Made by a program: the position numbers and the translations under genes | Source of the DNA: an uncultured Prevotella sp. | Lineage (GTDB): Bacteria; Bacteroidota; Bacteroidia; Bacteroidales; Bacteroidaceae | Direction of reading: 5' to 3' | Length of the DNA: 55,112 nt | NCBI GenBank assembly: GCA_946409435.1 | Contig: CAMJWJ010000003.1 | Coordinates: 1-55,112, forward strand | The notes under the pieces: model-generated | Database searches by the model: none | What the model was told of the DNA's origin: nothing | Seen by the model: the letters and a program-made list of their open reading frames with translations, nothing else | Part shown: in pieces, positions 1 through 55,112 of the stretch | Layout of the letters: each line of letters starts with the position of its first letter | How positions within the stretch are numbered: the first letter of the stretch is position 1

Positions 1-149
1 GAGGGGCTGACAGGAAAATTTAGCATCCAAAACTATTAGTTGCGGATTTTAGGTTAATATTTTTTCCATCACGTGCTGAGTTAACAGGCGATTACATCGT
101 TTTTTTTTACTTTTTATTCTATTTCCTTTGATAATTCTCTTTTTCTTCG

Positions 150-157
150 TATATTTG
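150..157 (+). promoter_or_regulatory. Bacteroidota -7 box (TATATTTG) upstream of small peptide gene
   Basis: TATATTTGC matches TAnnTTTG about 48 nt upstream of the ATG at 205. Confidence 0.6.
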
Positions 158-204
158 CACCCGACACTTGAAACAAGCATATTAACACAAAAATAATATA
201 AACT

Positions 205-396
205 ATGATGAAAAAGAGCTATATCACTCCGGCAATGGAGAGCATGGAGTTTCAGCCCGTCGAGCTGCTGAATGCCAGCGGCGTGTCAGGCAGCAACGGC
301 ATAACCTATGGCGGTGTCGATTTAGATGGTACAGTGACGCCAGGTTCGCGCGAACTGGAGGATTTGCTGGGACTGCCCGGCTTTATTTTCGAGTGA
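205..396 (+). CDS. small MKKxYITPxM-type peptide (63 aa), paralogue of 6124-6318
   Basis: MMKKSYITPAMESMEF...PGSRELEDLLGLPGFIFE; shares N- and C-terminus with the second copy. Confidence 0.75.
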   Translation: MMKKSYITPAMESMEFQPVELLNASGVSGSNGITYGGVDLDGTVTPGSRELEDLLGLPGFIFE

Positions 397-478
397 CCAG
401 CCTGCTCAAGTGCAACAATGCTGAAGATACTCAACACGACACATCGCTATCGGCAAGAAAGACGTTATAAACAAGAAA

Positions 479-513
479 GAAAAATCCGAAATGCTTGGCT
501 TTTCGGATTTTTC
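479..513 (+). terminator. intrinsic terminator hairpin, copy 1
   Basis: GAAAAATCCGAAA-N9-TTTCGGATTTTTC, perfect 13-bp stem; repeated at 6353-6387. Confidence 0.8.
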
Positions 514-576
514 TTTTTAACTTTGCAGTCCTAATACTTGCAGCAGAAATACCAGCGCCCATAAGAAAGTAAAAAA

Positions 577-1452
577 ATGACTGAGAACTACTACATCGAA
601 CAGCTACGGCAGGAGGTAGAACATAAAGTCGGCAGAAAGATAAAGACTCCCAAGGACTTTGAACTTTTGAGAGACGTAATCTATGAGGAGTGCCACACCA
701 TGCTCAGCATATCTACTTTGAAGCGCATCTGGGGGTATGTTCAGACGGACAGCTCGCCCCGCTCCTCGTCGCTCGAGCCGCTGGTAGCATTCGTGGGATA
801 TGACGACTGGGATGCATTCGTTGCTGCACAGTCGACACCTGACAATACTGAGCGGCCACGCCGCCGCAACAACATCTTCTATGCCCTGGCGGCATTACTG
901 ACCATCATCATAGCTACGGCCTGCTACTTTACGTTTTCTGAAAAAGATGTCGTAAAAAAAACTTTCCAGCAGGCAAACTCAACAAAACGTGTGCTGCACA
1001 AAGGACAAGACTGTTTTCGAGATACGGAAGATTACTTGAGGCTCTTCGGTATAGCGAGCAGCGACACCAACTACTTCCGCCCCGTGCCCGGCATGCAGAA
1101 TGTCTATGTGTGGGGGCCTGAATACCACCATCCCGTATGGCACAACGAAGGCGACAGCTCACAGCTGCTGCCCACCATCACCGAATACTGGACACCGCTG
1201 CCCGGCGAGAAAGCATATCACACCAAGGAGTACGTCAAGGAGGTGAACAGCAAACTCTATTACGAGCGCAGTGTGAAAGACGAGATTCGCATCACGTTCA
1301 TGAAGTACCTCGTCGACGGATTTTATGTCTTTCTCGGCATCTATTGCATGGACCGCGAGCACTCAACGGAAGAACATTTCGTTTGGAAACGCATAGCCGA
1401 CGACTGTGACCTTGGCAAGTTGCAACAGCTAAACGAGCTGCACAGCATGTAG
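577..1452 (+). CDS. hypothetical membrane-anchored protein with HTH-like N-terminus
   Basis: 291 aa; N-terminal LSISTLKRIWGYV segment, one TM (IFYALAALLTIIIATACYF), C-terminal globular part. Confidence 0.7.
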   Translation: MTENYYIEQLRQEVEHKVGRKIKTPKDFELLRDVIYEECHTMLSISTLKRIWGYVQTDSSPRSSSLEPLVAFVGYDDWDAFVAAQSTPDNTERPRRRNNIFYALAALLTIIIATACYFTFSEKDVVKKTFQQANSTKRVLHKGQDCFRDTEDYLRLFGIASSDTNYFRPVPGMQNVYVWGPEYHHPVWHNEGDSSQLLPTITEYWTPLPGEKAYHTKEYVKEVNSKLYYERSVKDEIRITFMKYLVDGFYVFLGIYCMDREHSTEEHFVWKRIADDCDLGKLQQLNELHSM

Positions 1453-1571
1453 AGCCACAAGCAAGGAAAAGCCCCGATGAAATGGGCGTTTTTTCTTTTT
1501 GAACCAATTTGAATTAATTTGAACCTGCAAAAGAAACACCCTTGCTGTTGCAACGATACTGCCTTTTACCT

Positions 1572-1579
1572 TATCTTTG
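1572..1579 (+). promoter_or_regulatory. Bacteroidota -7 box (TATCTTTG)
   Basis: TAnnTTTG about 42 nt upstream of the 1621 start. Confidence 0.5.
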
Positions 1580-1620
1580 CAACATCTTTGCAACAATATT
1601 TCATCAAAACCTAAAAGAAC

Positions 1621-4600
1621 ATGAGGATTGTATTTCTTTCTCTATTGCTGGCGACCGCTGTTTCTTCAGTCGCACAGACATTTCATGAGGTAGGAGGTAT
1701 CCGATACCTCGAAAAAGACGGCAACACGGTTGTTGTTGCCCGTCAGGACAAGGAACTGGCCGACGCTATAACCATCCCGGCCACTATCACAGTGAACAAT
1801 ACCGACTTTTCGGTGACGGGCATCATCTCTCCCGACGACAGTGAGAGCGGAGGCGGTGGCGCCTTCCAAGAGTGCGGCATCACAGCTGTCGACCTGAGTG
1901 CACTCAGCATCACTGCAATCCCCGACCAGTGCTTCCAAGGCTGTAGTCTGCTCAGCAACGTGACGCTGCCCGCCAGCATCGCTGCAATTGGCAACAATGC
2001 CTTCAGCGGCTGCATGGCTCTGACGACCCTGACACTGCCTGCCGGTGTCAACGAACTAGGCGAAGGTGCCTTCAAAGGTTCGGGACTCACGGCATTTACC
2101 ATTCCCGCCGGTGTGACAGAACTAAAAAGCGAAGTGCTCCGCGACACGAAGATTACCTCGCTCGAGATACCTGCAAGCGTCACCAAGTTAGGCACTCACG
2201 CCTTTGCCTCAGACTTGCGGGATACTGAAGGACTGGCCGTCAGCAAGACGGTGACAATGGGGCAGCGCGACTGCCGCAACATCGAGTTCGTAGGCGACTG
2301 GGGCATCACGGCATTCGGCGACATGACGACCATCAACTTGCAGGTGCCTGCTGGCGGAAAGGTGGTCTACCAAGAGTACATGCCCTGGATGAACATGAAC
2401 ATCACGGAGTATGGCGAGGACGCTGGTCCTGCACTCACTCCCGACCAGCGCCATGTCACCATCGACGGCATTCTCTACATGCTGAAGGACGGCAAGGCCT
2501 CAGTAGCCATTCAGCCCGAAACGCTCAGCGGCGAGGTCAGCATACCCGAGAAGGTGACCTATGAAAGCACAGACTACGACGTGACTGCCGTCATGGGCAG
2601 CTACTGGAGCTATGGCCACTTGTATTCAGACTACTACCACTACAACGGTGCCTTCACACAGACTGCAGTGACAAGAGTCACGCTGCCCGCCAGCATCAAG
2701 ACCATCGGCCATCACGCCTTCTGCGAAGCCCAAGAGTTGCAGGAGGTGGTGCTCAGCGAGGGTGTCACCACCATTGAGGAGAACGCCTTCGCCTACTGTC
2801 CAAAGCTTACCACCATCAACATTCCCACCACAGTGACCACCCTGCCCTACGGTGTACTGCGCGAGTGCCCCAATCTTACGACGCTCACACTGAACGAGGG
2901 CATCACCTCGGTAGGCAACGAAGCACTACTGAACACAGGCATCGAAACACTCACCATCCCCTCCACCTGTACGCTCTTCGGCTATGAGGCATTGGAGATT
3001 CCTGCACTGAAGACGCTACGTCTGAACGCAACGGAACCGGCAAACGTGAAAGCCATCGACTACAACGGCAACCCGGCCACGATGAACGGCACCGTCTTCG
3101 GTCACGACAGCCAGCAGGAGGAGACTCGCCAGCGACTGGCCGGCGTAGACCTCATCGTGCCGCTCGGAACGGCAGATACCTACAAGGCGCTGGCTCCGTG
3201 GAGCAACTTCCGTAGCGTCACCGACCAAGGCAGCTCTTACTTGAAGCTCGACGGTGACTTCTTCGCTGCACCCGCAGGGGCGTTCACCATCAACACCGCC
3301 CCAGAATATGAATACCATGACGGATGGTACGAGGACACCTATACTCACGGGCTGAACCTCAAGGAGGGTACCACCGTCACCTTCAGCACCACAGGCACTT
3401 CGTGGGTCTACGTCTATCTCTTCTCCAGCAACAGCAACACGGTGAAGCTCGACGGCGAGGAGATTACCAACAGCGAGATAGGCGACGACCAGTCGGGCAC
3501 CTACTCCTTCCGTCGCTACGACAGGCTGGTAGAGGGCAGCGGAGAGCACACCATCACCTGCAACACGTATGAAGGCAACCAGTGGCCGTGCATGTTCCTG
3601 CTGAGAGTGCAGAACGTAAACGGAGCATACCACCAGCCGCAGGAGATTGGTGTCAACATCGACGGTATCAAGTACGTGCTGAGCGAGAAGAGCGAGGGTG
3701 GCGTCATCACCCGTACTGCCACCATCGCCCGCCAAAGCACCAGCCTGAGCGGCGAGGTAAGCATCCCTGCAAAGGTAAGCTATGCCAAGACCGTGCTGGA
3801 AGGCAACAACTGGGTTACGCTGCCAGCATACGACTATGACGTGACTGCCATGGCTGCCGCCGGCTTCAACATTGACGAGGCACCGGGCATCCACCGCTCT
3901 ACAGACGGAGCATTCCAGGACTGCCAGATTACGAGCATTAGCCTGCCTGCCACGCTGACAGAGATACCCGACGGTACCTTCAACAACTGCCAGAAACTGA
4001 CAAAGGTCACCCTCGCCGAGGGAATCACCAGAATCGGGGCTGGTGCCTTTGCCAACTGTACCAGCCTGCAGGACATCTACCTGCCCGAGACCGTCAGCGA
4101 CATGGAGGGATGGTACATCTTCGGCAACTGTACCAGTCTGAAGAAGGTGAACACGCCCAAGCTGGTAACCTCGTTAGGTAACGGATGCTTTATGGATAGC
4201 GGCATCGAGACATTCCTCATACCGAAGACGCTCACAAGCCTCGGTGAGGCCTGCTTTGCTGCCAAGAACCTGAAAAACATCAAGATTTGCCACGAGACCT
4301 ACACGGCCGCCGAGGGCGACAACACGGCCACCATCAACTTCCCCGAGGGATCTTTCGACGATGTGAGCGGCATCACGCTCATCGTGCCAAGCGGCAAGAA
4401 GGAGTCACTCTATTCACAGGTTTATCCGTGGAAGGACTTTGGTGACATTATCGAATACACCGACCAGAACGACGAGCACCAGTACAACGCCTACCGACTG
4501 GACTACGAGGAGGAAACGCCCGCAGCGGCTCGTGGAGACATAGCCCTCACGCACCGTGCTGCCAACAGCTCGCTTACAGGTACGCTGGACTACACACCTT

Positions 4601-4911
4601 CGGGTGTTGAACTCACCCTGCCCGAGAGAATCACGAAGAATCTCTACACCTATCTGGCTACATGGAAGGACAAGCCCGAAAAAATGCCTGCCAGCGATCA
4701 GGTGGTGAAGGTCGTCTTGGAACTGTTAGGTGACCTGACGGGCGACAAGACGCTGGACACTCAAGATGCTATCAAACTGATTGACAAATTCCTCAACGGC
4801 CTGAACGATGAGACCAAGAGGATTGCCGACATCAATGGTGACGGCATGGTAGATACCCAAGACGCCATTCTGGTCATCAACATTTTCCTGAACTCAAATG
4901 CAACAGAATAA
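1621..4911 (+). CDS. BspA-like leucine-rich repeat surface protein with C-terminal type I dockerin-like domain
   Basis: signal peptide; LRR_5 repeats (VTLPASIAAIGNNAFSGCMAL...); C-terminus GDLTGDKTLDTQDAIKLIDKFL...ADINGDGMVDTQDAILVINIFL, two Ca-binding-loop/helix repeats. Confidence 0.85.
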   Translation: MRIVFLSLLLATAVSSVAQTFHEVGGIRYLEKDGNTVVVARQDKELADAITIPATITVNNTDFSVTGIISPDDSESGGGGAFQECGITAVDLSALSITAIPDQCFQGCSLLSNVTLPASIAAIGNNAFSGCMALTTLTLPAGVNELGEGAFKGSGLTAFTIPAGVTELKSEVLRDTKITSLEIPASVTKLGTHAFASDLRDTEGLAVSKTVTMGQRDCRNIEFVGDWGITAFGDMTTINLQVPAGGKVVYQEYMPWMNMNITEYGEDAGPALTPDQRHVTIDGILYMLKDGKASVAIQPETLSGEVSIPEKVTYESTDYDVTAVMGSYWSYGHLYSDYYHYNGAFTQTAVTRVTLPASIKTIGHHAFCEAQELQEVVLSEGVTTIEENAFAYCPKLTTINIPTTVTTLPYGVLRECPNLTTLTLNEGITSVGNEALLNTGIETLTIPSTCTLFGYEALEIPALKTLRLNATEPANVKAIDYNGNPATMNGTVFGHDSQQEETRQRLAGVDLIVPLGTADTYKALAPWSNFRSVTDQGSSYLKLDGDFFAAPAGAFTINTAPEYEYHDGWYEDTYTHGLNLKEGTTVTFSTTGTSWVYVYLFSSNSNTVKLDGEEITNSEIGDDQSGTYSFRRYDRLVEGSGEHTITCNTYEGNQWPCMFLLRVQNVNGAYHQPQEIGVNIDGIKYVLSEKSEGGVITRTATIARQSTSLSGEVSIPAKVSYAKTVLEGNNWVTLPAYDYDVTAMAAAGFNIDEAPGIHRSTDGAFQDCQITSISLPATLTEIPDGTFNNCQKLTKVTLAEGITRIGAGAFANCTSLQDIYLPETVSDMEGWYIFGNCTSLKKVNTPKLVTSLGNGCFMDSGIETFLIPKTLTSLGEACFAAKNLKNIKICHETYTAAEGDNTATINFPEGSFDDVSGITLIVPSGKKESLYSQVYPWKDFGDIIEYTDQNDEHQYNAYRLDYEEETPAAARGDIALTHRAANSSLTGTLDYTPSGVELTLPERITKNLYTYLATWKDKPEKMPASDQVVKVVLELLGDLTGDKTLDTQDAIKLIDKFLNGLNDETKRIADINGDGMVDTQDAILVINIFLNSNATE

Positions 4912-4912
4912 C

Positions 4913-6088
4913 ATGAAAAAGATAATCATCAATATCGTGGCCGCTTTAGCCATAGGCACAGCCGCCACCGCACAAAGTCTTTCAGTAGCCGATGTTAATG
5001 TGGTGCCAGGCACCACGGCATCCTACAGCATCACCATCAATGTGGGAGACGGCGAGTATTCTGGTTTCCAGTACGAGATAGCATTCCCTGCTACGGGCTT
5101 TTCCACTCCCGATGCTGGCAAGTCGACGGTGAACGCTTCCTGGGAGGGAGGTTCCGTCAATCCCGGTGCTCTGACAGCGGGGGCCGGCAAAGTGTCGGTA
5201 CTCTCCATGCAAAACGTGAAACTGCCTGCGGGCGACTTTGCAGTAGGCACCATATCGTTCAGCGTCGACAGCGAGGTACCTCTGGGTACCTACGATGTAA
5301 CCATCACCAATATTGAGTTCCTTTCTACTACTACACGTACTCCGGCACCAGACGTAACGTTTAAGGTGAGCGTGGTGGACAAGCTGACGGTCATCTTAGA
5401 CGAGAATTCCACTGAACTGCCTGCAACAGCAACAGATGTTAACGTTAGCGTGAAACGTACCATCAATGCCAACGAGTGGGGCACTATCTGCCTGCCCTTC
5501 GCCATGAACGAAGCTCAGGTAAAGGCTGCATTTGGAGACGACGTGCAGCTGGGAGATTTCACAGGTTACGAGACGGAGGAGGATATTGAAGAGAACATTG
5601 TCGGCATCACGGTGAACTTCAATGACGTAAGTACCATAGAGGCTAACCATCCGTATGTCATAAAGACCAGTCAGACCATTACGGAGTTCTCTGTCAATGA
5701 CGTTGACATCGATGCAGAGGATGAACCTACAGTGGCTACCGTAAAGCGCACTAAGAAACAGTGGAGCGAAATGATTGGCACCAATGCTGCCAAAACCGTG
5801 ACAGGTATGGAGAACTGTCTCTTCCTAAGTGGTGGAAAGTTCTGGTATGCCAAGGGTGACAAGGATTTCAAGGCATTCCGCGGATACTTCGACTTCTATG
5901 ACGTGATGACTTCTGTGGAGGAGGCTGGTGCCCGCATCAACATCTCGTTCGATGGCACCACCACTGGAATTGGGAACCTGCAGAGACAGAAAGACAACCG
6001 TCGCTACTACAACCTGAAAGGTCAGCAGGTACAACATCCGGCAAAGGGCCTGTACATCACCAATGGCCAGAAGGTCGTTATGAAATGA
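4913..6088 (+). CDS. secreted cohesin-like domain protein with Prevotella-type C-terminal motif
   Basis: MKKIIINIVAALAIGTAATAQ signal peptide; SVADVNVVPGTTASYSITINVGDGEYSGFQYEIAFP...GTISFSVDSEVPLGTYDVTITNIEF resembles the cohesin fold; ends YYNLKGQQVQHPAKGLYITNGQKVVMK; starts 1 nt after the dockerin gene stop. Confidence 0.75.
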   Translation: MKKIIINIVAALAIGTAATAQSLSVADVNVVPGTTASYSITINVGDGEYSGFQYEIAFPATGFSTPDAGKSTVNASWEGGSVNPGALTAGAGKVSVLSMQNVKLPAGDFAVGTISFSVDSEVPLGTYDVTITNIEFLSTTTRTPAPDVTFKVSVVDKLTVILDENSTELPATATDVNVSVKRTINANEWGTICLPFAMNEAQVKAAFGDDVQLGDFTGYETEEDIEENIVGITVNFNDVSTIEANHPYVIKTSQTITEFSVNDVDIDAEDEPTVATVKRTKKQWSEMIGTNAAKTVTGMENCLFLSGGKFWYAKGDKDFKAFRGYFDFYDVMTSVEEAGARINISFDGTTTGIGNLQRQKDNRRYYNLKGQQVQHPAKGLYITNGQKVVMK

Positions 6089-6123
6089 GAAGTGAGAAAT
6101 GAGAATACAAAAGAGAATAGACT

Positions 6124-6318
6124 ATGAAAAAGAACTATATCACTCCGACAATGCAGAGCATGGAGCTGCAGCACGTGCTACTGCTGACAGGAAGCGGTGT
6201 TACCAGCAGCAATGGTTTTGACATCCCCTTTGGTGGTATCGATGCAGATGGAACTCTGCCTCCCGGTTCCCGCGAACTGGAGAACGTGCTGGGGCTGCCA
6301 GGCTTCGTCTTTGAGTAA
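6124..6318 (+). CDS. small MKKxYITPxM-type peptide (64 aa), paralogue of 205-396
   Basis: MKKNYITPTMQSMELQ...PPGSRELENVLGLPGFVFE. Confidence 0.75.
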   Translation: MKKNYITPTMQSMELQHVLLLTGSGVTSSNGFDIPFGGIDADGTLPPGSRELENVLGLPGFVFE

Positions 6319-6352
6319 CAGCTAAACACACATTACTATATTATATATGAAA

Positions 6353-6387
6353 GAAAAATCCGAAATGCTTGGCTTTTCGGATTTTTC
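6353..6387 (+). terminator. intrinsic terminator hairpin, copy 2
   Basis: identical 13-bp stem and loop to 479-513. Confidence 0.8.
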
Positions 6388-6433
6388 TTTTTAACTTTGC
6401 AGCCCTAACACTTACAGCATAATACCAGCGCCA

Positions 6434-8326
6434 ATGAAGAAATGGACCATCGATGACTCCAAGGAGCTCTACAACATCAACGGCTGGGGCACCAGCTATT
6501 TCGGTATCAACGACCAGGGCAACGTCTACGTGACACCCTGCAAGGACGGCACGGAAATCGACCTCCGCGAGGTGATGGACGAGCTATCGCTGCGCGACGT
6601 GCAGTCCCCTGTGCTGCTGCGCTTCCCCGACATTCTGGACAACCGCATCGAAAAGACGTGGAGCTGCTTCAAGAAAGCCGCCGAAGAGTACGACTACAAA
6701 GCCGAGAACTACGTGGTGTTCCCCATCAAGGTCAACCAGATGCAGCCCGTGGTGGAAGAGATTATCTCGCACGGCCGTAAATTCAACCTCGGCATCGAGG
6801 CCGGCTCGAAACCCGAGCTGCACGCCGTCATCGCCGTTCAGTGCCAGAGCGACTCCATCATCATCTGCAACGGCTACAAGGACCAGTCGTATATCGAACT
6901 GGCCCTGCTGGCTCAAAAGATGGGCAAGCGCATCTTCATCGTCGTCGAGAAACTGAACGAGCTGGAAATCATTGCCCGTGAAGCCAAGAAGTTAGGCGTC
7001 AGACCCAACATCGGCATCCGTATCAAGCTGGCGTCAAGCGGCAGCGGCAAGTGGGAGGAGAGCGGCGGCGACGCATCGAAGTTCGGACTGACCAGCGCCG
7101 AGCTGCTGGAAGCCCTGGAGATGCTGGACAAGAAGGACATGCGCGACTGTCTGCGACTCATCCATTTCCACATCGGTTCGCAGATTACGAAGATACGCCG
7201 CATACAGACTGCTCTCCGCGAGGCCTCGCAGTTCTATGTCCAGCTGCACAAGATGGGCTACAACGTAGACTTCGTAGACTGCGGTGGCGGACTGGGCGTC
7301 GACTATGACGGCACACGGTCGCCCAGCAGCGAGTCGTCGGTGAACTACTCCATCCAGGAGTATGTCAACGACTGTATCTACACCTTCGTCGACGCTGCCA
7401 ACCGTAACGGCATCCCCCACCCCAACCTCATCACCGAGAGCGGCCGCTCGCTGGCTGCCCACCACTCGGTGCTGGTCATCGACGTGCTGGAGACCGCCTC
7501 GCTGCCCGAGATGCCTGAGGAGTTTGAACCCGACGAGAACTCCCACCAGCTGGTGAAAGACCTCTACGAGATATGGGACAACCTGTCGCCGCGCAACGTG
7601 CTGGAGGACTGGCATGACGCCGAGCAGATACGCGAAGAGGTGCTCGACCTGTTTGCCCACGGCATCGTCGATCTGAAGACACGTGCCGAGATTGAGGCCA
7701 TGTACTGGAGCGTGTGCCACGAGATACACGCGCTGGCCAAGAACCTGAAGCACATTCCCGAAGAGCTGATGAACATCGACAAGCTGCTGGCCGACAAGTA
7801 CTTCTGCAACTTCTCGCTGTTCCAGAGCCTGCCCGACTCGTGGGCCATCGACCAGATATTCCCCATCATGCCCATCCAGCGGCTCAACGAGCGACCCACG
7901 CGTAACGCCACCATACAGGACATCACGTGCGACTCAGACGGCAAGATAGCCAACTTCGCCACCAACCGCCACAACTCGCACTCGCTGCCCGTCCACACGC
8001 TGAAGAAGAACGAGGACTACTACCTCGGCGTCTTCCTCGTGGGAGCCTATCAAGAGATACTCGGCGACATGCACAACCTCTTCGGCGACACCACGGCCGT
8101 ACACATCTCTGTGAAGGACGGCCACTACCACATCGACCAGGTGTTCGACGGCGAGACGGTGGAGGAGGTGCTGGAGTACGTACAGTACGAACCCAAGAAA
8201 CTGGTGCGCCAGCTGGAGATATGGGTGGCGAAGAGCGTCAAGCAGGGCAAGATAACCCTCGACGAGGGCAAGGAGTTCCTGTCGAACTACCGCTCAGGAC
8301 TCTATGGATACACTTATTTGGAATAA
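6434..8326 (+). CDS. speA: biosynthetic arginine decarboxylase
   Basis: 630 aa; WTIDDSKELYNINGWGTSYFGIND..., VVFPIKVNQ PLP-lysine region, GIEAGSKPEL. Confidence 0.96.
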   Translation: MKKWTIDDSKELYNINGWGTSYFGINDQGNVYVTPCKDGTEIDLREVMDELSLRDVQSPVLLRFPDILDNRIEKTWSCFKKAAEEYDYKAENYVVFPIKVNQMQPVVEEIISHGRKFNLGIEAGSKPELHAVIAVQCQSDSIIICNGYKDQSYIELALLAQKMGKRIFIVVEKLNELEIIAREAKKLGVRPNIGIRIKLASSGSGKWEESGGDASKFGLTSAELLEALEMLDKKDMRDCLRLIHFHIGSQITKIRRIQTALREASQFYVQLHKMGYNVDFVDCGGGLGVDYDGTRSPSSESSVNYSIQEYVNDCIYTFVDAANRNGIPHPNLITESGRSLAAHHSVLVIDVLETASLPEMPEEFEPDENSHQLVKDLYEIWDNLSPRNVLEDWHDAEQIREEVLDLFAHGIVDLKTRAEIEAMYWSVCHEIHALAKNLKHIPEELMNIDKLLADKYFCNFSLFQSLPDSWAIDQIFPIMPIQRLNERPTRNATIQDITCDSDGKIANFATNRHNSHSLPVHTLKKNEDYYLGVFLVGAYQEILGDMHNLFGDTTAVHISVKDGHYHIDQVFDGETVEEVLEYVQYEPKKLVRQLEIWVAKSVKQGKITLDEGKEFLSNYRSGLYGYTYLE

Positions 8327-8329
8327 GAG

Positions 8330-9151
8330 ATGAAAGAGAGCATCACAATAGTAAAGGTAGGAGGAGCTGTAGTCGAGGACGAACTACAGCTCTCTCAGTT
8401 GCTGAGCGACTTTGCTGCCATACCTGGCCGCAAGGTACTGGTACACGGCGGCGGACGGAAAGCCACCAAGATGGCTGAACGCCTGGGCGTCGAGACACAC
8501 ATGGTGAACGGACGGCGCATCACCGACGCTGCCATGCTGGAGGTAGTGACCATGGTCTACGGCGGACTGGTCAACAAGAACGTTGTGGCCCGACTGCAGG
8601 CACACGGTGTCAACGCCATCGGACTGACAGGTGCCGACGCTGACATCATACGCTCACACAAACGGCCGCCAGTAGCCATCACCACGACAGACAACGATGG
8701 CGGTACGCAGGCCGTCACCGTCGACTTCGGTTTCGTCGGCGACGTCGACCTTGCTGACGGTGACATGCTGGCCCGGCTGATAGAAGCCGGCATCACACCC
8801 GTCGTCGCCCCACTGACGCACGACGGCCAGGGTCACATTCTCAACACCAATGCCGACACGATGGCTTCGGAAACTGCCAAGGCGCTGGCACCGCTGTACG
8901 ACGTGACGCTCATCTTCGCCTTCGAGAAGCGTGGCGTGCTGCGCAACCCTGACGACGACGACAGCGTGATACAGACCATCACACACGCCGACTTCGACCG
9001 CTACCGTGCCGACGGCACCATCAGCGGCGGCATGCTGCCCAAGATCGAGAATGCACTCAGCGCCGTCGACGCCGGTGTCCGTCGTGTCATCATCACCAAG
9101 GCCGACGCCATCGACGGACAGCAGGGAACGGTGATTGTAAATGAAGAGTGA
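8330..9151 (+). CDS. argB: acetylglutamate kinase
   Basis: KVGGAVVED...VHGGGRKATKMAERLG...GLTGADADIIRSHKRP; 3-nt gap after speA. Confidence 0.93.
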   Translation: MKESITIVKVGGAVVEDELQLSQLLSDFAAIPGRKVLVHGGGRKATKMAERLGVETHMVNGRRITDAAMLEVVTMVYGGLVNKNVVARLQAHGVNAIGLTGADADIIRSHKRPPVAITTTDNDGGTQAVTVDFGFVGDVDLADGDMLARLIEAGITPVVAPLTHDGQGHILNTNADTMASETAKALAPLYDVTLIFAFEKRGVLRNPDDDDSVIQTITHADFDRYRADGTISGGMLPKIENALSAVDAGVRRVIITKADAIDGQQGTVIVNEE

Positions 9152-9229
9152 AGAATGAAGAGTGAAGAATTTGCTGCCGCCCACGGAGATGAGGAATGAA
9201 GAATTTGCTGCCGCCCACGGGAGGAACAA

Positions 9230-9763
9230 GTGAAGATAAGAGATGACAGGTTTTATTTTGTGAAAGAGAAGAACTTCCAGAACGACGTGCTGCCGCTAAA
9301 GAACGAGCTCTACCGGATGGCACTCCGCATCACGCAGAACCGCGAGGATGCCGAGGACGTTGTACAGGAAACGATGATGAAGGTATGGCGGCGACGCGAC
9401 GAGTGGCCACAGATAGCATCCATGGAGGCCTTCTGCCTCACCATCTGCCGCAACATCGCCATTGACAAAGTGCGCCGAATGGACAACCTGTCGCAGTCGC
9501 TCGACGACAACGTCGACCCCATCGACTCCAGCCATACCGCCAACCCCGAAGAACAGACTATACAGAACGACCGTACCCAGCTGGTGGTCCAACTCATCAG
9601 CCAACTGCCCGAACGGCTACGCAGCTGCATGCAGCTACGCGACATCGAAGGCAAGAGCTACCGCGACATCGCCACCATACTCGGCATCACCGAACAGCAG
9701 GTAAAGGTGAACATCTTCCGCGCCCGACAGACCATACGCGAGCGTTTCCAACAGGTCAAATAG
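9230..9763 (+). CDS. ECF-type RNA polymerase sigma factor (GTG start)
   Basis: ALRITQNREDAEDVVQETMMKVWRRRDEW, region 4 SYRDIATILGITEQQVKVNIFRARQTIRERF. Confidence 0.93.
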   Translation: MKIRDDRFYFVKEKNFQNDVLPLKNELYRMALRITQNREDAEDVVQETMMKVWRRRDEWPQIASMEAFCLTICRNIAIDKVRRMDNLSQSLDDNVDPIDSSHTANPEEQTIQNDRTQLVVQLISQLPERLRSCMQLRDIEGKSYRDIATILGITEQQVKVNIFRARQTIRERFQQVK

Positions 9764-9828
9764 TTCATAGTTCATAATTCATAGTTCATAATTCATAATT
9801 CATAGTTCATAATTCATAGTTCATAGTT
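9762..9828. repeat. 7-bp-period tandem tract (AGTTCAT/AATTCAT)n
   Basis: nine heptamers plus partial, beginning inside the sigma factor stop codon. Confidence 0.9.
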
Positions 9829-9851
9829 TTTTTTAAAAAAAATCATATTTC

Positions 9852-9877
9852 TGTAACTTTTACTTTTAACAAACGTC
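9852..9877 (+). promoter_or_regulatory. candidate ECF sigma-dependent promoter (TGTAAC-N16-CGTC)
   Basis: AAC-type -35 and CGTC -10 spaced 16 bp between sigma and anti-sigma genes. Confidence 0.4.
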
Positions 9878-9906
9878 TTCAATATAGAGACCCAAGATAA
9901 TAACTT

Positions 9907-10425
9907 ATGGATTACAAGTACATCGAACAGCTCATGGAGCGTTACTGGAACGCCGAGACGACCCTCGAGGAGGAGCGCGTGCTTCGGGCATTCTTCAGCC
10001 AGCAGGACATACCCGCCGGCATGGAGCAGTGGCGCGCACTGTTTACCGACGATGCCACCAACCAGACGCTGGACGATGACTTCGATACCCGTATCATGCA
10101 GATGATTGGGCAGGAGAGCCTGGAACGGCCCGCCTTCACCGCCAACCTCACACAAGGCGAGGAGCGCGGCACCGCCCGTCGCATCAGCCTGAAGGAACGC
10201 ATCATGCCTCTCTTCCGCGCTGCTGCCGTGGTAGCCATCATCATCACTGTGGGGGGAGCCCTGCAGGCACCTTGGGACAACAGCTGGAACAGCCCCGCCG
10301 ACTATGCTGCCCTGCAGCAGAACGTCGACACCGTGGCTGCAGTGCAGCCCATCCAGGCCGAGAACATCAGCGATGTCACCGTCGACAGCGCCCGAGTGCT
10401 CGTCGTGGGGCAGGCCAAGAACTAA
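9907..10425 (+). CDS. putative anti-sigma factor, single TM
   Basis: directly downstream of ECF sigma; MDYKYIEQLMERYWNAETTLEEERVLRAFF and TM AAAVVAIIITVGGAL. Confidence 0.7.
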   Translation: MDYKYIEQLMERYWNAETTLEEERVLRAFFSQQDIPAGMEQWRALFTDDATNQTLDDDFDTRIMQMIGQESLERPAFTANLTQGEERGTARRISLKERIMPLFRAAAVVAIIITVGGALQAPWDNSWNSPADYAALQQNVDTVAAVQPIQAENISDVTVDSARVLVVGQAKN

Positions 10426-10661
10426 GATTTCTATGCTTTCTCTATATTTTAATCATGTTTAGTTAAAACACCACGAAGCTGTGAAGCTTCACCGTTCGAC
10501 CCGAAAAAAACAAAAGCGGTCGATTTCTCTCAAATTTTTCATAACATACTAACGCTGGAGGGGCTGTCATCCGATGAGACGGAGGCAGCCCTCTTCCTTT
10601 CCTATCCGAAAACCTGCTGGTAGGATGAAGATTCCATCCAACAGGTTCGTAGAGTAAACAG

Positions 10662-10699
10662 TCGAGAGGACCTCTCATGTTGTTGAGAAGTCCTCTCGA
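10662..10699. terminator. bidirectional hairpin terminator of the SusCD operon
   Basis: TCGAGAGGACcTCTCA-TGTTGT-TGAGAaGTCCTCTCGA. Confidence 0.6.
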
Positions 10700-10729
10700 T
10701 GAATTGCTATCAATAGTTTTGCAACGTGA

Positions 10730-13030
10730 TTATTCGGCCGGCGTATCGCTCAGCGGGTCGAACAGTCCGTCGGCGTTGCGCTTGAAGTCGTGCCAGCCAA
10801 CGGTCTGGTGCAGCGTCACGTTGTTCTGCATGGCGTTGGCCTTCAGACCCAGGAAGTAGTACTTCGGCAGGTAGGTCACCACCAGTGCGTCGTCGTTACC
10901 GTCGGCATTGACGTCCTTACGCTCCAGGTAGGTGTCGTACCAGTTGGCCAGTGCCTCCACCTTGGGGTCGCCGTAGGCCGTGCCGTCGTAGGTTATCTGC
11001 TCGTCCAGCGTCAGTGCGGCAGGACGGTCGGCGAAGGCCGGGTCGGTGGCCTGTGCCGTCTTGCAGTAGAGCACGATGCTGTGGCGCTTCTGGCCGTTCA
11101 TGTACCATGTCGTGCCGTCGCTGTTGGTCAGCCCGAGCCAGCGGTTGGTGTCGCCGCCGAAGCCCGTGACGCCCCATCCGGCGTGCAGCGTCTCCTGGTT
11201 GCGGCCGCCGTCGAAGAGCATCCAGCGACGCATGTCGTCGAAGCGCTTACCCTCGTAGGCCAGCTCCACCTGGCGCTCGTAGAGCACCTGCTTGATGGCA
11301 GCCTGCGTGGTAGACATGTCGCCCAGTCCGTAGTTGTTGTCAGCCGTGTAGCCTACGCGGGCACGGATGTCGGCCAGCGCCTGGAAAGCCTCGTCGGTCT
11401 TGCCGGCACCGGCGGCAGCCTCGGCAAAGTTGAGCAGCACCTCGGCGTAGCGCACGCTAAGCAGCGGGGCGGCTGACTTCTGGAAACCCTTCGGGTTGGA
11501 GTTGCTGATGAGGAACTGGTAGAGCACGTTGGTCGACAGGTGGTAGTCCTGCGTACGCTTGCGCACGAACACGGAGTTGCCGCTGGTCTTGTCGGCCGTT
11601 CCGCCAAGGTTGTCGGCCCAGTAGCCGTTGCTGGTGGTCACCTTCGTCAGGTCGTCGGCATTGTCGTTCCACTGGTAGCTCCACAGCTGGTAGTCCTTGC
11701 CCGTGGGGTAGAGCAGCCGCTGGGTCTGGTCGTCGTTGGTGACGTAGGGCACGATGCTGGCCAGCGCTTCGTTAGACAGGGCGTTCTCGCCCTCGCTGAA
11801 CTGCCACTCCGTGCCGGGGAAGGCGAAGGTGCGGTAGAAGCGCGGGTCGCGGTTGAGCCAGAACTTCGTCTTGTCGTAGGCTATGGCGCTCTCGCCGGGC
11901 TTCTTGCCGTCAGCCATGGGGAAGAGGTCTATCATTTCGGCTGTGGGCTTCAGTCCGCCGCCACCGTTGGTGTTGCTCGGGCGGATGCTGTTCTCCCATG
12001 TGTTCCACTTGCCGTAGTCAGGCTGTCCGCTGACGTTGTCGTTGGTGTTGTAGAGCGTCATGAAGACACCTTCGCGCACGCTGCCGTCACTGCCGTCGTA
12101 GGTCATCCAAATGCGGTTCCAGTTTGCAGCGTTCTGCGCTCCGGCGTTGCCTTTGTAGGCCAGTCCGATGCCGCCCTGCTGGAGCAGGTCGAGTGCCTGC
12201 TTGTTGGCTTCGTAGGCTGCCTGCCAGCGACTGGCGTCGTTGGTGCGGTTGAACAGCGGGCTGGCGTAGTAGAGCAGCACCCACCCCTTCAGGGCTTGGG
12301 CCAGTCCGCTCGTGACGCGACCGAAGTCTACGCCCTCGTTGGCCCAGCGGGCCGGCAGGTATTCAGCTGCCAGGTCGAGGTCTTTGCAGATGAAGTCGAT
12401 GCAGTCCTTGGTCGTCTGGCGCGGCACGATGAGGTTCTGGGCCTGACTGCCTATGGGGTCCTGTACGTGGTCGATGATGGGCACGCCGCCGTACAGCTTC
12501 ACCATATTGAAATAGGTGTATGCGCGGAAGAAGTAGGCCTGGCCCAGCAGTGGTTTCTTGTCCTCCTCGCTGATGCCTTCCGAACCTCTGACGCCCTCGA
12601 TGATGTCGTTGCAGTTGCGTATGTGGCCCCACGGGCTGTAGGTGTCGTTGGCCACGAAGAAGTAGTCGTAGACGTTGTTGTAGGTCAGCTCCTCCTGCGG
12701 GTTCACCCACATGGAGAAGCCACCGTACTCTTCGGTGCTCTTCGACCATTTGTCGGCCAGTCCGATGCTGGTCCAGTCGTTCTGCTTGTTGGTGCCGTTA
12801 CCGTCGCCGCCGTTGCTGGGCAACAGCCAGAAGTAGACGCTGTTGATACGCTCCGTTGCGGCAGCCACCGAACCGTACGTGTTCGACGAGTCGAAGTTGC
12901 CGTAGTTCTTCTTATCCTTCAGGAACTCGTCGCTGCACGACGTGGCCAGGAGCAAGGTGGCAAGGAGGCTGACGGACAGCTGGCCCGCGGCCTTCTTGCA
13001 GTTGGTTATGTTGTGATGTATGTATTTCAT
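10730..13030 (-). CDS. susD: RagB/SusD family nutrient uptake outer membrane lipoprotein
   Basis: lipobox LLLATSCSDEFL; ...RAYTYFNMVKLYGGVPII..., YAEVLLNFAEAAAGAG, ERQVELAYEGKRFDDMRRW. Confidence 0.95.
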   Translation of the reverse strand: MKYIHHNITNCKKAAGQLSVSLLATLLLATSCSDEFLKDKKNYGNFDSSNTYGSVAAATERINSVYFWLLPSNGGDGNGTNKQNDWTSIGLADKWSKSTEEYGGFSMWVNPQEELTYNNVYDYFFVANDTYSPWGHIRNCNDIIEGVRGSEGISEEDKKPLLGQAYFFRAYTYFNMVKLYGGVPIIDHVQDPIGSQAQNLIVPRQTTKDCIDFICKDLDLAAEYLPARWANEGVDFGRVTSGLAQALKGWVLLYYASPLFNRTNDASRWQAAYEANKQALDLLQQGGIGLAYKGNAGAQNAANWNRIWMTYDGSDGSVREGVFMTLYNTNDNVSGQPDYGKWNTWENSIRPSNTNGGGGLKPTAEMIDLFPMADGKKPGESAIAYDKTKFWLNRDPRFYRTFAFPGTEWQFSEGENALSNEALASIVPYVTNDDQTQRLLYPTGKDYQLWSYQWNDNADDLTKVTTSNGYWADNLGGTADKTSGNSVFVRKRTQDYHLSTNVLYQFLISNSNPKGFQKSAAPLLSVRYAEVLLNFAEAAAGAGKTDEAFQALADIRARVGYTADNNYGLGDMSTTQAAIKQVLYERQVELAYEGKRFDDMRRWMLFDGGRNQETLHAGWGVTGFGGDTNRWLGLTNSDGTTWYMNGQKRHSIVLYCKTAQATDPAFADRPAALTLDEQITYDGTAYGDPKVEALANWYDTYLERKDVNADGNDDALVVTYLPKYYFLGLKANAMQNNVTLHQTVGWHDFKRNADGLFDPLSDTPAE

Positions 13031-13075
13031 ATTAGTATAATTCATAAATTTTCATTCTGCATGATGAACTAAGCG

Positions 13076-16000
13076 TTAGAACGAGACGTTAACACCCAGC
13101 GTGTATTTACGCAGGTTGGGGTAGCGGGTGTACGTGCCGCCATACGATGCCCATGCCTTGTCGGGGTAGGGGTTGTAGAAGTTGATAGCGTTCTGCACAG
13201 TCAGGTTCAGACGGACGCTGCTCAGTCCTATCTTGTTGGTCCATGCCTTGGGAAGGGCGTAGGCCACGGTGATGTTGCGCAGGGCTACGTTGGCAGCGTT
13301 GACCATCCAGAAGGTAGAAGCAAGGTTGTTCAGCGAGTAGCGCATGTTAGGCATGCTGGCCTCGAGGTTGCGCGGCACGGTGATGTTGCCCTGGGCGTCG
13401 TAGATGTCCTTGTAGTTGAACATGTCGGCAAACGACGACGGCATGTTCTCGTACTCGTAGTTGGTGGCAGCCTGGCGGAAGTTGGTCTGGATCATGGCCT
13501 TCGCACCCCAGCTGGCGGCCAGCTGGGCCGACAGGGTGAGGCTCTTCCACGAGCCACCGAAGTTCAGCGTGAAGCCGTAGGGGCAGCTGGAGTGCTCGCT
13601 GATGCGGACGTAGTCGTTCTTGTCGATCTTGCCGTCGGGACCGCCCCACGTACCGTTGCCGTTGTTCTCGCCACGGACGTCCTTGTAGATGAGCATACCT
13701 GGATAGATGGCGTCCTTCTTCAGTCCGCAGTACTCGGTGATGTTGTACTTGGTGAAGTACTCGTCGATGTCCTGCTGCGAACGGAACATGCCAATGCACT
13801 GGTAGCCCCAGACGCCACGGTCGGCACGTCCGCCGCGCACGATGCCGTCAAGGTCGGGGATGGCTTGGAAGTTGCTCTCGAGGATTTCGTTGTCGCTGTA
13901 GCCCGTCGACAGCTTCACCCAGTAGTTGATGTCCTTGCCTATCTTGTCGCGCCAGCCCAGCGTGAGCTCCCAGCCCCATGAGTTGATGCGGCCGTAGTTC
14001 TCGGGCGTGGCCTGCGTACCGACGGTGGCAGGGAAGTCCTCCGTACCGGTACGGACGGCAAAGAGGTCGCGGCCACGGTCGAAGTAGTAGTTGAAGTTGA
14101 CCGACAGGCGGCTCTTCAGGAAACGCATGTCGATACCGATGTTGGTCTTGTAGGTCTTGTCCCAGTGTACGTCGCTGTTGACGCCGGCCTTAGGCATGAC
14201 GTCGCCGATGCCCACGGGGTTGTTGGTACCCTTGTTGCCGAAGACGGCACCCTTGGCAAGGTCGCGGTTGTAGAGCTGTGCCCACAGCCAGGCACGGATG
14301 TTGTCGCGACCCATGAGGCCCCAGCTGGCACGAATCTTCAGGAAGTCAATCCAGGTGACCTTCTCCTTAAACCAGTTTTCCTCGCTGATGACCCAGCCGA
14401 CACTGAACGAGGGGAAGAAGCCCCAGTAGTTCTTGGGAGCAAACTTGGTGGAGGCGTCGGAACGCATGAGGAACTCGAAGAGGTACTTGCTGGCGTAGGC
14501 GTAGTTTACACGGCCAACGTAGGAAAGCATACCGCTCTCGGCACGGTTGAATTCGGTAGACTGGTCACCGTCGGCACCCATCGAGCGGCTCTGTCCGTCG
14601 TGGTAGGATATGGGGTTGGTGACGGTGCCTGTGACGTACTCCGTCTCCGACTCGCTCTTCTCGATGGAGAACAGGGCGTTGACGTCGTGCTTGCCAAACT
14701 GGCGGGCATACTGCAGCGTGAAGTTGAACTGGTAGCTCTGCGTCTCGGTCATGTTGCGGCGCAGGTAGCCCTCGCTGGCCAGCTTCAGCAGCGAGAAGTT
14801 CGACGTGGCATTGTAGGGGTCCTCGTCTAAATAGAGGTGGTTGCCGCTACCGGCGCGGTTGATCAGCCGATAGATGTCGAGCGACGTGCTGGTGGTGTTG
14901 GTCTTTGCCGAACTGATGTTCTTTGAGTACGACACTTTTGCCGACAGTCCTTTCAGTGGCTTGATCCAGCCAAGGTCAAACTCGAGGCTACCGTTGATGC
15001 TGAGGTTGTGAGACTTCGTCTGGGCGTTGTCGCTGCTGTTCTGCACGGCACGGAAGTTGTACAGACGGGTTGCCGACGTCGGCGTGGTGTTCTCCATGCC
15101 GGAGTAGGCTATGGGGTAGCCTCCCATGTAGTCGGGAACGAATGGCAGGTGCGTCATCAGCCACTTGTAGTCGTAGTCGGTGCCGCCACCCTCGGGAGCT
15201 ACCGAGTTGTTACGCTCGCCCCAGTCGCCGCTGACCTGCAGGGCGCTCTTGACGTACTTGCCTATCTTGCCGTTCACGCCGGCACGGAAGTTGTAGCGGT
15301 CGTAGGACAGGCGGCCGATGTTACCGTCCTGGTTGTAGTAGCTGACACTGCCGAAGTAGGTGGCCTTGTCGTTACCGCCGTTGATGTTGACGTTGTGGCG
15401 CTGGGTGAAGGCAGCCTTCCACTCGCGGTCCAGCAGGTCGTAGTTGATGTTGCGTGCAGCCTCGATCTCGTCTTGCTGGAACAGCTGGGTGCGCAGCTCG
15501 ATGTTATCCTGCGTCGACGTGTTGGCAGCGCGTATCGTGTTGTACACCTTCATGTAGTCGGCCGAGTTGAGCATCTTAGGCGTGTAGAGGGCGTTGGTCC
15601 ATCCAAACTGGCCCGAGTAGGATATCTTCGGAGCACCCTGGTCGCCCTGCTTGGTCTTGACGAGCACGACACCGTAGGCGGCACGTGCACCGTAGACGGC
15701 GGCTGATGCGTCCTTCAGCACGGTGATGCTTTCCACCTCAGAGACGTCGAGGTTGTTGAAAGCCTCCTCGGTAGAGATGAATCCGTCGATGACGTACAGC
15801 GGCTTGGGGTCGGCATCGCCACCATGCGTAGCGTCGGGGGTGACGCTGGTAGCCACTGCGCTCTGTCGGATTTGCAGCGAGGGCGTCTCGCCCGGTCGTC
15901 CGCTGCCACTGCTGACGCTGACGCCGTTGAACTGACCCACGAGGGCGTCGCCGAGGCTACCCACCGAGAGATCCTGTATGTCCTTCGGCGATACGGTCTC

Positions 16001-16360
16001 GATGGCGCCGGTGACGTTTTTCATCTTCTGCGTACCGTAACCCACTACGACAACCTCCTCCAGGCTCTGTCGGTCTTCCTCCAGTGTGACGGTACCGCCG
16101 GGTTTCACGGTCTTGGTGATGTAGCCGATGTAGCTGATGGTCACTTTGCCATTTTTCGGCACGGCAATCTTGTAGACGCCGTCAAGGCCGGTGACCGTGG
16201 CCTGTTTCGTGCCCGCTACGGTGACGGTAGCGCCTATGACAGGCTCGCCCATGTCGTCGAGCACCGTGCCAGTCACCGTCTGGTCCTGTGCCATGGTGGG
16301 CAGTGCGGTCCATGCCATCAAGGCAGTCAGGCAAATACTGATGATGAGTGTTCTTTTCAT
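13076..16360 (-). CDS. susC: SusC/RagA family TonB-linked outer membrane receptor
   Basis: carboxypeptidase-like domain (GTVLDDMGEPVIGATVTVAGT), EVVVVGYGTQKMKNVTGAIETV, plug LYVIDGF, DASAAVYGARAAYGVVLVKTKQG. Confidence 0.97.
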   Translation of the reverse strand: MKRTLIISICLTALMAWTALPTMAQDQTVTGTVLDDMGEPVIGATVTVAGTKQATVTGLDGVYKIAVPKNGKVTISYIGYITKTVKPGGTVTLEEDRQSLEEVVVVGYGTQKMKNVTGAIETVSPKDIQDLSVGSLGDALVGQFNGVSVSSGSGRPGETPSLQIRQSAVATSVTPDATHGGDADPKPLYVIDGFISTEEAFNNLDVSEVESITVLKDASAAVYGARAAYGVVLVKTKQGDQGAPKISYSGQFGWTNALYTPKMLNSADYMKVYNTIRAANTSTQDNIELRTQLFQQDEIEAARNINYDLLDREWKAAFTQRHNVNINGGNDKATYFGSVSYYNQDGNIGRLSYDRYNFRAGVNGKIGKYVKSALQVSGDWGERNNSVAPEGGGTDYDYKWLMTHLPFVPDYMGGYPIAYSGMENTTPTSATRLYNFRAVQNSSDNAQTKSHNLSINGSLEFDLGWIKPLKGLSAKVSYSKNISSAKTNTTSTSLDIYRLINRAGSGNHLYLDEDPYNATSNFSLLKLASEGYLRRNMTETQSYQFNFTLQYARQFGKHDVNALFSIEKSESETEYVTGTVTNPISYHDGQSRSMGADGDQSTEFNRAESGMLSYVGRVNYAYASKYLFEFLMRSDASTKFAPKNYWGFFPSFSVGWVISEENWFKEKVTWIDFLKIRASWGLMGRDNIRAWLWAQLYNRDLAKGAVFGNKGTNNPVGIGDVMPKAGVNSDVHWDKTYKTNIGIDMRFLKSRLSVNFNYYFDRGRDLFAVRTGTEDFPATVGTQATPENYGRINSWGWELTLGWRDKIGKDINYWVKLSTGYSDNEILESNFQAIPDLDGIVRGGRADRGVWGYQCIGMFRSQQDIDEYFTKYNITEYCGLKKDAIYPGMLIYKDVRGENNGNGTWGGPDGKIDKNDYVRISEHSSCPYGFTLNFGGSWKSLTLSAQLAASWGAKAMIQTNFRQAATNYEYENMPSSFADMFNYKDIYDAQGNITVPRNLEASMPNMRYSLNNLASTFWMVNAANVALRNITVAYALPKAWTNKIGLSSVRLNLTVQNAINFYNPYPDKAWASYGGTYTRYPNLRKYTLGVNVSF

Positions 16361-16390
16361 ATCTGTTGTTTTTTAGTTTCGTACATTGGT

Positions 16391-17845
16391 TTACTGAGCG
16401 AGGTTGTCAAAGGCATACCAGCGCGGGTCGCCAGTCTGTTTCTCTACCTGCTCGGCTCCGGTGGGCTTGAATATCAGGTGCTCGGGGTCGATGAAGGCGG
16501 GATCGGTGGTCAGCACGAAGCCTGTGTCGTAGTTGCTCTGGTCGCTGGGCTCGCCGTTGTTCCAGTAGGTGTTGTTGGCCGAGTTCCACGTGCTGCCGTT
16601 GCCCAGACGTCCGTTACCCATCATGCGGCGTGCTATCTGACCGTCGGCACAGTCGTACCAGATGTTGTTTTGCAGGTCGTAGGCCGAGTAGTTGCTGATG
16701 CCCGAGTAGTTGGCCCACTGTCCGCTGGCCACCTTGTAGAACGTGTTGTTGGTGTAGGTCAGCGTAGTGTGGTCGCTGGTGGTCCAGCCCAGACGGTCGA
16801 CGCGCACCGAGTTGTTGTAGCGCAGGAAGTACTTCGAGTTGCCCTCGCCAATCTGTGCTACGGTGCTGTTGACGATTGAAAAGTCCTTCACGCCGCCGCC
16901 CTGGAAGGCCAGGAACGACTCGTTTTTGATGCGCTCGGTGACGGTGCTCATGAGGATGACGGCATCCTTGATCATAAAGTTGACCACGGCCCACGACTTG
17001 TTGTTGTCGTAGAAGAGGTTGCCGCTGACGCCCAGGATGTTGCAGTTCTGCAGCCGGACGTAGTCGATGAGAAAGTAGTTCTTGGGCTTGGTGATGCCCA
17101 CATCCTCGGTGGGATCCTCTTCATACTTGTAAGCCTCCATGAAGGGCTTGACACTGGCGCGGGCATTGACCGTGACGTACTTCAGCGTGAAGTCGTTCGA
17201 CACGATGAAGTTGGCACTGTCGGCCAGCGTGATGGTGGCGTAGTCGTGCTTGTCGGTGGTGCGCAGCGTCACCTTATGGTAGTTGAAGTTCAGCGGCTTG
17301 CGCAGCGAGTAGGCTGCTCCCGGCACGAGGTCGAAGGTCAGCTCCTGCGTGTAGGCCACGGTGTCCGAGATAGGATTCTCCTCGAAGTAGTCGTACAGGT
17401 CGCCCTCCGGTATGCTGGCGTAGGCGGCAGTAAAGGTGTTGAAGTCCTTCACGGTAGCCTCGGCAGCCTCCTTGTTGTTCAGCTTGTCGTTGCCCAGCGT
17501 GCGGATCATGAGTCGGTAGTTCATGTCCTCGACACGTGCAATGGTGACCTTGCATCCGTCTATGGTGTCGTTGACAATCGGTTGGCTCTCGTCGTTGGGG
17601 TCAATGAGTCGGAACTCATAGCCACCGGCTCCGTAGACCACGGGCCACTCGATGGTCATGGTGGCTCCGTCGGTGCTTGGTGTGACGGTGATGCCTTCCG
17701 CTACGGGCGACGCCAGTGTAGCGTTCCTCACGCCTCCGCTGAACGTCTCGTCGCCGTCGAAAGTGTCGGCGCAGCCGGCCATCAGCATGCCAGCCGTCAT
17801 CAGGCAGCAGGCTGTGGTCTTTGCTAAGAATTGATTTCTTTTCAT
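16391..17845 (-). CDS. DUF4957/DUF5123-like PUL lipoprotein
   Basis: lipobox MLMAGCAD; beta-helix-like region with ...NYFLIDYVRLQNCNILG..., LTYTNNTFYKV; immediately upstream of susC in the operon. Confidence 0.65.
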   Translation of the reverse strand: MKRNQFLAKTTACCLMTAGMLMAGCADTFDGDETFSGGVRNATLASPVAEGITVTPSTDGATMTIEWPVVYGAGGYEFRLIDPNDESQPIVNDTIDGCKVTIARVEDMNYRLMIRTLGNDKLNNKEAAEATVKDFNTFTAAYASIPEGDLYDYFEENPISDTVAYTQELTFDLVPGAAYSLRKPLNFNYHKVTLRTTDKHDYATITLADSANFIVSNDFTLKYVTVNARASVKPFMEAYKYEEDPTEDVGITKPKNYFLIDYVRLQNCNILGVSGNLFYDNNKSWAVVNFMIKDAVILMSTVTERIKNESFLAFQGGGVKDFSIVNSTVAQIGEGNSKYFLRYNNSVRVDRLGWTTSDHTTLTYTNNTFYKVASGQWANYSGISNYSAYDLQNNIWYDCADGQIARRMMGNGRLGNGSTWNSANNTYWNNGEPSDQSNYDTGFVLTTDPAFIDPEHLIFKPTGAEQVEKQTGDPRWYAFDNLAQ

Positions 17846-17890
17846 AAGCTTACTGTTTTTATTAACGTTAATATTCTTTCTGTCTCTCTC

Positions 17891-17918
17891 TTATCTCTTA
17901 TCTTTTATCTCTTATCTT
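17891..17918. repeat. 7-bp-period tract (TTATCTC/TTATCTT)4
   Basis: four heptamers between two operon genes. Confidence 0.8.
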
Positions 17919-18850
17919 TCAACTCCCGTGAACACCTCTTTCAGGTATTTCACGTTACGGCCGAAGTTGCCGCGCACGTTGCGCACGTCCTTGGCGTCGC
18001 GCGAGCGCTCCACGACGAGCCATCCCGACCACCCCATCTTGTCGAGTGTGCGCCGCACCTTCGGCAGGTCGATGCGCGGGTCGCGGTCCAGCGTGACGCT
18101 GTCGGTCAGCGAGGCATGAATCTGGGCGATATGCTTCGTACCGAGCTTCTTCAGCTCGCGGCAGGGGTCGAGGCCTTGGTCAACAGCATCTTGCAGGTTG
18201 TAGTACACCTTGATGCCCTTGCTGCCGACCTCTTTCAGCAGGCGCAAAGTCTCCTTGGCATCCAGCCCCGTGCGGATGGCTATCACCTTGCCACACTTCA
18301 CAGCACGATCGCCGACGGTGCGCAAACGGGTTACAAGTTGCTGGCGGTCAGCACTGCCTGGCTGCTGCCACTCCCGGCCGCTGCCACCCAAAGGCAGGAA
18401 CGCAACGGTAGCTCCCATCACATCCATAGACTGCAGGCAGTCGTCTACAAGTTCCACGTAGTTGTAGCGTTTCAGGAAACTTTGTGCGAAGAATCCCGAC
18501 ATGGCCATCGACGGCACCAAGACTCCCAACGAGTCGGCAGTATGGCGAAACTGTTGGCGGAACTGCTCTTCGCGTAGCTTGTTGTCGAACATGGGACGCT
18601 TACCCAGCGGCCCCATATCCATCTCCACACCGTCAGCACCGATGTCACGTGACAGCTGGAACTCGCCTATCTTCTGGCGTTTGAGCATCATCCAGTCGCA
18701 GGCTGCCACACGGTAACGCGGCACGTCGGACTGTTGCTCAAAAGCATGGCGTGACATGTCGGACTGTTGTGCAAAAGCATAACTCGGCCATGTCGCCAGC
18801 ATGACGAAAGTGCCCACAATGAGGCTTATCCTAAATGCTGAAATGTTCAT
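17912..18850 (-). CDS. exported sugar phosphate isomerase/epimerase-like TIM barrel protein
   Basis: signal peptide; DIGADGVEMDMGPLGKRPMF..., LKEVGSKGIKVYYNLQDAVDQGLDP, IAQIHASLTDS. Confidence 0.7.
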   Translation of the reverse strand: MNISAFRISLIVGTFVMLATWPSYAFAQQSDMSRHAFEQQSDVPRYRVAACDWMMLKRQKIGEFQLSRDIGADGVEMDMGPLGKRPMFDNKLREEQFRQQFRHTADSLGVLVPSMAMSGFFAQSFLKRYNYVELVDDCLQSMDVMGATVAFLPLGGSGREWQQPGSADRQQLVTRLRTVGDRAVKCGKVIAIRTGLDAKETLRLLKEVGSKGIKVYYNLQDAVDQGLDPCRELKKLGTKHIAQIHASLTDSVTLDRDPRIDLPKVRRTLDKMGWSGWLVVERSRDAKDVRNVRGNFGRNVKYLKEVFTGVER

Positions 18851-18974
18851 TTAGTAGTTGTAGTTTATAAAGCTTTACTACTTAATGACGTTTCAGTATA
18901 AGGAATGTAACTAAAAAGGTGACTTTTTTTGTTTTTGAATACCGAAACAGGGCTTTTTACTGCTAAGCTTTTTA

Positions 18975-21752
18975 CTATTTCTGAATGCCAAAGTCTGCCT
19001 GCTGGGCCTCCACTTCCTTCAGCAGCCGGGCCTTTTCTTCCTCGGTCAGACGGGGCTGATGTCCAGGCTTCCCATCTTGGCCAAGGTGGCCTTCACGCTT
19101 CTGGCCTGCTATATCTTCGTTATTTCCATCACAGAAAAGACCGACATAGGGTACACTCTCTATTTCCAGTTCGGCAGGAGTAGGAGCGTGGGTGCCCGGG
19201 AACTGTACCTCTGCCCTGACACGTATCTTTCCTGCTGTTCGGGTAGAGCGGATAAGCACAGGAGCACTGCCCCATTCTACAGCACGGGGATTAGCATTGA
19301 TGGTGGCGTCACCGATGATGCAACCCTCGCCCTCGATGGTAAAACGGACATTCTCCTTAGCCAGACGGCGAACATGGCCGAGGTCATCGGTAACTTCGCA
19401 GACGACGACGATGAAGTCACTGCCGTCGGCAATGAGCTGTCTGCCCATCTCATCGGCACGTAGACGAAGCTTGGTGCTGCGGCGTGATGGCATACGCTCG
19501 TCTCGGCAGACTACCTTGCCTTGAACGATGCCCTCGGCTACCATCTTGACGGACTGCCAATTGCGATGGGTATAGCTATAGGTACGAGCTTCAAAGAAGT
19601 CCCAGGCATCTTTGAATACCACGGGTTGCGACGGAGCATGGGCAGCGGCACCGTCAGCGGCACCAAAGGGTGAGCCGTGGAGTACTGGCAATGTCCAGCA
19701 GTGCTCGCCGTCGTACATCGTCAGCCGTACGCTGTCACAGTTACTAAAGACAGTGACGTCTCGGTCGCTGAACTGCGTCATCTCGTGTGCTATCGTCACC
19801 ATGCCCTTTCCCGTAACCGACGTCTTTGTTGTCATGTTGCCCTGTTCTGTAGACGGCGACAGTGTCGCCGTAAACATCGCCAAGGAAGTCTTCGGCTGCC
19901 GAAAAGCATCATAGATGCCACCCCAGTAAGGGTCTGGGTGGTAGCCGCGTTGGTGGTCAAACGGGTGCCACTGACAACCTCCGATAAACTGCCCCGTGGT
20001 GCGGTACAGCTCGTCAGTGCTACGGAAGAGGGACATGGCCTGCGTGAGCATGGGCTTCTCACCCCACGAGCGGGAAGCACGGTTCAGGTTGTTGTGGGCA
20101 TACCAGTCGTCTACCAGTTCACCAAACTCACGGGTGAAGATACACTGACGGATGACGCCATCGCTCTTCCCCTGTTTGGCAGCTTCCTGCGACTTGAAGT
20201 CGTCGCCAGGCCAACCATAGACAACATCATAGTGCTCAGCCACTCCAGCCGAATGGACATCGGCAGCAGCCACAGGACGGTAGGGATAGGGATATTCCTC
20301 TCGGGTAATTTGCAGGGCTTGCAGGGCAAACTCCTCCGGATAGCGCGTCTCGTTGAGGATAGGTTCCCACATGAGCACACTGGGGTGGTTGCGGTCGCGG
20401 CGGATAATGCTACGCGTGTTCTGATGTACCTTCTCATCCCAGCCTTTGTCTTTGTTCCAGTATTGCCAGCCTGGGGTGGCAACAATGACAAAAAGGCCCA
20501 GTTCGTCGCAGGCATCCATGAACGACGGGTCCTGTGGATAGTGGGCAGTACGGATGATGGTGAAACCGGCATCACGCAGTCGCTTGGCATCACGCCACTG
20601 CTGAGAATTAGGCAGTGCATTACCCACGTAGGCAAAGTCCTGATGGCGGTTGGCTCCCACCAGTTGGTGGTATCGTTGACCGTTGAGGTAGAAACCTGGC
20701 TTGCGGCCTTGCGTATCGTCAGTGTTGACAAACTCAAAGGAACGAATGCCGATGCGGGTCATGCCACCGTCGAGCGGCAGCTTACCGTCCATGATGCGAG
20801 TGTATAAATGATAAAGGTACGGAGATTCAGGAGACCAAAGGTTAGGGTTCTTCACGATGAAGTGCTGGATGACGGTACGAGTCTCGCCAGGCTGGAGCTT
20901 CAGTTTGGTAGACTGCGGTTTGGCCCCCTGCTGTTTGGTAGACTGCGACATTGTCGCAGTGTACTGAACAACAACTCCCCCCTTAGTCAGCAACTCTGAC
21001 GGGGCTATGACGTTTTCAACAGTAATGGTACGTGGGCGGGTGTCGCTATTATGCACCTCGGTGTTGACGTAGACATCGGCACTTTTTTCGCTGATGTTGG
21101 CGTAGTGTACAAAGATACCACCACCAGCCACCTTGTTCTCTTCGACAGCGTCGGTGATGGCTACCTTCTGCTTGGCAATAAGCCACACATCACGGTAGAT
21201 GCCACCATGATAGGCAAAGTCCAGCGTCATCTGCTTCTTACCAGGAGGATAGGTCTTGTCGTCGCTGTTGTCGGCCTTGACAGCAATGACAATGTCGTTG
21301 CCAGCGGAACAGCCGAGTGCAGTAAGGTTGAGCGTGATGGGCAGGTAGCCTCCTTCGTGCTGTAAGGCCTCATGACCGTTGACGTAAATGGTCTGTCGGC
21401 CCATGATGGCCTCAAAATGCAGCGTGACGTCGCGGCCCATGCACTCCTTGGGCAGCGTGAAGTGTTTACGGTACCACGCCACACCTTGGTAGTTGCGGCA
21501 CCCGCTTGCTTCCGCAGGCATCAGCTGCACAGTGTGGGGCGTAGAGACGACTTCCCACGCCTGGTCGTTGTAGTCCTTAGCTTCAGCACCGTCAGCGTCG
21601 CCCAGATGGAATCGCCACCCATCATTGAAGTTCCACAATAGTCGTCCGCTGTTCTGCAAGGGAAAGAACCCTGCGACAGACTCAGCGCCCGATGCATATT
21701 GAATCATGTATATCAGAAGCCAACAAGTTGCAACAAGTCGTTTCATAGCCAT
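18975..21752 (-). CDS. glycoside hydrolase family 2 protein
   Basis: GVAWYRKHFTLPKE..., VGANRHQDFAYVGNALPNSQQWRDAKRLRDAGFTIIRTAHYPQDPSFMDACDELGLFVIVATPGW; upstream ORF extension lacks a credible signal peptide. Confidence 0.88.
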   Translation of the reverse strand: MAMKRLVATCWLLIYMIQYASGAESVAGFFPLQNSGRLLWNFNDGWRFHLGDADGAEAKDYNDQAWEVVSTPHTVQLMPAEASGCRNYQGVAWYRKHFTLPKECMGRDVTLHFEAIMGRQTIYVNGHEALQHEGGYLPITLNLTALGCSAGNDIVIAVKADNSDDKTYPPGKKQMTLDFAYHGGIYRDVWLIAKQKVAITDAVEENKVAGGGIFVHYANISEKSADVYVNTEVHNSDTRPRTITVENVIAPSELLTKGGVVVQYTATMSQSTKQQGAKPQSTKLKLQPGETRTVIQHFIVKNPNLWSPESPYLYHLYTRIMDGKLPLDGGMTRIGIRSFEFVNTDDTQGRKPGFYLNGQRYHQLVGANRHQDFAYVGNALPNSQQWRDAKRLRDAGFTIIRTAHYPQDPSFMDACDELGLFVIVATPGWQYWNKDKGWDEKVHQNTRSIIRRDRNHPSVLMWEPILNETRYPEEFALQALQITREEYPYPYRPVAAADVHSAGVAEHYDVVYGWPGDDFKSQEAAKQGKSDGVIRQCIFTREFGELVDDWYAHNNLNRASRSWGEKPMLTQAMSLFRSTDELYRTTGQFIGGCQWHPFDHQRGYHPDPYWGGIYDAFRQPKTSLAMFTATLSPSTEQGNMTTKTSVTGKGMVTIAHEMTQFSDRDVTVFSNCDSVRLTMYDGEHCWTLPVLHGSPFGAADGAAAHAPSQPVVFKDAWDFFEARTYSYTHRNWQSVKMVAEGIVQGKVVCRDERMPSRRSTKLRLRADEMGRQLIADGSDFIVVVCEVTDDLGHVRRLAKENVRFTIEGEGCIIGDATINANPRAVEWGSAPVLIRSTRTAGKIRVRAEVQFPGTHAPTPAELEIESVPYVGLFCDGNNEDIAGQKREGHLGQDGKPGHQPRLTEEEKARLLKEVEAQQADFGIQK
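19849..19875. repeat. 27-bp palindrome, family member P2
   Basis: GTAGACGGCGACA-G-TGTCGCCGTAAAC inside GH2 gene. Confidence 0.75.
20938..20964. repeat. 27-bp palindrome, family member P1
   Basis: GTAGACTGCGACA-T-TGTCGCAGTGTAC inside GH2 gene; half-copy TTTGGTAGACTGCG 30 bp upstream. Confidence 0.75.
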
Positions 21753-21826
21753 TGTCATTGAGGGTTGTGTTTTACTGCCATTGTCACTGAGGATTGTTTC
21801 GTTGCCATTGTCACTGAGGATTGTTG
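21748..21826. repeat. imperfect 27-29 bp tandem triplication at the esterase/GH2 gene junction
   Basis: GCCATTGTCAxTGAGGxTTGT three times. Confidence 0.8.
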
Positions 21827-23274
21827 TAGTCCCCCTTGCCTTGTGTCTGGGCAGGCAGTATGTCCCAGTCGTCGGTACGGAAGGAACTGACTGGCAGCCC
21901 GTCGTGCATGAGGTCGCCTTCCACCCAGTCCTTGAAGGCATAGCGCACAGCGACAGGAGCCTTCACTTGATCGCAAACGACGTAGACGCGGTTGCGTGAC
22001 ACCCACACCTTCGTGGCAGGATGGAACACACGGTCGCTGCCAGCCACCTCAAAGTTTGGTGACGTGGTGCCATGCTCAAAGTATACCCACTCCTTAGAGC
22101 GGTCGAATGCAATGACGGCCGTATCGTTCAGGAATGTGACATCCTTGTAGACAGCAAAGTCTGGCAGTCCCTTTACATCGTAGGTATTGCCAAGAGCCAG
22201 CAGTGCCAATCGCTCACCGGCCTGTCGTTTCTTACGTGGATGGATGCCGTATTCCAGTCCTGCATCCATCAGCACCGCCATTCGACAGTTAGGAATCATC
22301 GTCTCCGCCTTGGCTTGTTGCTCACGGAGCAGCTGGCTGTCTTTCCACCCGATGAGGGAGTAGTCGTAGGGTGCTATCTGACAATAGTAGAAAGGGAAGT
22401 CACCCTGCTTCCAGTCGTTGCGCCAGCCCTCCACCATTGTCTTCATCAGTGGGGCGTAATAGTCATAGCGTGGGATGTTATCCTCGCCCTGATACCAGAT
22501 GGCACCACGCATGGTATAGCCGACAAGCGGTTTTAGCTGACCGTTATAGAGTGCCGTGGGACAGCGCTGCTGCAGCTTCTTCACGTCATCTTCCGTCACG
22601 TGCTGCCTAACCCTTGGGAAGGCCTTGAGCCAGTCGGCCTTCATCCATGCCTCACAGGCCGAGCCGCCCCACGATGTGACGACAAGCCCTATCGGCACGT
22701 TGAGCGTCTGGCGCAGGGCACGACCAAAGTAGTAGGCTGTGGCCGAGAAGTCACGCACCGAGGCACTGTTGGCCTCATCCCAGTGTCCCGTAACGTCGTC
22801 GACGGGCGTCAGCGACGCATGTCGCTTGACGGTAAACAGTCGCAGGTTGGCATCCTTGCATCGTAGCAGCTCTTCCGTCGTACCCTCGACGGGTTGCTGC
22901 TTAAAGCCTTTCATCTGCATCTCCATGTTCGACTGTCCGCTGCATATCCACACCTCTCCGATGAGTATGTTGTGCAGCTCGAGCATTTCCTCTCCGTCAC
23001 TGAAAGAGATGTAATAAGGACCACCGGCTGCAGGTGTTTTCACTTTCAGTTCAAACCTTCCTTTCTTGTCAACCTTTGCCAGATACTCATTGTTATCCCA
23101 TGAAGTGATGACGATGACGCCCTTTTTCCCAGCATCGGTCCATCCCCATAGGTTACAGTCAGACTGCTGTTGCAGCACCATGTTGTGGTCAAAGAACTTG
23201 GGCAGCGTAACCTTGGCCTGTGTCTTGGCGATGAAACCGCAAAGAAGACATATCGCGCAGATGATTTTCTTCAT
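21811..23274 (-). CDS. sialate O-acetylesterase-like SGNH hydrolase
   Basis: signal peptide; LPKFFDHNMVLQQQ..., IGEVWICSGQSNMEMQM, VTSWGGSACEAWM, GAIWYQGEDN. Confidence 0.9.
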   Translation of the reverse strand: MKKIICAICLLCGFIAKTQAKVTLPKFFDHNMVLQQQSDCNLWGWTDAGKKGVIVITSWDNNEYLAKVDKKGRFELKVKTPAAGGPYYISFSDGEEMLELHNILIGEVWICSGQSNMEMQMKGFKQQPVEGTTEELLRCKDANLRLFTVKRHASLTPVDDVTGHWDEANSASVRDFSATAYYFGRALRQTLNVPIGLVVTSWGGSACEAWMKADWLKAFPRVRQHVTEDDVKKLQQRCPTALYNGQLKPLVGYTMRGAIWYQGEDNIPRYDYYAPLMKTMVEGWRNDWKQGDFPFYYCQIAPYDYSLIGWKDSQLLREQQAKAETMIPNCRMAVLMDAGLEYGIHPRKKRQAGERLALLALGNTYDVKGLPDFAVYKDVTFLNDTAVIAFDRSKEWVYFEHGTTSPNFEVAGSDRVFHPATKVWVSRNRVYVVCDQVKAPVAVRYAFKDWVEGDLMHDGLPVSSFRTDDWDILPAQTQGKGDYNNPQ

Positions 23275-23349
23275 TTCTTTTGTGACTCGTTATGATGCGT
23301 GGTAAACTCGTTAGTTTGAAACACTTGTTTACATTCCCGTTCGTTCCGG

Positions 23350-26300
23350 TTATTTTGCTATCGTGATGACAGGCTGGGCGAGCAGGCCGGCGGGCAGCAG
23401 CTGGTCGCCCTTGGCACGATAGTTGGCGTTAGTCCATATACCGTTGTAGGGTGCCTTGCCGCTATCGGCACCGCGCAGTGCGTTGTGCCATGTGTTGACC
23501 ACCTCTATCTCGATGGTGTTCTTGCCTTTCTTGATGGCATTTGTAATCTCCAGTTCGTAGGGTGCAGTCCAGACGATGCCGCAGTCCTTGCCGTTAATCC
23601 ATACGTGTGCGATGTCCTTTACGTCAGGGAATGATATCCAGGCACGACCAGTGACCTTCTTTTTCTGTTTGAAGACGGTGCTGTAGCGGGCGTGGCCGCT
23701 GAAGTAGCGTACTCGGTCGTCGGCATGCTGGCTCCAGTCGAAGAGCTGCTGGCCTTTGATTGTGACGCCACTCTCCTTGAAGGTGACAGTCCACGGATTG
23801 ACCATAGTCTCTTCCAATGAAACACTCACTTTCTGCTGTGCAGGCATGCTGTTTGCATACGGGAAATTCTCTGACTCAGCGAAGATGACAAAGCAGGAAC
23901 CGTAGGCAGGCAGTGTCAGCTGTCCATTGTAAGTCAGGTACTCGTTAGTCACGGGGTTATAAATGGCAGCCTTTTGTCTGTTGGCTCGGAACTGCGGTGT
24001 AAAAGTCTGAGGCTTATCCGTCTGGTTGGCCAGGAAGTAGATGTCTTTCTCGCTCGTCGTACGGTGGGTATAGGCAATACCCTCGGGCAGTTCTGCGTCT
24101 CGGCCTACTCCCGACAGCACGTCGTAGTTATATGGCTGTGTGATGATTTGCACGCCTTGCTGCTGCAGCTGGTTGATGCGTGCCTTCAGCTCGGGTGAAA
24201 TCAGGGTGCCGGTAGGAATGACCAGCGTGTGGCAGTTGAATGACTGTGTGAGCAGGGCATCCTTGTTCATCGAGTCGAACTGATAGCCGTGCAGTGGGTT
24301 GATCCAGTTCTTCATGTCGAGTATGCCTGCGCTGTGGTTCACGCCGACAGGCGATTCCTCCATCGGTTGCCCCACATTAGCCAAGCGCTGTCTTTCCGAG
24401 GCTACGCGTTCTGCTCCAAACATGCCTGGCAGCATTTTCACCAGTTTGTCGGGAGTCAATGCCCGTCTTGGGAAGTCCTCTCCGGTATATACTGCAATGT
24501 CGGTCACGGGTCTTCCCTCTTGTAACAGTTTCTGGCAACGTGTGACATAGTCGACAAAGGCCTTTGCCTCGGGGTACCATGTCTGGTCGCGCTGGAAGAA
24601 CAGTCCTATGCCGTCAAGCGTCATGCCAGGCTTCTTGTCAAGCCATGGGTTATGCGTGTTAACGTGGAAGAAGAGGCGGTTCATGCCCAGTGCGAAGTTA
24701 CGGTCCAGCAGCGGCTTGACGCTGGCCGGTGTCTCATCCCATGTGCCTCGCACCTCGGTAAATCCTTCAGCCTGGACAATATTCTTGCCATAGGCATGAG
24801 CAGCGCTGATGGCATCAAGCATGTCATTCGGTTTGTCGTGAGTGGGCGAGTTAAGCCAGAATTCACCCATGGGCATGTCGGCAAACTGGAAGTGCTGCAT
24901 GCCGTCGCTCAGCATGGTTGGTGCAACGTTCTCACAGCTCAGCTGTACTCCGTACTGACGTGCACAGTCGCGCAGCGTCATGAAGAACCGCTCCTGCAGC
25001 AGCTCGTTGATGGTCAGCCTCACGTCGCCCAACAGTATGTCAGCATCGGCAATGGGTACACCGATCATGATGGGTAGCACATCAAGGATGTCGTAGCCGC
25101 GGCGTCTGATAAACTCTTCGGCAAAGTTGTCAGTCCAGTTCTGGCTGCCACACTCCCATGAATCGACATGGAGATACTTGACCACCTCGTGGTGCGGTCG
25201 CATCATGAATTGTCGGAACCAGCCATCGACCTGTTTCCTCACGGCGTTGCTCGACAGCTTGTCGCACTCCAGTCCCTTGGCGCCGCCAGCTGTAGCGTTG
25301 GTCTGTCCGGTGGTGGTATAGCCTATACGCACGACACGGTATGTTCCCCCGATGAGGTACATATCTACGTCGTCGCCTTCCACATTGCAGCGCACCAGGT
25401 CTTCTGCGTATATGAGGTCCTTGTGCCTTATGTCACTCTCCTGCGTGTTGGGAGCTATGCGCCACGCATATCCAGCCTTTCCTTCCCAGTTGTCAACGAG
25501 CGGCAGTGTACCTAACAGAATGTTCTTCACCCTCAGCACGGGTTTCCATTTGGCTGCATCCAGGTCCTCTGCACCAGGCTCGGTGCCCTCTGGAGTCCAC
25601 TCGAAGCGGAAGAAGCGAGCCTTTGTCGGTGGTATGCTGAACGTCGTGTTGACGCCACCGTTCTGCCATCCCTGTCGTGGCGGTGTCAGCTGTTTCACCT
25701 CATAGAACACGATACCGTCGTCGCTGGCCTTGACGTTCAGCCGCTGGCATTGGATGTTGTTGCCCGACGGCTCTATCTCTAAATGGAACACCAGCGTGGG
25801 GCGCTGCAGGTCGTATTGAATCCAGCAGGCCTTGTCGGCACAGAACACCCCCTTGTCGTTCACCGTCACTTCCTGCGAGTAGGTAGTCCTCTCCCTGTCC
25901 TTCAGCGAGTAGGCTGTCTTCAGGGCAGCACCTCTCATGGCAAAGAGTTCGGGATTCTGGTCGCTCACAGGATAAGCGTATGTTGCAATGTCCCTATAGA
26001 ATCCAGCGTTATGCTGTGGCTTAGGCATCGTGAAGTGGTGCTGTCCTCCGCGTACTATCGTGTCGCAGTAGACGATTTTCTTCATCGACTCCTCAGGGGT
26101 GATCCACGGTCCGCCGGCCAGTGCAAAGCCGTCACTGAGGTGAATACCCATCTCCAGTCCCAGCTCGCTGGCCTGTTGGAAGGAGTAGTCAACCAGTTTC
26201 CAGAAGTTGTCGCTCATGGCATTGGCCTGTCCGTTGTACTCCGGCTTGTCCTGTGAACCTCGGATAGGCATCAGATAGCATCCGCCCAGTCCTACATCCT

Positions 26301-26445
26301 TCATGGCTTTCAGGTCGGCCTTGATGCCTTCCTCGCTCACTGTTCCGTACATCCAGTACCAGAATGTCCATGGCTTTGTGGTGTCGGCAATGGCCCACTG
26401 CCAGCTGCCAACAGCTAATAGCAATAATACAGTTAGTCGTCTCAT
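23350..26445 (-). CDS. GH106-like (alpha-L-rhamnosidase family) glycoside hydrolase
   Basis: KPWTFWYWMYGTVSEEGIKADLKAMKDVGLGGCYLMPI, LSDGFALAGGPWITPEESMKKIVY, C-terminal galactose-binding-like domain; start set at MRRLTVLLLLAVG. Confidence 0.82.
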   Translation of the reverse strand: MRRLTVLLLLAVGSWQWAIADTTKPWTFWYWMYGTVSEEGIKADLKAMKDVGLGGCYLMPIRGSQDKPEYNGQANAMSDNFWKLVDYSFQQASELGLEMGIHLSDGFALAGGPWITPEESMKKIVYCDTIVRGGQHHFTMPKPQHNAGFYRDIATYAYPVSDQNPELFAMRGAALKTAYSLKDRERTTYSQEVTVNDKGVFCADKACWIQYDLQRPTLVFHLEIEPSGNNIQCQRLNVKASDDGIVFYEVKQLTPPRQGWQNGGVNTTFSIPPTKARFFRFEWTPEGTEPGAEDLDAAKWKPVLRVKNILLGTLPLVDNWEGKAGYAWRIAPNTQESDIRHKDLIYAEDLVRCNVEGDDVDMYLIGGTYRVVRIGYTTTGQTNATAGGAKGLECDKLSSNAVRKQVDGWFRQFMMRPHHEVVKYLHVDSWECGSQNWTDNFAEEFIRRRGYDILDVLPIMIGVPIADADILLGDVRLTINELLQERFFMTLRDCARQYGVQLSCENVAPTMLSDGMQHFQFADMPMGEFWLNSPTHDKPNDMLDAISAAHAYGKNIVQAEGFTEVRGTWDETPASVKPLLDRNFALGMNRLFFHVNTHNPWLDKKPGMTLDGIGLFFQRDQTWYPEAKAFVDYVTRCQKLLQEGRPVTDIAVYTGEDFPRRALTPDKLVKMLPGMFGAERVASERQRLANVGQPMEESPVGVNHSAGILDMKNWINPLHGYQFDSMNKDALLTQSFNCHTLVIPTGTLISPELKARINQLQQQGVQIITQPYNYDVLSGVGRDAELPEGIAYTHRTTSEKDIYFLANQTDKPQTFTPQFRANRQKAAIYNPVTNEYLTYNGQLTLPAYGSCFVIFAESENFPYANSMPAQQKVSVSLEETMVNPWTVTFKESGVTIKGQQLFDWSQHADDRVRYFSGHARYSTVFKQKKKVTGRAWISFPDVKDIAHVWINGKDCGIVWTAPYELEITNAIKKGKNTIEIEVVNTWHNALRGADSGKAPYNGIWTNANYRAKGDQLLPAGLLAQPVITIAK

Positions 26446-26473
26446 ATCTTTACTTTTTTTAATTGTTAATAAT

Positions 26474-29317
26474 TCATTCAAAACGCAGGACAGCCCCGAT
26501 GCTGTCTTGGCCTTTCGCCCAATAGGGCTGAGCCGAAGGCCCATTGAGGTCGGTGGTGTTTACCTTGTTGCGTACGGCGGGTATAGCCGTTAGCAGGGCG
26601 ATGCCTGTCTGGGGCAGGGTGTAGAGGATGTGGTCACGGCCGTCACGCGGCGTATAGATACCCACATAGCTGTCGGGCTGCAGGATACCGATCTTTCCCT
26701 CCTTCACTGCCAACTGCATCCATGTGATGCTGGCAAAGTAGCCCTTGAACTCAGGGTACTCGAACGTCTCTCCCGGGACGGGGTCGTTGTAGTCGGTCTG
26801 CCAGTAGCCATACTGTGCACCTTGCAGGCGGTTCTGCCAGACGCGGTATGGTCCGCAACCCACCCACTGCTTGTTCTTCACCTCCTGTTCGGGGAAGTCA
26901 AAACAGATGCCTAACAGGTCTACCACGCCGTTGAAGGTATAGTCGGCCTTCATGCTCACCGCTCCGTCTTGCCGGAAAGTCCACGTCACCGTGTTCAGCG
27001 AACCGTGTCGGTAGTGGGCCTTCAGCACGCCGTGGCTGTATTCAAACCCGGCAAACTGCCCTTGTTCGGCATATTCCGTGTAGTCTGTCTTCTTCTGGAA
27101 AGCCTCTTTGTCGTCATGGTTGTAGAACCCGTCTTGCGAGCGGTCGCTGCGCTTGGCAGCCACCAGTCGCGGACCGTTGCCCAAGGGCAGCGTACGCCCG
27201 TCGACCTTGACTTCTATCAGCCGGCCGTTCTCCTTGGTGAAGAAATACACCCTGCCAGCCGATTCCACCGTGAGGTGGGTGTCCGACTCTGTTACCTCTG
27301 TGTGCTCGTCGGTAGTGAGCGCTGTGGATTCCGTCTGCTCCAAAAGCCATCTCCACGTGTAGACTTCCTCGCCCTGCGGGTTGGTTGCCTCGACCTGTAG
27401 CACTTGCCCTTGACCCTTCGGCATCTCTATGGTGGTCGTGGCAAAGGGCTTCACGCTGCCGGTGCTGAGCACGCCCTGACTCACGGTGGTGACATCCGTC
27501 TTGCCATAGTCGGGCATCTTCAGGTATTTATAGGTCAGCCTGCAGTCCTTCAGGTCAGTGAAGTTATAGCAGTTGCTTACCACCAGTTGTCCTTCTCTCA
27601 TTTCCACCTGTATAGGACTCCACACCTCGCGGATGGTATAGAACGATCCCTCCTTCTCCATGTGTGGGCCGACGATGCCGTCAGCGCCGAAGTTGCCCAT
27701 GCAGTCGATGATGTTGTTCATGTCGGTACGTACCACGCCCTGGTCCATCAGGTCCCAAAGGAAACCGCCGGCACAGCGAGGATTCGACATCATCAGCTCC
27801 CAGTAGTCCTTCAGTCCGGCACCATGTCCGCCGTCGTAAAGCCCGTGCAGGAACTCGGTGGGCATGAAGATCTCCTTCTGCCGCATATATTCCGATGTCT
27901 CGCCCCACGAGCGGTAGTGCTTGGTCTCGAAACCGTTACGGTTGGCCCACGGATAGAGCACCACGCGGTGCTGCGGGTCGAACCGGTGGAAGACAGGTTC
28001 CAGCTCGTCGTTGAAACCGCCTTCGTTGCCGTTGCTCCAGAAGATGATGCTGGGGTGGTTGACGTCACGCGTCACCATCTCCTCTACGATCTGGCTTCCG
28101 ATGATGGTGCCGTGCGCGTTGTGCCATCCGGGCTGCTCGCACTCGACGTAGAGGCCCAGCGAGTCGCAAGCGTCAAGGAATTCCGGGTCGGCAGGATAGT
28201 GGGACAGCCGTACGGCGTTCATGTTCATCGACTTGATGAGCCGCACGTCTTCTATGTTTTTCTCCTTGCTGAGTGTGCGCCCCGTCTCCGGACGGAAGGA
28301 GTGGCGGTTGACGCCTTTCATGATGACCTTCTGTCCGTTGACGAACACCCCGTCGTCCTTGCAGCCGTAGAAAGATGAAGAGGGATGATGGCTGAGGGAT
28401 GATGGCTGAGGATAGCTGTGGCGGTACTCAATGGTACGGAAACCGAAGCGCTGGCGCTCGACGTGGAGGCTGTGGCCGGCGGCATCCTTCAGCGTGAAGA
28501 CTGCTGTGTAGAGGTTGGGCTGTTCGGCGTTCCACGGTTTGATGTCGCGGGCGAGGAAGTCTACCTTCGCGCCGTCGCTGCTGACGGGGTTGGCGAGGCT
28601 GGAGGCCACCCTTTTGCCGTTGGCGTCGACGATGTCGACGCTTACCGAACAGCCTGGCATGGCACGGTTCAGGAAGACGTCGGCCATGAAGCGGCCGTCG
28701 CCCTTTGCATCAATGGCTACGCGCTGGATGTTCTGCGCCGGCTTAGCCACGATGAATACTGGGCGCCAGATGCCGCCGAAGTTCCAGTAGTCGGCCCTTC
28801 TTTCGGCCAGATTGACCTGCGGTATGGTGCTCTCCTTGAGGACCTCCACCTCGAGGCGGTTTTTCTTCTTTCCAAAGTACACGCGGTCGCTGACGTCGAT
28901 GGTATGCCGTGTGAAACCTCCCTGATAGGTGCCGTTGCCAGCCTTGCGGCCGTTGATCTGGACGCGTATCTCGGTGAAGGCAGCCTCGAACACCAGCAGT
29001 ATCTGCCGCCCCTGCCACTCCTGCGGCAGCGTGAATTCCGTCTTGTATCGGCCTTGCTCGTCGGCAATACCCTCGGGCGTTGCCTTGCCGTAGAATCGCA
29101 TGCCGTACTGGTAGGTGCCGAACCCCTGCAGTTCCCAGCACGAGGGCACGCCTATCTTGGTCCACTTGCCCGCTCCCCGTCCGTCGGTGCAGTAGAAGTC
29201 CCACTCCACCGTGTCGTCGCATCCGTGTCCGCTCAGGTACTGCCGTGCCGTCTCTTGTGCTCCTGTGTGGCTGAGGGCCAGCAGGCAGCTGGTCAGTGAT
29301 AGTATGAATCGTCTCAT
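26474..29317 (-). CDS. glycoside hydrolase family 2 (beta-galactosidase-like)
   Basis: VPSCWELQGFGTYQYG, MKGVNRHSFRPETGRTLSKEKNIEDVRLIKSMNMNAVRLSHYPADPEFLDACDSLGLYVECE, GFLWDLMDQGVVRTD; start set at MRRFILSLTSCLL. Confidence 0.9.
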   Translation of the reverse strand: MRRFILSLTSCLLALSHTGAQETARQYLSGHGCDDTVEWDFYCTDGRGAGKWTKIGVPSCWELQGFGTYQYGMRFYGKATPEGIADEQGRYKTEFTLPQEWQGRQILLVFEAAFTEIRVQINGRKAGNGTYQGGFTRHTIDVSDRVYFGKKKNRLEVEVLKESTIPQVNLAERRADYWNFGGIWRPVFIVAKPAQNIQRVAIDAKGDGRFMADVFLNRAMPGCSVSVDIVDANGKRVASSLANPVSSDGAKVDFLARDIKPWNAEQPNLYTAVFTLKDAAGHSLHVERQRFGFRTIEYRHSYPQPSSLSHHPSSSFYGCKDDGVFVNGQKVIMKGVNRHSFRPETGRTLSKEKNIEDVRLIKSMNMNAVRLSHYPADPEFLDACDSLGLYVECEQPGWHNAHGTIIGSQIVEEMVTRDVNHPSIIFWSNGNEGGFNDELEPVFHRFDPQHRVVLYPWANRNGFETKHYRSWGETSEYMRQKEIFMPTEFLHGLYDGGHGAGLKDYWELMMSNPRCAGGFLWDLMDQGVVRTDMNNIIDCMGNFGADGIVGPHMEKEGSFYTIREVWSPIQVEMREGQLVVSNCYNFTDLKDCRLTYKYLKMPDYGKTDVTTVSQGVLSTGSVKPFATTTIEMPKGQGQVLQVEATNPQGEEVYTWRWLLEQTESTALTTDEHTEVTESDTHLTVESAGRVYFFTKENGRLIEVKVDGRTLPLGNGPRLVAAKRSDRSQDGFYNHDDKEAFQKKTDYTEYAEQGQFAGFEYSHGVLKAHYRHGSLNTVTWTFRQDGAVSMKADYTFNGVVDLLGICFDFPEQEVKNKQWVGCGPYRVWQNRLQGAQYGYWQTDYNDPVPGETFEYPEFKGYFASITWMQLAVKEGKIGILQPDSYVGIYTPRDGRDHILYTLPQTGIALLTAIPAVRNKVNTTDLNGPSAQPYWAKGQDSIGAVLRFE

Positions 29318-29481
29318 AAAACAACAATGTAGTTTTCTCCTATATAGGAGACGGACCACACAGCGGAATGTCATCAATCCGTGATTGCTTTCGCCAGCAT
29401 TGTGAGCTACAGCTTGTAGCGGTGACGGGCAGAAGGGGTGGTGCGAGAGGCTGGTGACTGTTGTGGCCCATACATAAAAAG

Positions 29482-29529
29482 GTCTCCCTGCCTAATGGAC
29501 AAAACTGCAACATCCAATAGGCGGGAGAC
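29482..29529 (-). terminator. putative leader attenuator/intrinsic terminator in PUL 5' leader
   Basis: minus strand GTCTCCCGCCTATTGGA-loop-TCCATTAGGCAGGGAGAC followed by CTTTTT. Confidence 0.55.
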
Positions 29530-29707
29530 ACAAAGCCACCTTGTCACCCTGATTTTTAAAATGGTGGCTAAACGATTCTTTTACCTTTGGCCAATTATTA
29601 CCTATTTGTCTATGGTTGGTATTTAGATTTTTTATATCTGCTCAACAGGTGGTTGGTACGGCTGTTGTGTATGTGCTTAACGCTTTCCATTGCGGTGTTT
29701 TGTGTTG

Positions 29708-29715
29708 CAAAATTA
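29708..29715 (-). promoter_or_regulatory. minus-strand -7 box TAATTTTG, candidate PUL promoter
   Basis: CAAAATTA on + strand; about 390 nt upstream of the GH2 start. Confidence 0.5.
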
Positions 29716-29843
29716 TATAATTTCTTTCAAATGACAAGCGTGACGACATAACCCCCAAAGGATATTTGTAAAATTAACAAGCGAAAGCACAAAAGCAAAA
29801 GGACAAGGAAAGTTTCATCATGTATGTTCCGCTAAACGAAAAA

Positions 29844-29896
29844 ACCCTTCACCGTCGGCATAACACCGTATAAAACAAGGACTTATGGTGAAGGGT
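29844..29896. repeat. inverted repeat ACCCTTCACC...GGTGAAGGGT (left end of candidate element)
   Basis: perfect 10-bp arms; same arm sequence recurs at 30209-30263. Confidence 0.8.
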
Positions 29897-29987
29897 ACAT
29901 ATTTCGTGGTTACACATCGTAATAGCTTGTGTCCGTTGCAGGAGCAATCACGCACATCACAGGTCTTGACATACAAAAAATTGTTGT

Positions 29988-30067
29988 CGTGAGTGGCCTT
30001 CTCAATTCCGTGAGTGGCCTTCTCAATTTCGTGAGTGGCCTTCTCAATTTCGTGAGTGGCCTTCTCA
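29988..30067. repeat. 21-bp tandem repeat, about 3.8 copies (CGTGAGTGGCCTTCTCAATTT)
   Basis: direct reading; in a minus-strand ORF this encodes EKATHEI repeats. Confidence 0.95.
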
Positions 30068-30208
30068 CTGCAATTACTCAATGAGTAAATTCAGAAATGC
30101 AATGAGTAAATGCTAAAACCTATGAAGTAATTTCAGATTCGTGTGTTGCACATTCTCAACTCTTACCCCATTCGACTGATGCAAGCGAGTTCATTGGGGC
30201 ATCGAAAC

Positions 30209-30263
30209 AACCCTTCACCTTAACTCGCTGAATTCTTGGCTTTTACGAGCTTGGTGAAGGGTT
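30209..30263. repeat. inverted repeat AACCCTTCACC...GGTGAAGGGTT (right end of candidate element)
   Basis: perfect 11-bp arms followed by T-run. Confidence 0.8.
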
Positions 30264-30360
30264 TTTCATTTTTTTAAACCTTGCATGATACCAGGAAATA
30301 TCCCTCAAAATCGTCTTTTCACCCAACAGGCAGCAGGCTATCGGCCAGAGGGACTCGTAC

Positions 30361-32118
30361 TCACGACTGACTCTTGTCCGTCTGCATTTCCCGGTATTGG
30401 GTAGGCGTCATGTTGTAGCGGTTCTTGAAGTCGGTACTGAAGGTGCTGGCATAGATGAACCCTGACGAGGCTGCCACCTCCTTGATGCTCATCTCGTGGC
30501 GTTCGCTCAGCAGCTTGCATGAGAACTCCAAGCGGCAGTCGCGGATAAAGTCGGGCAGGCTGTTGTAGTCGGAGCCTTGCGAGAAGGCCGCCCCGACGCG
30601 ACGCTCCGTGATGTGGAAGGCATCGGCTATGCGGCTGCGGTCCAGTTCCAGGTCAAGGAAGAGCTGCTCACGACGGATGCCCTCGCGCAGCCAGTTGTAC
30701 AGCTCCTCGTAGGTCATGTCGTCTGGCGATACGGGCTTTGTACCGGTCGTGGTGTCCGTCTTGCTCACCGCCTTGGCCTCCTCCTTGGCCAGTGCTGTGT
30801 TCTTACGTCTGATGACGCGCCACTGGAAGAATATCCAGTAGCCGAAGACGGCAACGAGCGTCAGCACTACGACAGTACCCCACGCCATGATGCTCATCCG
30901 TTGGTTTTCGGCATTCTTGCTGGCCTCTTTCAGGCGCATCTCCTGGGAATTGAAGCGTGCGGCATATTCCCTGGAATCGCTGCGGTGCATGTTGTGGAGT
31001 ATCTCTTTCGACAGGTTGGCGTGGCGTACCATCAGCAGGTAGGCCTCCTTGACATTCCCTTTGGCATGGGCTATCTGGGCTCTGTAGCGGAGCACGTCGG
31101 CATAGTCAGTGTTCAGCGTGTCGGCGCCCTTCTGCTGCCTTACCTCGTCAAAGATCTTTGTAGCCTCGTCGTAATCGCCAAGTGCCATGAGCGTCGGGGC
31201 TATCATGGTGCGGGCGCTGTATGTCGTACTGAACTGACTCTCGTAGAACCGAGCCAGCGATTCCCTGGCCTTTGGTTTCTGTCCATCCATGTGCGCGTAA
31301 GCGTTCGCCATGAATGCGTATGCCTGTGCGCGGTAGAAATCAAGGTAACTGTCGCGTGTTTGGGGATACTTTTCCCACTTCAGGCGGTAACTGTCGTTAG
31401 CATACTCCGACGAGTGCTGCTCGTAGTGGCTCAGCCGGTCGATGATGCGTTGTGACAGGGCGACGGCCTGTTCCGCCGACTTGGGCGTATTGTCTTCTAA
31501 CAGGGCAGTTATCTTACGTTTCGCAGCCACCACAAAGGCATCCATGCGGTCGATGCTGCCAGGCTGGTCGAGGTGGGCGATGGCGTCGTCCATGCGTGCC
31601 ATGCCCTCGGCAGCATTGCCCAGGTGAGTGGTCACCAAACCTATCTCGGCCATGGTGCGCCAGTATTCCGTGTCAGCCCCCGTGCTGCGGCACAGGTCAG
31701 CCTTCATGACCGACCAGCGCAGGTATTGCACGTCGTCGTTGCGCATGCGGCTGATGGTGACGAGCAGGTCGAGGATGTTTCCCTGCTCTTGTTCGCTGGA
31801 GATTACGGAGTCGTGCTCCATCAGTGACTCGGCGATGATCAAGGCCGAGTCCGTCTTGTCGTCGGCAAGCGTCATGCCGTAGATGCGGGCACGGATAAAC
31901 TGGGCACGATAGTCGCTGACATTGCCCAACAGCAGGGCCGAGTCGAGCAGCGTAAGTGCCCGGGTGGGGTTGGTGCCATAGGTTGTGAGGATAGTGTCCA
32001 GCTGGTAAGGAGTGTTACCCAAGGGTGACGGTTGTCCGGTTGTGTGGTTGTCTTTTCTACAGCCCATGATGATGAGCATGCAGAGGAGGAGAACCGTCAA
32101 GTGTATGTTTCGTATCAT
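30361..32118 (-). CDS. AraC-family regulator with periplasmic TPR-like sensor and TM
   Basis: lipobox-like LIIMGCRKD N-terminus, helical repeat region, TM VVLTLVAVFGYWIFF, C-terminal AraC HTH (EVAASSGFIYASTFSTDFKNRYNMTPTQYREM). Confidence 0.8.
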   Translation of the reverse strand: MIRNIHLTVLLLCMLIIMGCRKDNHTTGQPSPLGNTPYQLDTILTTYGTNPTRALTLLDSALLLGNVSDYRAQFIRARIYGMTLADDKTDSALIIAESLMEHDSVISSEQEQGNILDLLVTISRMRNDDVQYLRWSVMKADLCRSTGADTEYWRTMAEIGLVTTHLGNAAEGMARMDDAIAHLDQPGSIDRMDAFVVAAKRKITALLEDNTPKSAEQAVALSQRIIDRLSHYEQHSSEYANDSYRLKWEKYPQTRDSYLDFYRAQAYAFMANAYAHMDGQKPKARESLARFYESQFSTTYSARTMIAPTLMALGDYDEATKIFDEVRQQKGADTLNTDYADVLRYRAQIAHAKGNVKEAYLLMVRHANLSKEILHNMHRSDSREYAARFNSQEMRLKEASKNAENQRMSIMAWGTVVVLTLVAVFGYWIFFQWRVIRRKNTALAKEEAKAVSKTDTTTGTKPVSPDDMTYEELYNWLREGIRREQLFLDLELDRSRIADAFHITERRVGAAFSQGSDYNSLPDFIRDCRLEFSCKLLSERHEMSIKEVAASSGFIYASTFSTDFKNRYNMTPTQYREMQTDKSQS

Positions 32119-32306
32119 ATATAATAGTTTTGTAAATCGAGGCAAAATTAATAATTTCTCAACAAACAATCACCGATTTGCACCTTTTAGTAATAATTTT
32201 TGTAAATTTTGAGAGTTTATGCTCATTTCCCAAAGCAAGAATTGTGTGAATCTCAAAAAAATTATGTACTTTTGCACCAGATTTGAACCATATAACCTAC
32301 ATTTAG

Positions 32307-33383
32307 ATGTACGAACACTTAGGATTACTCGATTTTCCCTACCTGATAATCTATGGCGGAGTAGCCACGCTTGCCTTAGTGGCATGCTGCTATCTGCTGT
32401 TGGCACGAGCCAACATTTTTGCCCCGACCGTACGTCCCTCACGTGAGTTGAGGGTGTGGGCAGCCGTATTCATGGCAGCTGTAGCCATGAGCCACGTCTG
32501 GTGGAGCTCGCTGGGCACCGTGTGGCTTCAAGACGACCACCAATTGCGTAACGCCATAGCCATCACCCTCGACAGTGTGACGCTGGAACCGTCGATGATG
32601 ATTCTGCTGCTACGCATGCTGCAAGACCGGCGTCGCAGCCTGTGGCCTATAGCACTGTCCATTGTCCCCATGCTGGTCATCGGTGTCGGCGTAGGTATGA
32701 TCATGCGCAATAGCGAATACGAATGGATGATGCGCGACTATGTGCTGGCCATCTGCGTCTTGTTCATTATATACATGGTCTATGCCGTCAACAAGTATAG
32801 CCAGTGGCTGCGCGAGAACTATGCCGACCTGGAGCGCAAGGAGGTATGGCAGAGTCTGCTGATGCTCGTCGTCATACTGCTCTGCCTCATCGTCTATAAA
32901 ACAAATTACGGTGGAATAGTCATAGAGTATGCCACACAGATGTTTACCCTGGTGCTCATCTTCTTCGTCATCTGGCGTGTCGAGACGCTGCAGGAGCTGA
33001 CGCCGACTCCTGCCGCCACCCCTGTGCCGACGCCTGCCGTAGCTGTCGGCTCGCTGCTGGAGCAGTACCGCGAGGAAACGATGTTCTACCTGCAGCACGA
33101 CCTGTCGCTGAACCAGCTGGCCATCGCTATCGGTACCAACCGTACCTACCTGAGCAGCTATTTTGCCACACAGGGCATCACCTATAACACCTATATCAAC
33201 AGGCTACGCGTCGAGCACTTCATCAGACTCTATCGGAAGGCTGTTGCCGAGGGACGCCTCGTCACGGCCATGGAGATAGCCCACCAGAGCGGCTACAGCA
33301 GCTACAGCACCTTCAGCATTGCGTTCAAGCGGTTTACGGGAACGACCGTAGCGGAATGGATGAAGCGTGAGGAGAAGGTGTAG
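32307..33383 (+). CDS. polytopic membrane protein with C-terminal AraC HTH domain
   Basis: about 6-7 hydrophobic segments then SLNQLAIAIGTNRTYLSSYFATQGITYNTYINRLRVEHF...SGYSSYSTFSIAFKRFTG. Confidence 0.85.
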   Translation: MYEHLGLLDFPYLIIYGGVATLALVACCYLLLARANIFAPTVRPSRELRVWAAVFMAAVAMSHVWWSSLGTVWLQDDHQLRNAIAITLDSVTLEPSMMILLLRMLQDRRRSLWPIALSIVPMLVIGVGVGMIMRNSEYEWMMRDYVLAICVLFIIYMVYAVNKYSQWLRENYADLERKEVWQSLLMLVVILLCLIVYKTNYGGIVIEYATQMFTLVLIFFVIWRVETLQELTPTPAATPVPTPAVAVGSLLEQYREETMFYLQHDLSLNQLAIAIGTNRTYLSSYFATQGITYNTYINRLRVEHFIRLYRKAVAEGRLVTAMEIAHQSGYSSYSTFSIAFKRFTGTTVAEWMKREEKV

Positions 33384-33434
33384 GCACTCTGCCCATCCTA
33401 CCTGTAGGAAGAGGGCAGTGGGCGGGCTGGCACA

Positions 33435-34673
33435 TCAAATAATCAGTTGTCTTAGATTGTCGGGAGCAAACAGCTGCTGGGCTAAGTCTTGCAGCTGGGT
33501 GGCCGTGATGGCATCAATGCGCGAAAGCAGGGCCTCGACGTCGCGCTCCTGGCCGAAATGCAGGAAGTGCTTCGCCATGTCCAGGGCATACTGTTCGCGG
33601 TTGTCGCAGGCTATCGCTATCTGACCCTTCAGCTGTCGCTTGGCAGCAGTCAGCTGACGGCTGCTCAGCGGGTGTTGCATCATGCGGTCAAGCTCGTGAC
33701 GAACCAGCCGCAGACAACGCTGCACGTCGGCGTGGTCGCAGCCGAAGTAGACACTCCAGCAGCCCGTGTCGCTATACGTGCCCGTCGTGCTCTCAACGGT
33801 ATATACCAGTCCGTGGCGCTCACGCAGCGACAGGTTCAGGCGGGCATTCATGCCGGGACCTCCCAGAATGTTGTTCAACAGAAACAGGGGCATGCGCCGC
33901 TCGTCGTCATAGCCGAACGTGCGACAGCCTAACATGACGTGTGCCTGGTGGTGGCTGGTGGCTGAGGACTGAGAGGTGAGAGGTGAGAACTGGTCGGCAG
34001 CAGACGGCTGCCCACCGACGGCAGGCTGCTCGCTGTCTTCTGGCTGCTGTCCGCTGTCCTGCGTCTGCAGCGTTTTCACCAGCCGGTGGAAGTCGATGTT
34101 GCCATAAACAAAGAACACGGCATTCTCAGGGCGATAGAAACGGCGGGTGAAACGGCGGGCGTCGGCACTGGTGAACGACAACACCTGCTGGCGGGTGCCC
34201 AGGATGTTATGACCCAGCGGATGACCGCTGAACAGCAGGTTCTCGAACTCGTCGTAGATCAGTTCCGAGGGCGTGTCGTTGTAGCTCTCTATCTCGTCGC
34301 AGATGACGTCTACCTCGTGGGCTATCTCCTCCTGCGGATACTCGCTGTGGAACACGATGTCGCCCAGCAGGTCGACGGCACGCGCAAAGTGCTCGCGCAG
34401 GATGGCGGCATAGAAGATGGTGTCCTCCTTGTTGGTGAAGGCGTTCAGGTCGCCACCCACACGCTCCAGACAGTTGAGTATCTGGAGGGCTGAGCGGCGC
34501 TGCGTACCCTTGAAGGTGACGTGCTCGCAGAAGTGGGCCAGCCCCTCCTCGCCGGCGTTCTCCTGGCGGGAGCCGGCATTGATGCCTATACCGCAATAGA
34601 CGACGGGTGACGACGAGAACAGGTGTATCACGCGAAGGCCGTTATCCAGTGTTGTTGTGTTAAAGCTTGTCAT
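33435..34673 (-). CDS. M16 family zinc metallopeptidase
   Basis: MTSFNTTTLDNGLRVIH..., AGSRQENAGEEGLAHFCEHVTFKGTQRRSA, GGPGMNARLNLSLRERHGLVYTVES. Confidence 0.9.
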   Translation of the reverse strand: MTSFNTTTLDNGLRVIHLFSSSPVVYCGIGINAGSRQENAGEEGLAHFCEHVTFKGTQRRSALQILNCLERVGGDLNAFTNKEDTIFYAAILREHFARAVDLLGDIVFHSEYPQEEIAHEVDVICDEIESYNDTPSELIYDEFENLLFSGHPLGHNILGTRQQVLSFTSADARRFTRRFYRPENAVFFVYGNIDFHRLVKTLQTQDSGQQPEDSEQPAVGGQPSAADQFSPLTSQSSATSHHQAHVMLGCRTFGYDDERRMPLFLLNNILGGPGMNARLNLSLRERHGLVYTVESTTGTYSDTGCWSVYFGCDHADVQRCLRLVRHELDRMMQHPLSSRQLTAAKRQLKGQIAIACDNREQYALDMAKHFLHFGQERDVEALLSRIDAITATQLQDLAQQLFAPDNLRQLII

Positions 34674-34717
34674 ATTGCGTGCAAAATTACGATTTTTTTT
34701 GTAATTTTGCACGCAAT
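34674..34717. promoter_or_regulatory. perfect 17-bp inverted repeat forming mirrored divergent promoters
   Basis: ATTGCGTGCAAAATTAC-GATTTTTTTT-GTAATTTTGCACGCAAT fills almost the whole 45-bp intergenic gap; each arm contains TAATTTTG. Confidence 0.75.
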
Positions 34718-34718
34718 T

Positions 34719-37493
34719 ATGGAAAAAAGAAAAGGACTGACTGCCGAAGAGGTGCTGAACAGCAGGCTTCAACACGGCGAAAACGTGCTGACTCCGCCGC
34801 GGCGACAGTCGATGTGGCGTCTCTATATAGAGAAATACCAGGACCCCATGGTGCAAATCCTCCTGGTGGCATCCGTCGTCTCGCTGCTGCTGGCCTTCGT
34901 GAAGAACGACTTCGTGGAGACCATTGGTATCATTGCCGCCGTCGTGCTGGCCACCACCGTAGGATTCTACTTCGAGCGCGATGCCGCCCGCAAGTTCGAC
35001 GTGCTGACTCAACTCGGCGAGGAACAGCCCGTAAAAGTGTTACGCGACGGACGCGTAGTGCTGATTCCGCGACGTGAGGTGGTGATAGGCGACGTCGTCA
35101 TCGTCGAGACGGGCGACGAGGTGCCTGCCGACGGGCACCTCTTCGAGGCTACCGACCTGGAGGTCGACGAGTCAAGCCTGACGGGCGAGCCTCTGACAAC
35201 GAAGGAAAGCCTACCCCCAACCCCTCCCGAAGGGAGGGGAGCTTCAGAAGTTACCTTTTCTCCTATATCTGCCAGCAGTTCTAACCTTCAAGCCCCCCTC
35301 CCTTCGGGAGGGGATGGGGGTGGGCCAGTTGGCACCTACCCCCCTTATCTCGTCCTCCGTTCCTCAATGGTGATGGCCGGTACGGGCCGCTACGTCGTGA
35401 CGGCCGTGGGCGACGAGACGGAGATAGGCCATGTGGCACGACAGGCCACGGAACTCACGGGGGTGAAGACACCACTGAACATGCAGCTCGACCGACTGGC
35501 CAGACTCATCAGCAAGGTGGGCATGACGCTCTCCTGCGCGGCCTTCGTGGCGTTCCTGCTCCACGACATCCTCGTCAGTCCCCTCTGGCATACCACCGAC
35601 TATGTCGGCATGGGCGAGGTGGTGCTGAGGTACTTCATGATGGCCGTCACGCTGATCGTCATGGCCGTACCCGAGGGATTGCCGATGGCCGTCACGCTGG
35701 CCCTGGCACTCAACATGCGGCGCATGCTGAAGTCCAACAACCTCGTACGTAAGCTGCAAGCCTCAGAGACCATGGGTGCCGTGACCTGCATCTGCACCGA
35801 CAAGACGGGCACCCTGACCGAGAACCGCATGACGGTAGCCGCCTGTTCGGTAAACGGCAGTCCTTCCCCTTGTCCGGTAAACGGCGGCACTTCCCCCTGT
35901 CCGGTAAACGGCGGCACTTCTCCCTGTCCGGTAAACGGCAGCCCCTCCCCTTGTTTGGTAAACGGCGGCATTGCCGCCGTCAACCAGACAGAAGACGGCG
36001 GAGAAAAGTCCCTCCCCTCCGCCCTGCCCCTCGCCATTGCCCTGAACACCACCGCCACCCACGACGTGGGCAACCCCACGGAACAGGCCTTGCTGCGCTG
36101 GCTCATGGCTCAAGGCGTGGACTACCGCCAGCTGCGTGACGACCACCCCGTCAGCAGCCGGCAGCCCTTCTCTACCGAACGGAAGTACATGACGACCACC
36201 GTCGGTGATACTATATATATAAAAGGTGCACCGGAGGTAGTGATGGCAATGTGTGACATGACCGATGACGCGCGGCAGTCCGCCACTCGACAGCTGCAGC
36301 AGTGGCAAGAGCACGCCATGCGCACACTGGCCATCGCCCAGGACAAGACACTGCTGGCCATCGTCGCCATCAGCGACCCGCTGCGCCAAGAGGTGCCCGC
36401 TGCCATCAGCCAGTGCCGCCAGGCTGGCATCGACGTGAAAATCGTGACCGGCGACACCGCCGCTACGGCCTTGGAGATAGCCCGACAGACGGGAGTGCTG
36501 GCTGACGGAGAATACCCGACAGCGGGTGCTCATCCATCATCCATCACCCATCATCCATCATCCATCACAGGCACCGAGTTTGCTGCCATGACCGACGACG
36601 AGGCCCTGAAGGTCGTACGCCAACTGAAGGTGATGTCGAGGGCTCGCCCTTCTGACAAACAGCGCCTTGTTGCCCTGCTGCAGCAGTGTGGCGAGGTGGT
36701 AGCCGTGACGGGCGACGGCACCAACGATGCACCTGCACTGAACCGTGCACACGTCGGACTGTCGTTAGGCTCGGGGACAAGTGTCGCCAAGGAGGCCAGC
36801 GACATCACGCTGATTGACGACTCGTTCCGTAGCATCGTGCAGGCCGTCATGTGGGGTCGCTCGCTCTACAAGAACATCCAGCGATTCATCTTCTTCCAGC
36901 TCATCGTCAACGTGACGGCCCTGTTGCTGGTGCTCTGCGGAGCATTCATCGGTACCGAGATGCCGCTGACCATCACGCAGATACTATGGGTGAACCTCAT
37001 CATGGACACCTTCGCCGCCATGGCCCTCGCATCGCTGCCGCCCAGCCGTGAGGTGATGCACGAGAAGCCACGCTCGAAGGATGCCTTCATCATCACACGG
37101 CCAATGGCCTACGGCGTGGCAGTCATCGGCGGACTGTTCTTTGCCGTCACCTTCGCCATGCTCTGGTATTTCGAGCGCGTGGCCGGTGTCGATGCTACGG
37201 AGCTCACCGTATTCTTCACCATCTTTATCATGCTACAGTGGTGGAACCTCTTCAACGCCAAGCAGCTGGGGTCCTACCACTCGGCATTCCGGCGACTGTG
37301 GGCCTGCCGTGGATTCCTGCTGGTGCTGGCCTTGGTGCTCGTCGGCCAGTGGCTCATCGTCACCTTCGGTGGCCGCATGTTCCGCACCGTACCGCTGTCG
37401 TGGGAGGTGTGGCTGTACATCATCCTTGGCACGTCGCCCGTACTGATACTCGGTGAGGTGTGGAGAGCCGTCAGGAGAGTTCAGAGTTCATAG
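34719..37493 (+). CDS. P-type (PMCA-like) calcium-translocating ATPase with repeat insertions
   Basis: VDESSLTGEP, CTDKTGTLTENRMTVA, VAVTGDGTNDAPALNRAHVGLSLG; start set at MEKRKGLTAEEVL. Confidence 0.93.
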   Translation: MEKRKGLTAEEVLNSRLQHGENVLTPPRRQSMWRLYIEKYQDPMVQILLVASVVSLLLAFVKNDFVETIGIIAAVVLATTVGFYFERDAARKFDVLTQLGEEQPVKVLRDGRVVLIPRREVVIGDVVIVETGDEVPADGHLFEATDLEVDESSLTGEPLTTKESLPPTPPEGRGASEVTFSPISASSSNLQAPLPSGGDGGGPVGTYPPYLVLRSSMVMAGTGRYVVTAVGDETEIGHVARQATELTGVKTPLNMQLDRLARLISKVGMTLSCAAFVAFLLHDILVSPLWHTTDYVGMGEVVLRYFMMAVTLIVMAVPEGLPMAVTLALALNMRRMLKSNNLVRKLQASETMGAVTCICTDKTGTLTENRMTVAACSVNGSPSPCPVNGGTSPCPVNGGTSPCPVNGSPSPCLVNGGIAAVNQTEDGGEKSLPSALPLAIALNTTATHDVGNPTEQALLRWLMAQGVDYRQLRDDHPVSSRQPFSTERKYMTTTVGDTIYIKGAPEVVMAMCDMTDDARQSATRQLQQWQEHAMRTLAIAQDKTLLAIVAISDPLRQEVPAAISQCRQAGIDVKIVTGDTAATALEIARQTGVLADGEYPTAGAHPSSITHHPSSITGTEFAAMTDDEALKVVRQLKVMSRARPSDKQRLVALLQQCGEVVAVTGDGTNDAPALNRAHVGLSLGSGTSVAKEASDITLIDDSFRSIVQAVMWGRSLYKNIQRFIFFQLIVNVTALLLVLCGAFIGTEMPLTITQILWVNLIMDTFAAMALASLPPSREVMHEKPRSKDAFIITRPMAYGVAVIGGLFFAVTFAMLWYFERVAGVDATELTVFFTIFIMLQWWNLFNAKQLGSYHSAFRRLWACRGFLLVLALVLVGQWLIVTFGGRMFRTVPLSWEVWLYIILGTSPVLILGEVWRAVRRVQSS
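35210..35324. repeat. 115-bp inverted-repeat (MITE/REP-like) element inside ATPase gene
   Basis: CCTACCCCCAACCCCTCCCGAAGGGAGGGGAGCTT ... mirrored by AAGCCCCCCTCCCTTCGGGAGGGGATGGGGGTGGG. Confidence 0.85.
35844..35978. repeat. 27-bp minisatellite, 5 units, encoding (CPVNGGTSP)n
   Basis: TGTCCGGTAAACGGCGGCACTTCCCCC-type units read directly. Confidence 0.95.
35958..35984. repeat. 27-bp palindrome, family member P3
   Basis: GTAAACGGCGGCA-T-TGCCGCCGTCAAC at the end of the minisatellite. Confidence 0.75.
36531..36568. repeat. 7-bp-period tract (CATCCAT)n in frame in ATPase gene
   Basis: CATCCAT CATCCAT CACCCAT CATCCAT CATCCAT CAC. Confidence 0.9.
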
Positions 37494-37530
37494 TTCAGAG
37501 TTCATAGTTCAGAGTTCATAGTTCAGAGTT
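37478..37530. repeat. 7-bp-period tract (AGTTCAG/AGTTCAT)n
   Basis: seven heptamers plus partial; supplies the ATPase stop codon. Confidence 0.9.
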
Positions 37531-37543
37531 AGTATTAAAAAAA

Positions 37544-38416
37544 GTGGAAACAGGATTCGTAGCAACGATAGGAATGTTCGACGGGGTACATCGCGGTCAC
37601 CGCTTTGTGCTGCAACAGGTCATTGCCACGGCACAAGAGCGTGGCCTGCAGTCCATGGCCATCACCTTCGACCATTCACCACGCCGTGAGCAAATACTGA
37701 CTCCGTTGAATGAAAAACTGGCACTGCTGGCTCAGACAGGCATAGAGCACGTCGAGATGCTGCCGTTCACCGAAGAGCTGAGAAACATGACGGCCCGCCA
37801 GTTTATGCAGCAGGTGCTGAGAGAACGCTGTCACGTCGAGGTGCTGCTCACGGGCTACGACAACCGCTTCGGGCATAACCGCGAAGAAGGCTTCGACGAC
37901 TACGTACGCTATGGCCGTGAGCTGGGCATCGACGTGCAGGCACTGCCACAGGAAGGCGACGTCAGCTCGTCGCTCATCCGTCAGCTGCTGACTGAAGGCC
38001 GTGTCGCCGACGCTGCCAACGGCTTGGGACATCCTTATACCATTGTGGGTCGTGTGACCCATGGCCAGCATGTAGGCACCGGACTGGGCTACCCTACGGC
38101 CAACATCGTGCCTGACGATGCCCGTCAACTCGTGCCGGCAGCAGGGGTTTATGCCGTCACGGTACGCATAGACGACAGCCATGACGAGCACCATGCCATG
38201 ATGAACATCGGCCGTCGTCCCACCTTCAATGGCCGACAGCAGACGCTGGAAGTACACATCCTGCAGCTCAGCGGCGACCTCTACGGCCACCGGCTGCGTG
38301 TGGCATTTGTCGACCGGCTGCGCGACGAGCAGCGCTTCGACAGCATCGAGTCATTGCAGGCTCAGTTGCGGTACGACGCACAGCAGGCAGAAGAGGCATT
38401 AAAAGATAAAAGGTAA
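37544..38416 (+). CDS. ribF: bifunctional riboflavin kinase/FAD synthetase (GTG start)
   Basis: VATIGMFDGVHRGHRFVLQQV..., GYDNRFGHNREEGF, GRVTHGQHVGTGLGYPTANI. Confidence 0.94.
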   Translation: METGFVATIGMFDGVHRGHRFVLQQVIATAQERGLQSMAITFDHSPRREQILTPLNEKLALLAQTGIEHVEMLPFTEELRNMTARQFMQQVLRERCHVEVLLTGYDNRFGHNREEGFDDYVRYGRELGIDVQALPQEGDVSSSLIRQLLTEGRVADAANGLGHPYTIVGRVTHGQHVGTGLGYPTANIVPDDARQLVPAAGVYAVTVRIDDSHDEHHAMMNIGRRPTFNGRQQTLEVHILQLSGDLYGHRLRVAFVDRLRDEQRFDSIESLQAQLRYDAQQAEEALKDKR

Positions 38417-38442
38417 AAAAGTAAAAGGCATAGATTATTGAT

Positions 38443-39213
38443 ATGAAGAATGCATTCGTCTATCTGATAGATTTTTTAGCCCTCCAGCTGATAGGAGGCT
38501 ATCTTGTCAAGAACATCTGGCAGCTCGTCGCCGGCTCGGGCGATACCACAACAGCCATGCTCGTCACGATGTCGGCCACGGTGAGCCTGCTCACCATCGC
38601 CCTCTTCCTGCTGACCCGCTGGACCGCCGTGTCGCCGACATGGCTGCGCACACGTCCCTGGAGCGTGCTGGCATGGAGCGTCGTAGCTGCCTTGGGACTG
38701 GTCATACCGTCGGCTTGGATGCAGGAACAGATGCCCGAACTGCCTGACCTGATGACCGACGAGTTCGAGATGCTGCTGCAAGACCGCTGGGGCTATGCCG
38801 TCATCGGACTGCTGGCACCGCTGTCCGAGGAGATTGTCTTCCGCGGAGCCATCCTCAAGTCACTGCTGCAGAGCGGCCGCTTGCCCGTATGGGGAGCCAT
38901 CGCACTGTCGGCCCTCCTCTTTGCCGTCGTCCACATGAACCCCGTACAGATGCCTCATGCCTTCGCCATCGGACTGCTCCTTGGCTGGATGTACTGGCGC
39001 ACTGGCTCCATCCTGCCCGGCATGGCCTACCACTGGGCCAACAACAGTGTGGCATACGTCGTCTCTAACGTCTATCCCGACCCCGACATCACGCTGGCCG
39101 ACATCTTCAGGGGTTCCCAATCTCACGTCTATATGGCTGTGGCCTTCTCCCTGCTCATCGTGCTGCCCGCCCTCTACCAGCTGAACCTCTGGATGAAACG
39201 AGCCGACGAGTAA
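38443..39213 (+). CDS. CPBP family intramembrane glutamic endopeptidase
   Basis: LLAPLSEEIVFRGAILKSLL, LLFAVVHMNPVQMPHAFAIGLLLGWMYWRTGSI, HWANNS. Confidence 0.9.
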   Translation: MKNAFVYLIDFLALQLIGGYLVKNIWQLVAGSGDTTTAMLVTMSATVSLLTIALFLLTRWTAVSPTWLRTRPWSVLAWSVVAALGLVIPSAWMQEQMPELPDLMTDEFEMLLQDRWGYAVIGLLAPLSEEIVFRGAILKSLLQSGRLPVWGAIALSALLFAVVHMNPVQMPHAFAIGLLLGWMYWRTGSILPGMAYHWANNSVAYVVSNVYPDPDITLADIFRGSQSHVYMAVAFSLLIVLPALYQLNLWMKRADE

Positions 39214-39225
39214 GCATAATATAAA

Positions 39226-39355
39226 ATTGAAAATTGAAGATTGAAGATTGAAAATTGAAAATTGAAGATTGAAGATTGAAAGTGCAAGTATAATTGAAGG
39301 TTGATGATTGAAGATTGAAGATTGAAGATTGAAAATTGAAAATTGAAGATTGAAA
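39226..39355. repeat. 7-bp-period tract (ATTGAAG/ATTGAAA)n, about 17 units
   Basis: direct reading, one 11-bp interruption. Confidence 0.9.
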
Positions 39356-39489
39356 ACGGGAAAATAGCTTAATACTGCACTTTTAGGGTGATAAGGGGCG
39401 TTTTTCCCCCTTTTCCGCTAATTTATACCCCTCAGGCGAAAGGATTATGTCATATCTTTGCACCTGAAATGAAAAATGATTAGCGGAAT

Positions 39490-42393
39490 ATGAAGAAAAA
39501 GACACTCAAACTTATCGTTGCCGTGGCGCTCATGGAGGTATTACCGGCCATGGGACAGCAGTTGCCTTACCAAGACAAGTCACTCAGTTTCCACGAGCGG
39601 GCCGTCGACCTCGTCAGCCGGCTGTCATTAGAGGAGAAGGCTGCACAGATGGGCAACATGGTCGACATGAACATCAACCGTCGTGACTTCCATGACGACG
39701 GCTATGTCAGGATACCGGCCTATCAGTATTGGAACGAGGCGCTGCACGGTGTGGCCCGCAGTGGTGCCGCCACCAGCTTCCCCGAGTCGAAAGGCATGTC
39801 GTCCAGCTGGGATGTCCAGCTCGTCTACGACTGTGCCACGGCAATCAGCGACGAGGCTCGCGCGTACCATAATCTATATGGCAAGGGGCTGAACTACTGG
39901 TGTCCCACCATCAATATGAGCCGTGACCCACGCTGGGGCCGCGACGAGGAGAACTACGGCGAGGACCCCTTCCTGGCCGGCACCTTGGCTGTGCAGTTTG
40001 TCAGAGGCATGCAGGGCGACGACGCCCGCTACCTGAAGACCGTTGCCTGTGCCAAGCACTTTGCCGCCAACAACTACGAGCAGGGCCGCCAAGGGTCTAC
40101 CTCGTTCATGACCGAGCATGTGCTGCGCGAATACTACCTGCCGGCCTTCGAGATGTGTGTCAAGGAGGGCGGCGTCAAGAGCATCATGTCGTCGTATAAT
40201 GCCCTGTCGACCAACCTCGACGAGAAGAATGCCGCAGGCATCGGCTGGACGTCCTCGAAGGCCTGGGGCGGCAAGCCCAACGCCATGAACGACTGGCTGC
40301 TGACGGGCATCCTGCGCGACGAGTGGGGTTTCACGGGCTACGTCACCAGCGACTGCGCCGGTGTGTCGTGCATCTATCGCCCTGTGAAGCATGCCTATTT
40401 CGGCCGCTACGACGAGAGCGACGCCGAGCTGACTGCCGAATACCAGGCACGTGCCACTGCACTGGCCATCAAGGCCGGCAACGACATGAACTGCGAGTTC
40501 AAAAACCGTACCAGCGTCTACCAGACAGCCGTCGAGGCCGCCATCGACAAGGGCTACATGACCGAGGCCGACCTCGACCGCGCCCTTGTCCGCGTGCTGG
40601 AGACGCGCTTTGCCTTGGGTGAGTTCGACGACGCCACGCCGTGGAGCACGTTAGGTGCCGAGACCTTGGAGTCGGCCAAGCATCAGGCCCTGGCACTGAA
40701 GGCTGCCCGGGAGAGCATCGTACTGCTGAAGAACGATGCCGTGCAGGGCAAGCCCCTGCTGCCCCTCACCGGCGGCGAGCGCATAGCCCTCATCGGCCCC
40801 TATGCCAACCAGATCATGCTGGGCGACTATTCCGGTACGCCTACCTACACCACCACTCCCTTCGAGGCCTTCGCACGAAGGATGGACTTCCACGTCGGCG
40901 ACGGCACCATCCAGGCCGAGAACTTCTCGGCAGTCGTCGGTGGCCATGCGGCGAAGATGAACCAGGGCAGCGGCTATCTGGAGAACACCGCCCCGGGCAA
41001 CATCCTGGTGTACGACGATGTAGACTTCGGCGAGGGCTGCACCCACTTCCTCATGTCGTGTGCCGCTAAGAATACCGGCGTGGCCACGCTGACCTTCCAC
41101 CTCGACAGCGACACCTCGCAGCCCTTCCTCACCATCAGCAACAAGGATACCGGCAGCTGGACCAGATGGACCGACGTGACGGCCACCGTCGACCCCGCCG
41201 TCGTGAAGGGCATCCACCGTCTCTTTGTCAAGTTCAGCGGTCAGCAGAAATATGCCGGCAACTACGACTACTTCCGCTTCTACCGTCCCGACAGCAACCC
41301 GCTGGAGGAGCGCGGCCCCCTCTACATGCTGCAGACCACGGGGTCGGTCAACGAGACGCCTTCCAGCGACATCATAGCGCGCGCCAAGGCCGTAGCCCGT
41401 CGTGCCGACGTCGTCGTGTTCCTCGGCGGTACCAACTTCGAGAAGCTCAGCGACCATGCCACGGGCACCGAGAGTCACGACCGCTTCCTGCTGACGCTGC
41501 CCGGCCGCCAGGAGGAGCTGCTCAAAGCCATCTGCGAGGTCAACCCCCGGGTGGTGCTGGTGCTGGAAACCAACTCGTCGGCAGACATCACGTGGGCGAA
41601 AGCCAACATCCCTGCCATCCTCGACGTATGGTATGGCGGGCAGGCTCAGGGACAGGCCATCTGCGACGTGCTCTTCGGCGACTACAATCCCGGCGGCAAG
41701 CTCACCACCACCTGGTACAACAGCCTGGCCGAGCTGCCTGCCGCCAGCGACTCGCAGTTCCGCGCCGACGGCATGCTGGAATACAACGTCGACGAGTGGG
41801 GCTACACCTATATGTATTACGGACGTGGCACAGGAGCCAACGTCAGCCGACAGGCTGAAAAACCCATGTACCCCTTCGGCTATGGGCTCAGCTACACCAC
41901 CTTTGAATACAGCCATGCCAGCATCAGCAGCACACAGGCTTCGTGTACCATTACCAATACCGGCAGCCGTCGAGGTGCTGAGGTGGTGCAGGTCTATGCC
42001 ACCTTCCCCGACTCGCACGTTGCCCACCGTCCGCAGCGTAAACTGGTAGGATTTCAGCGCGTAGAGCTGGAACCCGGCGAGAGCCAGACGGTCACCATTC
42101 CCATCCGCGAGCGCCAGCTGGCCTATTGGGACGCGACCAGCCACTCGTGGCAGGTCGAGGGCGGCACGGTAGGCATCCACATTTCGGCATCGTCTGCCGA
42201 CGACCGACTGAGTGGTTCGTTCGTGCTAACAGCCCATCAGCTTGACGACAACGCGGAGGATGTCTCGGCCGTCGGCCATGCAGCCGTCGGTCCTGCTGCC
42301 TCGCCAACCTGCTTCGACCTCGCTGGCCGCCCCGTGAGCAGCCCCGCTAAGGGTATTTACCTGATAGACGGAAAGAAAATCATCAAACAATAA
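39490..42393 (+). CDS. glycoside hydrolase family 3 (beta-xylosidase/glucosidase-like) with CBM6-like insertion
   Basis: NYWCPTINMSRDPRWGRDEENYGEDPFLAG, CAKHFAANNYEQGR, GFTGYVTSDC; IQAENFSAVVGGHA...YAGNYDYFRFY; C-terminus CFDLAGRPVSSPAKGIYLIDGKKIIKQ. Confidence 0.93.
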   Translation: MKKKTLKLIVAVALMEVLPAMGQQLPYQDKSLSFHERAVDLVSRLSLEEKAAQMGNMVDMNINRRDFHDDGYVRIPAYQYWNEALHGVARSGAATSFPESKGMSSSWDVQLVYDCATAISDEARAYHNLYGKGLNYWCPTINMSRDPRWGRDEENYGEDPFLAGTLAVQFVRGMQGDDARYLKTVACAKHFAANNYEQGRQGSTSFMTEHVLREYYLPAFEMCVKEGGVKSIMSSYNALSTNLDEKNAAGIGWTSSKAWGGKPNAMNDWLLTGILRDEWGFTGYVTSDCAGVSCIYRPVKHAYFGRYDESDAELTAEYQARATALAIKAGNDMNCEFKNRTSVYQTAVEAAIDKGYMTEADLDRALVRVLETRFALGEFDDATPWSTLGAETLESAKHQALALKAARESIVLLKNDAVQGKPLLPLTGGERIALIGPYANQIMLGDYSGTPTYTTTPFEAFARRMDFHVGDGTIQAENFSAVVGGHAAKMNQGSGYLENTAPGNILVYDDVDFGEGCTHFLMSCAAKNTGVATLTFHLDSDTSQPFLTISNKDTGSWTRWTDVTATVDPAVVKGIHRLFVKFSGQQKYAGNYDYFRFYRPDSNPLEERGPLYMLQTTGSVNETPSSDIIARAKAVARRADVVVFLGGTNFEKLSDHATGTESHDRFLLTLPGRQEELLKAICEVNPRVVLVLETNSSADITWAKANIPAILDVWYGGQAQGQAICDVLFGDYNPGGKLTTTWYNSLAELPAASDSQFRADGMLEYNVDEWGYTYMYYGRGTGANVSRQAEKPMYPFGYGLSYTTFEYSHASISSTQASCTITNTGSRRGAEVVQVYATFPDSHVAHRPQRKLVGFQRVELEPGESQTVTIPIRERQLAYWDATSHSWQVEGGTVGIHISASSADDRLSGSFVLTAHQLDDNAEDVSAVGHAAVGPAASPTCFDLAGRPVSSPAKGIYLIDGKKIIKQ

Positions 42394-42412
42394 AACCCAA
42401 CTATCAACAACA

Positions 42413-45400
42413 ATGAAAAAGCTAAGAACAATTCTTGCCTTCATGGCAGCACTCTGCACCATGTGGGCGACGGCCGCCACAGTGAACATCCCGACAGCGG
42501 ATGACAGTGACATCAGTTGGAACAATGCCACGCTCGGCAATTGTAACACAGAAGGTGACGGAGCCACCATCGGCTCCACACACAACGGCTCTACAGCCAC
42601 GTTTACCCTCTCAAACGCTACGCAGCGGGACTATTACCTGACATTCGCTTCGGGTGCCAGCGGACTGACGGCTACCGTCAGCTGGACATTGACCGACGGC
42701 GGCAGCTACAGCCAAGTGAAGACATTCAACATATCGAACACTGGCTCATGGACCCCTTCCGAGAAGCACGGTGCTTGGTTTACCAATGTCCCTGCCGGCT
42801 CGCTGACTCTCACCATGAAGGTGGAGAGTACCACAGGCAGCTATGCCGGTAACTATGGCAGCCTGGCCGTGCGTACCACCGATGGCATCCTCACCATCCC
42901 AGGAACCATCGACATAGCCACGGGCAGCTACACGGGGGGTGCCCGATTGGAGAACGACGACACCAACGTAGGCTGGGTCAGTAATGGCACTTCGGCCTCC
43001 TACACCTTACGTGTCACCGAGGCTGGTGTCTACAAGATGACCATCCCCATGACAAAATATGGCGACGGTACCATCACCACCACCGTCACTGACGACGAGA
43101 CAGGTACCCAGGAGGCTGCTGGAACGTGGACCATGGTCGCTGCTTCAAACTATGAAGACAAAGACGTGCTCGTTGAGGGCGAGCTGACCACCGGCCAGAA
43201 GACCTTGCGCATGGACTTTGCCACCTCCAGCAGTTTCCTGCTGAACTACAAGAGCTTCACCATGACCCGAGTGGCCGACCACTTTGCACGCATCACCTCG
43301 CTGGCCGTTACGGGACAGACCGTTACAGCTGGCGACGACAGCGACTGGTACTGCCAGCTGCCGGCAGCTATGGACGGCAACGTGACGTTCAGCGTCGGCA
43401 AGACTAACTGCACTGTCAGTGCTACTGCCAAGGATGCCAGCGACAACGCCGTCTCTGTCACCGATAATGGCGACGGCACATTTACTCTCGCACCGCCCGC
43501 TCCCGGCACCAATACTATGGTGACCCTCACGCTCACTCCAGACGCTGGTGCTATGTCGGCTAAGACGGAATACACGCTGAAACTGTTCCGCATTGGCGAG
43601 ATCTCGCTGACAGGTCTGACCATCGACGGCATCAACACACCGTCGCTGCTCACCGGCCTGAACGACACCCAGGCAGCCACCTTCGACAACGTGTTTACCG
43701 CTGTGCCCGAGGTGCAGGCTACCGTCGTTGACGGCAGTGTCATTACCGGCACACCCACCGTCACTGGTACCCAGATTTCCTATGCCCTGCACGCTGAGAT
43801 GGCAGGCAAGACCAAGGACTACACACTGACCCTGAACGGTCTACATATATATAATAAGGTGGAAGGCGACGAGACTGTCAACCTGAAATATACCTCTGAG
43901 GGAAATGATAAAGACAAAAAAATCTGGAGCAACGGCCTCTACAGCCTGTCGCCCGTTGGCGATGGCTGGAGCAACAGTGGTTTTAAGCTGTCGAAGAACG
44001 ATAACCCTTTCATCCTCTCTGTTCCCAGTGATGTCGTGGTGAAGCAGTTTATTATCCATGAGTTCAAAGACAACTACACACCAGGTAGCTTCAATGCCAT
44101 ATCTTCTGACGGCATGACGGCATACGTCCCCTACAAGCACTCTTTCGACAACGTCAACAAGTACGACCTCGTCATCAACCTTGAGGACCATCAGGCCGGC
44201 AAACCCATTCAGTTCAGTTTCACCGATGGCAGTCAGATTACTGGATGGTACGAGCTGACCGTCGAGAAACAGGCCATTACCACTGCACCCGTTGTAACCG
44301 ACCAGCAGGTAACCGTGGTAAACAACCATGCCGTGGTAGCGCTGACTTTCGACCGCGAGATGACCGAGACCACCGCTACCATCAACGGTGGCAACGTGAC
44401 GGCTGAAGGTGGCAGTGCCACACTGTACTTCCCCATCTGGAACCTCAACTACTCGACGGAGTATACGCTGACCATTGCTGCGGGTGCCGCCAAGGACACC
44501 TATAACAACAGCAATGCCGAAGCCATCAACGTGGCCGTCAATACTGCTGCCAAGCCTGTCGTCGAGAAGGCTGCTTACGACTATGTAGTCAGCACCGCCG
44601 CGGAGTTCACGGCTGCCGTAACCGCCGTCAATGCTTCAAACACCAGCGCTTCGGCTGCTCGTAAGACCATCTTCATCAAGAACGGTGACTACGACTTCGG
44701 TGCTACCGAGCAGCGCATCAGCGGCTATAACGTCAGCCTCATCGGCGAGAGCCGCGACGGTGTCGTGCTGCATGGCAACCGCGATGGCATCAGTAACCCT
44801 GTACTCAACTTGCGCGACCGCACAGGTTTCTACCTGCAGGACTTGACCGTCCGCAACGACAAGAACTACGGTCAGGACGACAAGGTTGGTGTGGGTGTTG
44901 CCATCTATGGTGGTGACAAGACGGTGATGAAGAACGTGCGCATGCTCTCCAATCAGGATACGCAGGTGACAGGACACCGTGCCTACTTTGAGAACTGTAA
45001 GATACATGGTACGGTAGACTTCATCTGTGGTGGTGGTGACAACTACTACTGGCAGACCGACCTCGTGTTAGAAGACCGCGGCGGAGACGTCATTGCTGCT
45101 CCGTCTACCAGTGCTTCGTTGAAGTGGGGCTATGTGTTCCAGCAGTGTACCGTCAGTGCAATGGATGGTGCCACAGAGGTGACTGACGGTTCGTGGAACC
45201 TGGGTCGCCCCTGGCAGGATACTCCGCGTTGCTACTATCTGAACACACGAATGAATGTGCTTCCCAGTGACAATGGCTGGGCAAGTATGGGCAATCTGCC
45301 TACTTACTTCTACGAGTATGGCTCTACCGACAAGAACGGCTCGGCCATCGGCCTCAGTAAGCGTGGCAACTCGCCCTCCAGCACCAACGCCTACACGCCC

Positions 45401-46270
45401 GTGCTCACTGCCGAGCAGGCCGCCAAGTTCACCGTAGAGAATGTTTTAGGCGGTACTGACTCTTGGTTGCCTACCGAGCAGACCGTCAGCGTCAGCGCTC
45501 CCACCGTCAGCGTCAGCGGCACCACGCTCAGCTGGACCGACGTAGAGGATGCCCGCTGCTACGTCATCTTCAAGGACGGTCAGTATGTGGCTAACCAGAC
45601 AGCCACCAGCTACGAGATGACTGGCGAAGGTATCTATACCGTTCGCGCAGCCAACCTCTGCGGTGGCCTTGGCGAGGAGTCGTCGGACATTGTTTTCCGC
45701 CGTTCTGTCAAAGCAGGCAACTGGAGCACCGTCGTTGTGCCCTTTGCTGTCAGCGACGTCGAGACGACTTTCGGCACCGGCACAAAGGTCGCCCAGCTGA
45801 CGGGCGTAACGGGTAACACACTGAACTTCAGCAATGTCACCTCGATGAATGCCAACGAGCCTTACATGATTAAGGTTGCAGCCAACTTTGATGCTGCTAT
45901 CCTCAACGGCGCAACCGTCGACTTCGGTACACCAGTCAAGACCGTCGACAACGTTACCTTCCAAGGTGTTTACGAGGGTGGCAACATACCCACAGGAGCC
46001 TTCTTCGTCAGTGGCAACCAGCTCTACCAGGCGCAGGATGCAACCAACACTATCGCTCCCTTCCGTGCCTACTTCACTACGTCTGATCCTGCCAGAGAGC
46101 TGAAGCTTGACTTCGGTGGCGAGACGACAGGAATCAGCGACGCTATGCGTCTAATGAATAATGAACAATTAATAATGAATAATGGCGTCTACGACCTGCA
46201 GGGTCGCCGTGTTGCCCAGCCCACTCGTGGCCTGTACATCGTGAACGGACGTAAGGTATTAGTCCCCTAA
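42413..46270 (+). CDS. multidomain secreted pectinesterase (CE8)
   Basis: RISGYNVSLIGESRDGVVLHG, FYLQDLTVRND, LSNQDTQVTG..., GTVDFICGGG, WNLGRPWQDTPRCYYLNTRM. Confidence 0.9.
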   Translation: MKKLRTILAFMAALCTMWATAATVNIPTADDSDISWNNATLGNCNTEGDGATIGSTHNGSTATFTLSNATQRDYYLTFASGASGLTATVSWTLTDGGSYSQVKTFNISNTGSWTPSEKHGAWFTNVPAGSLTLTMKVESTTGSYAGNYGSLAVRTTDGILTIPGTIDIATGSYTGGARLENDDTNVGWVSNGTSASYTLRVTEAGVYKMTIPMTKYGDGTITTTVTDDETGTQEAAGTWTMVAASNYEDKDVLVEGELTTGQKTLRMDFATSSSFLLNYKSFTMTRVADHFARITSLAVTGQTVTAGDDSDWYCQLPAAMDGNVTFSVGKTNCTVSATAKDASDNAVSVTDNGDGTFTLAPPAPGTNTMVTLTLTPDAGAMSAKTEYTLKLFRIGEISLTGLTIDGINTPSLLTGLNDTQAATFDNVFTAVPEVQATVVDGSVITGTPTVTGTQISYALHAEMAGKTKDYTLTLNGLHIYNKVEGDETVNLKYTSEGNDKDKKIWSNGLYSLSPVGDGWSNSGFKLSKNDNPFILSVPSDVVVKQFIIHEFKDNYTPGSFNAISSDGMTAYVPYKHSFDNVNKYDLVINLEDHQAGKPIQFSFTDGSQITGWYELTVEKQAITTAPVVTDQQVTVVNNHAVVALTFDREMTETTATINGGNVTAEGGSATLYFPIWNLNYSTEYTLTIAAGAAKDTYNNSNAEAINVAVNTAAKPVVEKAAYDYVVSTAAEFTAAVTAVNASNTSASAARKTIFIKNGDYDFGATEQRISGYNVSLIGESRDGVVLHGNRDGISNPVLNLRDRTGFYLQDLTVRNDKNYGQDDKVGVGVAIYGGDKTVMKNVRMLSNQDTQVTGHRAYFENCKIHGTVDFICGGGDNYYWQTDLVLEDRGGDVIAAPSTSASLKWGYVFQQCTVSAMDGATEVTDGSWNLGRPWQDTPRCYYLNTRMNVLPSDNGWASMGNLPTYFYEYGSTDKNGSAIGLSKRGNSPSSTNAYTPVLTAEQAAKFTVENVLGGTDSWLPTEQTVSVSAPTVSVSGTTLSWTDVEDARCYVIFKDGQYVANQTATSYEMTGEGIYTVRAANLCGGLGEESSDIVFRRSVKAGNWSTVVVPFAVSDVETTFGTGTKVAQLTGVTGNTLNFSNVTSMNANEPYMIKVAANFDAAILNGATVDFGTPVKTVDNVTFQGVYEGGNIPTGAFFVSGNQLYQAQDATNTIAPFRAYFTTSDPARELKLDFGGETTGISDAMRLMNNEQLIMNNGVYDLQGRRVAQPTRGLYIVNGRKVLVP
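46123..46192. repeat. 70-bp perfect direct repeat, copy 1 (pectinesterase 3' end)
   Basis: identical to 48568-48637. Confidence 0.97.
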
Positions 46271-46285
46271 AAAAAAGAAAAGACA

Positions 46286-46438
46286 ATGAAGAAGACATAT
46301 TTTATTCCGTCCATGGACGTTGTAGTATTGAGTGCTGGCATCAGTCTGATGACAGGCAGCCACACCCTTGGCTTGGATGACCTGCCCAATGCCTCTTTCT
46401 ATGACCCTCAGCCAGGGTCAGGACTTATAGCCGACTGA
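46286..46438 (+). CDS. small MKKxYxxPxM peptide (50 aa)
   Basis: MKKTYFIPSMDVVVLSAGISLMTGSHTLGLDDLPNASFYDPQPGSGLIAD; below the length cut-off of the ORF track. Confidence 0.65.
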   Translation: MKKTYFIPSMDVVVLSAGISLMTGSHTLGLDDLPNASFYDPQPGSGLIAD

Positions 46439-46562
46439 CGCTACAGGCAGATACGTATATAGAGACCTGAAGAGACAGGAGTACCGGACTGAATACAGAA
46501 CCGGTATTCCTGTTTTTTGTTTTTTTTCGTGCAGACAGTAGTGCATTTACAGGAATATTTAA

Positions 46563-46570
46563 TATATTTG
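46563..46570 (+). promoter_or_regulatory. -7 box TATATTTG upstream of propeller regulator
   Basis: TAnnTTTG about 24 nt upstream of ATG 46594. Confidence 0.6.
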
Positions 46571-46593
46571 CAGTCGCAAAATAACGAAAACGT

Positions 46594-48606
46594 ATGAAAC
46601 GGATACTACTGTCGACCTTCGTATACGTGCTGCTGGTATCACCCACAGCTGCCCAGTCGGGCAATTACTTCATGCGCACATTCACCGTGCACGACGGAAT
46701 GCCAGCCAACCTCATATCGGGCATGAAGCAGGACAGCCGCGGACTGATGTGGATAGCTACATGGAACGGACTGTGCTGTTACGACGGCTATAAATTCACC
46801 TCTTTCCGGGGTGGAGAACGTGGCACCGACGATGCCCTGTCGTCCAATCGTATAGCCATGATTCAGCCCGACAGCCGTGACAACATTTGGGTGCGTACCT
46901 ACGATGGTGGGCTGTACCTGTTCGACACGCGGCAGTGTCGTTTTACCAATGTCGGCCGATTGGTAGAGCAGCGTTTCGGCCAGCCGCTACAGCCCCGTAA
47001 TATGTATGCCCTGCCGTCAGGACATACATGGATAACCGACGAGCACGGCCGGCTCAATCTGCGTATAGACGACCGTTATCCTACTGACGTGGCACGCATG
47101 GAGGTGATAGGCACGGAGAAGTATCCTATCATCGGCCACTACATTCGTAAGGTGGAGTGTGACGACAAGGGGCGAGAATGGATTGTCACCGACAGCTGCC
47201 GTATGCTGTATGGCACCCGTCAGTGCAGGCCTTATAGCAGGCGTGACACCGCAACGGTCGTAGACAGCGCGCTGGCACGGCGGATGGCAATATGCGGTCT
47301 GCACCGCAGTGACAACGCCAAATACTACGTTGACCGTCAGGGTAACCTTTGGTTCACGTCGTCGCGTGGACTTTCGCTGGTCACGTTTCGTGACAACCAT
47401 TTCAGCGAGTTGCCTGTTGTAGCCGGTCAGCAGACGCGCTCGCTGCTCTGCAGGCGCGACGGCAGCCTCTGGGCAGGCAGCAACGACGGACGCGTCGCTA
47501 TCTATAGCCATGGACAGCTGTCATGGCTTGACGCCACAGGCCACGTCAGCCGCCAGCCGGTACGCTTTGCCGACCGCATCTATGCCCTCTACGAAGACTC
47601 ACGCGGCACGGTATGGATAGGTACCAAGGGGCACGGACTCTACAGCGTCGGTGCAGGGGGCGCCGTCGGTCACTACCTTCCCTCGGCCGACCGCTATTCC
47701 CTGAGCCACGATGCCGTCTATGCCATCGCCGAGGATGCCATGGGGCGCGTATGGATAGGCACCTTTGGCGGCGGGCTGAACATTGCCGTACGGCAGGCTG
47801 ACGGCTCGCTGCGATTCCTGCACGACGGCAACGAGCTGAAGGGTTACCCGAAGAGGGAGTTTCGGAAGATACGCCGGCTGACCTTCGACGGCCACGGCCG
47901 TGCGCTGATCTCCACAACGTCGGGGCTGGTGACGTGTGATGCCCGCCGGCAACCCGCCGACATGGCGTTCTACACCACAGGACACCGACCCGCCGACAGC
48001 CTCTCGCTCTACAGCAGCGACGTGATGCAGACGCTGGTCGGCAGCGACGGCACCGTATACGTTGCCACACTGGGCGGCGGCATACAGCGGATAGCCGACG
48101 ACCAGCTGCTGAAGGGCGAGCTGGCCATGCAGACCGTAGAGCCGCTGAACGCGACGGCCGTCAACGCGCTGGCCATGGCGGAAGACCGTCAGGGCAACGT
48201 GTGGATAGTCCGCGAGAGCGGCATAGAGTGCTACCTGCCCCGACAGCAACAGCTGATGCTGTTTGGCCGCAGCAGTCTGCCCAACGCGATGGAGACCACC
48301 GACGCGATGCCCGTTGCCGACAGCAGTGGGCGACTGTGGGTCGGTACGCTGGGCGGCGTGCTGGCGTTTCGTTCTGCCGCCATCCACAAGAGCCGTTTCC
48401 GTCCCGACATTGTGTTCACCAGTGTGCAGTATCAGGGCGAGCGGACTGTTCACCCGCTGCTCAGCCGTAGCGTGCTGACGGTACTGCCCGACGAGCGTAA
48501 CCTGACGGTCAGCTTTGCTGCCCTGGACTACGAGGACAACAGCATGCTGCAGTATGCCTACAAGACCGACGACAGGAATCAGCGACGCTATGCGTCTAAT
48601 GAATAA
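46594..48606 (+). pseudogene. two-component-regulator propeller / partial Y_Y_Y protein, 5' part of a disrupted regulator
   Basis: propeller repeats (SRGLMWIATWNGLCCYDGYKF, DSRGTVWIGTKGHGLYSV); stops in 70-bp repeat copy 2 just after SFAALDYEDNSMLQYAYKTD. Confidence 0.75.
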
Positions 48607-49102
48607 TGAACAATTAATAATGAATAATGGCGTCTACAAGCTGCAGCAGTCGCTGGCCGACGGCAACAGCCACGACGGCTCGGAGCATGAGCCAGAGGCC
48701 GACGGACGCTGGGCGGCGACGGCAGCGCGTCGGCGCTGGCAGTACACCTACACGCTAAAAGAGCCGGAGATTGTGGATGCCGACGAGGTGATGATGAACC
48801 AGCTGATGCAGTTTATCGAGCAGCGCATCGGCGACGAGGAGCTGAAGGTCGACGAGATGGCCGAGGCCGTCAACATGAGCCGCACGGTGTTCTACGGTAG
48901 GGTACGCAGCCTGGTGGGCATGTCGCCGAGCGACTTCCTGCGTAGTGTGCGCATGCAGCGCGCCACGCAACTGCTGGTGCACAGCCGTATGGCCGTTGCC
49001 GAGGTGGCCTACGCTGTGGGATTCACCGACCCGAAATATTTCAGCAAGTGCTTTAAGAAGGACACTGGCTTGACGCCGTCGGAGTATCGTGCACGAGGAT
49101 AG
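48515..49102 (+). pseudogene. AraC-type HTH output domain, 3' part of the disrupted regulator (different frame)
   Basis: ELKVDEMAEAVNMSRTVFYGRVRSLVGMSPSDFLRSVRMQRATQLL...FTDPKYFSKCFKKDTGLTPSEYRARG. Confidence 0.75.
48568..48637. repeat. 70-bp perfect direct repeat, copy 2 (regulator breakpoint)
   Basis: identical to 46123-46192. Confidence 0.97.
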
Positions 49103-49124
49103 TGTGTTTCAAGGGGGGTAGCGC

Positions 49125-50039
49125 CTACCTCCGCATGTTACGCGGGTGGTGCTGTAGTATCTGTTGGCGCAGCGTCGACATGTCGATGTGGGTGTAGATC
49201 TCGGTGGTCGCCGTATCATTAAAAAACAGCAGGGCTTGGATGACACGCAGGTCGGCGCCGCCCTCAAGCAGGGCCGTGGCAAACGAGTGGCGCAGCGTGT
49301 GGGGCGAGATGGTCTTGGCGATACCGGCCTCGACGGCCTGCCGCTTGATCATGATGAGTATCATGACGCGCGTCAGGTGGGCGCCCCGACGGTTCAGGAA
49401 GACGTAGTCCTCCTCGCCGGGCTTGATGGTCATCTGGCTGCGGTCCATGAACCAGTAGTCCAGCTCCTTGATGGCCCGTGGCGAGATGGGCACCAGCCGC
49501 TCCTTCGACCCCTTGCCCAGCACGCGGACGTACTGCTCGTCGAGATAGAGGTCGGAGAGCTTCAGGTTGACCAGCTCGCTGACACGCAGTCCGCAGGAGA
49601 AGAGCACCTCGACGATGGCACGGTTGCGCTGACCCTCCCACTTCGAGAGGTCGATGCTCTGCTCCAGCATGTCTACCTCCTCGACGGACAGCACCTCGGG
49701 CAGGTGCTCGCCCAGCACGGGCGACTCGAGCAGCTCGCTGGGGTCGTCGGTGCGGTAGCCGTCGAGCTGGAGGAAGCGGAAGAAGGAGCGCACGCCGCTC
49801 AGGATGCGACACTGCGAACGGGGACCTACCCCGATGTCGTGCAGCGAGGCGGCAAAGTGCTGCAGGTCCTCCAGCCCGACATCCAGCACGTGCTTGTCTT
49901 CGTCGGCCAGATAGCTGAGCAGCTTCTGCACGTCACGCTGGTAAGCCTCCAGCGTGTTCGGCGAGAAACCACGCTGCAGTTTCAGGTATCTGAGGTAGCT
50001 GCGCGTAATATTTGACGGCGTTTTCTTGTCTGTTTCCAT
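49125..50039 (-). CDS. xerD: site-specific tyrosine recombinase XerD (sequence corrupted by adapter)
   Basis: FSCGLRVSELVNLKLSDL, GKGSKERLVPI, SPHTLRHSFATALLEGGADLRVIQALL...TTEIYTHIDMSTLRQQILQHHPR; start set at METDKK. Confidence 0.9.
   Translation of the reverse strand: METDKKTPSNITRSYLRYLKLQRGFSPNTLEAYQRDVQKLLSYLADEDKHVLDVGLEDLQHFAASLHDIGVGPRSQCRILSGVRSFFRFLQLDGYRTDDPSELLESPVLGEHLPEVLSVEEVDMLEQSIDLSKWEGQRNRAIVEVLFSCGLRVSELVNLKLSDLYLDEQYVRVLGKGSKERLVPISPRAIKELDYWFMDRSQMTIKPGEEDYVFLNRRGAHLTRVMILIMIKRQAVEAGIAKTISPHTLRHSFATALLEGGADLRVIQALLFFNDTATTEIYTHIDMSTLRQQILQHHPRNMRR
49192..49220 (-). other. Illumina P5 adapter sequence embedded in xerD
   Basis: minus strand AATGATACGGCGACCACCGAGATCTACAC, 29/29 identical to P5, preceded by T6. 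Confidence 0.95.
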
Positions 50040-50044
50040 TTTAT

Positions 50045-50072
50045 TTATTACTTTTGCCTGCAAAATTAATAA
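50045..50072. promoter_or_regulatory. overlapping face-to-face -7 boxes for xerD (-) and aroQ (+)
   Basis: TTATTACTTTTGC-CT-GCAAAATTAATAA. Confidence 0.6.
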
Positions 50073-50085
50073 AAATCGCTGAATT

Positions 50086-50505
50086 ATGAAAATAATTATC
50101 ATGAATGGTCCCAATCTGAACCTGCTGGGCGTCCGCGAACCGGGCATCTACGGGTCGTCGTCGTTTGAACAGTACCTGCCTACCCTGCAGGCACGCTACC
50201 CCGACGTGGAGATAGACTACTACCAAAGCAATGTCGAGGGGGAACTGATCAACAAGATGCAGGAGGTGGGCTTTGCCGTCGACGGCATCGTGCTCAACGC
50301 CGGTGCCTACACGCACACCAGCATAGCACTGCACGACTGCATTCGCTCGCTGAAGGCTCCCGTCGTCGAGGTACACATCTCCAACGTCCACCAGCGCGAG
50401 GAGTTCCGCCACCACAGCATGATATCGGCGGCCTGCCTTGGCGTCATCTGCGGATTCGGCCTCGACTCGTATCGGTTGGCTGTGGAGGCTATTATTAACC
50501 AATAG
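50086..50505 (+). CDS. aroQ: type II 3-dehydroquinate dehydratase
   Basis: MNGPNLNLLGVREPGIYG, NAGAYTHTSIALHDCI, EVHISNVHQREEFRHHS. Confidence 0.95.
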   Translation: MKIIIMNGPNLNLLGVREPGIYGSSSFEQYLPTLQARYPDVEIDYYQSNVEGELINKMQEVGFAVDGIVLNAGAYTHTSIALHDCIRSLKAPVVEVHISNVHQREEFRHHSMISAACLGVICGFGLDSYRLAVEAIINQ

Positions 50506-50506
50506 A

Positions 50507-50909
50507 TAATTAGCAATTAGTAATGAGTAATGAGTAATTATTATCTCAAGTTTCCCACCTTTTATAATAATCAAGAATTAGAGAATTAGAGAATTTCTCC
50601 TTAGCAGTTTAGTAGAATTATAGGGAATTTGAGAAGAAATGGCAAGCCATTTCCGTTTCAGTCCGCAGAGTTCCAGCCGCTTGCGGCGGGTAATTCCAAA
50701 CAATTCTCTATTTTGCAATAATTCTCTAATTCTCAAATTCTTGATAAATAATGACTTAACGTTCATTATTGGGATGGGAAACTTCAGTTATTATTAGTTA
50801 TGTAAGATAAATTATGCCTTTGCCACTCAGCAACAAGAAACCTGCTATGAAGCACCTTAGTCTAATCATAATTACTAATTACTAATTACTCATTACTCAT
50901 TACTCATTA
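50507..50909. repeat. nested imperfect inverted-repeat element bounded by inverted heptamer tracts
   Basis: outer TAATGAG/CTCATTA tracts; AAGTTTCCCACC (50548-50559) vs GGATGGGAAACTT (50772-50784); 25-bp arms 50570-50594 vs 50721-50745. Confidence 0.75.
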
Positions 50910-50916
50910 AAAAATC

Positions 50917-51543
50917 ATGACTCTCGAATCCTACATCCTCGCCCACACCTCCCCTGAGCCAGACTACCTCTACCGCCTGTGGCGTGCCACCAACATCCAC
51001 ATGCTACACGGCCGCATGGCGTCGGGCCACCTGCAGGGCCGTCTGCTGAAGATGCTGGTCCAGATGATACGCCCGAAGACCATCCTCGAGGTGGGCACCT
51101 TCAGCGGCTATTCAGCACTCTGCATGGCCGAGGGACTCGACGAGGGAGGCATGGTGTACACCTTCGAGATCAACGACGAGCAGGAGGACTTCACCCGGCC
51201 GTGGATAGAAGGGTCGCCGTGGGCCGACAAGGTACGCTTCATCATCGGCGATGCCGTCAGCGAGGCTCCCCGGCTGGGCATCGTGTTCGACATGGCCTTT
51301 ATCGACGGTGACAAGCGTACCTACCGTGAGACCTACGAGTCGGTGCTCAGCGTGGTGCGACCGGGCGGCTTCATCCTGGCCGACAACACGCTGTGGGACG
51401 GTCATGTGGTAGACCCAGCCTACGACCGCGACCCACAGACCCACGGCATCGAGACGTTCAACGACAGCCTCGTCGACGACGACCGCGTAGAGCAGGTCAT
51501 ACTGCCTCTTCGTGACGGTTTGACGCTCATTCGTAAACGATAA
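50917..51543 (+). CDS. class I SAM-dependent O-methyltransferase
   Basis: ILEVGTFSGYSALCMAEGL, FDMAFIDGDKRTYRETYESVLSVVRPGGFILADNTLWDGHV. Confidence 0.92.
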   Translation: MTLESYILAHTSPEPDYLYRLWRATNIHMLHGRMASGHLQGRLLKMLVQMIRPKTILEVGTFSGYSALCMAEGLDEGGMVYTFEINDEQEDFTRPWIEGSPWADKVRFIIGDAVSEAPRLGIVFDMAFIDGDKRTYRETYESVLSVVRPGGFILADNTLWDGHVVDPAYDRDPQTHGIETFNDSLVDDDRVEQVILPLRDGLTLIRKR

Positions 51544-51609
51544 GTACACAAATTCCACGAATTTTATACTTTTTCCACGCTTTTTGTTTGCTATTTCAAT
51601 AAAAATGCT

Positions 51610-51617
51610 TACTTTTG
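51610..51617 (+). promoter_or_regulatory. -7 box TACTTTTG upstream of Lrp-type regulator
   Basis: TAnnTTTG 32 nt upstream of ATG. Confidence 0.55.
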
Positions 51618-51649
51618 CTTACAAATTGTAAAACAACAGCAAAAGAAAC

Positions 51650-52114
51650 ATGGATAAGATTGATAATCTTGACAAGAAAATTCTGAGTATTCTGTCACAG
51701 AACGCACGTATCGCATTCAAGGATGTCGCCGCAGAGTGTAACGTCAGCCGAGCAGCCATCCACCAGCGCGTACAGCACCTGATAGAGGCCGGTGTCATCA
51801 TGGGCAGCGGCTTCGACGTCAACCCCAAGAGCCTGGGCTACAGCACATGTACCTACGTGGGCATCACCCTGGAGCGTGGCTCGATGTACAAAGATGTCGT
51901 AGAGTGCCTGCGCCACATTCCCGAGGTCGTGGAGTGCCACTTCACCACCGGTCCGTACACCATGCTGGCCAAACTCTACGCCCGCGACAACGAACAGCTG
52001 ATGCAGCTGCTGAACGGACGGCTGCAGGATATTCCCGGTGTGGTGGCTACCGAGACACTCATCTCGCTGGAACAGAGCATCCGCCGCGACATACCCGTAA
52101 CATTCGAGGAATAA
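51650..52114 (+). CDS. Lrp/AsnC family transcriptional regulator
   Basis: LDKKILSILSQNARIAFKDVAAECNVSRAAIHQRVQHLIEAGVI plus AsnC-type C-terminal domain. Confidence 0.93.
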   Translation: MDKIDNLDKKILSILSQNARIAFKDVAAECNVSRAAIHQRVQHLIEAGVIMGSGFDVNPKSLGYSTCTYVGITLERGSMYKDVVECLRHIPEVVECHFTTGPYTMLAKLYARDNEQLMQLLNGRLQDIPGVVATETLISLEQSIRRDIPVTFEE

Positions 52115-52115
52115 C

Positions 52116-52150
52116 CTCATTACTCATTTCTCATTCCTCATTTCTCATTT
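52116..52150. repeat. 7-bp-period tract (CTCATTA/CTCATTT)5
   Basis: direct reading between lrp stop and the 52155 start. Confidence 0.9.
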
Positions 52151-52154
52151 AAAA

Positions 52155-53945
52155 ATGAACAACTGGCAGTCACTACTCGACAGGGCCTACGCCTCCTTCC
52201 CCGAGGCAAGCCGCCAGCCCGTCATCGGCATCACGGGTAACTACGGCGAACAGAACTGCAAACTGGCCGAAGGCTACTACAAGTCAATACAGCAGGCCGG
52301 CGGCGTGCCCGTCATCATACCCCCACTGGCCGATACCGACAGCATCATCAACACCCTGGAGCACATCGACGGACTACTGCTCAGCGGCGGTGCCGACTAC
52401 AACCCGCTGCTATGCGGCGAGGAGCCATCGCCACGCCTGCACGGCATCAACAGCGAGCGCGACCTGCCCGAACTGCTGATCACACAGCTGGCCTACAACC
52501 GACAGATACCCATGCTCGGCATCTGCCGTGGCATACAGACACTGGCCATGGCGCTGGGCGGCAAGGTGGCACAGGACATCGCCGAGGAGTACCCCGACGT
52601 ACGGCTCGTCAAGCACGACCAGGATGCCGACCGCTCACAGCCCACTCACAGCGTAAGCGTGGAAGCCGACTCCACCTTATATGACATCTACAAGGAGGCA
52701 CAGCTCATCCAGCCCACCGACGGTGGCGGCGGACGGCTCTACGTCAACTCCATGCACCACCAGGCCGTCAGCGACTGTGGCGAACGGTTCCGCATGACGG
52801 CACGTGCTGCCGACGGCGTCATCGAGGCCATCGAAAGCCGCGAGTTCAAGAGCATCATCGGTGTACAGTGGCACCCCGAATGCCTGGCCGACGGTGCCCC
52901 ACTCTTCCAGTGGCTCGTACGCCAGGCCATGCACTACCGCGAGGCCTGTGACATGCACCGCCGCATACTGACGCTCGACACACACTGCGACACACCGATG
53001 TTCTTCCCACAAGGCGTCGACTTCGGAAGCCGTGATGAGCGCATACTCGTCGACCTGCACAAGATGACCGAGGGACACCAGGATGCCACCATCATGGTGG
53101 CCTACCTGCCACAGCCACAGATGGGCGAGACGTTCTCGTCGAAGGTGGACTTCGACGTCAGCAGCCCCATGGAGTATGCCGACCTCATCTTCGACAAGAT
53201 AGAAGAGCTGGTCGAGAAGAACAAGCACTACCTCAGCATAGCACGTACGCCTGCCGACCTGCTGTCCGACAAGCGGCAGGGCCGACATAGCATCATGCTC
53301 GGCATCGAGAACGGGCTGGCACTCAACGGACAGCTGCAGACGCTGCGACACTTTGCACAGCGGGGCATCGTCTACATGACACTCTGCCACAACGGCGACA
53401 ACGACATCTGCGACTCGGCACGGGGATGTACCACACACAACGGTGTCAGCCAGTTCGGCCAGCAGGTCATACGCGAAATGAACCGGCTGGGCATTCTCGT
53501 CGACCTCAGCCATGCCTCGGAGCAAAGCTTCTACGACGCACTGGACATCAGCGAACAGCCTATCGTGTGCAGCCACTCCAGCTGCCGCAAGCTGTGCGAC
53601 CATCCGCGCAACCTGACCGACGAACAGATGCGCGCGCTGGCCGCCAAGGGTGGTGTCATGCAGATCACCATGTACAACGGATTCCTCGTCAAGGACGGCA
53701 ATGCCACCGTCAACGACGCAATGCGCCACCTGGAGCATGCCATCAAGGTGATGGGCATCGACCACGTAGGCATCGGCACCGACTTCGACGGCGACGGCGG
53801 CATACGCGGGCTGGCCAGCTCGTCGGACGTCATCAACTTCACACGCATGCTGATGGCCCGCCGCTATAGCGAGAACGAGATACAGAAAATCTGGGGCGGC
53901 AACTTCCTGCGGGTGATGAGCCATGTGCAGAAGGAGAGACAATAA
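52155..53945 (+). CDS. fusion of gamma-glutamyl hydrolase-like C26 amidotransferase domain and M19 dipeptidase
   Basis: LLSGGADYNPLLCGEE, MLGICRGIQTLAMALGG, GVQWHPE; then LDTHCDTPMFF, VDLSHASEQSFYDAL, VCSHSSCRKLCDHPRNLTDEQMRALAAKGGVMQI, GIGTDFDG. Confidence 0.9.
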   Translation: MNNWQSLLDRAYASFPEASRQPVIGITGNYGEQNCKLAEGYYKSIQQAGGVPVIIPPLADTDSIINTLEHIDGLLLSGGADYNPLLCGEEPSPRLHGINSERDLPELLITQLAYNRQIPMLGICRGIQTLAMALGGKVAQDIAEEYPDVRLVKHDQDADRSQPTHSVSVEADSTLYDIYKEAQLIQPTDGGGGRLYVNSMHHQAVSDCGERFRMTARAADGVIEAIESREFKSIIGVQWHPECLADGAPLFQWLVRQAMHYREACDMHRRILTLDTHCDTPMFFPQGVDFGSRDERILVDLHKMTEGHQDATIMVAYLPQPQMGETFSSKVDFDVSSPMEYADLIFDKIEELVEKNKHYLSIARTPADLLSDKRQGRHSIMLGIENGLALNGQLQTLRHFAQRGIVYMTLCHNGDNDICDSARGCTTHNGVSQFGQQVIREMNRLGILVDLSHASEQSFYDALDISEQPIVCSHSSCRKLCDHPRNLTDEQMRALAAKGGVMQITMYNGFLVKDGNATVNDAMRHLEHAIKVMGIDHVGIGTDFDGDGGIRGLASSSDVINFTRMLMARRYSENEIQKIWGGNFLRVMSHVQKERQ

Positions 53946-53958
53946 GCCAAAGGAGAAT

Positions 53959-55014
53959 ATGAAGACGACATACATTATTTGCCTTTTCACCCTGTTCATC
54001 GTAGGGTGTAGCACGACCAAGAAGAGCCAGACGGCCAGCAAGCCGGCAGTCAGCATCGAGTTCAACGCCGACTCTGCCTATGCCTACTGTGCCGCACAGT
54101 GCAGTTTCGGACCACGCGTCATGAACAGCCCTGCCCACGAGCAGTGCGCACAATGGATAGCAAGCCAGTTCAGCCAGTACGGCTACAACGTAGAGCTGCA
54201 GCGCGCCGACCTCCGCGGCTATGACGGCACCGTGCTCAAGAGCACCAACATCATAGCCACAGCCCCCCTGTCGTCCCCCGAGGGGGACACGATAGCTGGC
54301 ACCGCCGCCAACAATACTGAAGCCCCCTCTACGTCTTCCGGTTCGGCAGACGGCGGCACCGCCACCATTCCTCGCATCCTGCTCTGCGCCCACTGGGACA
54401 GCCGCCCCTGGGCCGACAACGACCCCGACTCCGCTAACTGGCGCAAGCCCGTCATGGGAGCCAACGACGGAGCCTCTGGCGTGGCCGTCATGCTCGAACT
54501 GGCCCGTCTGCTTCAGCAGCACGACTCGGCACGCATCGCCGTCGACTTCGTATGCTTCGATGCTGAGGACTGGGGTGTGCCACAGTGGAACGACGCCGTA
54601 GATGCCAACTCGTGGGCTTTAGGCGCACAGTACTGGGCAGCCCACCACAAGTCGCCACGCTACGACTTCGCCATCCTGCTCGACATGGTTGGCGGACAGC
54701 AGGCCAAGTTCTATCGTGAACTGCACTCCATGCAGTACGCCAGCAACGTTGTCGACATGGTGTGGCAGGCCGCCAGTGCCGCAGGCTACGGCAGCACGTT
54801 CCCCCACAAGGACGGCGGCTGGATAACCGACGACCACGTGCCCGTCAACGAGCAGGCCTCCATTCCCTGTATCGACATCATCAACCACTATCCCGACTGT
54901 CCGCAGGGTTCCTTCGGTCCTACATGGCATACCGTCAACGACGACCTCCAGCACATCGACCGCAACACGCTCCGTGCTGTCGGCCAGACGCTTGTCCAGC
55001 TCATCTACCAGTAG
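53959..55014 (+). CDS. M28 family peptidase / glutaminyl cyclase-like lipoprotein
   Basis: lipobox FIVGCSTTK; RILLCAHWDSRPWADND, GANDGASGVAVMLELARLL, DAEDWG, TWHTVNDDLQHID. Confidence 0.9.
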   Translation: MKTTYIICLFTLFIVGCSTTKKSQTASKPAVSIEFNADSAYAYCAAQCSFGPRVMNSPAHEQCAQWIASQFSQYGYNVELQRADLRGYDGTVLKSTNIIATAPLSSPEGDTIAGTAANNTEAPSTSSGSADGGTATIPRILLCAHWDSRPWADNDPDSANWRKPVMGANDGASGVAVMLELARLLQQHDSARIAVDFVCFDAEDWGVPQWNDAVDANSWALGAQYWAAHHKSPRYDFAILLDMVGGQQAKFYRELHSMQYASNVVDMVWQAASAAGYGSTFPHKDGGWITDDHVPVNEQASIPCIDIINHYPDCPQGSFGPTWHTVNDDLQHIDRNTLRAVGQTLVQLIYQ

Positions 55015-55112
55015 CACGCACCTTGCCTGGATTAAACGGATTATTATTAAAACCACAGATTGCACGGATTTTTAAGACAACGAATTAAAACGAATTACAC
55101 GAATGGCACGAA

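Follow-up and report, generated by a model that had tools for sequence, protein, structure and literature searches.

In-register replacement of a short stretch of a Prevotella xerD gene, probably by the Illumina flow-cell P5 oligonucleotide

The whole stretch of DNA analysed here (the window) is a single Prevotella contig of 55112 bases, covered from end to end. Its minus strand encodes a XerD recombinase whose gene contains a synthetic sequencing oligonucleotide, at a distance of 5.9 kb from the closer contig end. The features of the locus are as follows.

49125–50039, minus strand: xerD, site-specific tyrosine recombinase, 304 aa (matches to TIGR02225, PF00589, PF02899 and E. coli XerD, PDB 1a0p).
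49192–49220, minus strand: exact 29-nt sequence match to the Illumina P5 oligo, AATGATACGGCGACCACCGAGATCTACAC, inside xerD.
49221–49226, minus strand: six T directly 5' of P5, interpreted as a piece of the linker of 10 T that the surface-bound P5 oligo carries.
49192–49208, minus strand: last 17 nt of P5, near-identical to native xerD DNA coding for TTEIYT and the presumed priming site, judged by the match score of relatives.
49209–49226, minus strand: the 18 nt truly overwritten (T6 plus P5 bases 1–12), delimited by a drop in identity; relatives encode GHESIG-type residues here.
50086–50505, plus strand: aroQ, class II dehydroquinase, divergent neighbour of xerD, with adjacency conserved in relatives.

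The xerD reading frame is uninterrupted across the P5 site, and an alternative in-frame ATG upstream would extend the product to 340 aa, reaching 50147. The protein contains an N-terminal SAM-like domain (PF02899) and an integrase catalytic domain (PF00589), and it aligns with E. coli XerD (1a0p; E = 1.5e-54) ungapped at the P5 site. It covers positions 2–290 of the 290 in TIGR02225 (E = 1.3e-94). Apart from the 18 overwritten nt the whole gene resembles this family, as does the order of genes towards aroQ; the differences are the motif described below and a score of 316.8 bits, below the curated cut-off of 329.6 bits. The low score is probably due to the overwritten stretch.

Elsewhere in the window, a hybrid two-component-like gene (46594–49102, plus strand) looks truncated: its Reg_prop propeller part (46594–48606) is followed by a 79-bp repeat and then only by an AraC helix-turn-helix (48515–49102), and the kinase and receiver domains are missing. 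The 79-bp stretch (48568–48646) is 97% identical to 46123–46201, within the 3' end of the pectinesterase gene. The likely explanation is that sequence was deleted here or that the assembly collapsed across the repeat.

Read on the minus strand, the order at the site is ...GCCCTGCTG-TTTTTT-AATGATACGGCGACCACCGAGATCTACAC-CCACATC..., so that native xerD, and not a read-1 or Nextera adapter, comes after P5. The 29-mer has no mismatches and a single exact match in the window, and it was absent from all of 100 dinucleotide-preserving shuffles. It is also single-copy across the whole genome (2.76 Mb, 190 contigs), where P7, TruSeq and Nextera sequences gave nothing above chance level (best E = 0.38). 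A published surface oligo is written with ten T before the P5 sequence (PMC11123353); in Prevotella the run stops at six. An earlier note, made from the sequence, had reported an exact P5 on the minus strand at this position in xerD, preceded by poly-T from the surface-bound oligo, and both observations are borne out here.

In the Prevotella gene the motif reads LLFFNDTATTEIYTH. The TT.IYTH tyrosine motif is present as TTEIYTH, but LGH and its four next residues read FFNDTA: G-H has become F-F, and the histidine is lost. This histidine is a member of the catalytic set in tyrosine recombinases, and a real protein with FF in place of GH would therefore be expected to be inactive. Aligning xerD to close relatives, as the earlier note had proposed, recovered LGH....TT[EQ]IYTH in all 21 relatives of the same genus whose site was complete (L[LM]GH, then TTEIYTH, or TTQIYTH in one); only the Prevotella window differs (LFFNDTATTEIYTH). 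The change of LLGH to LLFF that the note had described thus holds against both the relatives and 1a0p. In one genome of the same genus (G011), xerD-like matches fall on two contigs (C81:13713–14240 and C15:12968–13450) with overlapping query ranges (128–303 and 12–172); these may be two partial recombinase genes or two different ones.

The number of residues at the motif is equal in Prevotella and the 21 relatives, so the length of the gene is exactly conserved. We aligned the nucleotide sequences of relatives across the site without gaps. Identity to Prevotella was 0.76–0.84 across the 240 nt upstream of the overwritten stretch, fell to 0.17–0.22 (about chance) over just the 18 nt made up of T6 and P5 bases 1–12, returned to 0.76–0.94 at P5 bases 13–29, and was 0.54–0.75 downstream of P5. 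On the other side of the gene, aroQ adjoins xerD in many relatives, and the closest relative has a methyltransferase-aroQ-xerD order identical to that of the Prevotella contig. Because the length is conserved, chance identity is confined to 18 nt and the genes towards aroQ stand in their usual order, the sequence appears to have been overwritten in register. Compared with its relatives, the gene seems to hold about 18 wrong bases (49209–49226). The conserved place of aroQ beside xerD likewise indicates that the aroQ-side flank is normal and correctly assembled, and P5 gives no reason here for the lowered trust in the adjacent assembly that the earlier note had advised.

The DNA of relatives at this site suggests why P5 might have landed here. 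Among 25 relatives, the DNA opposite the last 17 nt of P5 matched at a mean of 14.24 of 17 positions (best, 16), against a background for this 17-mer of 4.29 matches (sd 1.88), in which 13 or more was never reached in 20000 draws. Over the first 12 nt of P5 the same relatives matched at 3.52 of 12 positions, approximately chance. The note's remark that native TTEIYTH DNA resembles the P5 3' end is thereby given a number. Judged from these comparisons, a likeness restricted to the 3' end reads as the signature of priming by that end, because a priming event needs exactly such similarity. None of the relatives examined had the full 17-nt match, nor was a native xerD identical to the P5 3' end over all 17 nt found in any of 299 genomes of the phylum; a perfect native match is therefore either unnecessary or rare.

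The Prevotella site is not alone. A scan of genome_contigs found P5 at no fewer than 119 loci. Among the matches listed, at least 116 copies are followed by read-1 sequence (TruSeq or Nextera) or stop with the contig, and for at least 115 of these a contig end is no more than 200 nt away. Also among the matches listed, at least eight copies continue directly into non-adapter sequence, at least seven of them internal. Within 399 genomes of the same genus there was one further P5 with no adapter behind it (in leuB), together with one ordinary contig-end copy. The two scans combined give at least nine further P5 copies without read-1 adapter, six in coding genes, and each genome with a copy of this kind contains exactly one P5. 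T-runs before P5 in genome_contigs were most commonly 10–12 long among the matches listed; in the non-adapter cases the run is 6 in Prevotella, 10–11 in three others, T10 followed by AT at locus L069 and absent at L066.

Other P5 occurrences are of different kinds. P5 was also found in one plasmid and in 22 phage records. At the four sites inspected (TAC1, HMD-P3, Pd_22F and the plasmid) it is followed by read-1 or Nextera sequence, and we rejected them as members of the internal class and count them as ordinary. At locus L126 an internal P5, 1153 nt from the locus start, continues into full TruSeq read-1 and represents an internal adapter join of another type. P5 was not found in E. coli complete genomes.

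These results bear on whether the Prevotella sequence could be genuine, either as a xerD variant or as an inserted or engineered chromosomal sequence. Its open reading frame and its continued recognition as a tyrosine recombinase are what such a gene would show. However, the sequence spells out a T-tailed synthetic oligo, unrelated genes and organisms carry the same string, and it removes a histidine kept by all compared relatives. We give genuine biology a negligible probability and reject it on the recurrence of the T-tailed oligo in unrelated genes. The earlier note's judgement that this is a technical artefact and no new recombinase stands, given the exact oligo and the LGH present in 21 of 21 relatives.

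Six of the further copies fall in coding genes whose length at the site could be compared with a homologue.

L143: alphaproteobacterial-type xerD in a 3.1-Mb genome (G713), T10-P5 at the same motif; 21 residues, 21 in relatives.
L149: permease, P5 on the opposite strand; 29 residues against 29 in a relative with 95% protein identity.
L155: leuB of a same-genus genome (G087:C176:6473–6501), T10-P5 in register; 30 residues, 30 in five relatives.
L069: aminotransferase, ungapped at the site against PDB 3ezs.
L125: arginine decarboxylase, aligned to PDB 6q6i with no gap at the site.
L066: TauE-family exporter, 121 codons in one alignment piece, no length difference from a plasmid homologue.

Thus the exact length is kept in 7 of 7 coding cases, Prevotella xerD included. 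The comparisons for L125 and L066 rest on the PDB alignment and the plasmid homologue, respectively, because relatives of their genomes contained no homologue of the decarboxylase or of the TauE protein. Two of the seven cases are xerD, from unrelated lineages: the L143 gene reads LRSIQVLFFFNDTATTEIYTH where its relatives have LR.IQ.LLGH....TTEIYTH, with ACCGAGATCTACAC as the native sequence in two of them (L185 and L187). At L149 the DNA ahead of T10 is the same as in the 95%-identical relative. The length comparison leaves out two more P5 copies that lack a read-1 adapter, L113 (apparently non-coding) and L118 (88 nt from a contig end).

The most telling of the recurrent cases is L137, where a five-N scaffold gap lies between two copies of the same ABC-permease stretch, the native copy, CTCGAGATCTACACCGACAACC, on one side and a TTTTTT-P5 copy on the other. 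The two copies have CGAGATCTACACCGACAACC in common, P5 runs into the same CGACAACC, and the P5 3' end sits exactly on native CGAGATCTACAC.

The earlier note had called the Prevotella site a misjoin, with the adapter fused into xerD, which a contaminating read could have seeded; in such a misjoin two contigs would be joined through an adapter read. Up to 17 nt are common to P5 and native xerD, P5 at contig ends is common, and L137, with N beside P5, is itself a scaffold-type join, all of which would suit that account. Random joins, however, would preserve even the reading frame only one time in three, and exact length, unexpected from a misjoin, was kept in every coding case; moreover, the 5' and 3' parts of xerD and the order on the aroQ side agree with relatives. 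A misjoin is accordingly improbable here, and "overwritten in register" describes the site better than "fused".

We therefore favour, at a probability of about 0.8, an ordinary xerD with the flow-cell P5 oligo written over a short stretch of it, through mispriming on the insert and a mixed cluster. The native xerD DNA for TTEIYTH resembles the P5 3' end (ACCACCGAGATCTACAC). During cluster amplification, densely grafted T-tailed P5 would anneal inside the genomic insert and be extended, yielding truncated T10-P5-xerD strands that lack the read-1 primer site. One cluster would then hold both truncated and full-length strands. Read 2 would pass through xerD, after which the truncated strands would contribute bases of P5 and its T-tail; where these strands end, native bases would reappear at the same cycle, and length would be kept. 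Such reads, free of the usual adapter strings, could escape trimmers and be assembled. The T-run points to a surface-grafted oligo, and flow-cell mispriming is therefore the simplest source. From these features we infer that priming took place at the flow-cell surface, and that the cluster, not later consensus software, gave rise to the overlay.

The reason for the in-register return of native sequence is less certain, since either a mixed cluster or a substitution-only corrector or polisher would do. Merging of two sequence populations in one cluster has been described as giving mixed reads with errors at some positions only (BMC Genomics 2011, PMC3163567). The merging described there is of neighbouring clusters, whereas we propose that a single insert was involved, through mispriming by the surface oligo. 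Alternatively, the contamination could be the same and the overwrite the work of software: a substitution-only read corrector, bubble collapse or a polisher, given reads ending in P5' plus poly-A or over-abundant adapter k-mers, might have replaced the native bases. Substitution-only correction also predicts the length preserved in all seven coding cases, and the variable, partial T-run also speaks for it. But the contig names come from different assemblers (NODE at L069, k127 at L066), and mispriming would still be required, because reads joining P5 to native DNA are needed in the first place. We consider a software overwrite possible but doubtful.

Illumina adapter assembled into public microbial genomes despite read trimming has been reported mainly at contig ends (Moeller et al. 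2024, PMC11536531). The Prevotella case is alike in being a synthetic Illumina adapter in a public genome. Unlike that contamination, its P5 is internal and lacks read-1 sequence; there is a single copy per genome, and it takes the place of coding sequence with the length unchanged. A limited literature search found no paper on an internal, length-preserving P5 class or on its translated peptide ('FFNDTATTEIYT', or 'VDLGGRRIIKK' from the other strand), although the peptide may be known informally. We lean towards a distinct and apparently undescribed class of artefact, in which surface P5 misprimes at genomic sites resembling its 3' end and leaves single substitutions that preserve length and reading frame, with xerD and its TTEIYTH codons as a natural hotspot. 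Since such substitutions disturb neither length nor frame and come with no read-1 adapter, routine trimming and completeness checks would miss this class. A screen is easy: P5 or its translation within an open reading frame, with no adjoining read-1 adapter.

The finding holds no new biology for Prevotella or for XerD; it is a recurrent quality-control problem of modest interest. The artefact peptide could be mistaken for a natural variant, and its presence can drop a protein below a curated family cut-off. The case serves as a warning that an otherwise clean gene can lose a catalytic residue in silico.
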